64,000 bases of DNA from Methylocaldum szegediense (lineage in GTDB: Bacteria > Pseudomonadota > Gammaproteobacteria > Methylococcales > Methylococcaceae): positions 4,312,001 to 4,376,000 of the forward strand of contig NZ_OX458333.1 of NCBI RefSeq assembly GCF_949769195.1, read 5' to 3'. The position numbers and the translations under genes were made by a program. Positions within the stretch are counted from its first letter, which is position 1. Each line of letters begins with the position of its first letter. The notes under the pieces were generated by a model. The model made no database searches and was not told the DNA's origin. It saw only the letters and a program-made list of their open reading frames with translations. Positions 1 to 64,000 of the stretch are shown here, piece by piece.

Positions 1-405
1 GAAGTAACGGCCGCGCTTGCTCTTCGCGCCGCGATGGAAAGTGAGACGAGGGAAAGGCTGATGGGTAGAAACATAAATATAAGGATAGCTTTTGTCGTCA
101 CGCAGATTGATGTTGTACCGCGGTTTGTGACGTTTGATGAGCTGGCTTTCCAGCAGCAGAGCTTCGCCCTCAGTGTGTGTGACCCGCACATCGATCGAGT
201 GTACCCGCGCGATCATGGCTTGCTGTTTGGGCGAACAGTCTTTCCCCGAAAAGTAGCTGGACACGCGCTTTTTGAGGTTTTTTGCCTTGCCGACGTAAAT
301 GACTTCGCCCTTTTCGTCCAACATCCTGTAAACACCCGGCAGCTGGGTCAGGGTCTCGAGAAAAGCTTTGATATCGAAGGACCGGGCATCTTCGCGCAAA
401 TTCAT
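1..405 (-). CDS. uvrC: Excinuclease ABC subunit C, N-terminal part (cut by window edge)
   Basis: UvrC makes the dual incisions around a DNA lesion in the UvrABC nucleotide excision repair complex. Only the first 135 codons are in the window; the rest lies to the left. The ATG is the complement of 403-405. A GIY-YIG nuclease domain is visible: [20 protein letters not shown] (about residues 22-41), the KKRVSSYF segment, then KRHKPRYN and [10 protein letters not shown] around residues 89-110. The codons stay open to the edge, so this is a truncation by the window and not a pseudogene. The family assignment is very secure; nothing can be said about the C-terminal nuclease and HhH domains. Confidence 0.96.
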
Positions 406-1094
406 GACAGATAGGGCCGATTCGTCAAGAAGAGGACATTATAATCCCGAACGCACGGGCGGCACGTGGTTTGACCGTTTGTGGCTTTCTGTTTGGCTGG
501 AAGCGTTCAGCAAGGCGGTGCCTGAACTATCGGCAAGCCGCCACTGCAAGCCGAGCGGCGCAGAAGCAAGGTCATCGATTTTTACGTTTTTTGAGCCGTG
601 ACAGCGATGGCGTTCGATCGGTTTTAAGGCCAAGTTCTCGCCTTTCAATTCGGCTGCGGCCTAGGCTGGACCGCTGCAACCGGAACATGTTTTAAGACCA
701 TAGTTCGTTTCGATTGTGCCCGTTGTGAGGCGAAAGAGCGTTTATCGATGGGAGCAATGTCCGCACGGTTCGCTCTTTATTTGTTGCGCTACAAAACTAT
801 GTCGGTAGGCTCTTCGCCCTGAAGCTGTCGCCTGGGCAGGAACGGGATCCGCTTGTTTGGACTTGTTTGGGCTTGCTTAGAGTGGTGAAAAGCCGCATGA
901 GATAAGGGCTAGAACGTGTTAACGAGTTGGCTGGCACTTGCGGCCAGCCCGTTTGCGATAGACGCGCCCCGATGGTCCTTGCTTGCCGGAGTGGCGGCCT
1001 GCCTTAAAACGACATTGCTGAAATGCCAGGTGGATACTTGCGCGCGGCTCGATCAATACGCGATCGCCGCTTTTTTCTTAACTCTAATATCAAT
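406..1094. other. 689-bp gap without a recognisable gene
   Basis: This stretch separates the divergently oriented uvrC and MFS genes, so it must hold both promoters. Short open frames exist on both strands (for example the complement of 439-648) but none reads like a known protein, has a convincing ribosome binding site or shows a domain. I see no tRNA, no repeat of the families found elsewhere in the window, and no strong terminator. Confidence 0.5.
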
Positions 1095-2372
1095 ATGGAT
1101 AGCTCCGACTCGACTTCGCTCCGCTCGCGCGAGTGGGCTTGGGCCCTCTACGATGTAGCGACTTCTTCCTTCGCCACCACGGTGATGGCGGCTTTTTTTC
1201 CGGTGTTTTTCAAGCAATTCTGGGCAAGAGAGTTACCGGTTACGGAAAGTACCTTCTGGCTCGGCGCGGTGAGTTCGGTCGGCGCGCTGGTTGCACTGGT
1301 TCTCGCACCAGTACTCGGAGCCTTGTCGGACGCCGGCGGTTGGAAGAAGCCTTTGCTCGCACTTTGCGCGTTCCTCGGCGTCGCCATGACGGCGGGCCTT
1401 TTTTGGATCGAAACAGGCGCTTGGGAGTTGGCGCTCCTTCTTTACGGCTTGGGACTCGTGGGGTTTTCCACCGGAATGGTTTTTTACGACGCGCTTTTGC
1501 CGACGGTCACGGTTCCATCCCGCTTCGAGCACGTGTCCGCCTTCGGAGTGGGGATGGGCTATCTTGGCGGTGGCGCGCTCTTCGCAGTCAATATCCTGAT
1601 GACACAGAAGCCGGAGTGGTTCGGGCTCCCCGATGTGACCGCCGCGGTTCGGATGTCGTTCCTGATGGTAGCGGTGTGGTGGTTCGTATTCACTTTGCCG
1701 CTGCTACTGGTCGTGCGTGAGCCGTCGGCCCGGCGCGCGAGCGGTAGCGCCGTCAGGGCTGGATTGGCGCAACTTCGAGATACGTTCAAACATGTCCGAC
1801 GGCTCAAGGTCGTCATGCTGTTTCTTGGCGCGTATTGGCTGTACATCGACGGTGTGGACACCATCGTCCATATGGCGGTGGATTACGCGCTCGCGATCGG
1901 TTTCGACGCAAGCGGGCTGATGCTCGCCTTGCTCATTACCCAGGTGGTCGGGGTTCCCTCGACCCTTGCCTATGGCCGGCTCGGTCAGCGTTTTGGCGCC
2001 AAGGCGAGCATTCTTGTGGGGCTTGTGACCTATGCCTTGCTGGTGGTCTGGGGTTCGGTCATGAGCCGACAGTGGGAGTTTTTTGGGATCGCCGTGGGTA
2101 TAGGTTTGGTCCAAGGCGGGGTCCAGGCCATGAGCCGCGCACTCTACGCGCGCATTATCCCGAAAGAGAAATCGGGCGAGTTTTTCGGTTTCTTCAATCT
2201 GCTCAGCAAGTTCGCGGCGGTGCTAGGACCCGTGCTCGTGGGCGTTGTCAGCTATGCCACGGGAGAGCCACGGCTTTCGATACTTGCCTTGCTGGTTCTT
2301 TTCGGCCTGGGCGGCGCCTTGCTCTGGTACGTCGACGTGGCGGAAGGCGAGCGGTGCGCCTCGGAGCTATAG
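1095..2372 (+). CDS. MFS transporter, UMF1 (Atg22-like) family
   Basis: A 425-residue inner-membrane permease with about 12 hydrophobic segments. It begins MDSSDSTSLRSREWAWALYD; the REWAWALYDVATSSFATTV stretch is the hallmark N-terminus of the UMF1 branch, which is related to the yeast vacuolar amino acid effluxer Atg22. An aromatic, glycine-rich GxGLVQGGVQAMSRAL segment and the PKEKSGEFFGFFNLLSKF motif near residues 360-385 also fit this family. The frame is open 24 codons further upstream, but the ATG at 1095 gives the family-like N-terminus. The substrate is unknown. It converges on lplT with only 9 nt between the two stop codons. Confidence 0.85.
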   Translation: MDSSDSTSLRSREWAWALYDVATSSFATTVMAAFFPVFFKQFWARELPVTESTFWLGAVSSVGALVALVLAPVLGALSDAGGWKKPLLALCAFLGVAMTAGLFWIETGAWELALLLYGLGLVGFSTGMVFYDALLPTVTVPSRFEHVSAFGVGMGYLGGGALFAVNILMTQKPEWFGLPDVTAAVRMSFLMVAVWWFVFTLPLLLVVREPSARRASGSAVRAGLAQLRDTFKHVRRLKVVMLFLGAYWLYIDGVDTIVHMAVDYALAIGFDASGLMLALLITQVVGVPSTLAYGRLGQRFGAKASILVGLVTYALLVVWGSVMSRQWEFFGIAVGIGLVQGGVQAMSRALYARIIPKEKSGEFFGFFNLLSKFAAVLGPVLVGVVSYATGEPRLSILALLVLFGLGGALLWYVDVAEGERCASEL

Positions 2373-2381
2373 GCGGACCCC

Positions 2382-3542
2382 CTATGCGGCGGGTTGCCGG
2401 GGCAGGCGTAAGGACACCAACACGGTAAGCACCAGAACAACAACACCCAAGGCGAAGATCGCCGTTACGGGACCCATGCCCCTTGCCGACGCGAGGGCAT
2501 AGATGCCCATGCTCCCCAGCATCGCAGCGTTTTGAAAGAAATTTTGGACTGCCACGGCGCCGCCGCTACCGATCGTATGGTGGCCGATCTGCTGGATCGC
2601 GGCATTCAACGGTACGACGAATAGACCACCGGCAATGCCGATGGCGAGCAGCGTCGCTCTAGCCGGCCATAGGCTATCCACACCAGCCAGGATCAGGAAA
2701 AAAAGACTCAGCGCATAAGCGGCGTGCCGCGCTCGCCGGATATGTTCCAGGGGAATGAGTCGAGGAACGATGCCGGACCCGATGATGATGCCCACGGCCA
2801 GGAACAGGGTCAGTTGCGCGATGTCCCCTGAGGTGTGTGCATCAAGCACTTGCGGCGCCCAGGCAACAAGAATCACGCGCAAGGTTGCCGCTGAAGCCCA
2901 GAACAGGCTGAGAGCCATAAGTACCAGCCGGGCACGCTCGGACGCGAGAAGCGCTTTCATGGCGTGGAGGAGCTTGGCTAAAGTCGAGCCGGAGCGCGCG
3001 CCGCGCGCCGGCAACTTGGGCAGCAGGAGGGTCATCGCGGCCGAAATCACATAGCAAGCGATGATGACGGCGAGCGCAAGTTCGATCGAAGCATCGGCGA
3101 GCGTTGCGCCGATCACCGTACCCAACAGGATCGCGGCGATGGTCGCGCCTTCGACCCAGCTGTTGATTTTGACCAGCTGCGTGTGATCGGCCAGTTCGGG
3201 CAGGATCCCGTATTTGGCGGGGCTGTAGGTTGCTGCGCCGATACCGACGACGGCATAGCCGATCAGAGGCTCGACGCCGAGCAGAATCAACAGTCCGCCT
3301 AGCCCTTTGATGATGTTCGCCAGAATCAATACTTTCGGCTTCGAATGTCGGTCGGCGAATGCTCCGACCCAGGGCGTCAGCAGGACGAATGCGACTAGGA
3401 AAACGCTTTGCAGCGCCGGGACGTACCAGGGCGCGCGGTCGCCTGCTTGCAGCACGATGGCGATGACCGTGAAGAGTATGGCGTTGTCCGAGAACGCAGA
3501 GAGAAACTGGGCGGCAACCAGCGAGCCGACTCCGCGGTTCAT
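2382..3542 (-). CDS. lplT: Lysophospholipid transporter LplT
   Basis: A 386-residue MFS permease that flips lysophospholipids, mainly lysophosphatidylethanolamine, to the cytoplasmic face of the inner membrane so that Aas can re-acylate them. The N-terminus MNRGVGSLVAAQFLSAFSDN and the AAATYSPAKYGILPEL-like region (about residues 100-115) are LplT features. The length fits the family (E. coli LplT is 397 aa). Its ATG overlaps the aas stop codon as ATGA at 3539-3542, so the two genes are translationally coupled in the classical aas-lplT order. In some bacteria the two are fused; here they are separate. Confidence 0.92.
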   Translation of the reverse strand: MNRGVGSLVAAQFLSAFSDNAILFTVIAIVLQAGDRAPWYVPALQSVFLVAFVLLTPWVGAFADRHSKPKVLILANIIKGLGGLLILLGVEPLIGYAVVGIGAATYSPAKYGILPELADHTQLVKINSWVEGATIAAILLGTVIGATLADASIELALAVIIACYVISAAMTLLLPKLPARGARSGSTLAKLLHAMKALLASERARLVLMALSLFWASAATLRVILVAWAPQVLDAHTSGDIAQLTLFLAVGIIIGSGIVPRLIPLEHIRRARHAAYALSLFFLILAGVDSLWPARATLLAIGIAGGLFVVPLNAAIQQIGHHTIGSGGAVAVQNFFQNAAMLGSMGIYALASARGMGPVTAIFALGVVVLVLTVLVSLRLPRQPAA

Positions 3543-5689
3543 AGGTCACCCCTTTCGTGGAAGAAGCCGGTAAGCGCCGGATAATCCACCTTGCCGGTAG
3601 CGAGCAGGGGCAGTTCTTTGAACACCCGAATATCCTTCGGCAGACAGAGTTCGCCGAGTCCCTCCTGCTGCGCCCGTGCCGTCAGCTCGGCGCGATCGGC
3701 ATGCTTGTATTCGGTGGCGAGTATGATCTTCTCGCCCTTCTTGGGGTCGGACAATACGATCGCTGCGTGCCGCTGTCCCGGCCAGATCCGTGCGGCCAGT
3801 TCTTCGACCGCTGTCAGCGACACCATTTCCCCGCCGATCTTGGCGAACCGTTTGACCCGGCCGACGACGGTAACGAAGCCTTCGGCGTCGATACGGACGA
3901 TGTCGCCGGTGTCGTACCAGCCGATGCCGTAGCGCGATGCGGGCGGTTCGAGTTCGCCAGGACGCTCGGAACGGAGATAGCCCAGCATGACATTGGGGCC
4001 CGCGACATGAAGGCGTCCGCCTTCGGTGACGCCGGGAACTTCTTCTATCCGCCATTGAACACCGGGAAGAAAGCGTCCGACCGTACCTTCCCGGTAGTAC
4101 ATGGGTGTGTTGGCGGACAATACCGGTGAGGTTTCCGTGGCTCCATAGCCTTCTAGCACGCGAAGTCCGAATTTTTCCATCCATATCCGGCGGGTGTCGG
4201 CCTGCAGTTTTTCCGCACCGGCGAAGACGTAACGCACGCTGTAGAAATCGTATGGATGGGCGTGCTTGGCGTAACCGTGGAGGAAAGTATTGGTGCCGAA
4301 CAGGATGGTGGCGTTGATGTCGTAGGCCACTTCCGGAATGATCCGGTAATGTAGTGGCGATGGATACAGGAACAGGCGCATGCCGGACAGCAAGGGCAGC
4401 AGCGTTCCGGCCGTCAAGCCAAAGGCGTGAAAGACCGGCAGCACGTTGAGGATGATGTCCTGGGCATTGAAATCGAAGCGTGCCGCAAGCTGTTCGCGGT
4501 TGGCGAGCAGGTTGGTATGCGAGAGCACGACGCCTTTCGGTTCTCCCTCGGACCCCGAGGTGAACAGGATCACCGCGGGATCATCCGGTTGGTGTTTGCC
4601 GCGGTACCAGTAATCAGCCGTGAGCGCGGCGAGGAAAGCCCTGATTTTGTCCGGAGCGCGGAGTTCTCGACCGAGGTCTTCCAAATAGATCACCGAGGCT
4701 TTTTCCGACAAGGCCGCTACCGCTTCGTCCAGCTTGACTGTGGCCACGAACTGACGGGAGGTGACCACTGTCTTAATATTTGCCGCGGCACAGCTCGCCA
4801 GCAGATTGCGGGTTCCGGCACTGTAATTCAGCATAGCGGGAACGCGCCCCTCGACCTGTAGCCCCAGGAACGCCGCCACCGTCCCGTTCAGATTGGGCAG
4901 CAGCAGGCCGACCGTTTCACCCTTATTCGTTTTATCCGCGAGCTTTCTACCCAGCGCCAGGCTCTGCGCGATCAACCGATCATAGGTGAGTGGTTTTCGC
5001 TTGACGTCCTCCAGCACGCGGTGTCTGCCGCCGTGTACTCTGCGCGCGTCGAGTAAGGCGGAGAACACTGTCCGCCGGTAATTGCTGGTTTCGAACATCA
5101 TGTCGCTCATCAGGTCTGACAGCATAAGCCCGACCTGATGTCGCCGCTCGGGGCCGGACAAACCGGAAGGCAGGTTCACGTTCCGAGGCGGTAGAATGTT
5201 CAGCGTGATGGGCGGGAACCAGCGCAGCCGCACCACGCCGTGCAGACGGGAGAATTGGGTGTATTGTGTACCGTCGATGCGGATTGGCAGAACCGTCGCG
5301 CCAGATTTTTCGGCGATTAATCCTGCGCCGTCGTATACTTTCATAAGGGCTCCGGTCACGGTGATGCGACCTTCCGGGAAGATCACCGCCTTGCGGTCTT
5401 CTTTCAGATATTGCGTTAATGCCTTGACCGAGAGCGGCTGCGTGGGGTCCATTGGAAACACCTTGGCGAATCTGAGCGCTGGCCGTACCCACCAGTGCCG
5501 CGCGACATGGGTGTTGATTGCGAAGGTTATGTCGTCCGGTAGGAACGCCCATAGCAAGATAGGGTCGAGGTAGGACGAATGATTAGCTGCGATCAGGACG
5601 CGCGGACCGGCTTTTCGGTAGTTTTCGAGGCCGATGAGCTTGACGCGGAACAATCGGGCGAGAAGCCAGCGAAGTATTGTTTTTATCAT
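3539..5689 (-). CDS. aas: Bifunctional 2-acylglycerophosphoethanolamine acyltransferase / acyl-ACP synthetase
   Basis: Aas activates fatty acids on ACP and transfers them to 2-acyl-glycerophosphoethanolamine, recycling lysophospholipids delivered by LplT. The PlsC-like acyltransferase domain is N-terminal (about residues 10-200) with the catalytic HX4D box NHSSYLDP and the FPEGRIT motif. An AMP-binding adenylation domain follows (about residues 240-710) with the phosphate loop TSGSEGEPKGV, EGYGATETSPV and a C-terminal TGKVDYPAL segment. The length of 716 aa is almost that of E. coli Aas (719 aa). I chose the ATG at 5689 because GGAGG lies 8 nt upstream; a GTG three codons earlier is also in frame. 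The gene is divergent from the lipoprotein hydrolase at 5846. Confidence 0.95.
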   Translation of the reverse strand: MIKTILRWLLARLFRVKLIGLENYRKAGPRVLIAANHSSYLDPILLWAFLPDDITFAINTHVARHWWVRPALRFAKVFPMDPTQPLSVKALTQYLKEDRKAVIFPEGRITVTGALMKVYDGAGLIAEKSGATVLPIRIDGTQYTQFSRLHGVVRLRWFPPITLNILPPRNVNLPSGLSGPERRHQVGLMLSDLMSDMMFETSNYRRTVFSALLDARRVHGGRHRVLEDVKRKPLTYDRLIAQSLALGRKLADKTNKGETVGLLLPNLNGTVAAFLGLQVEGRVPAMLNYSAGTRNLLASCAAANIKTVVTSRQFVATVKLDEAVAALSEKASVIYLEDLGRELRAPDKIRAFLAALTADYWYRGKHQPDDPAVILFTSGSEGEPKGVVLSHTNLLANREQLAARFDFNAQDIILNVLPVFHAFGLTAGTLLPLLSGMRLFLYPSPLHYRIIPEVAYDINATILFGTNTFLHGYAKHAHPYDFYSVRYVFAGAEKLQADTRRIWMEKFGLRVLEGYGATETSPVLSANTPMYYREGTVGRFLPGVQWRIEEVPGVTEGGRLHVAGPNVMLGYLRSERPGELEPPASRYGIGWYDTGDIVRIDAEGFVTVVGRVKRFAKIGGEMVSLTAVEELAARIWPGQRHAAIVLSDPKKGEKIILATEYKHADRAELTARAQQEGLGELCLPKDIRVFKELPLLATGKVDYPALTGFFHERGDL

Positions 5690-5845
5690 GGTGTTCACCT
5701 CCGACGACAGAGTCTAGGTCAAAAATAAACACTGTTCAATATTTTTGAGTCGGGTAAACACCGTAATGCGCAACCTTAGCGACCCGATACGATCAAAGCT
5801 AAAAAGGTCATAATTAGGATTGGTCCATCATTCGTCGTTTCTGTC

Positions 5846-6844
5846 ATGACACTAAAAACCCTTCGTTTGTCTTGCTTCGTGCTCTTTCCATGCCTGTTGC
5901 TAGGTGGTTGTACGCCGCTCGTCCGTCCTCCTGGACCGGAACGCGTGGAACCGCAGCTTCACAAAGCCCATTTTGTTGCTACCGACGGCGCCGTGTTGCC
6001 GGTACGATCCTGGTTGCCTAAAAGCGGTGACGTCAAAGCTGTAATCGTAGCGCTCCACGGTTTCAACGATTACAGCAACGCCTTCGCCATGCCTGGTCGC
6101 TATCTGAGCGAACACGGGATCGCGTTGTACGCCTATGATCAGAGAGGATTCGGAAACTCTCCCGGTAGAGGGCTTTGGGCAGGGATGGACGCCTATGTTG
6201 ATGATTTGAGGCAGTTCACGCGCCTCGTCGGTAAGAACCATCCGGGCAGACCGCTTTACGTACTCGGTGAGAGCATGGGCGGCGCCGTAGCTATCGTCGC
6301 GATGACGTCGGAACGGCCTCCCATGGCAGACGGAATTATTCTTTCGGCACCGGCGGTGTGGGGCAGGGATACCATGCCGTGGTATCAACGGGCCTTGCTT
6401 TCGATCACGGTGAGTACCGTGCCCTGGCTTCAGTTGACCGGAGAAAGCCTCGGGATTCTTCCTTCGGATAATATCGAAATGCTGCGCGGACTCGGACGAG
6501 ATCCGCTAGTCATCAAAGAGACTCGCGTCGATACGATCTATGGTCTGGTGAATCTTATGGACGAGGCTCTTGCGCGAGTAGACAAGCTGAATAAGGATGT
6601 TTTGGTGCTCTACGGTGAACGCGATCAAGTGATTCCCAAAGAGCCAGTGTCCGTGATGCTGAAGAAATTGTCGAAAACCGGAAGCGCTCGCGTGGCCCTT
6701 TACGAGCAAGGCTATCATTTGCTGTTGAGGGATTTGGGTGCGGCCAAACCCTGGGCCGATATCTTGGCATGGGTTGCGGATAGCTCAAAACCTTTGCCGT
6801 CCGGAGCAGACAGACGGAATATGCTGGCTTTCCTTAAGGATTGA
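5846..6844 (+). CDS. Lipoprotein alpha/beta hydrolase (monoacylglycerol lipase-like)
   Basis: A 332-residue serine hydrolase of the Hydrolase_4/S33 group. A signal peptide ends in a lipobox (LLLGGC, Cys22), so the protein should be a lipoprotein anchored in the envelope. The nucleophile elbow GESMGG lies near residue 147, the acid is probably the Asp in YGERDQV (about residue 258), and the His is in QGYHLLLRD (about residue 291). The oxyanion-region HGFND follows the first strand. The fold resembles monoglyceride lipase and lysophospholipase PldB. The gene is divergent from aas-lplT, which is compatible with a role in lipid turnover, but the substrate is an inference. Confidence 0.82.
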   Translation: MTLKTLRLSCFVLFPCLLLGGCTPLVRPPGPERVEPQLHKAHFVATDGAVLPVRSWLPKSGDVKAVIVALHGFNDYSNAFAMPGRYLSEHGIALYAYDQRGFGNSPGRGLWAGMDAYVDDLRQFTRLVGKNHPGRPLYVLGESMGGAVAIVAMTSERPPMADGIILSAPAVWGRDTMPWYQRALLSITVSTVPWLQLTGESLGILPSDNIEMLRGLGRDPLVIKETRVDTIYGLVNLMDEALARVDKLNKDVLVLYGERDQVIPKEPVSVMLKKLSKTGSARVALYEQGYHLLLRDLGAAKPWADILAWVADSSKPLPSGADRRNMLAFLKD

Positions 6845-7267
6845 AGAGCGCCAGGTTCGGATGAAACCACGCCGTCCGATGTTCGGGCGAGCTCATGAAC
6901 GCTCTACAAGAAAGGCTCTTTAGATCGGTCTTTTGAATGGCGAGCTCGAGGTATAGGCCGGCAAACCGTGCCGGTATCGCGGCTCGCTGTGAGGTTTTAT
7001 GGGCTAGGGATTGTCGAGCTCTGCTCGTTCCGGTCTGAAACCAATGAGGTGAAAAAGGTTTCGGAGCCTATCTTGGAAGATCGTTCATTCTAAAAGGCCT
7101 CTCCCAAGCCCTTCGACGGCGCTCAGGACAGGCCTTTCAACTCGGCTCACGACAGGTTATCCCGGCCTACCTTGTAAGGAAATTTCCCGGTTGTCCGAAA
7201 AATGGAACTTGCCGTATGCGACGGGAAGTCGCGAGGAGTCCGTCCTGCCGGAAAATCTCCGTGACCG
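6845..7267. other. 423-bp intergenic region between convergent genes
   Basis: This lies between the 3' ends of the lipoprotein hydrolase and tex, so no promoter is needed here. I see no gene. The only recognisable content is a REP-like unit at 7109-7156 (listed separately). Confidence 0.5.
7109..7156. repeat. REP-like CCCTTCGAC...CTCAGGACAGG unit
   Basis: CCCTTCGACGGCGCTCAGGA at 7109-7128 continues into CAGG and is followed by a second, weaker GGCTCACGACAGG at 7144-7156. The same word family (CCTTCGACAAGCTCAGGACAGG) forms the core of the MITE-like elements at 18281 and 24954, and an IS110 copy has inserted into it there. Here it stands alone, without the TTAA-flanked ends. Confidence 0.6.
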
Positions 7268-9577
7268 TCAGCCTTTCCTCATTGCCTTGGCTAAGGCTTC
7301 TGCCATAACGCCCTTCGGTTTCGAAGGTAGTTCCTGTCGCGGTTTCTTGGCTCTCGGTTCCACTTTTCTACTCGAGTCCTGCGAAGAATTCCGCTCCGAA
7401 CCAGGCGTGGTCACCGCCGCATCCTTTTTCATCGACAAGCCGATGCGACGTCTCGGTACGTCAACTTCCACCACTTTCACTTTCACTACATCGCCGGCCT
7501 TGACCACCTCGCGCGGATCCTTGACGAATTTGTCGGACAGGTGCGAGATGTGGACCAAGCCATCCTGATGCACGCCGATGTCGACGAAAGCGCCGAAATT
7601 GGTAACGTTGGTGACGACGCCTTCGAGCATCATGCCGGGTTTCAGATCCTCGATCTTGTCCACACCTTCCTTGAACTGTGCGGTCTTGAATTCCGGGCGC
7701 GGGTCGCGGCCGGGTTTTTCCAATTCTTTCAGGATGTCGGTGACGGTCGGAAGGCCGAAACGTTCGTCGGTGTAATTCTCGGCATTGACGCTGCGGAGGA
7801 AGGCCGCGTTGCCGATCAATTCGCGGATGTCCTTGCCGGTATCTCTGATGATACGTTCCACCACCGGATAGGCTTCCGGATGAACGGCTGAGGCGTCGAG
7901 CGGGTTGGTTCCGTTCATGATGCGGAGAAATCCGGCTGCTTGTTCGAAAGTTTTTTCGCCGAGGCGCGGTACTTTCTTGAGTTCTTCGCGGCTATTAAAC
8001 GCCCCGTTCCGGTTTCGGTACTCGACGATGTTCTGGCTGATGGTCTGGGACAGTCCGGAGACATAACGGAGCAGAGAAACAGAAGCCGTGTTCACATCGA
8101 CGCCAACTGCGTTCACGCAGTCCTCGACCACCGCATCGAGGCTTTTGGCGAGCTGCGACTGGTTCACGTCGTGCTGATACTGGCCGACGCCGATGGCCTT
8201 GGGTTCGATTTTCACCAGTTCGGCCAAAGGATCCTGCAGGCGGCGGGCGATCGAGACGGCGCCGCGCAACGAGACGTCGAGATCCGGGAATTCCTTGGCG
8301 GCCAGCTCGGATGCGGAATAAACCGACGCTCCTGCTTCCGACACCATGACTTTGGTGATATGCAGCTCGGGGTGGCGTTTGATGAGATCGCCGACCAATT
8401 GGTCGGTCTCGCGGGAGGCGGTACCGTTGCCTATCGCGACCAGTTCCACTTCGTATTGGGCGATCATCCGGGCCAGGGTCGCGATCGATTGATCCCACTG
8501 ATTTTGCGGCTGGTGGGGATAAATCGTTGCCGTTTCCAGCAGCTTGCCGGTCTGGTCCACCACTGCGACTTTAACGCCGGTACGCAATCCCGGGTCAAGG
8601 CCCATGGTGGTACGGGGACCGGCCGGGGCCGCGAGCAGCAAATCCTTGAGGTTCTTGGCGAAAACTTGGATTGCCTCGGCTTCGGCCGCTTCGCGTAAGC
8701 GTTGCTTGAGGTCGAGGTCGATGCGGGTCAGGATTTTGACTTTCCAGGCGTAATGCACCGTGTCGGCTAGCCAGCGGTCCGCAGGCCGTCCTTTGCCGGC
8801 GATGCCGAAGGTCCGCGCGATCAGGCTTTCTGCGGCTTTATGAGCGGCATCTTCATCCTTGCCGACTTTCAAGACCAGGTCCAGCACGTCCTCGTTACGT
8901 CCCCGGAACAAGGCCAAGGCGCGGTGGGAAGGAATTTTCGCGATGGGCTCGGCGAAGTCGAAATAATCCCGAAACTTCGCGCCGGCCTGTTCCTTCCCCT
9001 CGACAACCGTCGAGGCGAGTATGCCTTCGTTCCAAATCCTCTCGCGCAGATCGGCCAAAAGCCCGGCATGTTCGGCGAAGCGTTCCATGAGGATTTGCCG
9101 TGCTCCTTCAAGAGCCGCTGCCGCGTCGGGAACACCTTTATCGGCATCGACGTATTTCTCGGCTTCGCTCTCGGGCACCAGGGACGGATCGCCGAGCAGG
9201 GCATCGGCTAGCGGTTCGAGCCCCGCTTCGCGTGCGATCTGGGCCTTGGTACGCCGTTTGGGTTTGTACGGAAGGTAAAGGTCTTCCAGCAGGGTCTTGG
9301 TATCGGCGGCGAGAATGGCTTGTTCCAGTTCAGGCGTCAGCTTGCCCTGTTCGCGGATGCTGTCCAGAATGGTCTGCCGGCGGTCCTCGAGTTCGCGGAG
9401 ATAAGCCAGCCGAACTTCCAGAGTTCTGAGCTGGGTGTCGTCCAATCCGCCCGTCGCTTCTTTGCGGTAGCGCGCGATAAACGGTACCGTGGCTCCTTCG
9501 TCCAGCAGGTCCACTGCGGCTTGGACCTGTCTTTCTCTGACGCCGAGTTCTTCAGCGATACGGGCGATGATGTTCAT
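7268..9577 (-). CDS. tex: Tex-family transcription accessory / RNA-binding protein
   Basis: Tex is a nucleic-acid-binding protein that modulates transcription and RNA metabolism. The 769 residues show the full architecture: an N-terminal helical Tex domain ([19 protein letters not shown] near residue 40), a YqgF-like RNase H fold ([19 protein letters not shown] around residue 335), the HhH region ([19 protein letters not shown] and [18 protein letters not shown] around 495-560) and an S1 domain ([20 protein letters not shown], roughly 640-715). A basic, low-complexity tail follows. The ATG at 9577 is preceded by GAGG at 7 nt; an in-frame TTG two codons earlier is less likely. The gene is monocistronic and follows the Pat-like gene after about 70 nt. 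Confidence 0.95.
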
Positions 9578-9645
9578 CGACAAACCTCAAAAACAAAAAA
9601 GGAACTTTAGTATTCGCAAATATTTCCAAAACCCCGCCGACAGAA

Positions 9646-12324
9646 TTACAGCGGCTTTTCGGCGATGACGATCGTGGGGTCGTCGGTCTTGGTATGGCAG
9701 GTGAAGTTCAGCCTTCGCATGAGGCCGAGCATCTTGACGTTGTCCGCCAGAATCTCGCCGCGGAAAGATTTGAGCCCCTTCTCGCGAGCGGCGTCGAACA
9801 GGCAGGACATCAGCCGCGTACCGAGTCCGCGGCGCTGCCATTCATCAGCAACCACCACGGCAAACTCAGCGGTTTCGCCGTCTGGATTGGTGAAATAACG
9901 CGCCACACCGAGCTCAATTTCCTCGACGCCGGAATCAATAACGGCGACAAGCGCCAACTCGCGGTCATAATCCAGTTGAGTCAGCCGGATCAACATGTCC
10001 TGACTCAGCTCCTGCAGGGCATTCATGAAGCGGAAGAACCTGGCCTCGGGGGAAAGTTGTTTTACGAATCGCTGTTCAAGTGCCGCGTCTTCGGGACGGA
10101 TTGGTCGGATCGTGATATTGGTGCCGTCGGCAAGCTGATACTGTCTGACCAGATGGCTAGGGTAGGGGTGAACCGCCATGTGTCCGTAACGACGGAGCCC
10201 CGGCTGCGGCTCATGAACTATGATCCGGGCATCCAGGGCGAGTACCCCCTGATCATCGGCGACTAGCGGGTTGATGTCCAATTCCTTGATTTCGGGGAGC
10301 TCGCAAACCATTTCCGAAAGCCGCAACAGCACGTGCACGATCGCGTCCCGATTGACCGGCGGAAGATTGCGGAACGGTCCGAGCAGCCGAGCGACCCGGG
10401 TCTCGTTTATTCTCGTCTGGGCAATGTGTTCGTTGAGCGGGGGCAGGGCGACCGTTCGATCCCGGAGAATTTCCGCCGCCGTACCGCCGGCGCCGAAACT
10501 CACGACAGGGCCGAAAATCGGGTCGTCGACTACTCCCACGAGCAATTCGCGGCCATTGCGGTTACGGTACATTTTTTCGACGGTAACACCCTCAATCCGG
10601 GCATCCGGTCTCCGAGCATGTACTGCCGCTACCAGATCGTTATAGGCGTTCCGCACGGTCTGGGCATTGTTGATGTTGAGCCGGACGCCATCGACATCGG
10701 ACTTGTGGGTGATGTCCGGCGACAGGATTTTCAGCGCGACCGGAAACCCTAGGTATTCGGCCGCCGAAAGGGCCTCGTTGGGCGAATGGGCGTTTAAAGC
10801 CGGTGGTACCGGGATGTCGAAGGCACGCAGAACGGCTCGGGTCTCGAGCGAGGACAAGAGCGTCCGCCGTTCGGCCAAAGCGCCTTCGATGATGAGTCGG
10901 GCGCCGGTCAGATCGGGCGGCCGGTGCGAGCTCAAGGGTCCCGGCACCTGCATCAGTATTTGCTGATTTCGGTGATACTCTGTCAGATAACCGAATGCTT
11001 CTATGGCGCTCTCGGGATTCGAGAAAGTCGGAATTTGATGTCTTGCAAATAGATCGCGTCCCTCCTGTACCTGGGTTTTGCCCAGCCAGCAGGCGAGGAC
11101 CGGCTTATCGGAAGGCTCGGCGGCGCGAATGACAGCTTCGGCCGCTTTCGTGGGATCGGTCATGGCCTGAGGCGTAAGCAGTACCAGAGCGCCATCTACA
11201 TTCTCGTCGCCAAGACAGATTTCGACGGCCGCCCCATACCGTTCCGGGGTGGCGTCGCCAAGGATATCGACGGGATTATTGTGCGACCATTGTTTGGGGA
11301 GAATCGCGTTCAGCTTGTCGAAGGTCGCTGCTCCAAGTTCGGCGAGCTGTATGCCTTGTTCGACGGCCCGGTCGGTTGCCATCACCCCGGGGCCTCCGGC
11401 GTTGGTGATGATCGCCAGGCGGTTGCCTCGAACGCGGTGCTGGGTTGCGAGGAGCTGGGCGGCGGCGAATAGCTGTTCGATGGTGGTGGCCCGGACCACG
11501 CCGGCCCTTTGCAGCGCGGCATCGAACACGTCGTCCGAACCGACCAGCGCGCCGGTATGCGACATGGCCGCACGGGAGCCTTCTGCATGGCGGCCAGCCT
11601 TGATCACGATCACTGGCTTCATGCGAGCCGCGGCCCTCAATCCGCTCATGAAGCGCCGCGCATCTCGCACGCCTTCCACGTACATCAGGATGCTGCGCGT
11701 CTCGGGATCGAGGGCGAGGTAATCAAGGATGTCCCCGAAGGTAACATCGGCGCCAGCGCCCAAGGACACCATGGTCGAAAAACCGATACGGTGGGCGCTC
11801 GCCCAATCCAGGATCGCCGTGCAAAGGGCGCCCGACTGGGAGACCAGGGCAAGCGAACCCGGCTCCGCGACATTATTGCTGAAGGTGGCGTTGAGGCCGA
11901 CCGAAGGGCGCATCAGTCCCAGGCAGTTGGGGCCGAGTATCCGGAGCCCATAGCGCCTGCCTTCTTCCAGCAAGGCTCGCTCCAGCATCCGGCCGTCGCC
12001 TTCCTGTTCTCCGAATCCCGCCGAAATCACGATGGCGGCTTTGACCCCTTCCTGGCCGCAAGCGCGGATGATAGAAGGCACGGTGGCGGCCGGCGTTGCG
12101 ATAACCGCGAGATCTACGTGTTCCTTGACTTCTCCGATGGAGGCGAAACATACCTGATCCCGGATCCGTTGATACTTGGGATTGATCGGGTAGATGGGGC
12201 CTTGGAAGCCGCCGTCCAAGAGATTTTGGTAGATCCGCGCGCCGACCGAATCGGGCAGTTCGCTAGCCCCGAACACAGCAATGGACTTCGGGCTGAACAA
12301 ATGTTCGAGGTAATGGCGCGCCAT
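9646..12324 (-). CDS. Bifunctional acyl-CoA synthetase-like / GNAT protein N-acetyltransferase (Pat/YfiQ type)
   Basis: An 892-residue protein of the Pat/PatZ group, which acetylates lysines of metabolic enzymes such as acetyl-CoA synthetase. From the N-terminus there is a CoA-binding Rossmann domain (HLFSPKSIAVFGASELPDS), succinyl-CoA ligase-like domains (GPNCLGLMRPSVGLNATF; VSQSGALCTAILDWA), an ATP-grasp domain (about 480-690; GFPVALKILSPDITHKSDV), and a C-terminal GNAT domain (about 740-890; TIRPIRPEDAALEQRF and the acetyl-CoA loop QRRGLGTRLM). I chose the ATG at 12324 because it matches the family N-terminus and lies just after the alcohol dehydrogenase stop (7-nt gap). The family is certain; the protein targets are not known. 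Confidence 0.9.
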   Translation of the reverse strand: MARHYLEHLFSPKSIAVFGASELPDSVGARIYQNLLDGGFQGPIYPINPKYQRIRDQVCFASIGEVKEHVDLAVIATPAATVPSIIRACGQEGVKAAIVISAGFGEQEGDGRMLERALLEEGRRYGLRILGPNCLGLMRPSVGLNATFSNNVAEPGSLALVSQSGALCTAILDWASAHRIGFSTMVSLGAGADVTFGDILDYLALDPETRSILMYVEGVRDARRFMSGLRAAARMKPVIVIKAGRHAEGSRAAMSHTGALVGSDDVFDAALQRAGVVRATTIEQLFAAAQLLATQHRVRGNRLAIITNAGGPGVMATDRAVEQGIQLAELGAATFDKLNAILPKQWSHNNPVDILGDATPERYGAAVEICLGDENVDGALVLLTPQAMTDPTKAAEAVIRAAEPSDKPVLACWLGKTQVQEGRDLFARHQIPTFSNPESAIEAFGYLTEYHRNQQILMQVPGPLSSHRPPDLTGARLIIEGALAERRTLLSSLETRAVLRAFDIPVPPALNAHSPNEALSAAEYLGFPVALKILSPDITHKSDVDGVRLNINNAQTVRNAYNDLVAAVHARRPDARIEGVTVEKMYRNRNGRELLVGVVDDPIFGPVVSFGAGGTAAEILRDRTVALPPLNEHIAQTRINETRVARLLGPFRNLPPVNRDAIVHVLLRLSEMVCELPEIKELDINPLVADDQGVLALDARIIVHEPQPGLRRYGHMAVHPYPSHLVRQYQLADGTNITIRPIRPEDAALEQRFVKQLSPEARFFRFMNALQELSQDMLIRLTQLDYDRELALVAVIDSGVEEIELGVARYFTNPDGETAEFAVVVADEWQRRGLGTRLMSCLFDAAREKGLKSFRGEILADNVKMLGLMRRLNFTCHTKTDDPTIVIAEKPL

Positions 12325-12331
12325 ATCGGCC

Positions 12332-13528
12332 TCAGATTCGGTTGAGGAGGATTTCTCCGATTTCGCCGTCGGTAAGCGTGACCGGATTGGTCTGCATGCT
12401 GGTGCCGCGGGCATTGGCGACGATCTTAGGAACATGCGCAGGTTCCACACCGAAATGACCGAGGCGCTTCAGCGCCAGCCGTTCGGTCCAGTTATGCAAG
12501 TGTGCGACTAGAGCGTTGCAAGCTTCCATCTGGGTTTTGAAGCTATGGCCCGTCAGGAGTTCGGCGACGCCGGCGTATTTCTTCAAAGCGGGATGTTCCG
12601 GAGCTCTCTCCTGCAGCGCGTGGACATTGACAGCCGTGGCTTCGGCCAGCAACGTGCCGCAAGCGAGGCCATGCGGGATCGGATAAAAGGCGCCTAGTGG
12701 CGCGGCGAGCCCGTGCACGGAGCCCAAGCCCGCCTGAGCCAGGGTGATGCCGGACATGAGCGACGCGTACGCAATGGCGCTGCGCCCGGCTCGGGCTTCC
12801 TCGTTGTCGCCTCCTTGGAGGGCCGCGAAGAAGCCGTCGCGAAAGGCTTCCATTCCGCTTTTCGCAAGGGCGTCGGTCATCGGATTGGCGCGAGCGGAAA
12901 CGTACGATTCTAATAACTGCGTGAACGCGTCCATGCCGTCGGCGGCGATGAGATCGGGTGGGCAGGTCGCCAGCAGATCGGGGTCGACGATCGCGTATTC
13001 GGGAACCAGACACTCGTGCCGGAACGACTTCTTGAAGCCCTGTTCGCCGCGCACGCTCAAGACCGCATTTTTGGTCGCTTCGCTGCCGGTGCCGGCGGTT
13101 GTCGGTACGGCGATGAAAGGCGTGGCCGGCCCTGTGTACGGAATGTTGCGGCCGACGCCTTCGAGATGATCCATGACCGAATTGCCGTGGGGCAGGAGTC
13201 CGGCAATAGCCTTGGCAGCGTCCAGAACGCTGCCGCCGCCGATCGCGACGACCAGGTCGATGTGCTGGCCGCGAAAGGCGGCGACGGCACCGTCCACGAG
13301 CTGCGGTGTCGGCTCGTCGCTGACGGTCATGTGTTCGAAGCTCATGCCCAGTTCGGCCAAGCTCGCTGTTAGCCGGGTCCAGCGCGGCGATGCCCGGAAG
13401 GAGCGTACTCCAGTGACGAGCAGCGCTTTTTCACCGTAAGAGCGAGCAAGTTTAGGCAGTTCCGCCAACTGGCCGGAACCGAAAAGAATGCGGGGCAGGC
13501 GGGAAATCGAGAATGCAGGAATAGTCAT
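12332..13528 (-). CDS. Iron-containing alcohol dehydrogenase (group III)
   Basis: A 398-residue Fe-ADH family oxidoreductase. The NAD(P) loop GGGSVLDAAKAIAG lies near residue 98, and the metal-binding region includes DAFTQLLESYVSARANPMTD and two histidine segments, HGLAAPLGAFYPIPHGLACG (about residues 265-285). This family oxidises or reduces small alcohols, aldehydes or lactaldehyde; the exact substrate cannot be read from the sequence. Its start overlaps the dedA stop as ATGA (13525-13528), and the Pat-like gene follows 7 nt downstream, so the three genes look like one operon. A link to C1 or acetate-level metabolism is plausible but inferred. Confidence 0.9.
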   Translation of the reverse strand: MTIPAFSISRLPRILFGSGQLAELPKLARSYGEKALLVTGVRSFRASPRWTRLTASLAELGMSFEHMTVSDEPTPQLVDGAVAAFRGQHIDLVVAIGGGSVLDAAKAIAGLLPHGNSVMDHLEGVGRNIPYTGPATPFIAVPTTAGTGSEATKNAVLSVRGEQGFKKSFRHECLVPEYAIVDPDLLATCPPDLIAADGMDAFTQLLESYVSARANPMTDALAKSGMEAFRDGFFAALQGGDNEEARAGRSAIAYASLMSGITLAQAGLGSVHGLAAPLGAFYPIPHGLACGTLLAEATAVNVHALQERAPEHPALKKYAGVAELLTGHSFKTQMEACNALVAHLHNWTERLALKRLGHFGVEPAHVPKIVANARGTSMQTNPVTLTDGEIGEILLNRI

Positions 13529-14139
13529 GACGGTATCCGGCTGCGCGCCTTGCGGCGCTGAATCACGATATAGATTCCAACCAGGACTATGCTGAATAGG
13601 ATCACGTCGATAACCGCATGTTCCGAATAGCGTGCGACCAGTTCCTGGTTTTCGCCGATGAAATAGCCGATCCAGCTGAGTACTGACACCCAGATCCCCG
13701 CACCGAGCAACGTGTACACGGTGAACTTGACATGATTCATGCCTGCGAGGCCGGCCGGCAATGAGATCAGATGTCGCGCTACGGGCAGAAGACGCCCGAT
13801 GAAGGTGGAGATTTCGCCGTGCGTCAGGAAAAATTTCTCCACGCGCTGGAAGTGCTCCTCGGTAATCCAGACATATTTGCCGTATTTGATCAGGAGCGGT
13901 CTCCCCAGCCAGCGTGCGACGAAATAGTTGGCGTAAGCCCCGACCAGACTTCCCAGCGTTCCGCTGAGGATCACTAGGGTCAAGTCCATCTTACCTTGTT
14001 GAGCCAGGTAGCCCGCGGGAGGCATGACGATTTCGCTGGGGATAGGGATAACCGAGCTTTCCATGGCCATGAGCAGAAAAATTCCCGTGTAGCCCATGGC
14101 GCCGATGGTCGAAACCAGCCAGTCGATCAGTTCATGCAT
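13525..14139 (-). CDS. DedA/Tvp38-family membrane protein
   Basis: A 204-residue inner-membrane protein of the DedA family, whose members act in undecaprenyl phosphate or phospholipid translocation and envelope stress resistance. The N-terminal reentrant region reads ESSVIPIPSEIVMPPAGYLA, and the conserved FIGRLLPVARHLISLPAGLAGM segment lies near residues 113-135. Four to five hydrophobic stretches are visible and the C-terminus is basic (QRRKARSR). AAGGA lies upstream of the ATG. The gene is translationally coupled to the alcohol dehydrogenase (ATGA overlap) and follows pcm after 37 nt. Confidence 0.9.
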   Translation of the reverse strand: MHELIDWLVSTIGAMGYTGIFLLMAMESSVIPIPSEIVMPPAGYLAQQGKMDLTLVILSGTLGSLVGAYANYFVARWLGRPLLIKYGKYVWITEEHFQRVEKFFLTHGEISTFIGRLLPVARHLISLPAGLAGMNHVKFTVYTLLGAGIWVSVLSWIGYFIGENQELVARYSEHAVIDVILFSIVLVGIYIVIQRRKARSRIPS

Positions 14140-14176
14140 GGGAGTTCCTTAAGAGAAGGAGGAAAAGCGCTGTTTA

Positions 14177-14836
14177 TCAAATCAATCCGGCTTGCAGTGG
14201 CACGAAGCTGACCGGTTCGATGATTTCCGCCTCGAACCCGACTTCCGTGCGTGTGATCCGCTGCAGAAATTGTTCGCGTCCGTCGCCGATGGGTATCACC
14301 ATGACTCCGCCCCGTGCCATCTGATCCAGCAGCGGCTGAGGCAATTCCGGCGGTGCGGCGGTGACGATGATGCCGTCATAGGGCGCGTAATCCTCCCAGC
14401 CCCAACCGCCGTCACTATGTTTCATGCGCACGTTGCGCAAATGAAGATCCTGAATGCAGCGACGGGCGCGTTGCTGAAGCGGGTAAATGCGTTCCACCGA
14501 ATGAACCCGTCTGACGAGTTGCGCCAATACGGCGGTCTGATAGCCCGAGCCGGTGCCGACTTCCAGCACCTTGTCCAACGGGCCTTTTTCCAGCAGCAAC
14601 TCCGTCATGCGAGCCACGATATAAGGTTGGGAGATGGTCTGGCCGAATCCGATCGGCAGGGCCGTGTCCTCGTAGGCGCGACTGGCGAAAGCCTCTTCGA
14701 CGAAAATATGCCGCGGCGTTTCCAGCATGACCGAGAGCACGGACGGATTGCTGATGCCTTGTTCCTTCAAACGGCTGACCATGCGTTCCCGCGTTCTGCG
14801 GGAAGTCATGCCGATACCCTGAAGACGACGGTTCAT
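14177..14836 (-). CDS. pcm: Protein-L-isoaspartate O-methyltransferase
   Basis: Pcm methylates isoaspartyl residues of aged proteins with S-adenosylmethionine and so starts their repair. The 219 residues include the PCMT core: [12 protein letters not shown] near the N-terminus, [18 protein letters not shown] motif [18 protein letters not shown] (about 85-101) and [14 protein letters not shown]. The start at 14836 forms an ATGA overlap with the surE stop codon, which argues against the longer frame beginning at 14860. The surE-pcm pair is a classic gammaproteobacterial arrangement, though nlpD and rpoS, which often follow, are absent here. Confidence 0.95.
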
Positions 14837-15588
14837 GTAATAACCTCGCGCGGAAGCCAATCGGCCAAACGCTGAAGACTTTCGTAACGGGTTAAATCGA
14901 TCTGCAAAGGCGTGACGGAGACGTAGTTGTGACGTACGGCGTAGAAGTCGGTGCCCGGTCCGGCATCTTGTTCCGGACCGGCGGATCCGATCCAGTAGAT
15001 TTCGCGTCCCCGCGGGTCGGTCGTTCGGATCACCGGCTCCGCCTTGTGCCGCTGACCCAGGCGGGTGGATTGGAAACCGCGGATCTCCCGCAGTGGAACA
15101 TCGGGGACGTTGACGTTCAATATCGTATCGGCCGGCAAAGGGTGTTCCTGGATTTGTTTGAGCAAGGTGAGGGCGACCTGGCCAGCAGTTTCGAAATGCT
15201 GCGGTGTGCTCGACGCCAACGAGATCGCGACCGCCGGAAGCCCTAAAAAACGCCCTTCGGTGGCGGCCGCCACGGTACCGGAGTAGATCACATCATCCCC
15301 CAGGTTGGAGCCGTGATTGATGCCGGCGAACACCATGTCCGGTTCCTCGTGCAACAGTCCGGTAATAGCCAAATGCACGCAATCGGTGGGCGTGCCGTCG
15401 ATTTTGATGAAGCCGCTTTCGGTTTGGCTGACGCGCAAAGGTCTGTCCAAGGTTAGCGAATTGCTCGCTCCGCTGCGGTTTCGTTCGGGGGCAACAACTG
15501 TCAGTCGCGCCCGTTGCCCCAGCGCATTTGCCAAGGCGATCAGTCCTTGGGCGGAATAACCGTCGTCGTTACTCAACAATATATGCAT
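14833..15588 (-). CDS. surE: 5'/3'-nucleotidase SurE
   Basis: SurE is a survival-associated nucleoside monophosphatase and exopolyphosphatase. The 251-residue product begins [20 protein letters not shown] with the metal-binding NDD motif, followed by [10 protein letters not shown] and the [20 protein letters not shown] region (about residues 90-110). The ATG at 15588 has GGGGGAG about 9 nt upstream; the frame stays open seven codons further to 15609 but that start lacks such a site. It is the first gene of the surE-pcm-dedA-ADH-Pat run. Confidence 0.95.
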
Positions 15589-15952
15589 CAGGCATGCTCC
15601 CCCTTTCATTGACCATTTTACACAAGAATCGGGCCAGTCGGCGCATCGGCTGCGACGGACGTTGGCTGACGATTGGCGGGTACATCGGCTCCAAATGCCG
15701 ATGAGTCATTAGGAATGCAGGAGGCGTGGCATCGTTGACTCTGCCTTGACGCTGGTTGAGGAATCCTCGACGATTGCAAGATTGTCATGGAAGTCGTCAC
15801 CCCGGCAGGGATTGCCGGGGTCCAGAGGCCATGGATGGCAGAGGCGGATCACATCCCTGTGCCCTGGATTCCGGCAATCCCTGCCGGAATGACGGCAAGA
15901 AAAATGTATAGATATGGTCCATTCGAACTTACCTCACCAAGGATTTCATCCG
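15589..15952. other. 364-bp intergenic region with one palindromic repeat
   Basis: The divergent gap between surE and the ZIP transporter contains the promoters of both and, at 15796-15893, a 98-bp palindromic repeat (listed separately). No coding region is supported. A 60-codon frame on the minus strand at 15618-15800 has no family resemblance. Confidence 0.5.
15796..15893. repeat. Palindromic dispersed repeat, copy 1
   Basis: Two 30-nt arms form an inverted repeat: the left arm begins GTCACCCCGGCAGGGATTGC (15796) and the right arm ends CAATCCCTGCCGGAATGAC (15893). The arms differ only at CC/TT positions (two pairs in each half), which become U.G wobbles if the minus strand is transcribed but C/A mismatches on the plus strand. 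The 38-nt centre starts AGGCCATGGATGGCAGAGGC. A second copy lies at 19774-19869 with the centre in the opposite orientation. Confidence 0.85.
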
Positions 15953-16879
15953 ATGAACTCGCAAGGTCTGAACATGCTGTGCGAGAAGTTTCGCGCCAGC
16001 GTCCTCTATCAAAAATACGTTCGCCTGCCGCCGTTGGCTCAAAAATTGAGTCTGGTCAGCTCGATCACGTTTCTAACGACCTTATTTCTGGTCGCAATTT
16101 ATTTCTTTGTCGACCCGATCATCGCCATGGGGGCCTTCGCCAGCATTCTGGCTGGATTGGCCACGGGATTCGGTGCCTTGCCCGCTCTACTGTTCAAGGA
16201 TGTTTCGAGCAGGACCCTTTATCTGATGCTGGGCGGAGCCGCCGGCGTGATGCTGGCAGCCACGGCGTTCTCGCTTATCGTTCCGGGCATCCAGGCCGGC
16301 AATCAGCTGTGGCCGGGTCTCGGCGTGTACGTGGTTGCGGCCGGGGTCTTGATCGGTGCGATTTTTCTGGTGTTGGCGGACAGTTGGCTGCCGTATGAGC
16401 GGTTTCTGGGCGAGAGCGGAGAAACCTTCGACTCGTTGCGAAAGATTTGGCTCTTCATCGCCGCGATCGTCATGCACAACCTTCCGGAGGGCATGGCGGT
16501 CGGCGTCAGTTTCGGTTCCGGCGACTGGCACAACGGCGCAGCCTTGGCGATCGCCATCGGTTTGCAGAATATCCCGGAAGGCCTGGCGGTGGCGATGCCG
16601 CTGGTGGCTTTGGGCTATCGACGACAGCAGGCGGTGCTGATTGCCACGTTGACGGGTTTGATCGAGCCGGTCGGCGGCTTTTTCGGCGTTGCCGCGGTGA
16701 CGATGTTTCTGCCGTTGTTGCCGATTGGTATGGCCTTCGCCGCGGGAGCCATGCTGTTCGTCATCAGCGACGACATCATTCCCGAAACCCAATCCCGGGG
16801 CAAAGCCCGTTATGCGACCTTCGCGCTGATGTTCGGCTTTATCGTCATGATGATTTTGGACAATCTGATCACGACCTGA
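15953..16879 (+). CDS. ZIP-family divalent metal transporter
   Basis: A 308-residue inner-membrane protein that should import Zn2+ or related divalent cations. The ZIP metal-site helices are clear: HNLPEGMAVGVSFGSG (about residues 168-183) and QNIPEGLAVAMP (about 200-211), separated by one hydrophobic turn. Eight hydrophobic segments are visible and the C-terminus ends in a membrane helix (FGFIVMMILDNLITT). A long N-terminal extension precedes the first helix. The start at 15953 has AAGGA 9 nt upstream; an ATG 21 nt further down is an alternative. The GDT1-type transporter follows 12 nt later and is probably co-transcribed. Confidence 0.88.
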   Translation: MNSQGLNMLCEKFRASVLYQKYVRLPPLAQKLSLVSSITFLTTLFLVAIYFFVDPIIAMGAFASILAGLATGFGALPALLFKDVSSRTLYLMLGGAAGVMLAATAFSLIVPGIQAGNQLWPGLGVYVVAAGVLIGAIFLVLADSWLPYERFLGESGETFDSLRKIWLFIAAIVMHNLPEGMAVGVSFGSGDWHNGAALAIAIGLQNIPEGLAVAMPLVALGYRRQQAVLIATLTGLIEPVGGFFGVAAVTMFLPLLPIGMAFAAGAMLFVISDDIIPETQSRGKARYATFALMFGFIVMMILDNLITT

Positions 16880-16891
16880 GTATCCGAACCT

Positions 16892-17596
16892 GTGGCTTGC
16901 AATCTGATTTATGAAGCGGGGGTGTGGCTTGGTCGAAGCCTGCCGGCGATCGACTGGGCAAAGGTGTGGACATCGTCCGGCACCGCGTTTGTCCTGGTCG
17001 CGGCGGCCGAGTTCGGCGACAAAAGCCAACTGGTATGCATGACCCTGGCGGCCCGCCATCGGCACTGGCCCATTCTGTTGGGTGCGGTGCTAGCGTTCGC
17101 GGTCTTGAACCTGATCGCCGTGTCGTTCGGGGCGGCGGCCGCCCGCTGGTTGCCCGAATCCTTGGTGTCCCTGATCGTAACCGTCTTGTTTGCGGCGTTC
17201 GGCCTGAAAGCCTTGCTTTTTAAGGAAGAAGAAGGCGAGGTGGTCGAGGCGAAAAGCGGCCACGGAATCTTTTTGACGACCTTCCTGATGATTTTCTTCG
17301 CCGAGTTCGGCGATAAAACCCAGCTTGCGGTCGCGGGTTTAGGTGCGGCGGCTCCGCCCGTGCCGATCTGGCTCGGCGCGACCTTGGCTTTAGGCATGAC
17401 GTCCGCCTTGGGCATTTGGGCGGGAGCCACATGGCTGCGAAAAATTCCTCAACGAGCTCTGCATATCGCCAGCGGTTTGTTGTTTCTGGGATTTGCGGTT
17501 TTTGCCGCACTCAGAATCGTGCCAGAGGAATTGTGGGGCTGGCTACAAAGCAGCTTCGATCAGTTCGTCTCCACAATTCGAGAACTGTCTTCGTAA
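16892..17596 (+). CDS. GDT1/UPF0016 (TMEM165) family cation transporter
   Basis: A 234-residue membrane protein with the two signature motifs of the family, EFGDKSQLVCMTLAARH (first half) and EFGDKTQLAVAGLGAAAP (second half). The two halves are internal duplicates of three helices each. Members export Mn2+ or exchange Ca2+/Mn2+ for protons. The frame starts with a GTG at 16892 after a 12-nt gap from the ZIP transporter; no ATG is available in the N-terminal stretch, so the exact start is uncertain. Pairing with a ZIP importer suggests a small metal homeostasis operon, which is an inference. Confidence 0.88.
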   Translation: MACNLIYEAGVWLGRSLPAIDWAKVWTSSGTAFVLVAAAEFGDKSQLVCMTLAARHRHWPILLGAVLAFAVLNLIAVSFGAAAARWLPESLVSLIVTVLFAAFGLKALLFKEEEGEVVEAKSGHGIFLTTFLMIFFAEFGDKTQLAVAGLGAAAPPVPIWLGATLALGMTSALGIWAGATWLRKIPQRALHIASGLLFLGFAVFAALRIVPEELWGWLQSSFDQFVSTIRELSS

Positions 17597-17689
17597 CGGC
17601 GGCAGCCGGCGTCTTTTCGGCCGGGACTGCCGGTTAAGCCAAGCTGTTTTATGCGACGAGTACAGTGAACCACATCGTCTGCAATCTGG

Positions 17690-18097
17690 TCAGGCCAGAT
17701 TCAAATCCTTTACCACATCTGCCACATCTGCGATTTGCTCAAAATCCCTATCGTTGTGCAAAAGAATCAGGTCATGTTCGATAGCTATCCGAGCGATTAG
17801 ACAATCGGCAGTCGAGCGGATCGTAATGCCCTCTCGCCGGCATCGAAAATAAATGCGAGCGGCTTCGGCATAAGTTGATAGAGTGTCTTTGGGATGATAG
17901 AAGCGCTGACTGCTCAAGTACTCCTGCAAACGCTCGAAATCTTCGTCTCTGCGCGCCGCCCGTAATACTTCCTGGTAGATCAGGCTACACAGCCCGTACG
18001 GTACGCCACCGTCCAGTATTCGGCGGAACTGTTCCGTTGCGCGATTTTCGCTTTGCCGTAGAAGATCGATCCATACCGAAGTATCCACCAAATACAT
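17690..18097 (-). CDS. vapC: VapC-type PIN-domain ribonuclease toxin
   Basis: A 135-residue PIN-domain protein, the toxin of a VapBC type II toxin-antitoxin module that cleaves RNA in the cytoplasm. The acidic metal-binding residues are in place: Asp5 (YLVDTSVWIDLL), Glu43 (LIYQEVLRA), Asp98 (STADCLIARIA) and Asp116/Asp118 (HNDRDFEQIA). The length is normal and no frameshift is visible. The antitoxin gene lies 2 nt upstream but has lost its 5' end (see the vapB entry). A decayed copy of the middle of this gene is present at 20591-20756. Confidence 0.93.
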   Translation of the reverse strand: MYLVDTSVWIDLLRQSENRATEQFRRILDGGVPYGLCSLIYQEVLRAARRDEDFERLQEYLSSQRFYHPKDTLSTYAEAARIYFRCRREGITIRSTADCLIARIAIEHDLILLHNDRDFEQIADVADVVKDLNLA

Positions 18098-18099
18098 GC

Positions 18100-18280
18100 T
18101 TAGTTCTGCTCGGTGCGCAGTTTCTTGTAATCGTAGTTCGGGTCAATTTCCACCGTACCGATCAAGTCCCGAACGTCCTTCCGTTTTCGATTGGCCACGA
18201 ACTTTTGGAGTGCCCGCTCGACCAGTTCGCGCTTGGTCTTGCCATTGGAATACTTGAAAGCCTCTTTGACCAATTCGTCG
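18100..18280 (-). pseudogene. vapB: VapB antitoxin remnant, 5' end replaced by a MITE-like repeat
   Basis: Reading from the repeat junction, the frame gives LNDELVKEAFKYSNGKTKRE, then LVERALQKFVANRKRKDVRD and ends LRTEQN at stop 18100-18102, two nucleotides before vapC. This is the normal C-terminal four-fifths of a VapB antitoxin (family N-termini read like MRTTLNIDDELV). The first strand is missing: immediately before DELV the sequence becomes the TTAAGGAAGCTCTGATTAAG end of a repeat element. The frame continues into the repeat to a stop with no ATG or GTG; a TTG at 18271-18273 could give a 57-residue peptide. The toxin-binding C-terminus remains, but the DNA-binding ribbon is lost. Confidence 0.8.
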
Positions 18281-18430
18281 TTAAGGAAGCTCTGATTAAG
18301 TCCTTCGACAGGCCTGTCCTGAGCCCTTCGACAAGCTCAGGACAGGCTTGTCGAAGGGCTCAGGACGAACGGTAACCTATTGATTCCGTTCGCGGTGAGC
18401 TTGTCGAACGCTCTTCTGAGATTCTATGGT

Positions 18431-19375
18431 TCATGTCAAGCTGCCGATTGCGAGCCGTGAAGGATCGAAGCTGGTGTTGTGGCGATACAGAGAAAACGCA
18501 ATGCGCGCGATCTTGCGGGCGATCACGACCAGTGCAGCGGTGCTCGAAAGCCCTTTACCTCGGTAGTACTCATACCACGGTTTCCAGAGTTTGGATTTGC
18601 TGGCGGATGAAGCGGCGTTGTAGAGCAATCGTCGCAACTCGCTCGGTCCGCGCTTGGACAAACGCCGACGCCCCACCCGCCGGCCCGAGTCCTTAGGGCG
18701 TGGGTCGAGACCGAGGAAGGCGATGAAGGCATCACCGTGAGTAAACGGTACCCGCTCGAGGAGACTGAGCAAGCCTGCAGCGACCAAAGGGCCGACGCCG
18801 ACGATGGTTTGCAAGCGCCGGTAAGCAGCTTGACGCTCGGGCTGCAGCGTCATCAAGCGTTTGAGTTCCGCATCGATGCGGGCGATCAACTGATCCAGGT
18901 GCTGCAGGAGAGCGTTCAGGTCCGCCTGAAAATCAGCCACCCCCTGCAGGGTCTGTCGGAGTGTTCCCTGAACGGTGACCAGCTTGGCGCGCCGTTGGAT
19001 GAGCCGCGTCAGGCGGCGCTGCTCGGCGGTGGGGGGCGTATAGGGGATCAAGTGCGGGTGTTCATGCGCGACCAAACGGGCGATCAAACGGGCATCCACC
19101 CGATCGGTCTTGCCCCGTTGTCCCATCGCTTTCGCGTAATAGCGGGTATCCTTGGGATTCAACAGCAACACGGTGAAGCCGTGGGCATGGGCCAGATCGG
19201 CGAGCCTTTCGTGATAGCTGCCCGTGGCTTCGAGGCCGAGGCGGCTGCCCGGAGGCAAGGTGTTGAGCCAAGCGAGGAGTGCGTTCTTCTCGTTGGGGAG
19301 GGACTTCACCGGCCAGGTGCCTTCAGCACAGGCGACAACGATCTCAGTTTTGGCGACATCGACACCGATGTTCAA
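18431..19375 (-). CDS. IS110-family DEDD recombinase (transposase)
   Basis: A 314-residue transposase with the RuvC-like DEDD domain at the N-terminus (Asp6 in MNIGVDVAKTEIVV, Glu49 in LGLEATGSYH, and Asp91/Asp94 in GKTDRVDARLIAR) and the C-terminal Transposase_20 domain (QTIVGVGPLVAAGLLSLL; then FIAFLGLDPRPKDSGRR, SKRGPSELRRLLYNAASSAS). The serine-rich NAASSAS region is where the family places its catalytic serine. The frame is intact and full length, so the element may be active. The start codon appears to be TTG (complement of 19373-19375); no upstream ATG is in frame. The protein should act with a bridge RNA encoded in the 5' noncoding end. Confidence 0.9.
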   Translation of the reverse strand: MNIGVDVAKTEIVVACAEGTWPVKSLPNEKNALLAWLNTLPPGSRLGLEATGSYHERLADLAHAHGFTVLLLNPKDTRYYAKAMGQRGKTDRVDARLIARLVAHEHPHLIPYTPPTAEQRRLTRLIQRRAKLVTVQGTLRQTLQGVADFQADLNALLQHLDQLIARIDAELKRLMTLQPERQAAYRRLQTIVGVGPLVAAGLLSLLERVPFTHGDAFIAFLGLDPRPKDSGRRVGRRRLSKRGPSELRRLLYNAASSASKSKLWKPWYEYYRGKGLSSTAALVVIARKIARIAFSLYRHNTSFDPSRLAIGSLT

Positions 19376-19626
19376 AACGGTTGACAGGACAGGTCTCCGA
19401 TCCGGTACCGTGATAGTGCTGGGTGGACGCGCACGGTCGTCAGCTTGCGTCCAAATCGGCGGTCGTCTCAGGAGCTTGGGGCGCCGCTGGATTCCTCATC
19501 GACGATCAATGCGCGGGTGGGAGAAAACTCAGTGAAGTCTGTCCACTCAAGATGGCAGATGCAAGCCGAGGTCTCTCCACCCCAGCTCTTCCCAGTATGC
19601 AGGAAAAGCCGTTAAAACCATACAAG
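19376..19626 (-). ncRNA. Candidate bridge RNA region of the IS110 element
   Basis: IS110-group elements encode a structured bridge RNA in the noncoding end upstream of the recombinase; this 251-nt end has that position and size. Read on the minus strand it contains several possible stems, for example GGACGC...GCGTCC (complement of about 19427-19453). Two stretches could act as target guides: CTCCTGAG (complement of 19467-19474), which is complementary to the CTCAGGAG found at the target core in the uninterrupted repeat, and GGACAGACT (complement of 19536-19544), which resembles the target CGACAGGCT, with CTGAG (complement of 19528-19532) nearby. The location is known family biology; the exact RNA ends and guides are inference. 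Confidence 0.55.
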
Positions 19627-19670
19627 CCTGTCGAAGGGCGTGAACGGAATCAACTTGTTCAGAGTTTCCT

Positions 19671-19738
19671 TAAGGAACCGGCACGGAGGAGAAAAGGACA
19701 GTGTTCCCTTTCTTAATCAAAACACCAAAGCCTGACCC
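19671..19738. repeat. Short dispersed repeat, copy A (GCACGGAGGAGAAAAGGA...)
   Basis: TAAGGAACCGGCACGGAGGA followed by GAAAAGGA, a TTCC/TTTC stretch, TAATCAAAA and CCAAAGCCTGACCC. The same order of words recurs at 20777-20844 with scattered substitutions. It directly abuts the right end of MITE copy A and could be the old upstream region of the vapBC locus. No function is recognised. Confidence 0.65.
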
Positions 19739-19773
19739 GCTTACTCTGTTCGTAACGAAAGTAAAGCCATATC

Positions 19774-19869
19774 GTCACCCCGGCACGGAATGCCGGGGCC
19801 CAGGTTACAGGGATGTAGACGCCTCGCCATCCTTGGCCTCTGGATTCCGGCAATCCCTGCCGGAATGAC
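19774..19869. repeat. Palindromic dispersed repeat, copy 2 (centre inverted)
   Basis: The left arm starts GTCACCCCGGCACGGAATGC (19774) and the right arm ends CAATCCCTGCCGGAATGAC (19869), the same polarity as copy 1 at 15796. The centre (GTTACAGGGATGTAGACGCC and so on) matches the reverse complement of the centre of copy 1, not its forward strand. It sits just downstream of the PIN toxin gene at 19913. Confidence 0.85.
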
Positions 19870-19912
19870 GGGTGACACTGGCATTTCTTTCTTGACGCAC
19901 TGTATATCAAAC

Positions 19913-20299
19913 TCAAACGAAAACAACCGTATCGCTATAGCGTGTCACAGTCCGATCATGCGTCACCAGCCGCATGGGTTCAGTGAGTGCCTGGGCGATA
20001 AGAATGCGGTCGAAGGGATCGTTGTGAATAGCGGGCAGGGATTCCACCGCAGTTGCGTGGATGCCCAGAATGGGCAATTGCAGGTAACCCGCGCATTCGA
20101 AAAGCTCCGCGGCACGGGCGCCCGATACGGGCATGTCGCCGCGTCCGAGTTGATGTTTGATGGCGATCTCCCAGAGCGAAGCCACGCTGACATGTATTTC
20201 ACAGTTTGGATCCAAAATCAGGCGGCGTGCTTTTTCGGTCAGGCGGGGATCGTCCGTCAATGCCCACAAGGCTACCTGGGTGTCAAGCAAGAGGCGCAT
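19913..20299 (-). CDS. PIN-domain toxin (VapC family, type II TA)
   Basis: A 128-residue PIN ribonuclease. It begins MRLLLDTQVALWALTDDPRL with Asp6, has Glu44 in ASLWEIAIKHQLGRGD, Asp97 in HNDPFDRILIAQALTEP and Asp115 in LVTHDRTVTRY, the standard acidic quartet. This sub-branch (LLLDTQVALWAL...) is normally paired with a Phd-fold antitoxin, and one is encoded upstream with a 17-nt overlap. The longer open frame upstream of 20299 would run through the antitoxin gene and is rejected. It is unrelated in detail to the VapC at 17690. Confidence 0.93.
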   Translation of the reverse strand: MRLLLDTQVALWALTDDPRLTEKARRLILDPNCEIHVSVASLWEIAIKHQLGRGDMPVSGARAAELFECAGYLQLPILGIHATAVESLPAIHNDPFDRILIAQALTEPMRLVTHDRTVTRYSDTVVFV

Positions 20300-20546
20300 C
20301 GTCGGATGTCTCGCCGTTGAACCACCGAGCGATCTCTTGATTGCTTTGATCGATGTCCTCGGGGATGGTGAATTCGCCTTTGGCAATTCCAATACGGCGC
20401 GAAGTTTCCGCCTTGGCGATAGGAACGACGCGGGCGACCGGTTTGCCATTGCGGGAGATCACAAACTCGTTTTCCTTGCCGGAAGCAATCTGGTCGATCA
20501 GCTTGGAGAAATGGGTTTTCGCTTCGAAGAGATTAATGGTTTGCAT
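20283..20546 (-). CDS. Phd/YefM-family antitoxin
   Basis: An 87-residue antitoxin. The N-terminal Phd fold reads MQTINLFEAKTHFSKLIDQI, then SGKENEFVISRNGKPVARVVP; the C-terminal part (FTIPEDIDQSNQEIARWF) should be the toxin-neutralising tail. It overlaps the PIN toxin start by 17 nt, so translation is coupled. Phd antitoxins bind their own operator and autorepress; an operator would lie just right of 20546. Confidence 0.92.
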   Translation of the reverse strand: MQTINLFEAKTHFSKLIDQIASGKENEFVISRNGKPVARVVPIAKAETSRRIGIAKGEFTIPEDIDQSNQEIARWFNGETSDDAPLA

Positions 20547-20590
20547 AGTCGAACCTTCAAAAAACAGACCAACCTAGTTTAGTCTCTTTT

Positions 20591-20756
20591 GGCATGAGTT
20601 GATAGGGTGTCTTTGGATGACAGAAGTGGTGACTGCTCAACTAGTCCCGCAGACGCTCGAAATCTTCGTCTCTTCGCGCCTTCTGTGATACTTCCTGGTA
20701 GATCAGGCTTACACAGTCCGTAGGGCACACTATTTTCCAGTATTCGAAGACAGATA
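20591..20756 (-). pseudogene. Decayed internal fragment of a vapC gene
   Basis: This stretch aligns with 17870-18035 inside the intact vapC: shared words include GTTGATAG, GTGTCTTTGG, GACTGCTCAA, GACGCTCGAAATCTTCGTCT and ACTTCCTGGTAGATCAGGCT. On the minus strand a readable piece gives SLIYQEVSQKARRDEDFERL. Indels break the frame and both ends of the gene are missing. It ends next to repeat copy B at 20777, as intact vapBC lies next to repeat copy A, which suggests an old segmental duplication. Confidence 0.8.
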
Positions 20757-20776
20757 CGGACTGCGTGCTTTTTATG

Positions 20777-20844
20777 TAAGGAAGCTGCACGGAGGAGAAA
20801 AGGAGTGCGTTCCTTTTCGTAATCAAAATACCAAAGCCTGACCC
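20777..20844. repeat. Short dispersed repeat, copy B
   Basis: TAAGGAAGCTGCACGGAGGA, GAAAAGGA, TTCCTTTTCGTAATCAAAA and CCAAAGCCTGACCC, matching 19671-19738. A second CAAAGCCTGACCCAGTTT unit follows immediately (about 20853-20871), a short tandem duplication. No gene is seen between here and the fliC promoter at 21178. Confidence 0.65.
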
Positions 20845-21177
20845 AGTTTTCACCAAAGCCTGACCCAGTTTCAGTTTTAGACCCAGTTTTTTCATTCGGT
20901 CGGCTTGCTCCGGCCCATTTCCTTATTCCGCGGTGTTATCCCCGTAACCGCAATTCGGGCAGCATGGTCCATCGTGCCGATGACGATAGTCGTGCGCCTT
21001 CAAACACCTCGTAAAGCGTCTCGTTGCGCCGTGCGTAGGCGGCGATGGGGCGAGGCGGCCTATTTGGGGTACGGCGATATCCAAGGCCGACGGCAATATC
21101 CTGAGAGTTCATCTTCTCGAGAAACCTCGAGAAATCGAAGGCTTGCGAGCAACAATGCAATTTTTTTGGCTGCTCGC
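20845..21177. other. 333-bp stretch without a supported gene
   Basis: This lies between repeat copy B and the fliC promoter. A 58-codon minus-strand frame at 20936-21112 (starting MNSQDIAVGLGYRR) is the only notable open frame; I do not recognise it, and its ribosome binding site is weak. No RNA gene or further repeat is apparent. Confidence 0.4.
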
Positions 21178-21204
21178 TAAATTTTGTCCAACGGATGCCG
21201 ATTA
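21178..21204 (+). promoter_or_regulatory. Sigma-28 (FliA) promoter of fliC
   Basis: TAAATTTT (21178-21185), an 11-nt spacer, then GCCGATTA (21197-21204) matches the flagellar class III consensus TAAA(GTTT)-N11-GCCGATAA with only small deviations. It lies 65 nt upstream of the fliC ATG in the correct orientation, so the filament gene should be FliA dependent. Confidence 0.85.
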
Positions 21205-21269
21205 CTAAGTCAGACGGATTAATCAGTCTGCTTGACGATCGTAAAAACCTGAAAAGAGGAGCGACGAAC

Positions 21270-22115
21270 ATGACCAGCGTAATCAACACCAACATGGCAT
21301 CCATCAATGCTCAGCGCAGCCTGAGCAAAACCACGTATGCAATGCAAACCGCCATGGAGCGTTTGTCTTCCGGACTGCGTGTGAACAGCGCAAAGGACGA
21401 TGCGGCGGGGCTCGCCATTGCCGATGGCATGACCTCTCAAATCCGTGGCATGACCGTGGCGATGCGCAATGCCAATGACGGTATTTCCATGGCGCAAACG
21501 GCGGAAGGGGCGATGGGCAACATCACCGATCTGCTGCAGCGGATGCGCGATCTGGCTGTTCAGGCAAGGAACTTCGGTGCCGTATCATCCGGTGATAGGC
21601 AAAAGCTGCAAACGGAATTCAAGCAACTCGGTGATGAAATTAAACGCATCATCGACAATACCGAATTTAATGGTAAAAAAATATTGGCTGGGAGCTTATC
21701 GAAAACGAACTTTCAGGTTGGTGCAAATACAGACCCCACAAACCAGATTTCAATAACGGTAAGTAACCTCAATACGGTGTCCGGCTTATCGGCTGTTATT
21801 GCGGGCAGTGTCTTAATCAGTGCATCTACGTCGGCGGTTGTTGGTTCTGCCATCGATATACTTGATAAAGCCATCAAGTCCATTGACGACGGTCGATCCA
21901 AGTTGGGCGCCGCTCAAAACCGCTTCATGGCGACTATCTCTTACCTGCAATTAGCGATCGAAAACCAGCAGGCCGCCCGTTCGCGCATCATGGATGCCGA
22001 TTTTGCCACGGAAACTTCAAACCTGGCTCGTGCACAGATTCTCCAGCAGGCGGGCACGGCTATGCTGGCCCAGGCTAACCAGGCGCCGCAGGCCGTACTC
22101 GGATTACTGAGGTAA
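21270..22115 (+). CDS. fliC: Flagellin
   Basis: The subunit of the flagellar filament, exported through the flagellar type III system and polymerised outside the cell. The 281 residues have the conserved D0/D1 N-terminus (MTSVINTNMASINAQRSLSK, LSSGLRVNSAKDDAAGLAIA) and C-terminus (RFMATISYLQLAIENQQAAR, then NLARAQILQQAGTAMLAQAN, ending QAVLGLLR). The central variable domain is very short, about 60 residues, with a Ser/Thr-rich patch (SGLSAVIAGSVLISASTSAV) that offers candidate O-glycosylation sites. The ATG at 21270 has AGAGGA 9 nt upstream. FlaG, FliD, FliS and FliT follow, and a Maf glycosyltransferase and legionaminic acid cluster lie downstream. Confidence 0.96.
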   Translation: MTSVINTNMASINAQRSLSKTTYAMQTAMERLSSGLRVNSAKDDAAGLAIADGMTSQIRGMTVAMRNANDGISMAQTAEGAMGNITDLLQRMRDLAVQARNFGAVSSGDRQKLQTEFKQLGDEIKRIIDNTEFNGKKILAGSLSKTNFQVGANTDPTNQISITVSNLNTVSGLSAVIAGSVLISASTSAVVGSAIDILDKAIKSIDDGRSKLGAAQNRFMATISYLQLAIENQQAARSRIMDADFATETSNLARAQILQQAGTAMLAQANQAPQAVLGLLR

Positions 22116-22127
22116 TCTGGCTGATTG

Positions 22128-22159
22128 GACGTAGGCAGATAGTCATCTGCCTGCGTCCG
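22128..22159 (+). terminator. Stem-loop between fliC and flaG
   Basis: GGACGTAGGCAGAT (22128-22141), loop AGTC, then ATCTGCCTGCGTCC (22146-22159) forms a 14-bp stem with one G.U pair, 12 nt after the fliC stop. There is no T run, so it may stabilise the abundant fliC mRNA 3' end or attenuate read-through into flaG rather than act as a full intrinsic terminator. Confidence 0.7.
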
Positions 22160-22179
22160 TTGCAGATGAGGAGACCGCA

Positions 22180-22587
22180 ATGATTAACGGCGTAACATCT
22201 TCTATAAAACCGCAGGCACCGCCTGCTTTTGCCAATGAGTCGGCGAAGCCGGTACCGGCGAATGAAAGTGCGGTCGTCCAGAATGTCGCCCGCACGGTTA
22301 CTTCGGGCGCGCAGACCTCATCCTTGGAGCGCGATGCAGCGGATCAGAATGTTTCGCCGGAGGAACTCAAGCGTGTGGTTGTCCACGCCAATGCCTTCAT
22401 TCAGTTGGTTCAGCGGAACCTGGAGTTTTCAGTCGATCAAGACACCCAGACGATGGTAATGAAGGTGGTGGACAGGGATAGCGGCGAGGTGGTGCGGCAA
22501 ATTCCGCCCGAGGAAGTATTGTCCATGCTCAAGCAGTTAAACGAAGTGGGCAGCAAGATCGGCTTTCTTTTCAAAAATTCCGCTTGA
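22180..22587 (+). CDS. flaG: FlaG family flagellar protein
   Basis: A 135-residue FlaG protein, which influences filament length in several polar-flagellated bacteria. The N-terminal half is low-complexity (KPQAPPAFANESAKPVP...), and the C-terminal FlaG domain carries the conserved LEFSVDQDTQTMVMKVVD and SGEVVRQIPPEEVLSML motifs (about residues 88-122). It lies between fliC and fliD, its usual place. A purine-rich GAGGAG precedes the ATG. Confidence 0.92.
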   Translation: MINGVTSSIKPQAPPAFANESAKPVPANESAVVQNVARTVTSGAQTSSLERDAADQNVSPEELKRVVVHANAFIQLVQRNLEFSVDQDTQTMVMKVVDRDSGEVVRQIPPEEVLSMLKQLNEVGSKIGFLFKNSA

Positions 22588-22604
22588 TTCTAAAAGGTGG
22601 TGTT

Positions 22605-23990
22605 ATGGCTATCACATCTTCCGGGATAGGCAGCGGGTTGGACATCAATAGCTTGGTAAAGCAACTGGTGGCTGCCGAAGGGAAGGCTGCAAAGGACTTG
22701 CTGGACAGACGTGAATCCGTGGCCAAAGATCGTTTATCCGCCTTGGGTAGCCTCAAAGGCGCGCTTTCCAGCTTCAAGAGCGTAGTGAACAAGTTGAAAA
22801 ACAGCGACTTGTTCAAGACGCATGCGGCTACTTCCTCAAATGAATCGATCTTGTCGGTAAGCGCGGCCGCTTCGGCGGCGGTCGGTACTTATTCGATATC
22901 GGTAGAGCGCTTGGCGCAAGCACACCAATTGGTTTCGGGCGGGAGCGGCTTCGCCAACTCCAGCGCGGTCGTGGGGACTGGTACGTTGACCATTCAGCTG
23001 GGCGCTGACTCGAGCAATGCGTTTTCGGTCGCGATAGGCCCCGAAAAAAATTCGTTGGCGGGTATCCGGGACGCCATCAATGCGGCGCCTGATAATAAAG
23101 GTGTAACCGCATCGATTATCAATGTGGACGATGGAGTCGGCGGAACGGTTTCGCGTCTCGTATTGACCTCGAATAACACGGGAACCACGAACGAGCTGAC
23201 GGTCACGGCCTCCGACGACGATGGGAATAATACGGACGCCACGGGGCTCTCCCAGTTGATCTCGAGCAATATGCTCGAAACGTCCGTGGCTCAGGACGCG
23301 CTGGTCAAGATAAATGGCTTCGATGTCACCCGACCGAGCAATACCATCACCGATGCCGTTGACGGGTTGACGCTGAATTTGAAGGCGGCTTCTCCGGGAA
23401 CGCCCGTCAGTGTGGGGGTGAGTCTCGATAAGAGCGCGATTTCGAAAACTGTCGGCGAGTTCGTGGATGCCTACAACAAGCTTGGCTCGGTGATCAGGAG
23501 CCTCGGAAGCTACGATGCCCAATCCAAAGAGGCGGGATCGTTGCTCGGCGACTCCATGTTGCGGAATCTTCAGAGCCAACTGCGCAGCGACATGGGCAAT
23601 CCGGTGACCACCGCGACGGGGGAATACAATACCCTGCAGATGATAGGGGTGGAAATCGACGCCTCGGGGGTTATGTCGCTCAAGCAAGACAAGTTAGAGG
23701 CTGCGTTGGCCGTCAATGTAAGTACGGTCGCCAGTGTTTTTGCCTCCAGCGACGGCGTTGCGATGCGATTGGACAGCCGGATAACGTCTTACGTGCAGTC
23801 GGGGGGATCTCTGGACAGCCGTACTCAAAGCTTAAACGGAACACTTCGCGAGATCAGCAATGCCAGGGAAGCGCAGCAGTTGCGATTGGACAAGCTGGAG
23901 GCGAGTCTACTCAAACAATTCAATGCAATGGATGCGATGGTGGCGCAGTTTAACGCAACCGGTGCGTTTCTGGCCCAACGGTTCAAATAA
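22605..23990 (+). CDS. fliD: Flagellar hook-associated protein 2 (filament cap)
   Basis: FliD forms the cap at the tip of the flagellum that guides flagellin insertion. The 461 residues begin MAITSSGIGSGLDINSLVKQ, the canonical FliD N-terminus, followed by SLKGALSSFKSVVNKLKNSD; the C-terminal domain contains FVDAYNKLGSVIRSLGSY, GSLLGDSMLRNLQSQLRSDM and a final coiled region ending QFNATGAFLAQRFK. The ATG at 22605 has AAGGTGG just upstream; the frame open to 22584 would start with TTG and is not favoured. The gene is in the fliC-flaG-fliD-fliS-fliT cluster. Confidence 0.96.
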   Translation: MAITSSGIGSGLDINSLVKQLVAAEGKAAKDLLDRRESVAKDRLSALGSLKGALSSFKSVVNKLKNSDLFKTHAATSSNESILSVSAAASAAVGTYSISVERLAQAHQLVSGGSGFANSSAVVGTGTLTIQLGADSSNAFSVAIGPEKNSLAGIRDAINAAPDNKGVTASIINVDDGVGGTVSRLVLTSNNTGTTNELTVTASDDDGNNTDATGLSQLISSNMLETSVAQDALVKINGFDVTRPSNTITDAVDGLTLNLKAASPGTPVSVGVSLDKSAISKTVGEFVDAYNKLGSVIRSLGSYDAQSKEAGSLLGDSMLRNLQSQLRSDMGNPVTTATGEYNTLQMIGVEIDASGVMSLKQDKLEAALAVNVSTVASVFASSDGVAMRLDSRITSYVQSGGSLDSRTQSLNGTLREISNAREAQQLRLDKLEASLLKQFNAMDAMVAQFNATGAFLAQRFK

Positions 23991-24049
23991 CCGAGATGCT
24001 CGTACCAATCTCACAGCGTGGTTGAATAGACATTAGATAGAGAATCGTC

Positions 24050-24463
24050 ATGAATGCGTACGCGCGAAGACAATTTGTAAACGAATACGCCAATGTGAAT
24101 GCGCAAGCCGGCATCAACGATGCCTCTCCGCATCGCCTGATTCAAATGCTGATGGAAGGTTTTCTAGCGCGCGTCAATACGGCCAAGGGAGCGATGAAAT
24201 ATGGGAATGTTACGGTGAAAGGAGAGAATATTTCCAAGGCTATCGCCATCGTAGGCGGACTGGAGGAAGGGCTGGACATGGAGAAAGGAGGAGAGTTGGC
24301 GCAGAATCTTCGCAATATGTATCACTATATTCGGAGCCGCTTATTGGTGGCCAATAAAGAAAACCAGCCCCAGATATTGGATGAAGTTGCCGGACTCATG
24401 CGGGAAATCAAGAGTGCGTGGGATGCCATTCCAAACGAACTGCACCATATGCGCCACGGCTGA
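24050..24463 (+). CDS. fliS: Flagellin chaperone FliS
   Basis: FliS binds the C-terminus of newly made flagellin and prevents premature polymerisation in the cytoplasm. The 137 residues show the family pattern: ASPHRLIQMLMEGFLARVNT (about residues 25-44), ISKAIAIVGGLEEGLDMEKG (about 60-79), and LRNMYHYIRSRLLVANKENQ (about 85-104). It is followed by the fliT-like gene after 2 nt. Confidence 0.95.
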   Translation: MNAYARRQFVNEYANVNAQAGINDASPHRLIQMLMEGFLARVNTAKGAMKYGNVTVKGENISKAIAIVGGLEEGLDMEKGGELAQNLRNMYHYIRSRLLVANKENQPQILDEVAGLMREIKSAWDAIPNELHHMRHG

Positions 24464-24465
24464 CT

Positions 24466-24789
24466 ATGGACGTGTTGTGCAAAATTCAATCGCTGCTGGC
24501 GCAAACCCTGGAACTTCGCAAACTTGTCGAAGCGGACGGCGACGAATCACTGGCACGCCTAGAGGCGTTGCTTAGGAGTCGCCAAATTTCGCTCGAAAGT
24601 TTTTTTTCGAAACCAGCCGCCAAGGAATCAGAAGCAGCGGTTAGGGAGATGATCGAAACTATCCTGACGGTCGACGCTGAGTCTACCCGCCTGCTTGAAA
24701 TGAAGAAACGCGCAATCGGCGAACAACTCGGCCGTATGCATCAAGGCAAGCAGGCTGTGCTCATGTACGACGAAAATGACCGGCTATAA
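24466..24789 (+). CDS. fliT: FliT-like flagellar export chaperone
   Basis: A 107-residue, mostly helical protein that starts at the ATG two nucleotides after the fliS stop codon. The pattern is weak but fits FliT: an N-terminal helix (MDVLCKIQSLLAQTLELRKL), a middle segment resembling LEALLRSRQISLESFF, and a C-terminal IETILTVDAESTRLLEMKKR region. FliT is the chaperone of FliD and in some bacteria restrains FlhDC. The assignment rests largely on position after fliS; it could instead be an unrelated small flagellar protein. Confidence 0.7.
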   Translation: MDVLCKIQSLLAQTLELRKLVEADGDESLARLEALLRSRQISLESFFSKPAAKESEAAVREMIETILTVDAESTRLLEMKKRAIGEQLGRMHQGKQAVLMYDENDRL

Positions 24790-24841
24790 ATCATCGGGAT
24801 TTTCGCAGTCTGCTCAATTTTTTCGGCTTGCGGCGGTGCAC

Positions 24842-24957
24842 TTAAGGAATCTCTGAATAGGCCCTCTCCGCTGGGAGAGGGTTGGGTGAGGGCCTTTTAG
24901 ATCAATCAGTTGCACAGATCGCTTTTCCCATTGGAGACTTAATCAGAGCTTCCTTAA
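24842..24957. repeat. TTAA-flanked MITE-like element, short copy (116 bp)
   Basis: The left end TTAAGGAATCTCTGAATAGG and the right end CTTAATCAGAGCTTCCTTAA (24938-24957) are inverted repeats bounded by TTAA. The centre carries a GC-rich hairpin, CCCTCTCC-GCTG-GGAGAGGG, followed by GTGAGGGCCTTTT, which could also terminate the flagellar transcript. Its right TTAA is shared with the left end of the next element. Confidence 0.75.
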
Positions 24958-25467
24958 GAAAGCTCTGATTAAGTCCTTCGACAGGCTCCTGCCTGCAGCA
25001 GCAATCGTGAATACACAATACCCACGGCCCGGCCTCGGCCGCCACCGCCTCGTGCGCTGCCGCAAGCAACGGTTGCGACAACGCCTTCGGGCTCACCCGC
25101 TCGTTGGCCAGAAAACGCCACAGGGCTTGCGTGTGCGAAAAGGCTTGCCTGCCGAAGGCCTTGGCCTTTGCGCCAGCGGCAAGCTCGCTGGTGCTGTTCA
25201 GATGGGATTTCACCAGAATCTCGTAGCAGCGGTTGAGCCGCTTGTCAGGAAAATCAGCCGCATACTGCCTAAATCTAACCTAATTTAGAGATGTGTAGAT
25301 ACCTATGCTGCAGCAGGCAGGATGAACAGTAACCTATTGATTCCGTTCGCTGTGCCTGCCCGCGCGGCCTGCCTGCTACAGGCAGGCGGCAGGCGGGGCC
25401 GTGTCGAACGCTCTCCTGAGCCCGTCGAAGGGCGTGAACGGAATCAACTTGTTCAGAGTTTCCTTAA
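24954..25467. repeat. TTAA-flanked MITE-like element, copy B (interrupted by a transposase fragment)
   Basis: The left end TTAAGAAAGCTCTGATTAAG (24954-24973) continues TCCTTCGACAGGCTCCTGCC. After an insertion (about 25003-25306) the right part carries AGTAACCTATTGATTCCGTT, CGAACGCTCTCCTGAGCCCG and the end CAGAGTTTCCTTAA (25454-25467). Compared with copy A it has an extra CTGCCTGC...GCAGGCAGG hairpin. The final TTAA supplies the TAA stop codon of the maf gene (25464-25466). Confidence 0.75.
25003..25290 (-). pseudogene. N-terminal fragment of an IS4-like transposase
   Basis: On the minus strand the frame reads QYAADFPDKRLNRCYEILVK, then SHLNSTSELAAGAKAKAFGR, QALWRFLANERVSPKALSQP and ends in AGPWVLCIHD before running into MITE sequence at 25002. 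This resembles the N-terminal domain of IS4/Tn5-type transposases (DxRLxxR..., WRFLxNxRV, xHD). The catalytic core is absent and no start codon remains upstream, so it is a dead fragment lodged inside a MITE copy. Confidence 0.7.
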
Positions 25468-28016
25468 AATGTGAAATGCACCGGTTCGCCTGCTCTTTCC
25501 CCTTCAACGTTGACGCCGTCGATCATGGCCGCCAAGGCTAACGCCGATTCATTTTCGGGCATACGTTCCAATATGTAGTTCAGCATCATCCGAGCGGCCT
25601 CGGGAGTGCCGATGTCGAAGTAGAGCCGGGCAAGCTTGAGTTGGATATAGATTTGGTCTGGAAATGCAGCCAGATAATCGTTGTAGACATCCACCGCATC
25701 GATCGGACGACCGAGCAGTTTGAGCATCTCGGCATATTGCGGCTTGTAAACCGGTGAAATCAGCGACAAACATTCGAGCGCTGAACACGCGTTTTCAGCC
25801 TGATGGGTTTCGAGGCTAATCGAGAGCACCCGCAATAAGGCATCTTCCAAAAGCGGCGATTCCCTGTTCTGAACGATAGGGTACAGCAAGCCCATAGCCG
25901 CCTCATGATCGCCGTTGAGTTCGGCGAGGTATGCCGAAATAAGCTGGCAATACTCCAGTGCTGCCTGCTTGTCCGGATGGTGCTCGAGGCTATTGAGGAG
26001 GTCGCTCAATTCGTTGGTTTTCCGGTTCTTCAGCAAGATTCGTCCGCGTTTTTGAGCCGCGGACAGGCTGGAATGGTGCTTCGCGCGCTTCAGATGGGCA
26101 CTGTCGGGGGCGGTAAGAGTTTCCCTGTAAAGTTGCTCCAGATTTTCGAGCTCTTTGTGGTGCGTCGGGGACAGTGGAACGGAACCATGTCGGGCACGCC
26201 AAATCCTGGCACGGCCATATTGTTTATCCTCGCGCCATTGCTGGGAGATCCGGTCAAAATCGGGTTCCGCTTTTTCTTCTTCCAGGCGACTATTGAGACG
26301 CCGTTCTGCCTTGCGAAGCATTTGCAGAAGGCGCTGTGCGCCGTCACGATAGGCTTCGTAATAAACGGCTCCCAGTTTTTTGGCGCTTTCGGCGTCCAGT
26401 TCCGCATCCTCGAACGGACGAGTGATTTTGAGAAAATCGCGGATGCCCAGCCGCTTGGTCAACTGGCTGAACTGTCGGTATCGGGTCCTCAGCGTTCTTT
26501 CGGTCCGGTCCAGAAGGATTTTATTTTTAACCGCACGACGGGGATCAGCTTCTCCATAGATACCGAGGTTGTATTCTAGACCCTTTACGGCCAAATCTCG
26601 GATGGCTTTGATCTGGTGAATGGCCTTGGCGAGTTCTGTTAAAACCTTTTGATAATGCCGCTGGCGGATCTCCGGGGTAGGGGGCTCGACACGCTGTCGA
26701 ACGATATCCCAGACGCTGAAAGCGGCGGAATGGACTTGAATTTCCGTCAATGGCCGGTAGGCGATGCCTTCCATCCTTGCCGAGGCGGCGGACGGATTGA
26801 CGATTTCGCAACCTGACCTGGAGATCTGGACCGCTTGCATTGCCAAGCTTATGGCGGCCTCGGCGAAGTCGGCGGTCGTATTGGCTTGCCAGCCGCCGTT
26901 GGTTTCGACTTTAATCGGGCTGAGATCGAACCTTGGCCCCACTGCATGTTCATTACTGCCTTTGGCGTGCGTATATCCGTCTCGACTGAAACAGAGATCG
27001 ACACCGCCCAGGATGATTCGGGAAAAGCCGAGGGCCTGAGCTACCGATAGGGCAGTGTTGGTTACCGTCGGGCCTGGATGAGGCAAGGATGGCGGATTCA
27101 AAGGGGATTTCCAGGGCAGTAAATCGCCCAGGTAAAAACTCATGCCGCGCCACTGGCCAATCAGCAGGGGACTTGCATGATACGCATGAATCAGAATGAC
27201 GTGTTCGTCGAATTCCAGCATCTCCTTGCTGACATCGAAGCTCATTTCCGTAGGGTCTACGGTGAATACAATGTCCGGCGTGACTCCGGCTTCCTGAAGG
27301 CGCCGGGCAATCCGGGATACGGCCAATACGGCCACGCGATTGCGGTGCTCTTCCAACCAGGGCAAGCACGCATCGAGGGAAGGACCGCCAGCGAGCAATA
27401 CGGCCGTTTTTCCCCGAAAAGCGTCTTTCAGCACCGATGCCGGCACGAGATTTTCCGCCAAATTGTCCATCTGGCAGGCCGTAAAGCCTTCGCTACCAAG
27501 TGCGGCGGAAACAGCCCAGCGGAGCTTAATGAGGCCGGCTTCCACCGACCAGACGATCTCAGCATAATCCGGAATTCTGGCTTCGCGCGCGGCGATGGAC
27601 TGCCAGAATTCCACGCCGCCGATGTAAAAATATTCCTCGATCTTGAATTCATGGGCCTTGCTTAACCATTCACCCACGGTCACACAGACACCCCGTTCGC
27701 CGAGCATGCCAAGTACACCCTCGGATTCCAGCGCCGCAAGAATGTGCGGAAGCTCGATGAATAAGTAACGGGAGCCCGTAGGGACGCCTTTTTGCGCAAT
27801 ATGGCGCAAAAGCAGGCCCGAGTCCGTGCCAACCACGACATGGAGGGTGTTTTGGTGGAAAAGACTTTCACCGAAAAAGGCGGCGAATACGGCCGAAGCG
27901 CCGACCTTGTTGAAGGCTTCACGATTGACTTGGTAAAGATAGCGATCGCCGAAGGCGTTCTGTGTAAAGCTATCGAAAGGAAGCTGAGGGGATGGGAACA
28001 AACCGTCGGAGGACAT
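25464..28016 (-). CDS. Maf-type motility accessory factor (flagellin glycosyltransferase, DUF115/MptE-like)
   Basis: An 850-residue cytoplasmic protein of the Maf family, which transfers nonulosonic acids (pseudaminic or legionaminic acid) to Ser/Thr of flagellin before export. The core domain (about residues 190-440) shows GKTAVLLAGGPSLDACLPWL, VTPDIVFTVDPTEMSFDVSK, HPGPTVTNTALSVAQALGFS and the metal-site region GGVDLCFSRDGYTHAKGSNE. The C-terminal half is helical, with TPR-like pairs (about residues 650-840). It is on the strand opposite to the fliC cluster and divergent from legB. I prefer the ATG at 28016 because a TATAAT lies at 28048-28053 (minus strand), inside the extra 15 codons of the longer frame to 28061. 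The stop codon lies in the TTAA of a MITE. Confidence 0.88.
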   Translation of the reverse strand: MSSDGLFPSPQLPFDSFTQNAFGDRYLYQVNREAFNKVGASAVFAAFFGESLFHQNTLHVVVGTDSGLLLRHIAQKGVPTGSRYLFIELPHILAALESEGVLGMLGERGVCVTVGEWLSKAHEFKIEEYFYIGGVEFWQSIAAREARIPDYAEIVWSVEAGLIKLRWAVSAALGSEGFTACQMDNLAENLVPASVLKDAFRGKTAVLLAGGPSLDACLPWLEEHRNRVAVLAVSRIARRLQEAGVTPDIVFTVDPTEMSFDVSKEMLEFDEHVILIHAYHASPLLIGQWRGMSFYLGDLLPWKSPLNPPSLPHPGPTVTNTALSVAQALGFSRIILGGVDLCFSRDGYTHAKGSNEHAVGPRFDLSPIKVETNGGWQANTTADFAEAAISLAMQAVQISRSGCEIVNPSAASARMEGIAYRPLTEIQVHSAAFSVWDIVRQRVEPPTPEIRQRHYQKVLTELAKAIHQIKAIRDLAVKGLEYNLGIYGEADPRRAVKNKILLDRTERTLRTRYRQFSQLTKRLGIRDFLKITRPFEDAELDAESAKKLGAVYYEAYRDGAQRLLQMLRKAERRLNSRLEEEKAEPDFDRISQQWREDKQYGRARIWRARHGSVPLSPTHHKELENLEQLYRETLTAPDSAHLKRAKHHSSLSAAQKRGRILLKNRKTNELSDLLNSLEHHPDKQAALEYCQLISAYLAELNGDHEAAMGLLYPIVQNRESPLLEDALLRVLSISLETHQAENACSALECLSLISPVYKPQYAEMLKLLGRPIDAVDVYNDYLAAFPDQIYIQLKLARLYFDIGTPEAARMMLNYILERMPENESALALAAMIDGVNVEGERAGEPVHFTF

Positions 28017-28047
28017 TAGCGAGCCGCCCGTAGAAGGTGACTCGAAA

Positions 28048-28053
28048 ATTATA
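28048..28053 (-). promoter_or_regulatory. Possible -10 element of the maf gene
   Basis: A perfect TATAAT on the minus strand lies 31 nt upstream of the ATG at 28016. A 17-nt spacer would put the -35 box at 28071-28076, inside the left end of the IS5-like element (TTTTCG, a weak match). If this promoter is used, the insertion has replaced its native -35 region. Confidence 0.4.
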
Positions 28054-28061
28054 GTCAACAT

Positions 28062-29157
28062 AGGGCACCTCGAAAAACACCTGCCTGATCCCGTTGAGGT
28101 AAGATTCCTGCCATTTGATTCGTATCTTTGACCCGACCGCGATGAACAGGACGAAGCGCGGGGCCGTCAAGACCGACCTGTTTGCCGACCAGCCTCACAA
28201 ACAGACTCTCGACAAGCTGGGCGGTCCGCTCTGGCCGAAGACGTCGACCGCATCGCCCCGCGCCCGGTCAGCCCCCAAGGCGGCCGGCCGCCGTTGCCCA
28301 CCGAAACCATGGTGCGCATCCTGGCGTTGAAGCGCTTGTACGACCTCCCCGATTCGATGGCGTTGGCGCGCAACTGCTGAAGAAGGGCTTCATTGCCCGC
28401 GGCGGCCAGATCATCAACGCCACGCTGGTACCCGGGACGACAAGGAACAGCTCAAAGAGGGTGCCATGCCCGCCGACCGCAAGTCGGCCAAGCGCCGCCA
28501 GAAAGACCTGGATGCCAGCTGGACCGAGAAGCATGGCCAGAGCCGCTTTGGCTACAAGCTCTCGGTGAGCGTCTACAAGCGGCATAAGGTCATCCGCAAG
28601 ATCGTTACGGATACCGCCGGCACGCACTACAGCCGGCACTTCGAGGCGGTCATGGGCCCGGCCGACACGAGCCGGGATGTGTCCGCCGACCGGAGCTATC
28701 CGTCCGAGAAGCGGGCGGCCTGGCTGAAAGCAAAGGGCTACCGCGACCGGATACAACGCAAAGGGTATTGGAACAAGCGCTTGTCCGAAACCCAGCAGGG
28801 ACGCAACCGTCACATTGTCAAGACTCGCGCGCGGGTCGAACACGTGTTTGCGGCGATTGCGCAGATGGGCGGCAAGCGGATTCGCACCCTTGGCCAGACG
28901 CGCGCCTACTTTGCCATGACGACTATGGCCGCGTGCTACAGCCTGAAGCGGCTGGCGTACTGCTTGAGGGCGGCATCATCGTGCCCGCATAGGGGCCGAA
29001 ATGGGCCGAATGGCCGCTGCCCACGGCGATTCGGGGTGAAAAACGGGCGAGGCTGCTGAAAAATGCAGCAATTTGTTGTGGAATTTGGGACGGTTTCGGT
29101 CAAGAGCGTTGCTCTGTGGCTAGGTTCATTGAAAATCACGGGTTTTTCGAGGTGCCC
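28062..29157. mobile_element. Decayed IS5-family insertion sequence
   Basis: The terminal inverted repeats are perfect over 16 bp: GGGCACCTCGAAAAAC (28063-28078) and GTTTTTCGAGGTGCCC (29142-29157). CAT flanks both sides (28059-28061 and 29158-29160) and is a likely 3-bp target duplication. The transposase gene inside is broken. The element separates maf from legB, two genes that would otherwise share a short divergent promoter region. Confidence 0.85.
28142..29059 (+). pseudogene. IS5-family transposase, frameshifted and internally deleted
   Basis: The N-terminal part starts MNRTKRGAVKTDLFADQPHK and then shifts frame; a second frame carries VRILALKRLYDLPDSMALAR, followed by a deletion that removes the RFCGL...DRTTIWTF region expected in the family. 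Then come LLKKGFIARGGQIINATLVP, another shift, and a long C-terminal frame with KSAKRRQKDLDASWTEKHGQ, VTDTAGTHYSRHFEAV, DVSADRSYPSEK and VKTRARVEHVFAAIAQMGGK. At least two frame changes and one deletion are needed to read it, so it is not functional. Confidence 0.85.
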
Positions 29158-29222
29158 CATTGTCAACAGGTGGGTCCTGAACTAGACTAAATCCAGCTTG
29201 TGTCGGGCCGCATGTGAGGAAT

Positions 29223-30209
29223 ATGACCGAACAGACAGTGCTTGTGACTGGGGGCGATGGGTTTATCGGCTCTCACTTGGTGGAGCAACTGGTATCGAGA
29301 GGGTACAGGGTCAGAGCCTTGGCTCAGTACAATTCGTTCAACAGCTGGGGGTGGTTGGAAGACATATCCTGTTTGTCAGCCGTCGATGTCGTTACCGGAG
29401 ACATACGTGATCCCCATTTCTGCCGGCAATTGCTTCGAGGGGTGGATAGCGTATTCCATTTGGCGGCGCTTATCGCCATACCTTACTCCTACCGTGCTCC
29501 GGACAGCTACATCGATACCAATGTCAAGGGAACGCTGAATATTTGTCAGGCTGCGCTGGAAGCCGGCGTCAAACGGGTGATTCATACATCCACGAGTGAA
29601 GTTTATGGCACGGCTCAGTATGTTCCCATCGACGAAAAGCATCCGTTGCAGCCGCAGTCCCCTTATAGCGCTTCGAAAATTGCCGCCGACCAAATTGCCT
29701 TGAGTTTCTACCATGCCTTCGGCCTTCCGGTGACCGTTGCGAGGCCTTTCAATACCTATGGTCCACGCCAATCAGCGCGGGCGGTGATCCCCACTATCAT
29801 CAGCCAAATCGCTCACGGATACCGGCGGATCAAGCTGGGCGATGTGACGCCTACACGGGATTTCAACTATGTGGATGACACCTGCCGCGGTTTTTTGGCG
29901 ATCGCTGATGCCGAGGATGTGAATGGCGAAACGATCAATATCGGCTCGAACACGGAAATTTCTATCAGCGAGACTTTCGCTTTGATCAACGAGCTTATGG
30001 GAGGGGGTGCCGAACTGGTCCACGATGAGCAGCGGGAGCGCCCATCGCGATCCGAGGTGTTTCGGTTGCGTTGCGATAACCGCAAACTGCACGCCTTGAC
30101 GGGTTTCAAACCTCAAGTGGATCTTCGCGAGGGCTTGCGCCGCACCATTGCCTGGTTCACCGATCCGTCTCATCTCAAGGCTTACAAGCCTGACATCTAC
30201 AACATTTAA
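29223..30209 (+). CDS. legB: NAD-dependent sugar-nucleotide 4,6-dehydratase LegB
   Basis: A 328-residue extended SDR enzyme for the first committed step of CDP/GDP-sugar conversion to legionaminic acid: 4,6-dehydration of GDP- (or UDP-) GlcNAc. It has the NAD loop TGGDGFIGSHLVEQL, the HLAALIAIPYSYRAPDSYID segment characteristic of LegB, the TSTSEVYGTAQYVPIDE region and the catalytic YSASK (about residue 152). It is the first gene of the leg operon and is separated from legC by 9 nt. The ATG at 29223 is preceded by a closely spaced GAGGA; a GTG at 29214 is the alternative. Confidence 0.92.
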   Translation: MTEQTVLVTGGDGFIGSHLVEQLVSRGYRVRALAQYNSFNSWGWLEDISCLSAVDVVTGDIRDPHFCRQLLRGVDSVFHLAALIAIPYSYRAPDSYIDTNVKGTLNICQAALEAGVKRVIHTSTSEVYGTAQYVPIDEKHPLQPQSPYSASKIAADQIALSFYHAFGLPVTVARPFNTYGPRQSARAVIPTIISQIAHGYRRIKLGDVTPTRDFNYVDDTCRGFLAIADAEDVNGETINIGSNTEISISETFALINELMGGGAELVHDEQRERPSRSEVFRLRCDNRKLHALTGFKPQVDLREGLRRTIAWFTDPSHLKAYKPDIYNI

Positions 30210-30218
30210 CGGTGATTC

Positions 30219-31388
30219 ATGCCGTCGATCGCCGAACAGATCGTTCAATGCCTGCACGATGCTCTTGGGGATGTCAAAAAGCCTGTGGCCCTGCACGAGC
30301 CGTGTTTCTCCGGAAGGGAATGGGGCTATGTGAAGGAATGCCTGGATACCGGTTGGGTTTCGTCTGTGGGCAGCTTCGTGGACCGTTTCGAGTCGGAACT
30401 CGCCGCGTATACCGGTGTAAGGCACGCTATTGCCACAGTCAACGGTACCGCCGCCTTGCACGTGTGCCTGTTGCTCGCGGGTATCGAGGCGGGCGATGAG
30501 GTGTTAGTGCCTACCTTGACCTTCGTCGCCACCGCCAATGCCATCAGCTATTTAGGAGCGATTCCCCACTTTGTGGACAGCGACGAACAGAGTCTGGGGG
30601 TGGACGTCAGGAAACTCCGGACGTATTTGCAAGACGTGGCAGAGATGGACCCGAGCGGTTGCCGCAATCGGTTTTCCGGTCGGCCCATCAAAGCCGTGAT
30701 CCCTATGCATGCATTCGGTCATCCAGTGGACTTGGATTCTTTGGCGACCTTGTGCCGTGATTACGGCCTGATCTTGATCGAAGATGCGGCCGAGTCGCTG
30801 GGTTCCCACTACCGGGGGCGACATGTCGGCAACTGGGGGTCGCTGAGCGCTGTGAGCTTCAACGGCAATAAGATCGTCACGACCGGCGGGGGCGGCGCGA
30901 TCCTCACCAACGATCCGGAACTGGCGAGAAAGGCCAAGCACATTACGACCACGGCCAAACTGCCGCACCGCTGGGCATTCGTTCACGACCAAATTGCTTA
31001 CAACTACCGGATGCCCAACCTGAACGCGGCGTTGGGCTGCGCTCAGCTGGAGCGGATGGACAGCTTTGTCGCCGCTAAACGGCATCTGGCCGAGCGTTAC
31101 CGGGCGGCATTTCTTGGCTGTGACGGCGTCAAAGTGTTCCATGAACCGGTCTATGCCCGCAGCAATTATTGGTTGAATGTATTGCTGTTGGACGTCGATC
31201 AGGCTGATCGCCGCGATGAAGTTTTGGAGACTCTTTATTCGCTAGGCTTTCTGTGTCGCCCCGTTTGGGCGCCCATGCACAAGCTGCCCATGTACGCGCA
31301 TTGTCCGCGCATGAACCTTGGTTGTGCCGAGAGCTTGGAGCGACGCATCATCTGTGTGCCCAGCAGCGCCGGTTTGGGGGGTGCATGA
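30219..31388 (+). CDS. legC: PLP-dependent aminotransferase LegC
   Basis: A 389-residue DegT/DnrJ/EryC1-family aminotransferase that aminates the 4-keto sugar nucleotide made by LegB. The N-terminus PVALHEPCFSGREWGYVKEC and WVSSVGSFVDRFESELAAYT are LegC-like. The ATVNGTAALHVCLLLAGIEA loop, the cofactor Asp in LILIEDAAESLGSHYRGRH (about residue 185), and the lysine in SFNGNKIVTTGGGGAIL (about residue 218) are present. Its stop overlaps the legG start (ATGA at 31385-31388). Confidence 0.92.
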   Translation: MPSIAEQIVQCLHDALGDVKKPVALHEPCFSGREWGYVKECLDTGWVSSVGSFVDRFESELAAYTGVRHAIATVNGTAALHVCLLLAGIEAGDEVLVPTLTFVATANAISYLGAIPHFVDSDEQSLGVDVRKLRTYLQDVAEMDPSGCRNRFSGRPIKAVIPMHAFGHPVDLDSLATLCRDYGLILIEDAAESLGSHYRGRHVGNWGSLSAVSFNGNKIVTTGGGGAILTNDPELARKAKHITTTAKLPHRWAFVHDQIAYNYRMPNLNAALGCAQLERMDSFVAAKRHLAERYRAAFLGCDGVKVFHEPVYARSNYWLNVLLLDVDQADRRDEVLETLYSLGFLCRPVWAPMHKLPMYAHCPRMNLGCAESLERRIICVPSSAGLGGA

Positions 31389-32542
31389 GCAACCTTCGTG
31401 TGTGTGTAATAACCGGCTCCCGCGCCGATTATGGCCTCTTGCTCCCGGTGATGCAGGCGTTGCGAGACGATCCCGCGCTCCAATTGCAGGTGCTGGTCAC
31501 CGGAATGCACCTGGCACCGCAGTTCGGCCTGACTTGGCGTGCGATCGAAGCGGACGGCTTCGCCATCGATGCGCGCGTCGACATACTGGTATCAAGCGAC
31601 AGTGCGGTAGGCAATGCTAAGTCGGTCGGGCTTGGGGTCATCGGTTTTGCCGACGCTTTCGAGCGTTTGAAGCCCGAGTTGGTACTGGTATTGGGCGATC
31701 GTTTCGAGATCTTTGCCGCGGCTCAGGCTGCATTGTTTGGTCGCTATCCCATCGCCCACATCGCCGGCGGAGATGTTACCGAAGGGGCTTTCGACGAGGC
31801 TTTGCGTCACGGCATCAGTAAGATGGCGCATCTGCATTTCGTCACCAATTCAGACGCGGGGCGACGGCTGCGCCAGTTGGGAGAAGATCCTGCGCATATC
31901 CACGTGGTGGGTAGTCCGGCGCTGGATTTGCTGCGCCAAATGGACTTGGTCGATCGCAGTGACCTGGAGACCGTGTTGAACTTCCGTTTTCGGGAGAAAA
32001 ACCTGCTGGTGACCTTCCATCCGGCGACACTGGAGTGCGATTCGGCGGCATCGCAAGCCGAGGAACTTTTGGCGGCTTTGGACAGCCTGGGCGAAAACTT
32101 CGGCCTGATTTTCACTCAGTCGAACGCCGATACAGGCGGTCTTGCGATTGGCTCCCTCATTGACCGTTTCGTCGCCGAACACGTCAATGCAAGGGTTTAT
32201 ACCTCTCTGGGCCAATTGCACTATTACAGCCTGATGGCCCAAGTCGACGCGGTCGTGGGCAATTCGTCCAGCGGCTTGTACGAGGCGCCCAGTCTGAAAG
32301 TGCCTACCGTGAACGTGGGGGACAGGCAGAAAGGCCGGCTGAAGGCCACTTCCGTCATCGATTGCCCGACGCAACGGGAGGCGATTACTGGAGCGATACA
32401 TGCGGCGCTGAGTTTGGATTGCCGCGATGCGGTGAATCCTTACGGCGACGGCCACGCCACCGAGCGGATCATGGCCGTGTTGCGCGGATTGCGCGAACCG
32501 CAGCGGCTCTTGAAAAAGCATTTTCACGATTGGGGGTGCTGA
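31385..32542 (+). CDS. legG: Hydrolysing sugar-nucleotide 2-epimerase LegG (NeuC family)
   Basis: A 385-residue member of the UDP-GlcNAc 2-epimerase family. It inverts C2 and releases the nucleotide, giving 2,4-diacetamido-2,4,6-trideoxymannose for the synthase LegI. Hallmarks are VITGSRADYGLLLPVMQAL at the N-terminus, LVLVLGDRFEIFAAAQAAL, AHIAGGDVTEGAFDEALRHG and VVGNSSSGLYEAPSLKVPTV near residue 300. I chose the ATG at 31385 because it overlaps the legC stop and gives the family N-terminus; the frame is open 44 codons further back but within legC. Confidence 0.93.
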   Translation: MSNLRVCVITGSRADYGLLLPVMQALRDDPALQLQVLVTGMHLAPQFGLTWRAIEADGFAIDARVDILVSSDSAVGNAKSVGLGVIGFADAFERLKPELVLVLGDRFEIFAAAQAALFGRYPIAHIAGGDVTEGAFDEALRHGISKMAHLHFVTNSDAGRRLRQLGEDPAHIHVVGSPALDLLRQMDLVDRSDLETVLNFRFREKNLLVTFHPATLECDSAASQAEELLAALDSLGENFGLIFTQSNADTGGLAIGSLIDRFVAEHVNARVYTSLGQLHYYSLMAQVDAVVGNSSSGLYEAPSLKVPTVNVGDRQKGRLKATSVIDCPTQREAITGAIHAALSLDCRDAVNPYGDGHATERIMAVLRGLREPQRLLKKHFHDWGC

Positions 32543-33630
32543 TGAGCTTGCACGCCAAGCAAAGGGTTTATGTCATTGCCGAAGTCGGCGTTAATCACAA
32601 TGGCTCTATGGATTTGGCGCGACAACTTGTCACAGCGGCAAAGGAATCGGGTGCCGATGCCGTCAAATTCCAGTCGTTTCATCCCGAAGCTCTGGTGAGC
32701 CGCTTCGCGGACAAGGCGGATTATCAAAAGGCCACCACGGGGGCGGCGGAATCACAGATCGACATGCTCCGGAAACTTGCGCTGAGTCATGCTCAGCAGC
32801 AGGCTTTATACGATTTTTGCCGCGAGCAGAACATCGCTTTCCTGTCCTCGCCGTTCGATGCGGACAGTGCGCGCTTCCTGATCGAGCGGTTGCGTTTGCC
32901 GCGTCTCAAGCTGGGCTCCGGCGAAATCACCAACGCGCCGCTCTTGTTGCAGATCGCACGCACCGGCTCGGAACTGATTCTGTCCACCGGCATGAGCACC
33001 CTGGCTGATGTCGAGGACGCATTGGCGGTTTTGGCTTACGGTTATAGCGTGAGCGATCAGCCACCGGGTCGCAATGCCTTCGCTGCCGCTTTCCGCGATC
33101 CTGTCCGGCGCGGCGTCTTGCTCGAGAAGGTTTGCTTGTTGCACTGTGTCACGGAATATCCTTGTCCCTATGAGGACGTGAATCTTCGTGCTATGGACAC
33201 CCTGGCCGCAGCCTTCGGTCTACCGGTCGGCTATTCCGACCATACTCCGGGGATTGCCGTGCCTATCGCGGCAGCGGCGCGCGGAGCGCAGATCATCGAA
33301 AAGCATTTAACGCTGGATCGTAACCTGCCGGGCCCAGATCATAGCGCATCCCTGGAGCCGGCCGAATTCGCGGCCATGGTGACTGGCATACGGATCGTGG
33401 AACAAGCTCTGGGAGACGGCGTCAAAATTCCGGCACGATGCGAAGTGGGCAACGCGCTGGTAGCGCGCAAAAGTCTGGTCGCCGCGCGCGCCGTGACTCG
33501 GGGCGAGCTCTTCGGCTTAGATAATCTCGTCACAAAAAGGCCTGGAACGGGACGGTCGCCTATGGATTACTGGGATTGGCTGGGACGTATCGCTGATCGC
33601 GACTACGGCGAGGACGAAGTGTTGGAATAA
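32542..33630 (+). CDS. legI: N,N'-diacetyllegionaminate synthase LegI (NeuB family)
   Basis: A 362-residue NeuB-family synthase that condenses the C6 sugar with phosphoenolpyruvate to the nine-carbon nonulosonic acid. The TIM barrel carries YVIAEVGVNHNGSMDLARQL, SGADAVKFQSF, KLGSGEITNAPLLLQIARTG, LHCVTEYPCPYEDVNLRAM and GYSDHTPGI...EKHLTLDRNLPGPDHSASL; the C-terminal antifreeze-like SAF domain (about 295-345) has ARKSLVAARAVTRGE and TKRPGTGRSP. It starts within the legG stop (TGATG at 32540-32544), so translation is coupled. Confidence 0.94.
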   Translation: MSLHAKQRVYVIAEVGVNHNGSMDLARQLVTAAKESGADAVKFQSFHPEALVSRFADKADYQKATTGAAESQIDMLRKLALSHAQQQALYDFCREQNIAFLSSPFDADSARFLIERLRLPRLKLGSGEITNAPLLLQIARTGSELILSTGMSTLADVEDALAVLAYGYSVSDQPPGRNAFAAAFRDPVRRGVLLEKVCLLHCVTEYPCPYEDVNLRAMDTLAAAFGLPVGYSDHTPGIAVPIAAAARGAQIIEKHLTLDRNLPGPDHSASLEPAEFAAMVTGIRIVEQALGDGVKIPARCEVGNALVARKSLVAARAVTRGELFGLDNLVTKRPGTGRSPMDYWDWLGRIADRDYGEDEVLE

Positions 33631-34283
33631 TGACGGACAAGTCCTTGATCCTGCTCGGGGGGGGCGGCCATGCCACGGTGTTGTGGGAAGTCTTGTCCCT
33701 CACGGAGTGTGACGTTCTTGGGTTTGTTGATCCGAGACCGCGCGAAGACTCGGTTCTGGCGCTTCACGCGCGATACTTGGGGGATGATGGGACCGTGCTG
33801 CTCCACGACCCTCAACGGGTCGCCTTGATCAACGGCATCGGCTCTACAGCCAGCACACAAGCGCGCCGGGCGATTTACCAGCGTTTTACCGCGCAAGGCT
33901 ATGAGTTTGCGGAACTCGTTCATCCCGGCGCGCTAGTCAGTCGCTTGGACACCCTGTTCGGAATGGGGGTCCAAGTGTTGGCCGGGGCCGTGATCGGGCC
34001 GGCGGTAAGATTCGGCGATAACGTTCTGATTAACAGCCGCGCGCTTGTGGAGCATGACTGTGAGGTCGGCGCTCATTGTCATGTGGCCAGCGGCGCCGTG
34101 CTATGCGGTGGAGTACGGCTGGGGCAGGGAGTACATGTCGGGGCTGGGGCGACTATCATCCAGGGCGTTACCGTGGGCGATGGCGCAATTATTGCTGCGG
34201 GATCTGCGGTAATCAAGGACGTGCCGGCCACCACTTTGGTGGCGGGTGTCCCGGCTCGTATTAAACGGACTCTCGACCGATGA
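33630..34283 (+). CDS. legH: Hexapeptide-repeat N-acetyltransferase (LegH/NeuD type)
   Basis: A 217-residue acetyltransferase of the NeuD/PglD group: an N-terminal nucleotide-sugar binding Rossmann part (ILLGGGGHATVLWEVLSL) and a left-handed beta helix of hexapeptide repeats (ISGPAVRFGDNVLINSRALV-like turns to VIKDVPATTLVAGVPARIKR). The catalytic His is probably the one in VEHDCEVGAHCHVASGAV. In the legionaminic pathway this step adds the 4-N-acetyl group after LegC. The start shares one base with the legI stop (TAATG). Confidence 0.85.
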   Translation: MTDKSLILLGGGGHATVLWEVLSLTECDVLGFVDPRPREDSVLALHARYLGDDGTVLLHDPQRVALINGIGSTASTQARRAIYQRFTAQGYEFAELVHPGALVSRLDTLFGMGVQVLAGAVIGPAVRFGDNVLINSRALVEHDCEVGAHCHVASGAVLCGGVRLGQGVHVGAGATIIQGVTVGDGAIIAAGSAVIKDVPATTLVAGVPARIKRTLDR

Positions 34284-35335
34284 TGAAAAATTGGAAAGTT
34301 GTGGCGGTGTCTCCGGATGCCTCCATGAAAGAAACTCTGGCCGCTATTGACAAGGGCGCCATGCAAATCGCTCTGGTGGTGGACGGCGACGATCATCTGC
34401 TTGGCACTGTCACCGACGGCGATATTCGTCGAGCGCTGCTGCGCGGCGAAACGATGGAGACGCCGACGCAAAAATTCATGAACACCAATCCCTATACCGG
34501 ATTGGTGGATGAGGACAAGGAAATCTGGCAGCGCACGATGCAAAGGCATAGCCTCAGGCACCTGCCTTTGCTGGATTCCACTGGCCGCATTTGCGGTTTG
34601 GTCAGTTATGTGCCGCCGGCGGAGCCCCTGCGTGAGAATCCGGTGGTGCTTATGGCAGGCGGTTTGGGTACGCGCTTGCGACCGCTCACGGATGCCCAGC
34701 CCAAACCCTTGCTCAAAATCGGCGAAAAACCGATTCTGGAAACCATCATTGAAAACTTCGTCACACAGGGGTTCTATCGCTTTTATATCTGCCTCAATTA
34801 CAAAGGCGACATGATTCGCGGGCATTTCGGTGATGGCCGTCGTTGGGGCGCGCAGATTACCTACATAGAGGAGCGCCAGCGCATGGGTACCGCAGGTGCC
34901 TTGAGTTTGTTGCCCGAGCCGCCCGATCGGCCGTTTTTCGTGATGAACGGGGATTTGCTGACCAAAGTGGATTTCGTCCGCCTGTTGCAATTTCATCAAC
35001 GCAACCATGCCGCCGCTACCTTATGCGTGCGGGAGCACACCGATACCGTTCCCTACGGTGTGGTGCAGTTGGACGGTTACGAGGTGAAAAGCTTGATCGA
35101 GAAGCCGACGCAGCGCTATTACGTGAATGCCGGAATCTACGTGCTCGATCCGGAAGTGGTGAGGCGGATTCCGGATGGTGGTTACTATGATATGCCCATC
35201 CTAATCAACGACTTGCTGAGGGATGAGCGGCCGATTTACAGTTTCCCCTTGAGAGAGTATTGGATCGATATTGGCCGTATGGGGGATTTCGAGCAGGCGC
35301 AGACCGATTACTGCGCCGTGTGGGAGACGCCGTGA
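34280..35335 (+). CDS. ptmE: CBS-domain nucleotidyltransferase, glucosamine-1-phosphate guanylyltransferase PtmE type
   Basis: A 351-residue fusion of a CBS pair (about residues 8-115: IALVVDGDDHLLGTVTDGDI and LRHLPLLDSTGRICGLVSYV) with a sugar-phosphate nucleotidyltransferase (about 120-345: VVLMAGGLGTRLRPLTDAQP, FFVMNGDLLTKVDFVRLL, REYWIDIGRMGDFEQAQ). In Campylobacter the homologous PtmE makes GDP-glucosamine for the GDP-linked legionaminic route. Its presence here suggests that the LegB substrate is GDP-GlcNAc; that step is inference. The ATG overlaps the legH stop (ATGA). Confidence 0.87.
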   Translation: MMKNWKVVAVSPDASMKETLAAIDKGAMQIALVVDGDDHLLGTVTDGDIRRALLRGETMETPTQKFMNTNPYTGLVDEDKEIWQRTMQRHSLRHLPLLDSTGRICGLVSYVPPAEPLRENPVVLMAGGLGTRLRPLTDAQPKPLLKIGEKPILETIIENFVTQGFYRFYICLNYKGDMIRGHFGDGRRWGAQITYIEERQRMGTAGALSLLPEPPDRPFFVMNGDLLTKVDFVRLLQFHQRNHAAATLCVREHTDTVPYGVVQLDGYEVKSLIEKPTQRYYVNAGIYVLDPEVVRRIPDGGYYDMPILINDLLRDERPIYSFPLREYWIDIGRMGDFEQAQTDYCAVWETP

Positions 35336-35360
35336 AATTTTTGGTTACCCGAGCTAACGC

Positions 35361-36074
35361 ATGTTGGGCGATAAGCGCTATCTCGCCGTAATACCGGCTC
35401 GGGCAGGCAGTAAAGGGCTGCCGGGCAAGAATCTCCTGCCGTTGGGGGGCAAACCCCTGATCGCATGGAGCATCGAGGCGGCTTTGGCTTCATGCTATCT
35501 GGATCAAGTAATCGTTTCCTCGGAGGATGCCGAGATCTTGACGACCGCGAGGGAGTGGGGGGCTGCAACGCCTTTCGTGCGTCCAGCGGAACTGGCGGAA
35601 GATGATACGCCGGGTATCGATGTCGTGTTGCATGCTTGTCAAGTTCTAACCGGTTACGATTATGTCGTACTGTTGCAGCCGACCTCTCCTCTGCGCACCG
35701 CGGGCGACATCGATCAAGCCATCGAACGAAACGAGGAATGCGGGGCACCCGCTTGCGTGAGTGTTACCAAGGCCGACAAGTCGCCCTATTGGATGTATTA
35801 CCTGAATGATGCTGGCCACATGACGCCGGTGATGGATGTTGGCCAGAGACCGAGCTTGCGACAAGCTTTGCCCGATGCCTACGCTCTTAACGGCGCGGTA
35901 TACGTGGCGCGCATCGATTGGTTGCAGCACACGCGCTCGTTTCTGACGCCGGAAACAGCGGCCTATGTAATGCCGCGCGAACGTTCCGTAGACATCGATA
36001 CAGCCTTGGATTTCAAGATGGCCGAGACGTTGATGGCCGATGGATATGTGGGGTCACACTTGGTATCGCCCTAG
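35361..36074 (+). CDS. legF: CMP-N,N'-diacetyllegionaminate synthetase
   Basis: A 237-residue NeuA-like cytidylyltransferase that activates legionaminic acid as the CMP-sugar, the donor for a glycosyltransferase such as Maf. The N-terminal motif LAVIPARAGSKGLPGKNLLP and the VVLLQPTSPLRTAGDIDQAI region (about residues 98-117) are diagnostic; RSVDIDTALDFKMAETLM closes the active site. It is the last gene of the leg operon, 25 nt after ptmE. Specificity for legionaminic rather than pseudaminic or sialic acid follows from the neighbouring legB/legC genes. Confidence 0.92.
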   Translation: MLGDKRYLAVIPARAGSKGLPGKNLLPLGGKPLIAWSIEAALASCYLDQVIVSSEDAEILTTAREWGAATPFVRPAELAEDDTPGIDVVLHACQVLTGYDYVVLLQPTSPLRTAGDIDQAIERNEECGAPACVSVTKADKSPYWMYYLNDAGHMTPVMDVGQRPSLRQALPDAYALNGAVYVARIDWLQHTRSFLTPETAAYVMPRERSVDIDTALDFKMAETLMADGYVGSHLVSP

Positions 36075-36138
36075 TAGCGGCCGAAAAGAGTCGGATTTAC
36101 CGAGGAACAGGCCGAAGCGGTGGCCGAGATAGCATTGT

Positions 36139-36231
36139 CTCGACATAGCGCCCTCACGCCTGATTATCAAGCTGGGCGGAATGATGGTTGTCGCGGTGGG
36201 CATCGTGGCGACTTTGGACAAGATTTTGTAA
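36139..36231 (+). pseudogene. Remnant of a small membrane-tail protein
   Basis: After the legF stop a frame without a start codon ends LIIKLGGMMVVAVGIVATLD, then KIL and a TAA at 36229-36231. A hydrophobic C-terminal tail of this kind is common in small coiled-coil proteins of the DUF1640 sort, which I recall only by pattern. The coiled-coil part is missing. It may be a fragment left by the event that placed the leg cluster next to ypjD. Confidence 0.35.
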
Positions 36232-36259
36232 ATCCAGGCTGGGACCAGCGCCGGCAACA

Positions 36260-37084
36260 TCAAGCCCGGTTCAATATCCATTCCAGTACCATCTTGCTGC
36301 CGAAATAGGCCAGCATCAGCGATAAAAAACCACCAAGCGTCCAGCGGATGGCAATGGTTCCTCGCCAGCCGTAGCGAACCCGTCCGATCAACAATACGGC
36401 AAACAAAATCCAGGCCAGTATCGACAGCACCGTCTTGTGCGCGAGATGCTGGGCGAACATGTCTTCCAGAAAGATGAAGCCGGTGACCAGCGATACGCTG
36501 AGAAGCACGAATCCCGCTGCAATCAGCTGAAACAACAGGGTTTCCATGGTTTGTAGAGGGGGAAGCGAGCTCACCAGGAGATCGGTATGGTGGCTACGCA
36601 GCCGCCAATCCTGAAAAGCCAGCAGTGCAGCCTGAAAGGCGGCGATATTGAGAAAACTGTAAGCGAGCATGGAGACCACGATGTGGATGGTCAACGGCCA
36701 GGAGAGGTCTTTTATGGTGTGAGCGGTTTCCGGGACACTGATTTTCAACAGAAGGACCAGCGCAGCCATCGGAAAAACCACCATCCCGAGTTTATCTACC
36801 GGCTTCGCGAGAGACGCCAGAAGCAAGATGGCGACCATCACCCAGGTCACCAACGACATTGCGCTCAGAAAGCTGAGATTGAGTCCTTCTTGAGTCTCAA
36901 TGCCGGTCGCGAGTGCAAACGCATGCAAAACGGCAGCGAACCATCCGAGTGTCAAGGGTTTCAAGCGCCGAAGCGTGAATGTTTCAGCGGCCGTAAACTC
37001 GTTCTCGCGCAGCGAACGAACCAGGGCGAGAGCGGCGGCCACATATGTGGCCGTCGCCGTCGCGCCAAACAGCGTAGAATTCAT
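36260..37084 (-). CDS. ypjD: Cytochrome c assembly-like inner membrane protein YpjD
   Basis: A 274-residue integral membrane protein of the CcsA/HemX-like family with eight predicted helices. The region WPLTIHIVVSMLAYSFLNIA (about residues 127-146) and the C-terminal HKTVLSILAWILFAVLLIGR histidine helix are typical. In gammaproteobacteria ypjD is divergent from or next to ffh, as here (95 nt between start codons). Its exact role is not settled; the fold suggests haem handling or membrane protein quality control. Confidence 0.87.
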   Translation of the reverse strand: MNSTLFGATATATYVAAALALVRSLRENEFTAAETFTLRRLKPLTLGWFAAVLHAFALATGIETQEGLNLSFLSAMSLVTWVMVAILLLASLAKPVDKLGMVVFPMAALVLLLKISVPETAHTIKDLSWPLTIHIVVSMLAYSFLNIAAFQAALLAFQDWRLRSHHTDLLVSSLPPLQTMETLLFQLIAAGFVLLSVSLVTGFIFLEDMFAQHLAHKTVLSILAWILFAVLLIGRVRYGWRGTIAIRWTLGGFLSLMLAYFGSKMVLEWILNRA

Positions 37085-37178
37085 CTAAGTCATGTCCTCC
37101 TAAACGCTTTAGTCTGGCATAATGGCCGATCAAGATGAAGTAATTAGGGTATCCCCATAGCCCGCAGGATTTAGAGCC

Positions 37179-38537
37179 ATGTTTGACAACCTTACCGAAC
37201 GCTTAACCCAATCGCTCAAAAAGATTCGCGGTCAGGGCCGATTGACCGAAAGCAATATCCAGGACACCTTGCGAGAGGTGCGCATGGCTCTCTTGGAAGC
37301 CGATGTTGCTTTACCGGTCGTTAAGGATTTCATCGAGCATGTCAAGACGCGGGCCTTGGGGCAGGAGGTTCAGTCCAGCCTCACGCCCGGACAGGCGCTG
37401 ATCAAGATCGTCAATGAAGAATTGATTGCCATAATGGGCAGCGCCTATGAGCGGCTCAACCTGGCGACGCAGCCTCCGGCGGTAATTCTGATGGCGGGGC
37501 TGCAGGGTGCCGGTAAAACCACCACTGTTGCCAAGCTGGCTCGCTGGCTTAAGGAGAACGAGCGGAAGTCGGTCGTGGTCGCTAGCGCCGACGTCTATCG
37601 TCCCGCCGCCATCGACCAGTTGCAAACCCTGGCGGCCGAGGTGGGCGCCGATTTCTTCCCGAGCGATCCCACGCAAAATCCGGTAGATATTGCCCGCAAT
37701 GCCGTCGAACACGCCCGGAAAAAGTACAAGGACGTGGTGATCATCGATACGGCCGGCCGTCTTCATATCGATGACGAGATGATGGAGGAAATTAGACAGA
37801 TTCACGCCGCCATCAAGCCGATCGAAACGCTGTTCGTGGTCGATGCCATGACCGGCCAGGATGCCGCCAATACCGCGAAAGCATTCGGCGACGCGCTTAC
37901 GCTAACCGGGGTCATTCTGACCAAGACCGATGGCGATGCCCGAGGCGGCGCCGCGTTGTCGGTTCGCCACATCACAGGCAAACCGATCAAGTTCTTGGGT
38001 GTGGGCGAAAAAACCGCGGCTTTGGAACGCTTCCATCCGGATCGGATCGCATCCCGAATCTTAGGGATGGGCGATGTGCTGAGCCTGATCGAGGAAGCCG
38101 AACGCAAGATCGATAAGACAAAAGCCGAAAAGCTGGTCAAGAAGATTCAGAAGGGCAAATCGTTCGACTTGAATGATTATCGCGATCAGTTGCTGCAGTT
38201 GAAGAATCTGGGAGGCGTCGCCGCGATGCTCGACAAGCTTCCGGGTATGGCGAATTTGCCGCAGCACGTCAAGGAAAAAGTGAACGACAAGGAGATGATT
38301 CAGCAGATCGCCATCATCGACTCGATGACCAAACAAGAGCGAGCTTTTCCGGACGTGATCAACAATTCACGGAAACAGCGCATTGCGCGAGGTTCCGGCA
38401 CGAATATGCAGGACATCAACCGCTTGCTTAAGCAGTACGATCAGATGCAGAAAATGATGAAGAAATTCAAGAAGGGCAATCTGATGAACATGCTGCGCGG
38501 CATGAAAGGCAACCTGGGACGGAGAATGCCGTTTTAG
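37179..38537 (+). CDS. ffh: Signal recognition particle protein Ffh
   Basis: Ffh binds 4.5S RNA and signal sequences and targets nascent inner-membrane proteins to FtsY. The 452 residues include the N domain (FDNLTERLTQSLKKIRGQGR), the GTPase G domain with LMAGLQGAGKTTTVAKLARW (about residue 103), VIIDTAGRLHIDDEMM and TKTDGDARGGAALSVRHITG, and the methionine-rich M domain (QQIAIIDSMTKQERAFPDVI; RLLKQYDQMQKMMKKFKKGN). The rpsP-rimM-trmD-rplS cluster that often follows ffh is not next to it here. Confidence 0.97.
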   Translation: MFDNLTERLTQSLKKIRGQGRLTESNIQDTLREVRMALLEADVALPVVKDFIEHVKTRALGQEVQSSLTPGQALIKIVNEELIAIMGSAYERLNLATQPPAVILMAGLQGAGKTTTVAKLARWLKENERKSVVVASADVYRPAAIDQLQTLAAEVGADFFPSDPTQNPVDIARNAVEHARKKYKDVVIIDTAGRLHIDDEMMEEIRQIHAAIKPIETLFVVDAMTGQDAANTAKAFGDALTLTGVILTKTDGDARGGAALSVRHITGKPIKFLGVGEKTAALERFHPDRIASRILGMGDVLSLIEEAERKIDKTKAEKLVKKIQKGKSFDLNDYRDQLLQLKNLGGVAAMLDKLPGMANLPQHVKEKVNDKEMIQQIAIIDSMTKQERAFPDVINNSRKQRIARGSGTNMQDINRLLKQYDQMQKMMKKFKKGNLMNMLRGMKGNLGRRMPF

Positions 38538-38562
38538 GGAAATGCCGATAGAGAGGCGATCC

Positions 38563-38672
38563 CGGCAGGCCCGTCGAAAGGCTCAGGCCGAACAGCCTAT
38601 TGGGATCGCTATCACAGCTTCTTCGGCAAGCCCAGGATAAACGGAATCCAATCGTTTAGAGCTTTCCTGAAA
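38563..38672. repeat. Degenerate MITE-like copy
   Basis: The order of words GCCCGTCGAAAGGCTCAGGC, GAACAGCCTATTGGGATCG, AACGGAATCCAATCGTTTAG and AGCTTTCCTGAA parallels the right half of the elements at 18281 and 24954 (GGTAACCTATTGATTCCG, AACGGAATCAACTTGTTCAG, AGTTTCCTTAA) with substitutions and an internal deletion. The TTAA at the end has become TGAA. Confidence 0.55.
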
Positions 38673-38788
38673 CACCTTGCCGCCGTTTACTTTGTGCGGA
38701 CCGCCCCGGTGCACCCGCACCCCCTTCGGACCTAGGCTGGTGAGGCGCTTAAAAAACTGAGCCGTATCGGTCCCGAAAGTTTCGAACA

Positions 38789-38841
38789 ATGCCCTTCGTT
38801 TTGTATCGCTGTGTCCAGCGCTGCTGAACGACGAAGGGCAT
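38789..38841 (-). terminator. Nested inverted repeat downstream of panE
   Basis: ATGCCCTTCGT (38789-38799) and ACGAAGGGCAT (38831-38841) form an 11-bp outer stem, and CGCTG-TGTC-CAGCG an inner one. It starts 15 nt after the panE stop codon (minus strand). No T run follows, so it may be an mRNA 3'-end stabiliser or a weak terminator. Confidence 0.5.
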
Positions 38842-38855
38842 ATCGGTAGCACGAT

Positions 38856-39779
38856 TTATTCTGCTCGGCGTCTCAGTTCTCTGAGCTTCATCAAAGCATA
38901 AACCGATTCAAGGTGGGGAATCGGAACGCCGGCTTTCCGTCCGACCCTCACAGCATTGCCTAGGATAGCTTCCGTCTCCATCGGCCGGCCCGCCTCGAAA
39001 TCCACCAGCATACTCGTCTTGTAAGGCGGCATCTTATACGTGCTCTCTATGTTCTTGTCGACAGTATCGGGAGGCAATGGATGCCCGGTAGCTTCGGCGA
39101 TCCGGCAAACCTCCTCCATGATGGCTCTTACGAAAGGCTCTTGAGTCGAGAGTATGTCGTTCGTGCTGAGACCGCCGGAGAGGACCGACAAGGGGTTGAA
39201 GGGAGCATTCCAAACGCATTTCTGCCAGCGAGCCGCGACGATATCTTCGGATGCGACGCAAGTAATGCCTGAGCGTTCGAACATGCTGCACAATGCTCGA
39301 GCTTTCTCACTGACCCCTTGTGGATAATTGCCCAAAGCCAGTCTTCCGTAGGCTTGATGCCAGATCTTGCCGGGCGCGGTGCGAGTGACGCAGATAAAGG
39401 CCAAGCCGCTGATCAGTTCGTTGTTCGGGAACGCCTTTGCGATTTCGTCCTCGATGTCGATGCCATTTGAAATGAGTACGATGGATGTTTCCGGTCCCAC
39501 CGCATCTTTCAGGAGTCCTACCCGATCGGCGTGCTCGACCACTTTGATGCACAGGAGAACGTAATCGGGCTTTTCGGTCAGCTCCGAGGCATTGCGCACG
39601 ACGGTACGGGGCCGGAAGTGATAGTGGCCCAGCTTGGTGTCGCTCGCAATGTCTATGCCGTGGAGTTTGACGTGTTCGTAATCGGAACGGGCCATCATCG
39701 AGACGTCCGCTCCTTGCCTTGCGAGGAGAGAGCCGTAAAAGCTGCCGACAGCCCCTGAGCCTATGACCAGTACGTTCAT
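38856..39779 (-). CDS. panE: 2-dehydropantoate 2-reductase
   Basis: PanE (ApbA/PanE family) reduces ketopantoate to pantoate with NADPH in pantothenate synthesis. The 307 residues start MNVLVIGSGAVGSFYGSLLA (Rossmann GxGxxG), and the substrate region has RWQKCVWNAPFNPLSVLSGG (about residue 180, with the family Lys) and KTSMLVDFEAGRPMETEAIL (about residue 255). Other ketoacid reductases share this fold, so the pantothenate role is likely but not proven. It has no operon partner. Confidence 0.85.
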   Translation of the reverse strand: MNVLVIGSGAVGSFYGSLLARQGADVSMMARSDYEHVKLHGIDIASDTKLGHYHFRPRTVVRNASELTEKPDYVLLCIKVVEHADRVGLLKDAVGPETSIVLISNGIDIEDEIAKAFPNNELISGLAFICVTRTAPGKIWHQAYGRLALGNYPQGVSEKARALCSMFERSGITCVASEDIVAARWQKCVWNAPFNPLSVLSGGLSTNDILSTQEPFVRAIMEEVCRIAEATGHPLPPDTVDKNIESTYKMPPYKTSMLVDFEAGRPMETEAILGNAVRVGRKAGVPIPHLESVYALMKLRELRRRAE

Positions 39780-39838
39780 GTCGATTCCTCCAAAAGCGTT
39801 TTTCTATTCGCTGGCAATAACGGTGTGTAGCCCGGATT

Positions 39839-40576
39839 TTAGGTCGAGCGGCGTTCCGCTTCCCCCGGTAGATGCTGGTTTGCCGCGTTCTGCAGGCAAC
39901 TCCTCAAAAAAGGAATGGTGAGCTTGCGCTTTGCGGCAAGGGTTGCGTGGTCGAGTTCGTCCAGCAATCGTTTCAAAGAGGACAGATCGCGACGGTGATG
40001 GGAAAGTAGAAAACGCCCCACCTGAGGTGGCAGATCCAAGCCGAGCGAGCGGGCGTAGGCACCGAGAACCAGCAGTTTTTCGTCATCGTTCAAAGGTTGA
40101 ACGCGCAAGGTTAATCCCCAGCCCAATCGCGTTTTCAGGTCTGGAAGACGTATTGGAAGCTCGGCTGGCGGTACATTAGCAGTAGCGATGAGGCGGTTGC
40201 CGTGTTCTCGCAAGCGATTGAACAGATTGAATAAAGCCCGTTCCCAAGCATCATCTCCGGCGATGGCCGCGACGTCGTCCAGGCAAACCAGATCTTGATG
40301 GTCCAGGCCATCGACCGCACCGGGACCGTATTCGCGCAGGCTGGACAGCGGCAAATAGGAGACTGATAAACCGCTCTGATAAGCTTCTCGACAGCACGCG
40401 TTGAGCAAGTGGCTTTTGCCGGTGCCTGGTTCGCCCCACAGAAAAACCAGCGTCTCGCCGCTACCGCCGGCAGCCCGTTTCAGATGCGCAACGATTTCGA
40501 GGTTGCCGCCCGAGTGGTATTGCTGAAAGCCCAACTCGGGATTAAAGGCGAAGCGCAGAGGAAGTTGCTCCGCCAT
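39839..40576 (-). CDS. hda: DnaA regulatory inactivator Hda
   Basis: Hda works with the beta clamp to stimulate ATP hydrolysis by DnaA after initiation. The 245 residues start MAEQLPLRFAFNPELGFQQY; an early QLPL/F clamp-binding segment is typical of Hda. The AAA+ domain shows Walker A WGEPGTGKSHLLNACC, Walker B-like LVCLDDVAAIAGDDAWERAL and sensor ATANVPPAELPIRLPDLKTR. There is no DnaA-type DNA-binding domain IV, which separates it from DnaA. It is monocistronic. Confidence 0.93.
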   Translation of the reverse strand: MAEQLPLRFAFNPELGFQQYHSGGNLEIVAHLKRAAGGSGETLVFLWGEPGTGKSHLLNACCREAYQSGLSVSYLPLSSLREYGPGAVDGLDHQDLVCLDDVAAIAGDDAWERALFNLFNRLREHGNRLIATANVPPAELPIRLPDLKTRLGWGLTLRVQPLNDDEKLLVLGAYARSLGLDLPPQVGRFLLSHHRRDLSSLKRLLDELDHATLAAKRKLTIPFLRSCLQNAANQHLPGEAERRST

Positions 40577-40662
40577 AGGTTCAATAAGGTGTGGCCGTCG
40601 CGGCGTTTTTGGGGTTGACGGGAAGCAAGCCGCCGAACGTATCCGTCATGAGTACAAAGGAG

Positions 40663-41684
<1,022 letters not shown>

Positions 41685-41798
41685 GGGTGTCGTAACCTCG
41701 AAATCGATCGTGACAAATCGGAATTCGCTTACTCAAGCGGGGCGAACCGCGCAATTGCTCAACTCGATCACACCTGACAATCTGGCCAGTCCGGCCAT

Positions 41799-42257
41799 CT
41801 AGGTGAGACTGCCGCGCGTTTTTCGTTCCCGTTCCTGTTCTTTGCCGATGACTTTGACTAGTTCGGTAAGCTCGCTGGCGAGTATTTCCAGGAGATCGTC
41901 GCTCGTCAAAATTCCGGCCAACAATCCTTGTTGGTCGACCACCGGGATTCGGCGCACGCCCTTGATGCGCATTCGCTGCAAGGTTTCCCATAGCCCGTCC
42001 TCTTCGTGGGCGGTAATGAGATCATAACTCATGATATCGCCAATGGTGACGGCGCTCGGGTCCAATTCTGCGGCGAGGATTTCAACGACCAAATCCCGGT
42101 CAGTCACGATGCCGACCGGCTTGACGCCTCCAGTCGAATCCTCGACTACGATGGCGCTGCCCACGTGGAACTCGCGCATCACTTTAGCCGCATCGATAAT
42201 CGAGTCTTCTTTTCGCAGGATAACCGTATCGCGGTTACAAAATTGTCCAACAGACAT
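41799..42257 (-). CDS. CBS-pair domain protein
   Basis: A 152-residue protein made of two CBS motifs (about residues 5-65: MSVGQFCNRDTVILRKEDSI and KPVGIVTDRDLVVEILAAEL; about 70-130: GDIMSYDLITAHEEDGLWET and IPVVDQQGLLAGILTSDDLL) and a charged tail (GKEQERERKTRGSL). CBS pairs bind adenine nucleotides and regulate partner proteins; the partner is unknown. It lies between arsC and uppP with no overlap. Confidence 0.88.
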   Translation of the reverse strand: MSVGQFCNRDTVILRKEDSIIDAAKVMREFHVGSAIVVEDSTGGVKPVGIVTDRDLVVEILAAELDPSAVTIGDIMSYDLITAHEEDGLWETLQRMRIKGVRRIPVVDQQGLLAGILTSDDLLEILASELTELVKVIGKEQERERKTRGSLT

Positions 42258-42340
42258 GATGATCCTTTTAGGCCGTTGATGGAAAGAATCCTTGTATTCT
42301 ACCGGGTTGCGCCCCCCGCTGCAGGAAAAACGGCACGGAG

Positions 42341-43144
42341 CTAACCGGGCAGAAAAAGATAAAGGAGCACGCCTCCCAGAATCAGCCTATAGATCACGAA
42401 AGGCAGCATACCGATGCGGTCGAGAAGGCGCAGAAACCAGTCGATGGTGACGTAAGCGACGACGCCCGAGAGTAGTGCGCCGAGGAACATGTTCCACCAA
42501 GATACCGCGTGGTCGGACACCGCGAGTTCGTAGGTCTTGAGTAAACCAGCCAATGCGGTTACCGGTATAGATAGTAAGAACGAAAAGCGGGCGGCGGCTT
42601 TCCGGTTGAGTCCGAGGAACAAACCACCAGTGATTGTGATACCGGATCGGGATGTGCCGGGAACCAATGCGATCGCCTGAAAAAGGCCGACGATCACCGC
42701 GTCCTTCCAGTTCATGTCGGCATCGGTGCGTCGCTCGGCGCTTACTTTTTGTGCTAGCCAGAGAATCAGGGCGAATACGATCGTGCTGGCGGCGATGACC
42801 AGCGGGTTGCGCAACTGGGTCTCGACGTAGTGGTTGGCTGCCAATCCGGCGAGGCCGGCGGGGATTGTTCCCAAAATCACATACCAGGCCAGTTTGGCGT
42901 CGGTATTCATGCCTTTTCCGGAGATCGAGCGCCACCAGGCTCCGGCCATATCCCGCAGGGCGCCCGCATAATAGACCACGACCGCGGTAAGCGTCCCGAT
43001 ATGTACAGCTACGTCGAAGGCCAAGCCTTGGTCGTGCCAGCCGAAAAGCGTCGGTGCCAGGATAAGGTGAGCGGCGCTGGAGATCGGCAGAAACTCCGTC
43101 AGCCCTTGCAGTAAGGCCAAATAATAGACTTGATGGCAGTCCAT
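42341..43144 (-). CDS. uppP: Undecaprenyl-diphosphatase UppP (BacA), copy 1
   Basis: UppP dephosphorylates undecaprenyl diphosphate at the outer face of the inner membrane, recycling the lipid carrier for peptidoglycan and O-antigen. The 267 residues show the conserved LLQGLTEFLPISSAAHLILA (residue about 12) and VPGTSRSGITITGGLFLGLN (about 160-180) motifs and eight hydrophobic segments. The usual SSTGHL reads SSAAHL here. It follows truD after 9 nt. A second copy is at 62795. Confidence 0.93.
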   Translation of the reverse strand: MDCHQVYYLALLQGLTEFLPISSAAHLILAPTLFGWHDQGLAFDVAVHIGTLTAVVVYYAGALRDMAGAWWRSISGKGMNTDAKLAWYVILGTIPAGLAGLAANHYVETQLRNPLVIAASTIVFALILWLAQKVSAERRTDADMNWKDAVIVGLFQAIALVPGTSRSGITITGGLFLGLNRKAAARFSFLLSIPVTALAGLLKTYELAVSDHAVSWWNMFLGALLSGVVAYVTIDWFLRLLDRIGMLPFVIYRLILGGVLLYLFLPG

Positions 43145-43153
43145 GAGGCTCCT

Positions 43154-44194
43154 TTAGTCGTCTGAATGGTCGATATCGATCAGTTCCCGCAGAACTGCGG
43201 TCGCGTAAGCCCCGGAGGGGAGCGTGAAACACAAACGCAAGCGGCTTCGGTCGCAAAGTTCCCAATTAAAGCCTTCCGGGCAAAGCCGCAGCGGCCGGCG
43301 GGCCATTTCGAGTCCGAACGCTTCGAGTCCGCGGCAGAGTTCGGACTCTTCTTCGACGATAGCCGCTTCTATCGCTAACGCTTGGTCGCTGACGGCGGGC
43401 GTGCCTTTGCCCCAGAGAACGCCGCTTGGATGAATCTCCCTGGCCTCGATCCGTTGGGTAATTTCCGGGGTAATCGTTTCGGGTTTGAAAAAGCTGCGCG
43501 AGTCTGAAAACATGAAGACATCGCCGCTGATGGCCTGGTCCCAGTTGTTTTGCGCGACCCGGCTGGCAAGGATTCGGTTGAACAGATAGGAACGTGCCGC
43601 TGATAGATAAATTCCGCGTCGATGCGGGTCCGCGCGCCCTAACGTTCCCGCGAAAAGAGCTGACGCTTTGGCGACATTGTGTCCTTCGCGGCCAAAACGT
43701 TGCGTACCGAAATAATTGGGAACGCCTCGGGCGGCGACTTGCTTCAGGCGTTGCTCCAGCACTGCGGGATCGTGTTTCAACTCGCGAACGGTGATCTTGA
43801 AGCGGTTGGCGACCGCGGCGCCTTTTCTAAGCTTGCGGCCATTGCGGCGGACTTGGAGTATGCGGAGAGACGGCGACTCGAGTTGGCGCCAATCCGGTTC
43901 GGGTTTGCCCGGCAGCCACACACTGAACCATTGAATGGTTTTGCCGTGGCGGTCTTTGAGACCGGCGTAACCGATGTCCCGCGCCGAGACGCCCGCAAAA
44001 CGAGCCAACTGGCGTGCGACATAATCCGTGTTTTCGCCGCGCTTTTCGATGCGTAGAAAAACATGCTCGCCTTGGTCCGAGGGTTCGAAACCCAGCACTT
44101 CCTCGACGATGAAATCTTCCGGCGAGGTCTTGATCGCGCCAGTCCCGGCGGGGCCGCCGAAAGCGTAGGGCAGGGCGGCGTTCGAATCGCCCAT
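43154..44194 (-). CDS. truD: tRNA pseudouridine(13) synthase TruD
   Basis: TruD makes pseudouridine 13 in tRNA-Glu. The 346 residues contain the catalytic Asp motif GYAGLKDRHGKTIQWFSVWL (Asp near residue 81), the N-terminal EEVLGFEPSDQGEHVFLRIE, the GVPNYFGTQRFGREGHN region (about residue 155) and a C-terminal LPSGAYATAVLRELI. It follows ispF after 4 nt in the ispD-ispF-truD order common in gammaproteobacteria. Confidence 0.96.
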   Translation of the reverse strand: MGDSNAALPYAFGGPAGTGAIKTSPEDFIVEEVLGFEPSDQGEHVFLRIEKRGENTDYVARQLARFAGVSARDIGYAGLKDRHGKTIQWFSVWLPGKPEPDWRQLESPSLRILQVRRNGRKLRKGAAVANRFKITVRELKHDPAVLEQRLKQVAARGVPNYFGTQRFGREGHNVAKASALFAGTLGRADPHRRGIYLSAARSYLFNRILASRVAQNNWDQAISGDVFMFSDSRSFFKPETITPEITQRIEAREIHPSGVLWGKGTPAVSDQALAIEAAIVEEESELCRGLEAFGLEMARRPLRLCPEGFNWELCDRSRLRLCFTLPSGAYATAVLRELIDIDHSDD

Positions 44195-44198
44195 GGCT

Positions 44199-44675
44199 TT
44201 AGGTTTTGCGGAGAAGCGCTACCGCATAGGCAGAGATGCCTTCGCCCCGGCCTTCGAAGCCCATGCCTTCGGTTGTGGTGGCTTTGACGTTGACCGCATC
44301 GTACGCAATCGCGAGGTCATCCGCGATGGTTGTGCGCATTTTTTCGATGTAGGGTGCCAGCCGGGGTTGTTGTGCGACGATGGTCAAATCGACGTTGCAG
44401 ACGGAATAACCGTTCTCGACGATTTTGGCGTGAACGTCGCGGAGCAGAACACGACTGTCTATGCCTTTGAACTTCGGGTCGGAATCCGGGAAATGACGAC
44501 CGATGTCGCCCAGCGCCGCCGCACCAAGTAAGGCATCGCACAAGGCGTGCAAGGCAACATCTCCATCCGAGTGAGCCGCCAGGCTTTTTTCGTAGTCTAT
44601 GGCCACGCCCCCAAGAACCAGTTGGCCACCCTCTTTGAACCGATGCGCATCATAACCTTGGCCTATTCGTAGCAT
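44199..44675 (-). CDS. ispF: 2-C-methyl-D-erythritol 2,4-cyclodiphosphate synthase
   Basis: IspF catalyses the cyclisation step of the MEP isoprenoid pathway. The 158 residues start [20 protein letters not shown] with the metal ligands in YDAHRF (Asp8, His10), followed by [20 protein letters not shown] and [19 protein letters not shown]; the C-terminal [20 protein letters not shown] completes the site. The ATG at 44675 lies 13 nt inside the end of ispD, so the genes overlap; the frame is open further upstream inside ispD but lacks family similarity there. Confidence 0.96.
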
Positions 44676-45376
44676 TGTCGCTCCAGGTAAAAAGCAGCCA
44701 GGGACAAGTCCTCCGGCCGGGTGATCTTGATGTTGTCCGGGCGTCCTTCTACGAACTTGGGACGCCATCCTTGAAGTTCGAGAGCGCTGGCTTCGTCGGT
44801 CACCACGAGTTTCCGCTCGGCCGCATCGATCAGCGCGTGCTTGAGCATACCAAAGCGAAACATCTGGGGCGTCAGCGCGCGCCAGATCCGGCTTCGGTCG
44901 ATGGTTTCGATGATTTCCCCCGTTTCAACGCCCTTCAAGGTGTCCGTGACCGGCAGCGCCAATATCCCGCCCACCGGATCGTTCCCAAGCGTCCTGATCA
45001 GTTTTTGGATGTCGCCGCTTGTGATGCAGAGGCGAGCGGCATCGTGTACCAATACCCAGTCGTCCGGTGCGGCGGTGCCTTCGAGGCTCATCAAAGCGGA
45101 AAGCACGGAGTCGGCGCGTTCCTTGCCGCCTGGCGCTGTGCGTATCTTGGGATGGGTGGCGCATGCCAGTTCTGGCCAATAAGCGTCCTCGCTGCCGAGA
45201 GCAACGACAATACCTGAGAAGGCGTCGATCTGCAGCAATCGTTCCAGAGTATGTTGCAGTACCGGCTTGCCCAGAACTTCGAGGTATTGTTTGGGTACCT
45301 CGGCCCCCATGCGCTTGCCCACGCCGGCTGCCGGGACGACAGCCCAGAATCGTTGGTTTAGGTCGATGTCGGTCAT
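44663..45376 (-). CDS. ispD: 2-C-methyl-D-erythritol 4-phosphate cytidylyltransferase
   Basis: IspD transfers CMP to MEP in isoprenoid precursor synthesis. The 237 residues contain [20 protein letters not shown] near the N-terminus, [20 protein letters not shown] (about 108-127), [15 protein letters not shown] and [12 protein letters not shown]...[11 protein letters not shown]. It follows ftsB after 9 nt and overlaps ispF. Confidence 0.96.
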
Positions 45377-45385
45377 GGGACGTGG

Positions 45386-45739
45386 CTAACGGGGCCTTTC
45401 GGTTACCGGCGGCGAGTTCCGCTCGGTAGGCTTTGATCGTGGTGCCTGTTCGTGCGTCTTGTTCTTCGGCATTTCGATCACTTGGATGAAAATTTCACCT
45501 TGCTTGATCATGCCGAGCTCTTGACGAGCCCGCTCTTCGATCGCATCCGTACCTTCCTTCAAATCCCTGACGTCGGCCTCCAGCGCGGCATTGCGTTCGC
45601 GCCGTTTTTCGCCCTCTTCAGTAAGCTTGTCAATACGATCCTGTAACTCCTGCAACTCCGCAATTCCGCCGTCGCCCAGCCACAGCCGATACTGCAGCAA
45701 GGCTATCAATACCAGCAGAAAGATGATCAGCTTTCTCAC
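45386..45739 (-). CDS. ftsB: Cell division protein FtsB
   Basis: A 117-residue bitopic protein of the divisome FtsQLB subcomplex. It has a short cytoplasmic start, one transmembrane helix (LIIFLLVLIALLQYRLWLG), then a periplasmic coiled coil with the family motif GGIAELQELQDRIDKLTEEG and ERARQELGMIKQGEIFIQVI. The C-terminal tail is longer than in E. coli FtsB (103 aa) and is Pro/Arg/Thr-rich. It lies between eno and ispD, its standard position. Confidence 0.94.
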   Translation of the reverse strand: MRKLIIFLLVLIALLQYRLWLGDGGIAELQELQDRIDKLTEEGEKRRERNAALEADVRDLKEGTDAIEERARQELGMIKQGEIFIQVIEMPKNKTHEQAPRSKPTERNSPPVTERPR

Positions 45740-45765
45740 ACGGCTGTCGGACGGCGTCCAGTCTC

Positions 45766-47079
<1,314 letters not shown>

Positions 47080-47097
47080 TTATGAAATCAATTCCGT

Positions 47098-47918
47098 TTA
47101 GATCATTCCGTGTTGTTTAACAATGCGGTCAATTTCGACAAGCACCTCCAAGAGCTCCTTTATGCGAGTCAAAGGCCAAGAATTGGGTCCGTCGCTTTTT
47201 GCTTTGTCCGGTTCGGGGTGGGTCTCCATGAACAGGCCAGAGATGCCCACCGCCACAGCGGCCTTGGCCAAGATCGGGATGAATTCACGCTGTCCTCCGG
47301 AAGCCGTGCCCTGGCCACCGGGCAATTGCACCGAGTGGGTGGCGTCGAACACGACGGGACAACCGGTCTCGCGCATGACGGCGAGCGAGCGCATGTCGGA
47401 AACCAGATTGTTGTAACCGAACGAGACACCGCGCTCGCAGACGAGGATTTGTTCGTTGCCGACGGCTCTCGCCTTGTCGACTACGTTCTTCATATCCCAA
47501 GGGGCCATGAATTGGCCCTTCTTGATATTGACCGGTTTTCCTTGCCTGCAGACGTTCTGAATAAAGTTGGTCTGACGGCAGAGAAACGCGGGCGTCTGCA
47601 GCACATCGACTATGGCGGCGACTTCGCGCAATGGCGTATCCTCGTGGACGTCGGTCAGCACCGGTACCCCGACATCTCTCCTAACCTTTTCGAGAACGCG
47701 CAGACCCTCTTCAAGACCTGGGCCACGGAAGCTTTCGTGCGACGAGCGGTTCGCCTTGTCGAAGGAGGATTTATAGACAAATGGAATGCCGAGCTTGGAT
47801 GTGATCTCCTTTAGCGTTCCCGCGGTTTCTATGGCGAGTTGTTCACTTTCGATCACGCAGGTGCCGGCGATCAGAAAAAACGGCCGGTCCAAGCCGACTT
47901 CGAATCCGCACAGTTGCA

Positions 47919-47919
<1 letters not shown>
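47098..47919 (-). CDS. kdsA: 3-deoxy-8-phosphooctulonate synthase
   Basis: KdsA condenses arabinose 5-phosphate with PEP to Kdo 8-phosphate for lipid A-core synthesis, so the cell has a Gram-negative outer membrane. The 273 residues include [80 protein letters not shown] and [20 protein letters not shown]. Its start shares one base with the pyrG stop (TGATG). Confidence 0.97.
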
Positions 47920-49556
<1,637 letters not shown>

Positions 49557-49747
49557 TCAACGATGGGTATGAAAGGACTGCGTGACGATCGTGGAGACCG
49601 GGCTCGTCACGTCGGACGTCAAAGGATTTGTGCTGTTATTTTACTTGACCTTCGGACTCGAGTCACCGTCCCCTTTTTTTACCATCGAATGCCGAATCGC
49701 GCTAACATGAGGAAAATACGAAATAATTTTTGAGGAGATTTCATTAG

Positions 49748-50080
49748 ATGACTTGGGCGAGACTATCCACGCTTGTCTTCGGGGTGGCGGTGATGTTCAT
49801 AGTGTCGGGATGTACCTGGGTGGAACTTACTCCGGGGGGCGAAAAGGTACGCGAACTCACGCCCCCCGAGGTCGGGCGTTGTAAGCATTTGGGGCGTGTT
49901 ACATCGAATACGGCGGCGACCGTCGGTATCTTCGCCCGCAGCAAGGAGACGGTGCAAAAGGAAGTCAATCGTCTTGCCCGCAATAACGCGGCGGATATGG
50001 GTGGAGATACTATCGTGCCTGCCGGTCCTTTGATCGACGGTGAGCAAACCTTTAACGTCTATCGTTGCATCAATCCTTGA
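49748..50080 (+). CDS. DUF4156-type small lipoprotein
   Basis: A 110-residue protein with a signal peptide and lipobox (MFIVSGCTW, Cys22). The mature part VRELTPPEVGRCKHLGRVTS, then RNNAADMGGDTIVPAGPLID matches the DUF4156 pattern, a small Gram-negative envelope lipoprotein of unknown role. Two cysteines (Cys45 and Cys107) could form a disulfide. The gene is divergent from pyrG and its 3' end overlaps the 3' end of tilS by 11 nt. Confidence 0.82.
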   Translation: MTWARLSTLVFGVAVMFIVSGCTWVELTPGGEKVRELTPPEVGRCKHLGRVTSNTAATVGIFARSKETVQKEVNRLARNNAADMGGDTIVPAGPLIDGEQTFNVYRCINP

Positions 50081-51437
50081 TGGATAGCCAAGCGCCGGCA
50101 AAACCGTCCGGCGCGTGCCACCGGATCACGATATTGCAGTCGTTCGGTTCGCCTGCGAAACCGGCAGACACCCACCATCCCGCCACGGCCGCGAGCTCGT
50201 CGCCGATATAGATCAATGGCGTTCGCTCTCGGATCCAGGGCGGAATTCCGGCTTCCTGAAACAGTTTTTTGAGGTCGTGAGAGCCTTTGCGGCCAGGCAG
50301 GCGGAGCGATTCGCCACCTTGTCGGTAGCGAACGGTGATCGTCCCGCTTCGCCACGCGGCGAGCGAGATTCCCGCTCGTTTTTCCAAGCTCGCGCTTAGA
50401 GCGCCGTTCTGGTCCGGGAGATGGAGCGTCGCGACGCCATCCCATGGGATGATCTTGTCGGGGTGAAACGGTGGGATGATCGGCATCAGATAGAGCTCTT
50501 CCCGATATCGCCGTATCTCTCCTTCGTTCCACCGGATCGCTGGATTTCGGTCCGGTTTGGCGTCCAGCGCTTCGTTCAAGACACGATCGATCACACGCGT
50601 AGACGGCCTACGGAAGCCACGGCTCCGGAGCCACTCGCGCAGAATCAGGCGGCGGTCCGGTACCGAGCAGGCCCGCAGCGGATTCAGAAGAAGAGTGCCG
50701 CGTTTCGGTTGGATCACGGTCTTTAGTAGGTCCGCCGCCAGCGCGTTCAGCTGCGTTTGCGCTTCGGCGCAATGCTTGGCCGTTCGGGCCAGGGTGTCCT
50801 TCACCGCCGGCCATCGCTTTTCGAGTAAAGGAAGAACTTCGTGACGAATGAAATTTCGGTCATAACTCAGGTCGCGGTTGCTAGGATCTTCGATCCAGGC
50901 CAACCCGTGCTCTTCAGCATATTCCCGCAGTTGAGTGCGGGAGAAGGACAACAGGGGCCGCAGCAGAAATCCAGGTCCGAAGGCGGTGTACTCCGGCATG
51001 GCGGCAAGGCCGTCGATGCCGGCCCCGCGAAACAGCTGGAGCAGTAGCGTCTCCGCCTGATCGTCCCGATGCTGCGCAGTCAACAATGCTTCGCTTTCGG
51101 AAAGGAGTGCGCGCAAAGCCTCGTAACGGGCGTTCCGGGCAGCCTCTTCGGGGCTTTCGCCTGGCTTCGGCATCGCCTTGACCCGAAGCAGTTGGAACGG
51201 GATTCCGAGCAGTCGGCTCGTCGCTTCGCACGTTTCGGCCCACTCGTCTGCGGCGGCTTGCAGGCCATGGTGGATATGTACGGCGGCAAACTGGAGGTCG
51301 GGATGGCTGTCTTTCAGTTTCGCGCAGAGGTGGAGCAGGACCTGAGAGTCGAGTCCGCCGCTGTATGCAATCCAATAGCGGGTTGCCGGCGGATGGCGGG
51401 ATAGATTTTGCTGCAGTGCTTCGACGAAAAGGCTCAT
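50070..51437 (-). CDS. tilS: tRNA(Ile)-lysidine synthase TilS
   Basis: TilS modifies the CAU anticodon of tRNA-Ile2 with lysine so that it reads AUA. The 455 residues include the PP-loop YWIAYSGGLDSQVLLHLCAK (SGGLDS, residue about 25), AVHIHHGLQAAADEWAETCE, GESPEEAARNARYEALRAL, LLTAQHRDDQAETLLLQLFR, and C-terminal TilS substrate-binding domains (about 360-440; RYRQGGESLRLPGRKGSHDL). It often neighbours accA, as here (88 nt after accA). Confidence 0.95.
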   Translation of the reverse strand: MSLFVEALQQNLSRHPPATRYWIAYSGGLDSQVLLHLCAKLKDSHPDLQFAAVHIHHGLQAAADEWAETCEATSRLLGIPFQLLRVKAMPKPGESPEEAARNARYEALRALLSESEALLTAQHRDDQAETLLLQLFRGAGIDGLAAMPEYTAFGPGFLLRPLLSFSRTQLREYAEEHGLAWIEDPSNRDLSYDRNFIRHEVLPLLEKRWPAVKDTLARTAKHCAEAQTQLNALAADLLKTVIQPKRGTLLLNPLRACSVPDRRLILREWLRSRGFRRPSTRVIDRVLNEALDAKPDRNPAIRWNEGEIRRYREELYLMPIIPPFHPDKIIPWDGVATLHLPDQNGALSASLEKRAGISLAAWRSGTITVRYRQGGESLRLPGRKGSHDLKKLFQEAGIPPWIRERTPLIYIGDELAAVAGWWVSAGFAGEPNDCNIVIRWHAPDGFAGAWLSIKD

Positions 51438-51525
51438 GCCAGCCGTACAAGTACGGGGCCGATCAGAGACCCGTCCGGAGGCGGAAAGCAGCCGTCGGTG
51501 ACCACTCCGTGAAAATGAACGATAG

Positions 51526-52491
51526 CTACGCGACCGCCTCTTCGAAAATACCGTAGCTCATCAACCGCTCGTAACGCCGTTGCAATAAGGTCTCGATGGG
51601 TGTACGGCGTAGTTCTTCGAGATGCCGTTTCAGCGCTGCTTTCAGATTGTCGCTGACTTGCTTACGATCACGATGAGCACCGCCCAACGGTTCGGGGACA
51701 ATTTCGTCGATCAATTCTAGTTCCCGCAGCCGGTCCGACGTGATGCCCATGGCCTCGGCCGCGAGTTCGGCCTTGTCCGCGCTTTTCCAGAGGATGGATG
51801 CGCAGCCTTCCGGCGAAATGACCGAATACGTACTGTATTGGAGCATCAAAAGGCGGTCGCCCACGCCTATGGCCAGCGCGCCTCCGGAACCGCCTTCGCC
51901 GATCACGGTGCAAATAATCGGGGTGCGCAATTTCGACATTTCGAACAGGTTTCGGGCGATGGCTTCGCTCTGCCCCCGTTCCTCCGCGCCGATACCGGGA
52001 TAGGCGCCAGGCGTGTCGATAAAGCAGAAGATGGGCAAGCGGAATCTTTCGGCGAGGTGCATCAGCCGTAATGCCTTGCGGTAGCCCTCTGGCCTCGGCA
52101 TGCCGAAGTTGCGGTAAATCTTTTCCTTGGTGTCCCGGCCTTTCTGATGACCGATGACCAGGACCGGTTGTCCGTCCAGTTTGGCGAGTCCGCCCACGAT
52201 CGCCGGATCGTCTGCGAAGCCTCGGTCCCCGTGAAGCTCGTGGAACTCGGAGAACATCAGATCGATGTAATCTAGCGTATACGGACGTTGCGGATGCCGG
52301 GAAAGCTGCGATATCTGCCACGCGGTCAGCGATGAGAAGACCGATTCGGTCAGCTTGCGGCTCTTTTCCTCAAGCCTTGCGATCTCCTCGCTGATGTTGA
52401 TTTCGTTGTCGAATCCGACCCGCTTCAGTTCTTCAATCTTGGCTTCGAGTTCGGCGATGGGTTGTTCGAAATCTAGGAATTTCAGGTCCAT
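51526..52491 (-). CDS. accA: Acetyl-CoA carboxylase carboxyltransferase subunit alpha
   Basis: AccA forms the carboxyltransferase with AccD and makes malonyl-CoA. The 321 residues begin [20 protein letters not shown] and contain [60 protein letters not shown] and [20 protein letters not shown]. Length fits the family (E. coli 319 aa). Confidence 0.97.
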
Positions 52492-52521
52492 TTGTCGATT
52501 TTTTGGAATGCATGGGGGCGC

Positions 52522-53241
52522 CTAGTTTAACACCTCGGCCAAGAAATTCCGCAGACTCTCCCAGGAGCGGCGATCCGCGGTTTCATCGTAAACCGTCCCG
52601 AACGATCGGTCGTTTGCCATGGGATTGGTGAAGGCGTGCAAGGTATTTCCATAGATATGGATTTGCCAGTCGGCTTCGGCTTCGGTGAGCTCTTTGGCCA
52701 GACTCAATATCTGATCCGGCGGTGCCATGGGATCGTCATGGCCGTGCAGGACGAGAACCTTAGCTTTGATCTTCGTGCCTTGCGTATTGCCCGGCGGTAT
52801 GAGTAAGCCATGGAAGCTGACGACGCCGCGGAGATCGGCGCCGGTCCGCGCGAGATCCAGCACGCACAAGCCGCCGAAGCAAAAACCCATCGCCGCGATC
52901 CGCCTGGGGTCGACCTGAGGAAGTTTGCGGACGGTTTCCAGCGCGGCGGTAATCCGGTCTTGCAGCAATCGGCGGTCGTCCATGAAAGGTTTCATCAATT
53001 TTGCGTTTTCCTCGGGGCCGGTTCCCAATTTACCCTTACCGTACATATCGAGCGCAAAGGCCGCGTAACCCAGTTCAGCTAGCCTGCGCGCCTTGTTGCA
53101 CACGAATTCGTCACGGCCAACCCAGGCGTGGGAAATCAACACGGCTGGCAGAGGTTGGGGGCGCTTGTCGTCATACGCGAAGAAGCCTTCAAGTTGAACG
53201 TCGTTATGGGTGTAATCGATCGTCTGGGTTATGACAGCCAT
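52522..53241 (-). CDS. Dienelactone hydrolase family protein
   Basis: A 239-residue alpha/beta hydrolase of the DLH family. The nucleophile is a cysteine in MGFCFGGLCVLDLARTG (near residue 119), the acid is in VLHGHDDPMAPPDQIL (about residue 168) and the His in YGNTLHAFTNPMAND (about 203), the Cys-Asp-His triad of dienelactone hydrolases. The substrate is unknown. The ATG at 53241 has GGAG 6 nt upstream; an ATG four codons earlier is less well placed. It lies 30 nt upstream of accA. Confidence 0.9.
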   Translation of the reverse strand: MAVITQTIDYTHNDVQLEGFFAYDDKRPQPLPAVLISHAWVGRDEFVCNKARRLAELGYAAFALDMYGKGKLGTGPEENAKLMKPFMDDRRLLQDRITAALETVRKLPQVDPRRIAAMGFCFGGLCVLDLARTGADLRGVVSFHGLLIPPGNTQGTKIKAKVLVLHGHDDPMAPPDQILSLAKELTEAEADWQIHIYGNTLHAFTNPMANDRSFGTVYDETADRRSWESLRNFLAEVLN

Positions 53242-53297
53242 TACTATCTCCAAAAGTACCGAAGGAACGAGATGAATAGCTTAACGGATCGTCGGCT

Positions 53298-54788
53298 TCA
53301 GCGAGGAGCGTCCGAGGCCGAGAACGAATGCCGCCATTGCTGATCCTCCCGCTCGAAGATGCGATCAGCTTCCTCGGGGCCCCAGGAACCGGCGGGATAG
53401 GTGTGAATGAATTCCCGCTCTACCGACCACGTTCTGATAATTGGGTCGACGACTCGCCAGGCCCACTCGACCTCGTCTGAACGCAGGAACTGAGCATGAT
53501 CGCCAGCGATGACATCCAGTAGGAGCGACTCGTAGGCGTCGAGTTGGTAACCGGCCTGATAGCAGGTGCTGGCGTCGAGTTGAGTTGTTCGAGCGCGCAT
53601 GCCGATGCCGGGTTCCCGTACCTGAACTTCGATGCGGATGCACTGTTCAGGTTGTATGCCCATCAACAGCCAATTTGGGGGCACCGCCGCGATTTGAGTT
53701 TCTCGAAACAATTGCTGCGGCGGGTGTTTGAAGCGTATGGCGATCAGCGAGCTGTTTTTCGCCAAGCGTTTGCCGGTCCGCAAATAAAACGGCACATTGC
53801 GCCAGCGCCAATTGTCGATGTACAGCTTTAGCGCGGCATAGGTCTCAGTCGTACTTTGCTTGTCGACCTGCTCTTCGTCCAGATATCCGGGCACATCCTG
53901 GCCCTCGACGCGTCCACGGGTGTATTGGGCGCGGAACGCATGGGCATGGACCGCGGCCTTGGGGATGGGCCGAATGGACTTGAGCACCTTGACCTTTTCG
54001 TCCCGAATCGATTCTGCATCCATGGTTGCCGGGGGTTCCATGGCGACTAAGGCTAGCATCTGCATCAAGTGGCTCTGGATCATGTCGCGCAGTGCGCCGG
54101 CAGTTTCGTAATAGTCCGCCCGGTCTTCGATTCCTGCCATTTCGCTATGCGTGATCTGCACATGATCGATGAGGTTGCGGTTCCACAACGGTTCCCACAT
54201 GAGATTTGCGAAGCGAAATACGAAGATGTTTTGCACCGTTTCCTTGCCGAGATAATGATCGATTCGGAAGATCTGCTGCTCGGTAAAGTTGCGGTGTAGG
54301 TGGCGATCGAGGATTTGCGCATCCTCCAGGTGGTAGCCGAACGGTTTTTCGACCACGAGACGGCGCCAGCCCCCTTGTTCCTGATTGAGTCCGCTCAGCG
54401 CTAAAAAGTCCGCCGCCGCTTTATATTCTGAAGGCGGAAGCGAAAGGTAATACACGTGATTAGGTGGAAACTCGGGCCCGCTGTCCAACAGCTGTCTGAG
54501 GCGCATCGACGAGTCGGGATCACCGATGTTCGCCGAGAAGAAATGGAGTCGCTGATTGAAGTGGTCGAGTGCCTCTTGGTCGAGTGAGCCGCCCAGGCGC
54601 TCTTCCAGCCATTTGGACACCTCGGCCCGCCATTGAGAATTATCCCAATCCCGTCGGCCTAAACCTAGTATGACCGTCGCCTCGGGCAGTCGGCCGGCTT
54701 TGTCCAATCGATACAGAGCGGGTAACAGCTTGGTGCGGGAAAGGTGACCGGTAGCTCCAAAAATCGTGAACACGCATGCATCAAGCAT
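53298..54788 (-). CDS. zwf: Glucose-6-phosphate 1-dehydrogenase
   Basis: Zwf oxidises glucose 6-phosphate with NADP+. In type I methanotrophs it feeds the oxidative pentose phosphate or dissimilatory RuMP cycle. The 496 residues include CVFTIFGATGHLSRTKLLPA, RLVVEKPFGYHLEDA, the signature FRIDHYLGKETVQNI (about residues 175-190) and RTGKRLAKNSSLIAIRF. I prefer the second of two adjacent ATGs (54788) because GGGAGG lies 5 nt upstream; the first is at 54791. It is divergent from the DUF4202 gene. Confidence 0.95.
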   Translation of the reverse strand: MLDACVFTIFGATGHLSRTKLLPALYRLDKAGRLPEATVILGLGRRDWDNSQWRAEVSKWLEERLGGSLDQEALDHFNQRLHFFSANIGDPDSSMRLRQLLDSGPEFPPNHVYYLSLPPSEYKAAADFLALSGLNQEQGGWRRLVVEKPFGYHLEDAQILDRHLHRNFTEQQIFRIDHYLGKETVQNIFVFRFANLMWEPLWNRNLIDHVQITHSEMAGIEDRADYYETAGALRDMIQSHLMQMLALVAMEPPATMDAESIRDEKVKVLKSIRPIPKAAVHAHAFRAQYTRGRVEGQDVPGYLDEEQVDKQSTTETYAALKLYIDNWRWRNVPFYLRTGKRLAKNSSLIAIRFKHPPQQLFRETQIAAVPPNWLLMGIQPEQCIRIEVQVREPGIGMRARTTQLDASTCYQAGYQLDAYESLLLDVIAGDHAQFLRSDEVEWAWRVVDPIIRTWSVEREFIHTYPAGSWGPEEADRIFEREDQQWRHSFSASDAPR

Positions 54789-54938
54789 CATTCCCTCCCG
54801 GCGAATTGGCCATGCTTTGGATAATACTGTTTCGTCCCGTTTCCGCCAATGCATGGACCGGTCGAAGCGGGCTCGTTGCCAATGAAATCGGGATTTGATA
54901 AGAACGCTCTGAGTACTTCAACGCGGATTGATACCTCG

Positions 54939-55532
54939 ATGAGCGATGATCGGCTGGCTCGGGTGCTCGTTCTGATCGACGAGGCCAACGCGCAGGACCC
55001 CAATAGCGAAGTTTGGCAAGGCAAATCCTACCCCAAGGAATTGCTTTACGGGATGCGCATGACAGAGTGGCTCCACCGCCTCTACCCCGAGGCGACGGAC
55101 TTGCTGCAGATTGCCGCACGCGGGCAGCATATCCGGCGTTGGGAAGTGCCGCGGCAGACTTACCCGGACACGCGCGAGGGATATCTCCAATGGCGGAGCT
55201 ATTTGTATGGCTTTCATGCCGATTGTGTTGCGAAGCTCATGGCGCAAGTAGGATATGACTCGGTAGACATCGAGCGTGTGAGAAAGATTCTTCAGAAACG
55301 TGGTTTGAAAACCGATTCCGATGTCCAAGCGATCGAGGACGTCGCTTGTCTCGTGTTTCTCGATCATTACTTCGCCGCCTTCGCCGCGGAGATTCACGAC
55401 CAGGAAAAGCTGATCGGAATCGTCCGCAAGACCTGGAAGAAGATGTCCGAGCACGCACGCGCGCGTGCGTTGAAGCTAGAATTCCCGGTGCCGATCCGCG
55501 CTTTGCTCGCGGCAGCTTTAAGGGCGGCATAG
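54939..55532 (+). CDS. DUF4202 domain-containing protein
   Basis: A 197-residue soluble protein that matches my recollection of DUF4202: MSDDRLARVLVLIDEANAQD at the start, WLHRLYPEATDLLQIAARGQ, HIRRWEVPRQTYPDTREGYL and the C-terminal IEDVACLVFLDHYFAAFAAE. The conserved His/Asp positions resemble an HD-like helical enzyme, but the function is unknown. The frame is open to 54849; I chose the ATG at 54939 because it gives the normal family length. It is divergent from zwf and converges with the fccB-like gene (39-nt gap). Confidence 0.75.
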   Translation: MSDDRLARVLVLIDEANAQDPNSEVWQGKSYPKELLYGMRMTEWLHRLYPEATDLLQIAARGQHIRRWEVPRQTYPDTREGYLQWRSYLYGFHADCVAKLMAQVGYDSVDIERVRKILQKRGLKTDSDVQAIEDVACLVFLDHYFAAFAAEIHDQEKLIGIVRKTWKKMSEHARARALKLEFPVPIRALLAAALRAA

Positions 55533-55571
55533 AGTTGAGCGCCGAGTAGATCGTCGATGGGTAAGGCGAGA

Positions 55572-56855
55572 TTAGCCGAAAGCGTCGGCGGCAATGGCTT
55601 TTTGCCAGCTTCGAGCGTGCTCTGCCTCTTTCCGGCGGTCCCCATCCATCGGCGTTTCGCCCGTCGACACGGCTTCGAGCTGTTTTTCGGCTTGTAAATA
55701 CCTGTAAACGCCGGTTATTGAGATTGCATAATCCGGCTGTAAGAAACTGTAGCAGTGATTGATCAAGGCCGGAGGGCCGGGTTCTCGATCTTGCAGGAGG
55801 TCGATCACGGCTGCGGCGCAGACCTTCGCGTGGGAGTTGGCGGCAAATGCCGATTTGGGCATCGGCGTCGCGATACAGGCATCCCCGATGACATGTATAT
55901 ACGGTACCTGTGTCGATGTGAAGGTCAAAGGATCGACGGGGCACCAGCCCGATTCATCCGTTAGCCGCGCCTGATGGGCAAGTCTGCCGGCCTTTTGCGG
56001 TGGAATCACATTCAAAACGTCCGCATGATGCTCGTCGAACTCGGTATAGACGGTGCGAGACGCGGCATCTACCCGCTCGATCTTCCCTTCCTTTTCCGCC
56101 GAAATCCATTCCACCATGCCCGGATAAAGCTCTTTCCAGCCGTGTAGGAACAGCGCTTGTTTGGAGAATTTGGTTTTCGCATCCAGCACAAGCACCTTGG
56201 AACGTGGTTTGTGACGTCTTAGAAAATGAGCGATGAGGGAGGCGCGCTCGTAGGGCCCCGGCGGGCAGCGATACGGGTTGGGCGGCGCGGTGATGAGCAC
56301 CACGCCGCCATCGGGCATGGCCTGCAGTTGGCGGCGCAATAGGGTGGTTTGTGGTCCGGCCTTCCACGCATGCGGGGCGAGATGGCTGGCCGCCTCGTCG
56401 TATCCGTCGATAGCCTCCCAGCGGAAGTCGATGCCGGGCGCCATGATTAACCGATCGTACCGCACCGACGATCCGTCCGCTAAGAACACCACGCGCTTAT
56501 CGGCATCGACCGACCGAGCTTCGGCCGTTATAACGTGTATGCCGCGATCGGCACTGAGCGCGCCGTATCCCCGCCTAAGCTCGTCAAGCGGGCGTAAGTC
56601 TGCGATCACTTCGTTTGACCCGGGGCAGGATAAATAAGCTGCGTGTTGCTCGACCAGAATAACTTCTAATTCAGGTGCGAGTAGCTTGAGGTACTTTGCT
56701 GCCGACGCGCCCGCGAATCCACCGCCAACCACGGCTACTCGGGCTTGATTTAGCCGAGGCCGGGTTGCGCGATGACCGGCCGAACAACCGAATAGCCCCA
56801 GTGCTCCGATCGTCGAGGCCCATTTGAGGAAGCTTCGCCGGGAAATCTTTGTCAT
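55572..56855 (-). CDS. Flavocytochrome c sulfide dehydrogenase-like flavoprotein (FccB/SoxF type)
   Basis: A 427-residue periplasmic flavoprotein. It carries a twin-arginine signal (SRRSFLKWASTIGALGLFGC), then an FAD Rossmann motif VAVVGGGFAGASAAKYLKLL, a redox region AAYLSCPGSNEVI and, near the C-terminus, VPYIHVIGDACIATPMPKSA and FAANSHAKVCAAAV. The paired cysteines and C-terminal domain fit FccB, which oxidises sulfide and passes electrons to a cytochrome c partner. A monohaem cytochrome gene lies 9 nt upstream, which supports the assignment. A different electron donor cannot be excluded. Confidence 0.87.
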   Translation of the reverse strand: MTKISRRSFLKWASTIGALGLFGCSAGHRATRPRLNQARVAVVGGGFAGASAAKYLKLLAPELEVILVEQHAAYLSCPGSNEVIADLRPLDELRRGYGALSADRGIHVITAEARSVDADKRVVFLADGSSVRYDRLIMAPGIDFRWEAIDGYDEAASHLAPHAWKAGPQTTLLRRQLQAMPDGGVVLITAPPNPYRCPPGPYERASLIAHFLRRHKPRSKVLVLDAKTKFSKQALFLHGWKELYPGMVEWISAEKEGKIERVDAASRTVYTEFDEHHADVLNVIPPQKAGRLAHQARLTDESGWCPVDPLTFTSTQVPYIHVIGDACIATPMPKSAFAANSHAKVCAAAVIDLLQDREPGPPALINHCYSFLQPDYAISITGVYRYLQAEKQLEAVSTGETPMDGDRRKEAEHARSWQKAIAADAFG

Positions 56856-56864
56856 GAATCCTCT

Positions 56865-57185
56865 CTATCGACGATCCCTGAAAAACCGGGCCAATTCGAG
56901 GAAATCACGATCGTTATACCCTTGCGCGATACGGTCCATCACCGTTGCTGCGCGCTGCCCCGACTTGAACTCCTGCATAGTGCGGATGAATGTGGATTCG
57001 GGGATGTTATTGATTGCCGGAATGGACCCCACGCCCTGGCCCGATGTGCCGTGACAGCCGGTGCAAGCGAGGGCGATTTGGGCAAAGGCCGAACTCGCGC
57101 GATCGTCGGCGGACACCCCTTGCGGAACCGGCGTTGTAAGCGCAGTTACGTATGCGGATACCACAATAACTCGAATCGGTCGCAT
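56865..57185 (-). CDS. Periplasmic monohaem cytochrome c (FccA-like partner)
   Basis: A 106-residue protein with a signal peptide ending near VSADDRA and one haem c motif (ALACTGCHGTSGQGVGSIPA, CTGCH). The distal Met is probably in TFIRTMQEFKSGQRAATVM. FccA proteins are often about this size per haem domain. It is in the same operon as the FccB-like flavoprotein (9-nt gap) and would be its electron acceptor. It is divergent from pmoC across a 467-bp region. Confidence 0.87.
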   Translation of the reverse strand: MRPIRVIVVSAYVTALTTPVPQGVSADDRASSAFAQIALACTGCHGTSGQGVGSIPAINNIPESTFIRTMQEFKSGQRAATVMDRIAQGYNDRDFLELARFFRDRR

Positions 57186-57483
57186 ACCTGAGACATTTCA
57201 CCGGGAGAATATCCGCTTAGCGTACATCGCCGGCGCGGATTTGAAAATTGTGGCCGTCATGAGAATCGGAATCCCTCGTGCACCGCTGACAAAGAAAGCT
57301 TTGGTAAGAGCCGAACGGTCATTGTCCCGATGCTACAAACGGGCCGGGCCAAGGATGTTGGTGTCATCACCAGAGACGATATGAGAGGTTGATTTTTCAT
57401 ACCGTATCAAAAACAGCGATTTACGGTTTTTCTTGTTGGCCGAGGAGAGCTGTATAGGTATTTATTCATAGATAGACTGTTCC

Positions 57484-57511
57484 TTGACAAGGTATGAATG
57501 AGTGATAGACT
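57484..57511 (+). promoter_or_regulatory. Candidate sigma-70 promoter of pmoCAB
   Basis: TTGACA (57484-57489), a 16-nt spacer and TAGACT (57506-57511) lie 142 nt upstream of pmoC. The -35 box is perfect and the -10 box moderate. This would give a leader of about 135 nt. Transcription start mapping is needed to confirm it. Confidence 0.6.
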
Positions 57512-57604
57512 GCAACGCACCCCGGGAGTGGGGCAAATTGTCGCAGGGGGTAATAAGACTCGCGGCGAGGATAAAGAAGACAAGCAGGGAAGCGAGTTGA
57601 GGTG

Positions 57605-57624
57605 GCGATGCGGAGACGCATCGC
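57605..57624 (+). promoter_or_regulatory. Leader hairpin upstream of pmoC
   Basis: GCGATGCG (57605-57612), GAGA loop, CGCATCGC (57617-57624) is a perfect 8-bp stem closed by a GNRA tetraloop, ending 28 nt before the pmoC ATG and upstream of its GGAGG. Such a stem may stabilise the 5' end of a very abundant mRNA or respond to a regulator. Confidence 0.6.
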
Positions 57625-57652
57625 GAGTATGACTTAAATTGGAGGTAAACCT

Positions 57653-58441
57653 ATGGCTGCAACAACTGTTGGTGGAGTAGAGGCGCAAGACAAGCCTCTG
57701 TTGGATGTGAAGTGGCTGACCTTTGCGTTTCTGCTGTACACGGTCTTTTATCTGTGGGTTCGGTGGTATGAAGGGGTCTATGGCTGGTCGGCTGGTCTGG
57801 ACTCGTTTGCACCGGAATTCGAGACGTACTGGATGAACTTCCTGTACACGGAGATCGTGTTGGAAGTGGTGACGGCCTCGATTCTGTGGGGCTATCTGTG
57901 GAAGACGCGTGACCGCAACATGGCGGCACTGGCTCCGCGGGAAGAACTGCGCCGGAACATGACGCACCTGATTTGGCTGTTTGCGTATGCATGGGCCATT
58001 TACTGGGGTGCGAGCTACTTCACCGAGCAGGATGGCACCTGGCACCAGACGATTGTTCGCGATACGGACTTCACGCCGTCGCACATTATTGAGTTCTACT
58101 TGAGCTACCCGATCTACATCATCACGGGTGGTGGTGCGTTCTTGTATGCGCACACCCGCCTGCCGTACTTCCAGACGACGACCAAAGGTTTGTCGCTGGC
58201 GTACCTGATTTTGTGGACGGGTCCGTTCATGATTCTGCCGAACGTCGGTCTGAACGAGTGGGGTCACACCTTCTGGTTTATGGAAGAGCTGTTCGTAGCG
58301 CCCTTGCACTACGGCTTCGTGATCTTCGGCTGGCTGGCATTGGCGATCATGGGCGTGCTGTTGCAGATCTTTGCTAGCGTCTCGAACCTGATGGGCAAAG
58401 AGATCTGCGAAGCGGTGGATCAAGGCCTGATCGCGAAATAA
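57653..58441 (+). CDS. pmoC: Particulate methane monooxygenase subunit C
   Basis: PmoC is an integral membrane subunit of the copper enzyme that oxidises methane to methanol. The 262 residues show six helices. The metal ligands Asp127, His131 and His144 are present in the DGTWH and TPSHII motifs, matching Asp156, His160 and His173 of Methylococcus capsulatus. The conserved NVGLNEWGHTFWFMEELFVA and the C-terminal CEAVDQGLIAK are also clear. GGAGG lies upstream of the ATG. It is the first gene of pmoCAB and is followed by pmoA after 138 nt. The family also contains ammonia monooxygenases, but the sequence and the subunit set read as pMMO. Confidence 0.97.
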   Translation: MAATTVGGVEAQDKPLLDVKWLTFAFLLYTVFYLWVRWYEGVYGWSAGLDSFAPEFETYWMNFLYTEIVLEVVTASILWGYLWKTRDRNMAALAPREELRRNMTHLIWLFAYAWAIYWGASYFTEQDGTWHQTIVRDTDFTPSHIIEFYLSYPIYIITGGGAFLYAHTRLPYFQTTTKGLSLAYLILWTGPFMILPNVGLNEWGHTFWFMEELFVAPLHYGFVIFGWLALAIMGVLLQIFASVSNLMGKEICEAVDQGLIAK

Positions 58442-58579
58442 GTTTGGGAAGGGTTGCGGCGGCCGGCGTTGAGAGAGATCTTGGCGCGGGTCGCTGCGGC
58501 CGGCAGAGGACGTGGCGATGGTTGTCCGAGATCGGGCGGTCATCGAGAACGACAATAAATGAACTTTTGGAGGTAACTC

Positions 58580-59323
58580 ATGAGCGCACTTCAATCTGCG
58601 GTTCGGTCTCATGCCGAAGCAGTGCAAGTCTCCAGGACGATTGACTACCTGGGGCTTTTCATTTTCTTCTTTGTGGTGTGTGGTTCGTATCACATCCACG
58701 CGATGTTGACGATGGGTGACTGGGACTTCTGGGCGGACTGGAAGGACCGTCGTCTGTGGGTGACGGTGACGCCGATTGTGTTGATCACGTTCCCGGCGGC
58801 GATTCAGGCGTGGGCCTGGGAGAAGTTCCGGAATCCGTGGGGCGCGACGATTGCGGTATTGGCGCTGCTGTTTGGTGAATGGGTCAACCGTTACTTCAAC
58901 TTCTGGGGTTGGACCTACTTCCCGATCAACTTTGTTTTCCCGGCGCTGTTGGTTCCGGGTGCGATTTTGCTGGACACCTTCCTGATGCTGTCGGGCAGCT
59001 ATCTGTTCACGGCGATTGTGGGCGGTTTGGCTTGGGGTTTGATTTTCTACCCGAGTAACTGGCCGATGATTGCCCCGCTGCACGTGCCGGTGGAATACAA
59101 CGGGATGCTGATGTCGATTGCCGACATTCAGGGTTACCACTATGTCCGTACGGGTACCCCCGAGTACATCCGTATGGTTGAAAAAGGTACCCTGAGAACC
59201 TTCGGTAAAGACGTAGCGCCGGTGTCGGCGTTCTTCTCGGCCTTCATGTCCATTCTGATTTACTTCATGTGGCACTTTGTGGGCCGTTGGTTCTCGACCG
59301 TTCGGTTCTTGAAGCAGACCTAA
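58580..59323 (+). CDS. pmoA: Particulate methane monooxygenase subunit A
   Basis: PmoA is the membrane subunit widely used as a methanotroph marker. The 247 residues include HAMLTMGDWDFWADWKDRRL, the EWVNRYFNFWGWTYFPINFV segment, SGSYLFTAIVGGLAWGLIFY, then HVPVEYNGMLMSIADIQGYH and RTGTPEYIRMVEKGTLRTFG. These are nearly the same as in gammaproteobacterial type I/X PmoA proteins. Codon use is strongly biased, as expected for a very highly expressed gene. A strong GGAGG precedes the ATG. Confidence 0.97.
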   Translation: MSALQSAVRSHAEAVQVSRTIDYLGLFIFFFVVCGSYHIHAMLTMGDWDFWADWKDRRLWVTVTPIVLITFPAAIQAWAWEKFRNPWGATIAVLALLFGEWVNRYFNFWGWTYFPINFVFPALLVPGAILLDTFLMLSGSYLFTAIVGGLAWGLIFYPSNWPMIAPLHVPVEYNGMLMSIADIQGYHYVRTGTPEYIRMVEKGTLRTFGKDVAPVSAFFSAFMSILIYFMWHFVGRWFSTVRFLKQT

Positions 59324-59433
59324 TTGGGCCGAAACGGAACGTACAAGCGAAAAGCACCGTTCTCGGGAGCGCGCGTAAGGGTGGGCTCTGGAGGACGGGG
59401 ATAACAGAACAGACTCGAGAGAGGAAGAAGCCT

Positions 59434-60678
59434 ATGAAACTAATCAAAGACAGGATCGCCAAGTGGTCCATGGTCGGTTTGCTGGCGACGTTTGCGGCGA
59501 CCAGCTTTTATGCGCCGAGTGCATCGGCCCACGGTGAGAAATCGCAGGCGGCGTTCATGCGCATGCGGACGATCCACTGGTATGACCTGAACTGGTCGAA
59601 AGAGAAGGTGAAGGTCAATGAAGAGGTGGAGATCACGGGTAAATTCCACGTGTTTGAAGGCTGGCCGGAGACGGTAGCGGAGCCGGATACGGCATTCTTG
59701 AACGTGGGTATTCCGGGTCCGGTATTTATCCGTAAGGCGTCGTACATTGGCGGTCAGTTGGTGCCGCGTTCGGTGCGTTTGGAGATCGGCAAGACGTACG
59801 ACTTCAAGGTGGTGTTGAAGGCGCGTCGTCCGGGTGACTGGCACGTGCACACCATGATGAACGTTGAAGGTGGTGGTCCGATCATTGGTCCGGGTAAATG
59901 GATCACGATTGAAGGGTCGATGAGCGAATTCAAGAACCCGGTGACCACGCTGACGGGTCAGACGGTGGACCTGGAGACTTACAACGAAGGCAACACCTAC
60001 TTCTGGCATGTCTTCTGGTATGCGATTGGTATTGCCTGGGTGGTGTACTGGGTACGTCGTCCGGCGTTCCTGCCGCGTTACCTGATGGTCGAAGCGGGTC
60101 GTGCGAACGAGCTGATTTCGGCGGGTGACAAGAAGGTCGCGATGGGCTTTGCGGCGGCGACGATTTTGATCGTCATCTTCGCGATGTCGAGCGCGAACAG
60201 CAAGTACCCGATTACGATTCCGTTGCAGGCAGGTACGTTGAGAGGCATTCAGCCGATTGAGGAGCCGAAGGCGACGGTTGCGGTGAAGGTAAACGATGCG
60301 AGCTATCGGGTACCTGGCCGTGCGATGCGGATGAAGCTCACGATCACCAACAATGGCGACAAGCCGGTGCGGTTGGGTGAATTCTACACGGCGTCGGTGC
60401 GGTTCCTGGATGCGGACGTGTACAAAGACACGACGGGTTATCCGGAAGACCTGCTGGCCGATGACGGTTTGGAAGTGAGCGACAACAGCCCGATCCAGCC
60501 GGGTGAGACGCGGACGGTTGAAGTGACCGCGAGCGACGCGGCGTGGGAAGTGTACCGTCTGTCGGACATTATCTATGACCCGGACAGCCGTTTTGCTGGT
60601 CTGTTGTTCTTCTTCGACGATCAGGGTGGTCGTCAGATCGTCCAGATCGACGCTCCGTTGATCCCGTCCTTCATGTAA
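59434..60678 (+). CDS. pmoB: Particulate methane monooxygenase subunit B
   Basis: PmoB carries most of the periplasmic copper sites. The 414 residues have a signal peptide cleaved just before His33 (PSASAHGEK), so His33 becomes the free N-terminal ligand; His137 and His139 are in GDWHVHTMMN, at the same numbers as in M. capsulatus. His48 (RTIHWYD) is also kept. Two cupredoxin domains flank two membrane helices (about 190-210 and 235-250). I chose the ATG at 59434 because it gives a proper signal peptide and follows a purine-rich GAGAGGAAG; the longer frame overlaps pmoA. A strong terminator follows. Confidence 0.97.
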   Translation: MKLIKDRIAKWSMVGLLATFAATSFYAPSASAHGEKSQAAFMRMRTIHWYDLNWSKEKVKVNEEVEITGKFHVFEGWPETVAEPDTAFLNVGIPGPVFIRKASYIGGQLVPRSVRLEIGKTYDFKVVLKARRPGDWHVHTMMNVEGGGPIIGPGKWITIEGSMSEFKNPVTTLTGQTVDLETYNEGNTYFWHVFWYAIGIAWVVYWVRRPAFLPRYLMVEAGRANELISAGDKKVAMGFAAATILIVIFAMSSANSKYPITIPLQAGTLRGIQPIEEPKATVAVKVNDASYRVPGRAMRMKLTITNNGDKPVRLGEFYTASVRFLDADVYKDTTGYPEDLLADDGLEVSDNSPIQPGETRTVEVTASDAAWEVYRLSDIIYDPDSRFAGLLFFFDDQGGRQIVQIDAPLIPSFM

Positions 60679-60733
60679 TCTCAAGGGGCGCCGTCGAGGT
60701 GCCCCTGGTTACACGACCGACGGTCGACACACT

Positions 60734-60767
60734 AAAGCCCTCCTTCCTCAAGAAGGGGGCTTTTTTA
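60734..60767 (+). terminator. Intrinsic terminator of pmoCAB
   Basis: AAAGCCC, one bulged T, CCTTC, loop CTCAA, then GAAGG and GGGCTTT followed by more Ts form a 12-bp stem and T run, 56 nt after the pmoB stop. A second, weaker stem (AGGGGC...GCCCCT at 60684-60706) precedes it. Confidence 0.88.
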
Positions 60768-60869
60768 ATTGAAGTGGATCGAGATTGAGTATGTGCTGTC
60801 TAGAGAGTGGATATAGTCAGTCCGATTAATATCTCGCCCGTTTCCTGGAGAGGACCTAAAGTTCAGCTT

Positions 60870-61649
60870 ATGTTCATAGATTCTCACTGTCATCTTGATC
60901 GGCTTGATCTCGCGCCTTTCAACGCCGAATTCGCCTTATTCATGAGAGAGGCGGAAAAACAGGAGGTTCGGCATCTGCTATGCGTAGGCATCGATCTCGA
61001 GAGCTACGCCGGAATGCGACGTTTGGTAGACGGATACGATAACGTTTCGGTATCGGTCGGTGTCCATCCGAACGAGCATGTTCCAGAAGAACCCACTGTG
61101 GAAAAACTGGTTTCTCTGGCAAGAGACAGCAAGGTGGTCGCCGTCGGTGAGACTGGGTTGGATTACTACCGAAGTTCGGGCAGCCTAGACTGGCAGAGGG
61201 AGCGGTTTCGGCAACATATCCGAGCTGCGAGGTTGGTCGGCAAGCCTTTGATTATTCATTCGCGAGAAGCCAGGAATGACACGATTGAATTGCTGATAGA
61301 GGAGCGTGCTGACGAGGTGGGCGGCGTATTCCACTGCTTTACTGAAGATTGGGAAACGGCGCGCCGCGTCTTGGACTTGGGATTTTACATCTCATTCTCG
61401 GGGATCGTGACTTTCCGGAGCGCTCAATCGATACAGGAGGTCGCCAAGAAAATTCCAGAAGATCGATTCCTGATCGAAACCGATTCACCTTACCTGGCCC
61501 CGGTGCCGTTTCGAGGAAAGCCCAATTATCCATATCTCGTCAGATATGTGGCCCAGTGTATTGCGGGGTTGAGAGGAGTATCTCTCGAGCGTGTGGCGGA
61601 GCTCAGCTCGGACAATTTCTACCGGTTGTTCGCGGGCGCTCGAGCTTAG
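60870..61649 (+). CDS. TatD-family deoxyribonuclease
   Basis: A 259-residue metal-dependent nuclease with a TIM-barrel fold. The metal ligands are in MFIDSHCHLDRLD, VAVGETGLDYYRS, KPLIIHSREA, GVFHCFTEDWE and FLIETDSPYLAP. The branch (TatD/YcfH) takes part in DNA repair and processing in the cytoplasm. I chose the ATG at 60870, which gives the normal N-terminus; the open frame extends to 60807 without a family match. The end overlaps the aminotransferase gene by 4 nt. Confidence 0.93.
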   Translation: MFIDSHCHLDRLDLAPFNAEFALFMREAEKQEVRHLLCVGIDLESYAGMRRLVDGYDNVSVSVGVHPNEHVPEEPTVEKLVSLARDSKVVAVGETGLDYYRSSGSLDWQRERFRQHIRAARLVGKPLIIHSREARNDTIELLIEERADEVGGVFHCFTEDWETARRVLDLGFYISFSGIVTFRSAQSIQEVAKKIPEDRFLIETDSPYLAPVPFRGKPNYPYLVRYVAQCIAGLRGVSLERVAELSSDNFYRLFAGARA

Positions 61650-62764
61650 GCGCCCAGGGCGATGTCGATCGCTCGTTCGAGCGAAGACAACGGCGTGTAG
61701 AAATGAGGGGAAAAGCGAATGCCGCCGCCACGCAGAGCGCAAATCACGCCGTTCTGTTTGAGATGCTGAAAGAGTCGTTGATTTTCCTTGGAACGATGGC
61801 GAAACGTGATGATGCCGGAACGACGCTCGGGATCGCCAGGCGACAGAAGCTGGAGTAACGGTTGATTCATGATCGCCTCGGCCAGATAAGTGGTGCGTTC
61901 CAACAGCGAAGTTTCTATGGTTTCCATGCCGGTCTCCAAGATTAACGAGAGGCTGGCTGACAACGCGTGTATTCCCAGCATGTTGGGGCTGCCGCACTCA
62001 AAGCGCCGAGCATTCCTTGCCGGAATCCAGGATCGAGTGTCGTAATCGCCGGCGTTTTCGACCATATGCCAGCCGTACTGCATAAGCTTCAGTGCGTTTC
62101 TAGCGCGCGGTGAGGTGTAAAACACGGCAAGCCCTTCCGGGCCGAGCATCCACTTATGGCCATCCGCCATGACGAAGTCAGCATGATATCGCTGCACGTC
62201 AAATCGAAGCGCGCCGAGGCTCTGGATGGCATCGATGCAAAACAAAATTCCTTGGTCGCGGCAGAACCGACCGATTTTTTCCAGATCGAGTCGTAAGCCC
62301 GATGCGTATTGAACGGAGCTGATCGTGATCAGCCTTGTACGCGCGTCGACCAATTCAAACAAGGCGTCCTCAGGCGTAGACCCCGCGGCAAGGTTCGCTT
62401 CCCTGAACGCCACGCCCCGGCTGCTCAGCGCTTGCCAGGGAATTCGATTTGACGGGAACTCCTCGCTGCTGGAAACGATATTGTCGCCTTCCCGCCATTC
62501 CAGACCGAAAGCCACGAGTGAAATAGCCTCGGAGGTGTTCTTGACCAAAGCGATATCGTCCGAGGACGGTGCATTGAGTAGGTCGCGTAGTTGTTCCCGT
62601 AAAATGCTTTCCCGTCTTACCCAATCCGGATAACGAGCGGCGCCGTATCGGACGTTTTCCTCAGCAAACCGGGTGACCGCCTGGGCGGTGCGCAGCGGCC
62701 ACGGCGCCACGGCCGCATGGTTCAAATAGATGAGGTCCGAGGATAACGGGAATTCGGGATGCAC
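61646..62764 (-). CDS. Class V (cysteine desulfurase-like) aminotransferase
   Basis: A 372-residue PLP enzyme. Start MHPEFPLSSDLIYLNHAAVA, then VKNTSEAISLVAFGLEWREG, SSVQYASGLRLDLEKIGRFC, IDAIQSLGALRFDVQRYHAD and the PLP lysine in MADGHKWMLGPEGLAVFYTS (about residue 205). No conserved Cys loop of NifS/SufS is visible, so it may be a selenocysteine lyase/isopenicillin epimerase-like member of the class V group rather than a true desulfurase. Its substrate is unknown. Confidence 0.85.
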   Translation of the reverse strand: MHPEFPLSSDLIYLNHAAVAPWPLRTAQAVTRFAEENVRYGAARYPDWVRRESILREQLRDLLNAPSSDDIALVKNTSEAISLVAFGLEWREGDNIVSSSEEFPSNRIPWQALSSRGVAFREANLAAGSTPEDALFELVDARTRLITISSVQYASGLRLDLEKIGRFCRDQGILFCIDAIQSLGALRFDVQRYHADFVMADGHKWMLGPEGLAVFYTSPRARNALKLMQYGWHMVENAGDYDTRSWIPARNARRFECGSPNMLGIHALSASLSLILETGMETIETSLLERTTYLAEAIMNQPLLQLLSPGDPERRSGIITFRHRSKENQRLFQHLKQNGVICALRGGGIRFSPHFYTPLSSLERAIDIALGA

Positions 62765-62794
62765 GTGTGGGTACCGACGGGAAGAAAGCGTATA

Positions 62795-63619
62795 TTAGAG
62801 CGAAACGGTGAGTCCGCTCGTCGATAGGAAATAGATCAGCGCCAAGGAGCCGAATAGTATTCGATACCAAGCAAATGCCTTGAAACTATGCCGCGAGACA
62901 AATGCAAGCAAGGCGCGAACGACCAGCCAGGCGCTAAAAAAAGCGGCGATGAAGCCGATTGCCAGTATTTGGATGTCCTCGGGCCTCATGATATTCAGAT
63001 TCTTGTACAAATCGTAGCTCGTGGCGGCGAACATTGTCGGAATAGCAAGGAAGAACGAAAACTCGGTCGCAGCGGACCGGGACATCCCGCTCAATAAGCC
63101 GCCCATGATGGTTGCACCAGCCCGTGATACGCCGGGAAACAGCGCGAGACTCTGAGCGAAGCCGACCTTGAGTGCCACATGCCACGTCAGATCATCGATG
63201 TCTTCGACGCGGTGAGCCCGGCGCCGACTTTCTATCGCCAGTATCGCAAGGCCGCCTACGATCAGCGCCCCTGCAACGGTAATCGGATTGAAAAGCTGTG
63301 CTTTGATGGTCTTATGAAGAAGAAGGCCGAGCACAGCGGCCGGAAGGAAACCGATCAGGACATTGATTGTAAACCGCAAGGCAGCCGGATCGGAGAACAG
63401 AGACCCTATTACGCGGTAGATACGCTTTCGATAATGCCAAACGATCGCGCAAATCGCGCCGAGCTGAATAAATATGTCAAACGTTTTCGCGCGTTCGCCG
63501 GTGAAAGACAATAGATCGTTGGCGATGATCAAATGGCCGGTACTGGAGATGGGAAGAAATTCGGTTGCTCCCTCCAGAATGCCGAGTACGATTGCTTTCA
63601 AATATAGGGGAAGGTCCAT
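62795..63619 (-). CDS. uppP: Undecaprenyl-diphosphatase UppP (BacA), copy 2
   Basis: A 274-residue UppP with both canonical motifs: ILEGATEFLPISSTGHLIIA (about residues 13-32) and FPGVSRAGATIMGGLLSGMS (about 160-180). It differs clearly from copy 1 at 42341 (which reads SSAAHL and PGTSRSG), so this is not a recent duplicate. The role is recycling of undecaprenyl phosphate. It follows kup after 30 nt, and the aminotransferase comes next. Confidence 0.95.
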   Translation of the reverse strand: MDLPLYLKAIVLGILEGATEFLPISSTGHLIIANDLLSFTGERAKTFDIFIQLGAICAIVWHYRKRIYRVIGSLFSDPAALRFTINVLIGFLPAAVLGLLLHKTIKAQLFNPITVAGALIVGGLAILAIESRRRAHRVEDIDDLTWHVALKVGFAQSLALFPGVSRAGATIMGGLLSGMSRSAATEFSFFLAIPTMFAATSYDLYKNLNIMRPEDIQILAIGFIAAFFSAWLVVRALLAFVSRHSFKAFAWYRILFGSLALIYFLSTSGLTVSL

Positions 63620-63649
63620 ATATTTCCTTGGTTGATGCCGATTTAAAGA

Positions 63650-64000
63650 TTACAGCATGCGTTGTACGCCCAGTTCAACGACGCGATCCGGTGGAATTCG
63701 AAAGAAACCGATAGTACTGCGGGTATTGCGGAACATGCCGATGAACAGCCTCAATTGCCAAAGAGGCATTTTCGGGGTTGGACCCGGGATAATGGTTTCG
63801 CGGCTGAGGAAAAAGGTCGTATCGGAGATGTCGATGTCAAACTCTCGGCTGGCGGATTTCAGGGCTCGCGGGATATTCGGCGCCTCCATAAAACCATAGT
63901 GGAGATTGATTCTAAAAAAGCCCGCACCGAGTCGACGGATTTCACGACGTTTCTCGGGGGCGACTCGGGGAGTATTTTCCGTGGTGACGGTCATGAGAAC
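63650..64000 (-). CDS. kup: Kup-family potassium uptake protein, C-terminal part (cut by window edge)
   Basis: The C-terminal cytoplasmic domain of a Kup K+:H+ symporter. The frame reads MTVTTENTPRVAPEKRREIR, RINLHYGFMEAPNIPRALKS, DTTFFLSRETIIPG and ends IPPDRVVELGVQRML, the normal Kup terminus. The ATG at 63994 is internal, since family members have VLLTVxTExxPxV at this place, so the gene continues beyond the right edge. Confidence 0.92.
   Translation of the reverse strand, partial: VLMTVTTENTPRVAPEKRREIRRLGAGFFRINLHYGFMEAPNIPRALKSASREFDIDISDTTFFLSRETIIPGPTPKMPLWQLRLFIGMFRNTRSTIGFFRIPPDRVVELGVQRML

What the first reader, a model, noticed from the sequence alone, without database searches (positions are those of the whole stretch)
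18421..19626. Intact IS110-group element with a candidate bridge RNA whose guides can be read against a reconstructed target
The recombinase is full length with its DEDD residues. The 251-nt end upstream of it has the size and position of the bridge RNA locus known for this group, and there is almost no sequence after the stop codon. The insertion is in a repeat that also exists uninterrupted at 25313-25467, so the empty site can be reconstructed. On the minus strand it reads CTTCGACAGG-CT-CAGAAGAGC, with CT as the likely core. The noncoding end contains CTCCTGAG (complement of 19467-19474), complementary to CTCAGGAG in the uninterrupted repeat, and GGACAGACT (complement of 19536-19544), close to the left target. 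That guides pair with the target is inference.
Basis: partly seen in the sequence, partly recalled or inferred. Interest (0 to 1): 0.72.

Follow-up and report, generated by a model that had tools for sequence, protein, structure and literature searches.

The report
RNA-guided IS110 element in a repeat

Summary
A 1,206-bp IS110-group element occupies 18421-19626 (minus strand), with an intact DEDD/Ser recombinase, a 251-nt left end and 10 nt after the stop. A sister genome carries the same locus empty (CTTCGACAGG-CT-CAGAAGAGCG), which fixes the ends and the CT core. A covariance model built only from relatives finds the bridge RNA at 19585-19421 (E 2.6e-25), and compensatory changes support the two-loop fold. 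Across 33 relatives the target-loop guides match each element's own target (0 of 20,000 permutations). Neither covaries with targets, and each match is expected by chance about one time in four. The true guides are LTG UCGGCUUG-C, RTG UUCACUG-AG, LDG GAGGAAU-C and RDG GCAAG. This copy's LTG fits its own site only partly (5/8, 6/8 with wobble); sister-species copies fit 7/8. The RE-LE junction forms TTGACA-N17-TATGGT. Two frameshifted copies presumably moved in trans. A new member of a known kind; the one mild oddity is a covarying 6-8-bp subterminal inverted repeat.

The parts
18421..19626 (-). complete IS110-group element, 1,206 bp, including one CT core
   Evidence: Empty orthologous locus in G002; same ends in two other copies
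19625..19640 (-). left target flank plus CT core, CGCCCTTCGACAGG-CT
18405..18420 (-). right copy of the CT core (18419-18420) and right target, CT-CAGAAGAGCG
18431..19375 (-). intact IS110 recombinase ORF (TTG start as called; DEDD = D6, E49, D91, D94; Ser230)
19421..19585 (-). bridge RNA core (target and donor stem-loops)
   Evidence: Hit of covariance model R1, built without this element, E 2.6e-25; pair counts on A2
19583..19611 (-). 5' stem-loop of the bridge RNA
   Evidence: Fold z -4.85, no shuffle of 200 as stable
19515..19582 (-). target-binding stem-loop
   Evidence: Helices 1 and 2: 96-97% of cells paired, 5 pairs with two-sided changes
19561..19569 (-). left target guide, UCGGCUUG plus first core base C
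   Evidence: Homologous position covaries with targets in relatives, z 14.8; own site 5/8, 6/8 with wobble
19528..19536 (-). right target guide, UUCACUG-AG (pairs CT-CAG)
   Evidence: Homologous position covaries with targets, z 11.9
19429..19514 (-). donor-binding stem-loop
   Evidence: Inner stem 100% paired in 20 sequences; the window element itself carries a compensatory U-A for A-U
19489..19497 (-). left donor guide, GAGGAAU-CC (donor ATAGAAT-CT)
   Evidence: Changes together with the right end (GAAT, GAAC, GGAT): 30 of 31 read automatically, the exception a misread
19444..19450 (-). right donor guide, ACGCAAG (pairs CTTG at the left end)
   Evidence: left end invariant, so covariation cannot be tested
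19617..19622 (-). -10 box TATGGT of the RE-LE junction promoter
   Evidence: 17 bp from TTGACA once the ends are joined
18434..18439 (-). -35 box TTGACA of the junction promoter, overlapping the 3' end of the ORF
   Evidence: conserved at 17-18 bp in most relatives

Best explanation
The feature is an intact IS110-group insertion sequence that moves by bridge-RNA-guided recombination. Excision gives a circle (inferred). The joined ends create a sigma-70-type promoter, TTGACA-N17-TATGGT (sequence shown, activity inferred). It drives a left-end RNA with a 5' stem-loop, a target-binding loop and a donor-binding loop (structure shown by covariation). The target-loop guides pair with the two strands of TTCGAC(N)G-CT-CAG repeats, and the donor-loop guides pair with the element's own joined ends (complementarity shown, pairing inferred). 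The DEDD/Ser recombinase exchanges strands at the CT core (by homology with IS621). The element has inserted repeatedly into one family of interspersed repeats in this genome and its sister species.
For: Intact recombinase with catalytic residues aligned to IS621 and ISCro4. Exact empty site in G002. Model from relatives finds the RNA, E 2.6e-25. Structure: 92.7% of cells paired against at most 46.5% when slid; 11 pairs with two-sided changes, 0/500 shuffles. Guides match own targets in 33 relatives, 0/20,000 permutations. Donor guide changes with the right end. Junction promoter at 17-bp spacing. Left-end junctions read in this genome and G002 have CT, and nearly all have TTCGAC before it; right-end junctions read CTCAG or CTCAA. 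Bridge RNA rules from PMC11208160 and PMC11208158.
Against: No RNA or activity data. This copy's LTG matches its own site only 5/8 (6/8 with wobble). Copies 2 and 3 sit at sites one base longer than the guide register, needing a bulge or recognition of only the bases next to the core. The start codon is TTG, where relatives have ATG.
Confidence: 0.95

Rival explanations
1. One reading: LTG GGACAGACT and RTG CTCCTGAG.
For: In this copy they are the best raw matches, 7/9 and 6/7.
Against: Equivalent positions in relatives do not covary with targets (z -0.6 and 0.6). GGACAGAC is conserved with unrelated targets; CTCCTGAG is in a loop of variable length. Such matches arise by chance about 26% of the time each.
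Confidence: 0.03
2. The element recognises the repeat by DNA shape or protein contacts (a palindromic repeat), and the left-end RNA serves only regulation.
For: The target is a repeat family with inverted units; this copy's LTG match is partial.
Against: Guide and target change together across relatives with unrelated targets, also when the TTCGAC class is left out (z 13.0 and 10.5).
Confidence: 0.03
3. A sub-question within the best explanation: the target guides of this copy have decayed or are being retargeted. The insertion was directed by an ancestral guide such as UCGACUGG, still present in sister-species copies, and the present UCGGCUUG / UUCACUGAG would favour other sites.
For: Sister copies L140 and L142 carry UCGACUGG, matching TCGACAGG 7/8 against 5/8 here. 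This copy has one extra base in the RTG region.
Against: Copies 1 and 2 share the present LTG at different sites, and the bridge RNA region looks homogenised, so the history is unclear. The RTG still pairs CT-CAG, 5 bp, against 4 in IS621.
Confidence: 0.35

Closest known systems
IS621 (IS110 group, E. coli) with its bridge RNA
   Same: DEDD/Ser recombinase, left-end RNA with 5' stem-loop, target and donor loops, CT core, junction promoter, insertion in REP-type repeats (PMC11208160, PMC11208158)
   Different: Recombinase distantly related (phmmer E 2e-30). In this clade the LTG usually pairs only with the first core base (next base A or C). Subterminal inverted repeat 6-8 bp, not 2-3 bp.
ISCro4 (PDB 9t56)
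   Same: Best sequence match among solved structures
   Different: Distant; its guides and target were not compared here
ISEc21 and other IS110-type seekRNA elements
   Same: Noncoding region upstream of tnp carrying matches to both target strands (PMC11187229)
   Different: Target and donor sequences; not compared residue by residue here
IS1111 group (e.g. ISPa11, REP-targeting)
   Same: Recombinase type, RNA guidance, REP targeting; subterminal inverted repeat touching the lower end of its 7-17 bp range
   Different: There the RNA is downstream of the gene; here it is upstream
IS elements inserting in REPs (Tobes and Pareja 2006, PMC1525189)
   Same: IS insertion at REP-type repeats is already described
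   Different: Different repeat sequence, TTCGACNNGCTCAG

Membership tests
IS110 group | RuvC-like DEDD domain plus Tnp domain with conserved Ser | tested here: met
IS110 group | Long left end, short right end | tested here: met
   251 nt against 10 nt
IS110 group | Bridge RNA with target and donor loops in the left end | tested here: met
   (structure and homology only)
IS110 group | Target guides complementary to target | tested here: met
   Relatives; partial for this copy
IS110 group | Donor guides complementary to the joined ends | tested here: met
   LDG by covariation; RDG CAAG complementary to invariant CTTG
IS110 group | CT core at both ends, single in the empty site | tested here: met
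IS110 group | Promoter formed at the RE-LE junction | tested here: met
   TTGACA-N17-TATGGT in sequence; activity not tested
IS110 group | Subterminal inverted repeat absent or only 2-3 bp (a reported tendency of the group, not a criterion of mechanism) | tested here: not met
   7 bp here, 6 or more in 29 of 35 elements. PMC11187229 notes exceptions to the correlation of repeat length and RNA position, so I do not treat it as excluding membership.
IS110 group | Circular intermediate, RNA expression and recombination | not testable with these tools
   Needs experiments
IS1111 group | Bridge RNA in the right end, downstream of the gene | tested here: not met
   Only 10 nt downstream; RNA is upstream

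The most novel reading that the evidence does not exclude
This clade of left-end bridge-RNA elements has real, covarying 6-8-bp subterminal inverted repeats (TATGGTT/AACCATA) and LTGs that pair with only one core base. That would make it an intermediate between the IS110 and IS1111 groups, possibly with a donor-recognition step by the recombinase that IS621 lacks. Its target loop would also tolerate a one-base bulge, letting one guide use both spacings of the repeat.
Probability: 0.2. Interest if true: 0.45.

Novelty: new member of a known kind. Interest (0 to 1): 0.3.

Why it matters
It gives a well-defined IS110 element with an exact empty site, a repeat target present about 100 times in the genome, and a guide map. 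It could serve as another programmable recombinase with somewhat different target rules. It also shows that reading guides by best raw match in a single copy misleads, while aligning relatives places them correctly. The principle itself was established in 2024.

Tried and rejected
Rfam scan at relaxed threshold gave only miRNA look-alikes from the palindromic flank and no bridge RNA family. A single-sequence scan of genome contigs found no relative; a five-sequence profile gave 80 loci. Plasmid collection: no match for the protein at E 1e-60 or for the noncoding end. LTG in register CCUCGG-CU was considered and dropped once relatives fixed the register at one base after GGAGRGAC. Plain MFE folding of the whole left end is not significant (z -1.82) and pairs guide bases with each other; covariation was needed. 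RNAalifold paired the left-end CTTG with the CAAG of the donor guide; I read this as donor complementarity, not RNA structure. One literature search with three forms of the repeat sequence found no paper.

Full report
What is there. The element lies on the minus strand at 18421-19626 (1,206 bp, one CT included). Its 314-aa recombinase (18431-19375) hits PF01548 and PF02371 and the NCBIfam IS110 RNA-guided transposase model. It aligns with ISCro4 and IS621, the best matches among solved structures. D6, E49, D91, D94 and S230 fall on the DEDD and serine positions that are essential in IS621 (D11, E60, D102, D105, S241; PMC11208158).

Insertion and ends. Sister genome G002 (same genus) has the same locus without the element: 99% identity on both sides, the flank matches overlapping by two bases, reading CTTCGACAGG-CT-CAGAAGAGCG. 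This fixes both ends and the CT core. The same repeat occurs uninterrupted many times in G002. TTCGAC-NN-GCTCAG and TTCGAC-NNN-GCTCAG occur 21 and 77 times in this genome, against 3 and 1 for reversed control patterns.

Other copies. Two further near-complete copies exist (752412-753638 and about 1687498-1688586), plus relics. Left flanks are CTTCGACAGG, CTTCGACGATG and CTTCGACTTTG; right flanks CTCAG, CTCAG and CTCAA; relic right ends read CTCAG. In G002 five left-end junctions read TTCGAC or TTCGCC before the CT, and four right-end junctions read CTCAG. One relic (353147) has a different left flank.

Bridge RNA. A covariance model built from 16 relatives, without the window element, finds 19585-19421 with E 2.6e-25 and the second copy equally. 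It also finds 32 of the other loci searched, and in the whole genome only these two copies at E <= 0.001. On a 20-sequence alignment the two-stem structure has 92.7% of cells paired; sliding partners by 1-3 columns gives 36-47%. Eleven pairs have changes on both sides, reached by none of 500 shuffles. The shuffle control ignores relatedness, but the sliding control does not. The window element itself has U-A where relatives have A-U, G-C or G-U in the donor stem. The outer donor stem is weaker (66-69% of cells paired on this alignment). The 5' stem-loop is very stable (z -4.85).

Guides. In 33 relatives the eight bases one position after the GGAGRGAC arm match the element's own left target 6.91/8, against 3.68 with swapped targets (z 14.8). 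The site before the 3' arm matches the right target 4.39/5 against 3.05 (z 11.9); both 0 of 20,000 permutations. The result holds without the TTCGAC class. By homology the window guides are LTG UCGGCUUG-C (19561-19569) and RTG UUCACUG-AG (19528-19536). GGACAGACT is the conserved arm just 5' of the RTG. CTCCTGAG is in an apical loop of variable length. Their equivalents in relatives show no excess (z -0.6, 0.6). The chance of such matches somewhere in the left end is about 0.26 each.

Donor side. The left donor guide GAGGAAU follows the right end: GAAT with GAAT, GAAC with GAAC, GGAT with GGAT, in 30 of 31 elements read by script; the exception was a regex misread (by eye). The right donor guide CAAG is complementary to the invariant CTTG.

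Expression. Joined ends give TTGACA-17-TATGGT, as described for IS621 (PMC11208160). The -35 box lies inside the last codons of the gene. Most relatives keep a close TTGACA match at 17-18 bp; a Pseudomonas branch and a few others do not.

Limits. This copy's LTG fits its own site 5/8 (6/8 with G-T wobble; chance about 0.03 for a fixed position). Copies in G002 have UCGACUGG, which fits 7/8. Copies 2 and 3 sit at the longer repeat spacing, which this guide fits only with a one-base bulge. I cannot tell apart guide decay, bulge tolerance, and recognition of only the core-proximal bases. Copies 1 and 2 are about 99-100% identical over the first 440 bp and about 92% after, so the RNA region may have been homogenised and the present guide may not be the one that placed each copy.

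Mobility. Copies 2 and 3 are identical to each other apart from a deletion of about 134 bp, and share the same frameshift and stop at different sites. A dead element therefore was recently copied, most simply in trans by an intact recombinase. This is inference; gene conversion is an alternative.

Placement. It meets the IS110-group criteria of mechanism that could be tested here and fails the IS1111 one (RNA downstream). One feature departs from the published description: a subterminal inverted repeat TATGGTT/AACCATA of 7 bp, 6 or more bp in 29 of 35 elements. Its two sides change together (swapped ends give 5.25 bp on average against 6.11, 0/20,000), where 2-3 bp was reported for the group (PMC11208160). 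Part of it overlaps the -10 box, so constraint may be mixed.

Verdict. Real, well supported and of a known kind. The most useful correction is the guide map; the most novel remainder is the longer subterminal repeat and the loose fit between guide and repeat spacing.

Noticed in passing
18425-18431 and 19616-19622 (minus strand), and relatives: Subterminal inverted repeat TATGGTT/AACCATA, 6-8 bp in most relatives with paired changes (TATGT/ACATA, TATTG/CAATA), longer than the 2-3 bp reported for left-end bridge RNA elements.
   Followed up: partly
L002 and L003 (G000:C1:752412-753638 and 1687498-1688586): Two frameshifted copies identical to each other at different sites; suggests recent movement in trans. 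L003 has lost most of the bridge RNA.
   Followed up: partly
L001 against L002: Mosaic: first 440 bp nearly identical, the rest about 92%, with a sharp change near position 441 of the element.
   Followed up: partly
L140, L141, L142, L148 (sister genome G002): Sister-species copies carry slightly different target guides (UCGACUGG, UCGACUCG), and several G002 contigs end inside this element.
   Followed up: partly
G002, matches to window 18281-18420 plus 19625-19673: The target repeat (about 190 bp) is present in many 95-99% identical copies in G002, so it seems recently amplified itself.
   Followed up: no
L053, L055, L057, L060, L061, L065, L066, L070, L085: Elements from Nitrospirota and several proteobacteria share TCGAC-type guides and (where both ends are held) sit in the same TTCGACNNG-CT-CA(G/A) repeat type, on branches with different right ends.
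   Followed up: partly
LTG of most relatives: The LTG matches only the first base of the CT core (next base A or C), unlike the rule stated for IS621.
   Followed up: no
19375-19400: Recombinase start codon is TTG as called; an in-frame CTG 12 nt upstream sits at good distance from a GGAG, where relatives have ATG.
   Followed up: no
17690-18097 and 19913-20546: Toxin-antitoxin-like genes (PIN-type proteins, Phd-like antitoxin) flank the repeat on both sides, judged from the translations only.
   Followed up: no
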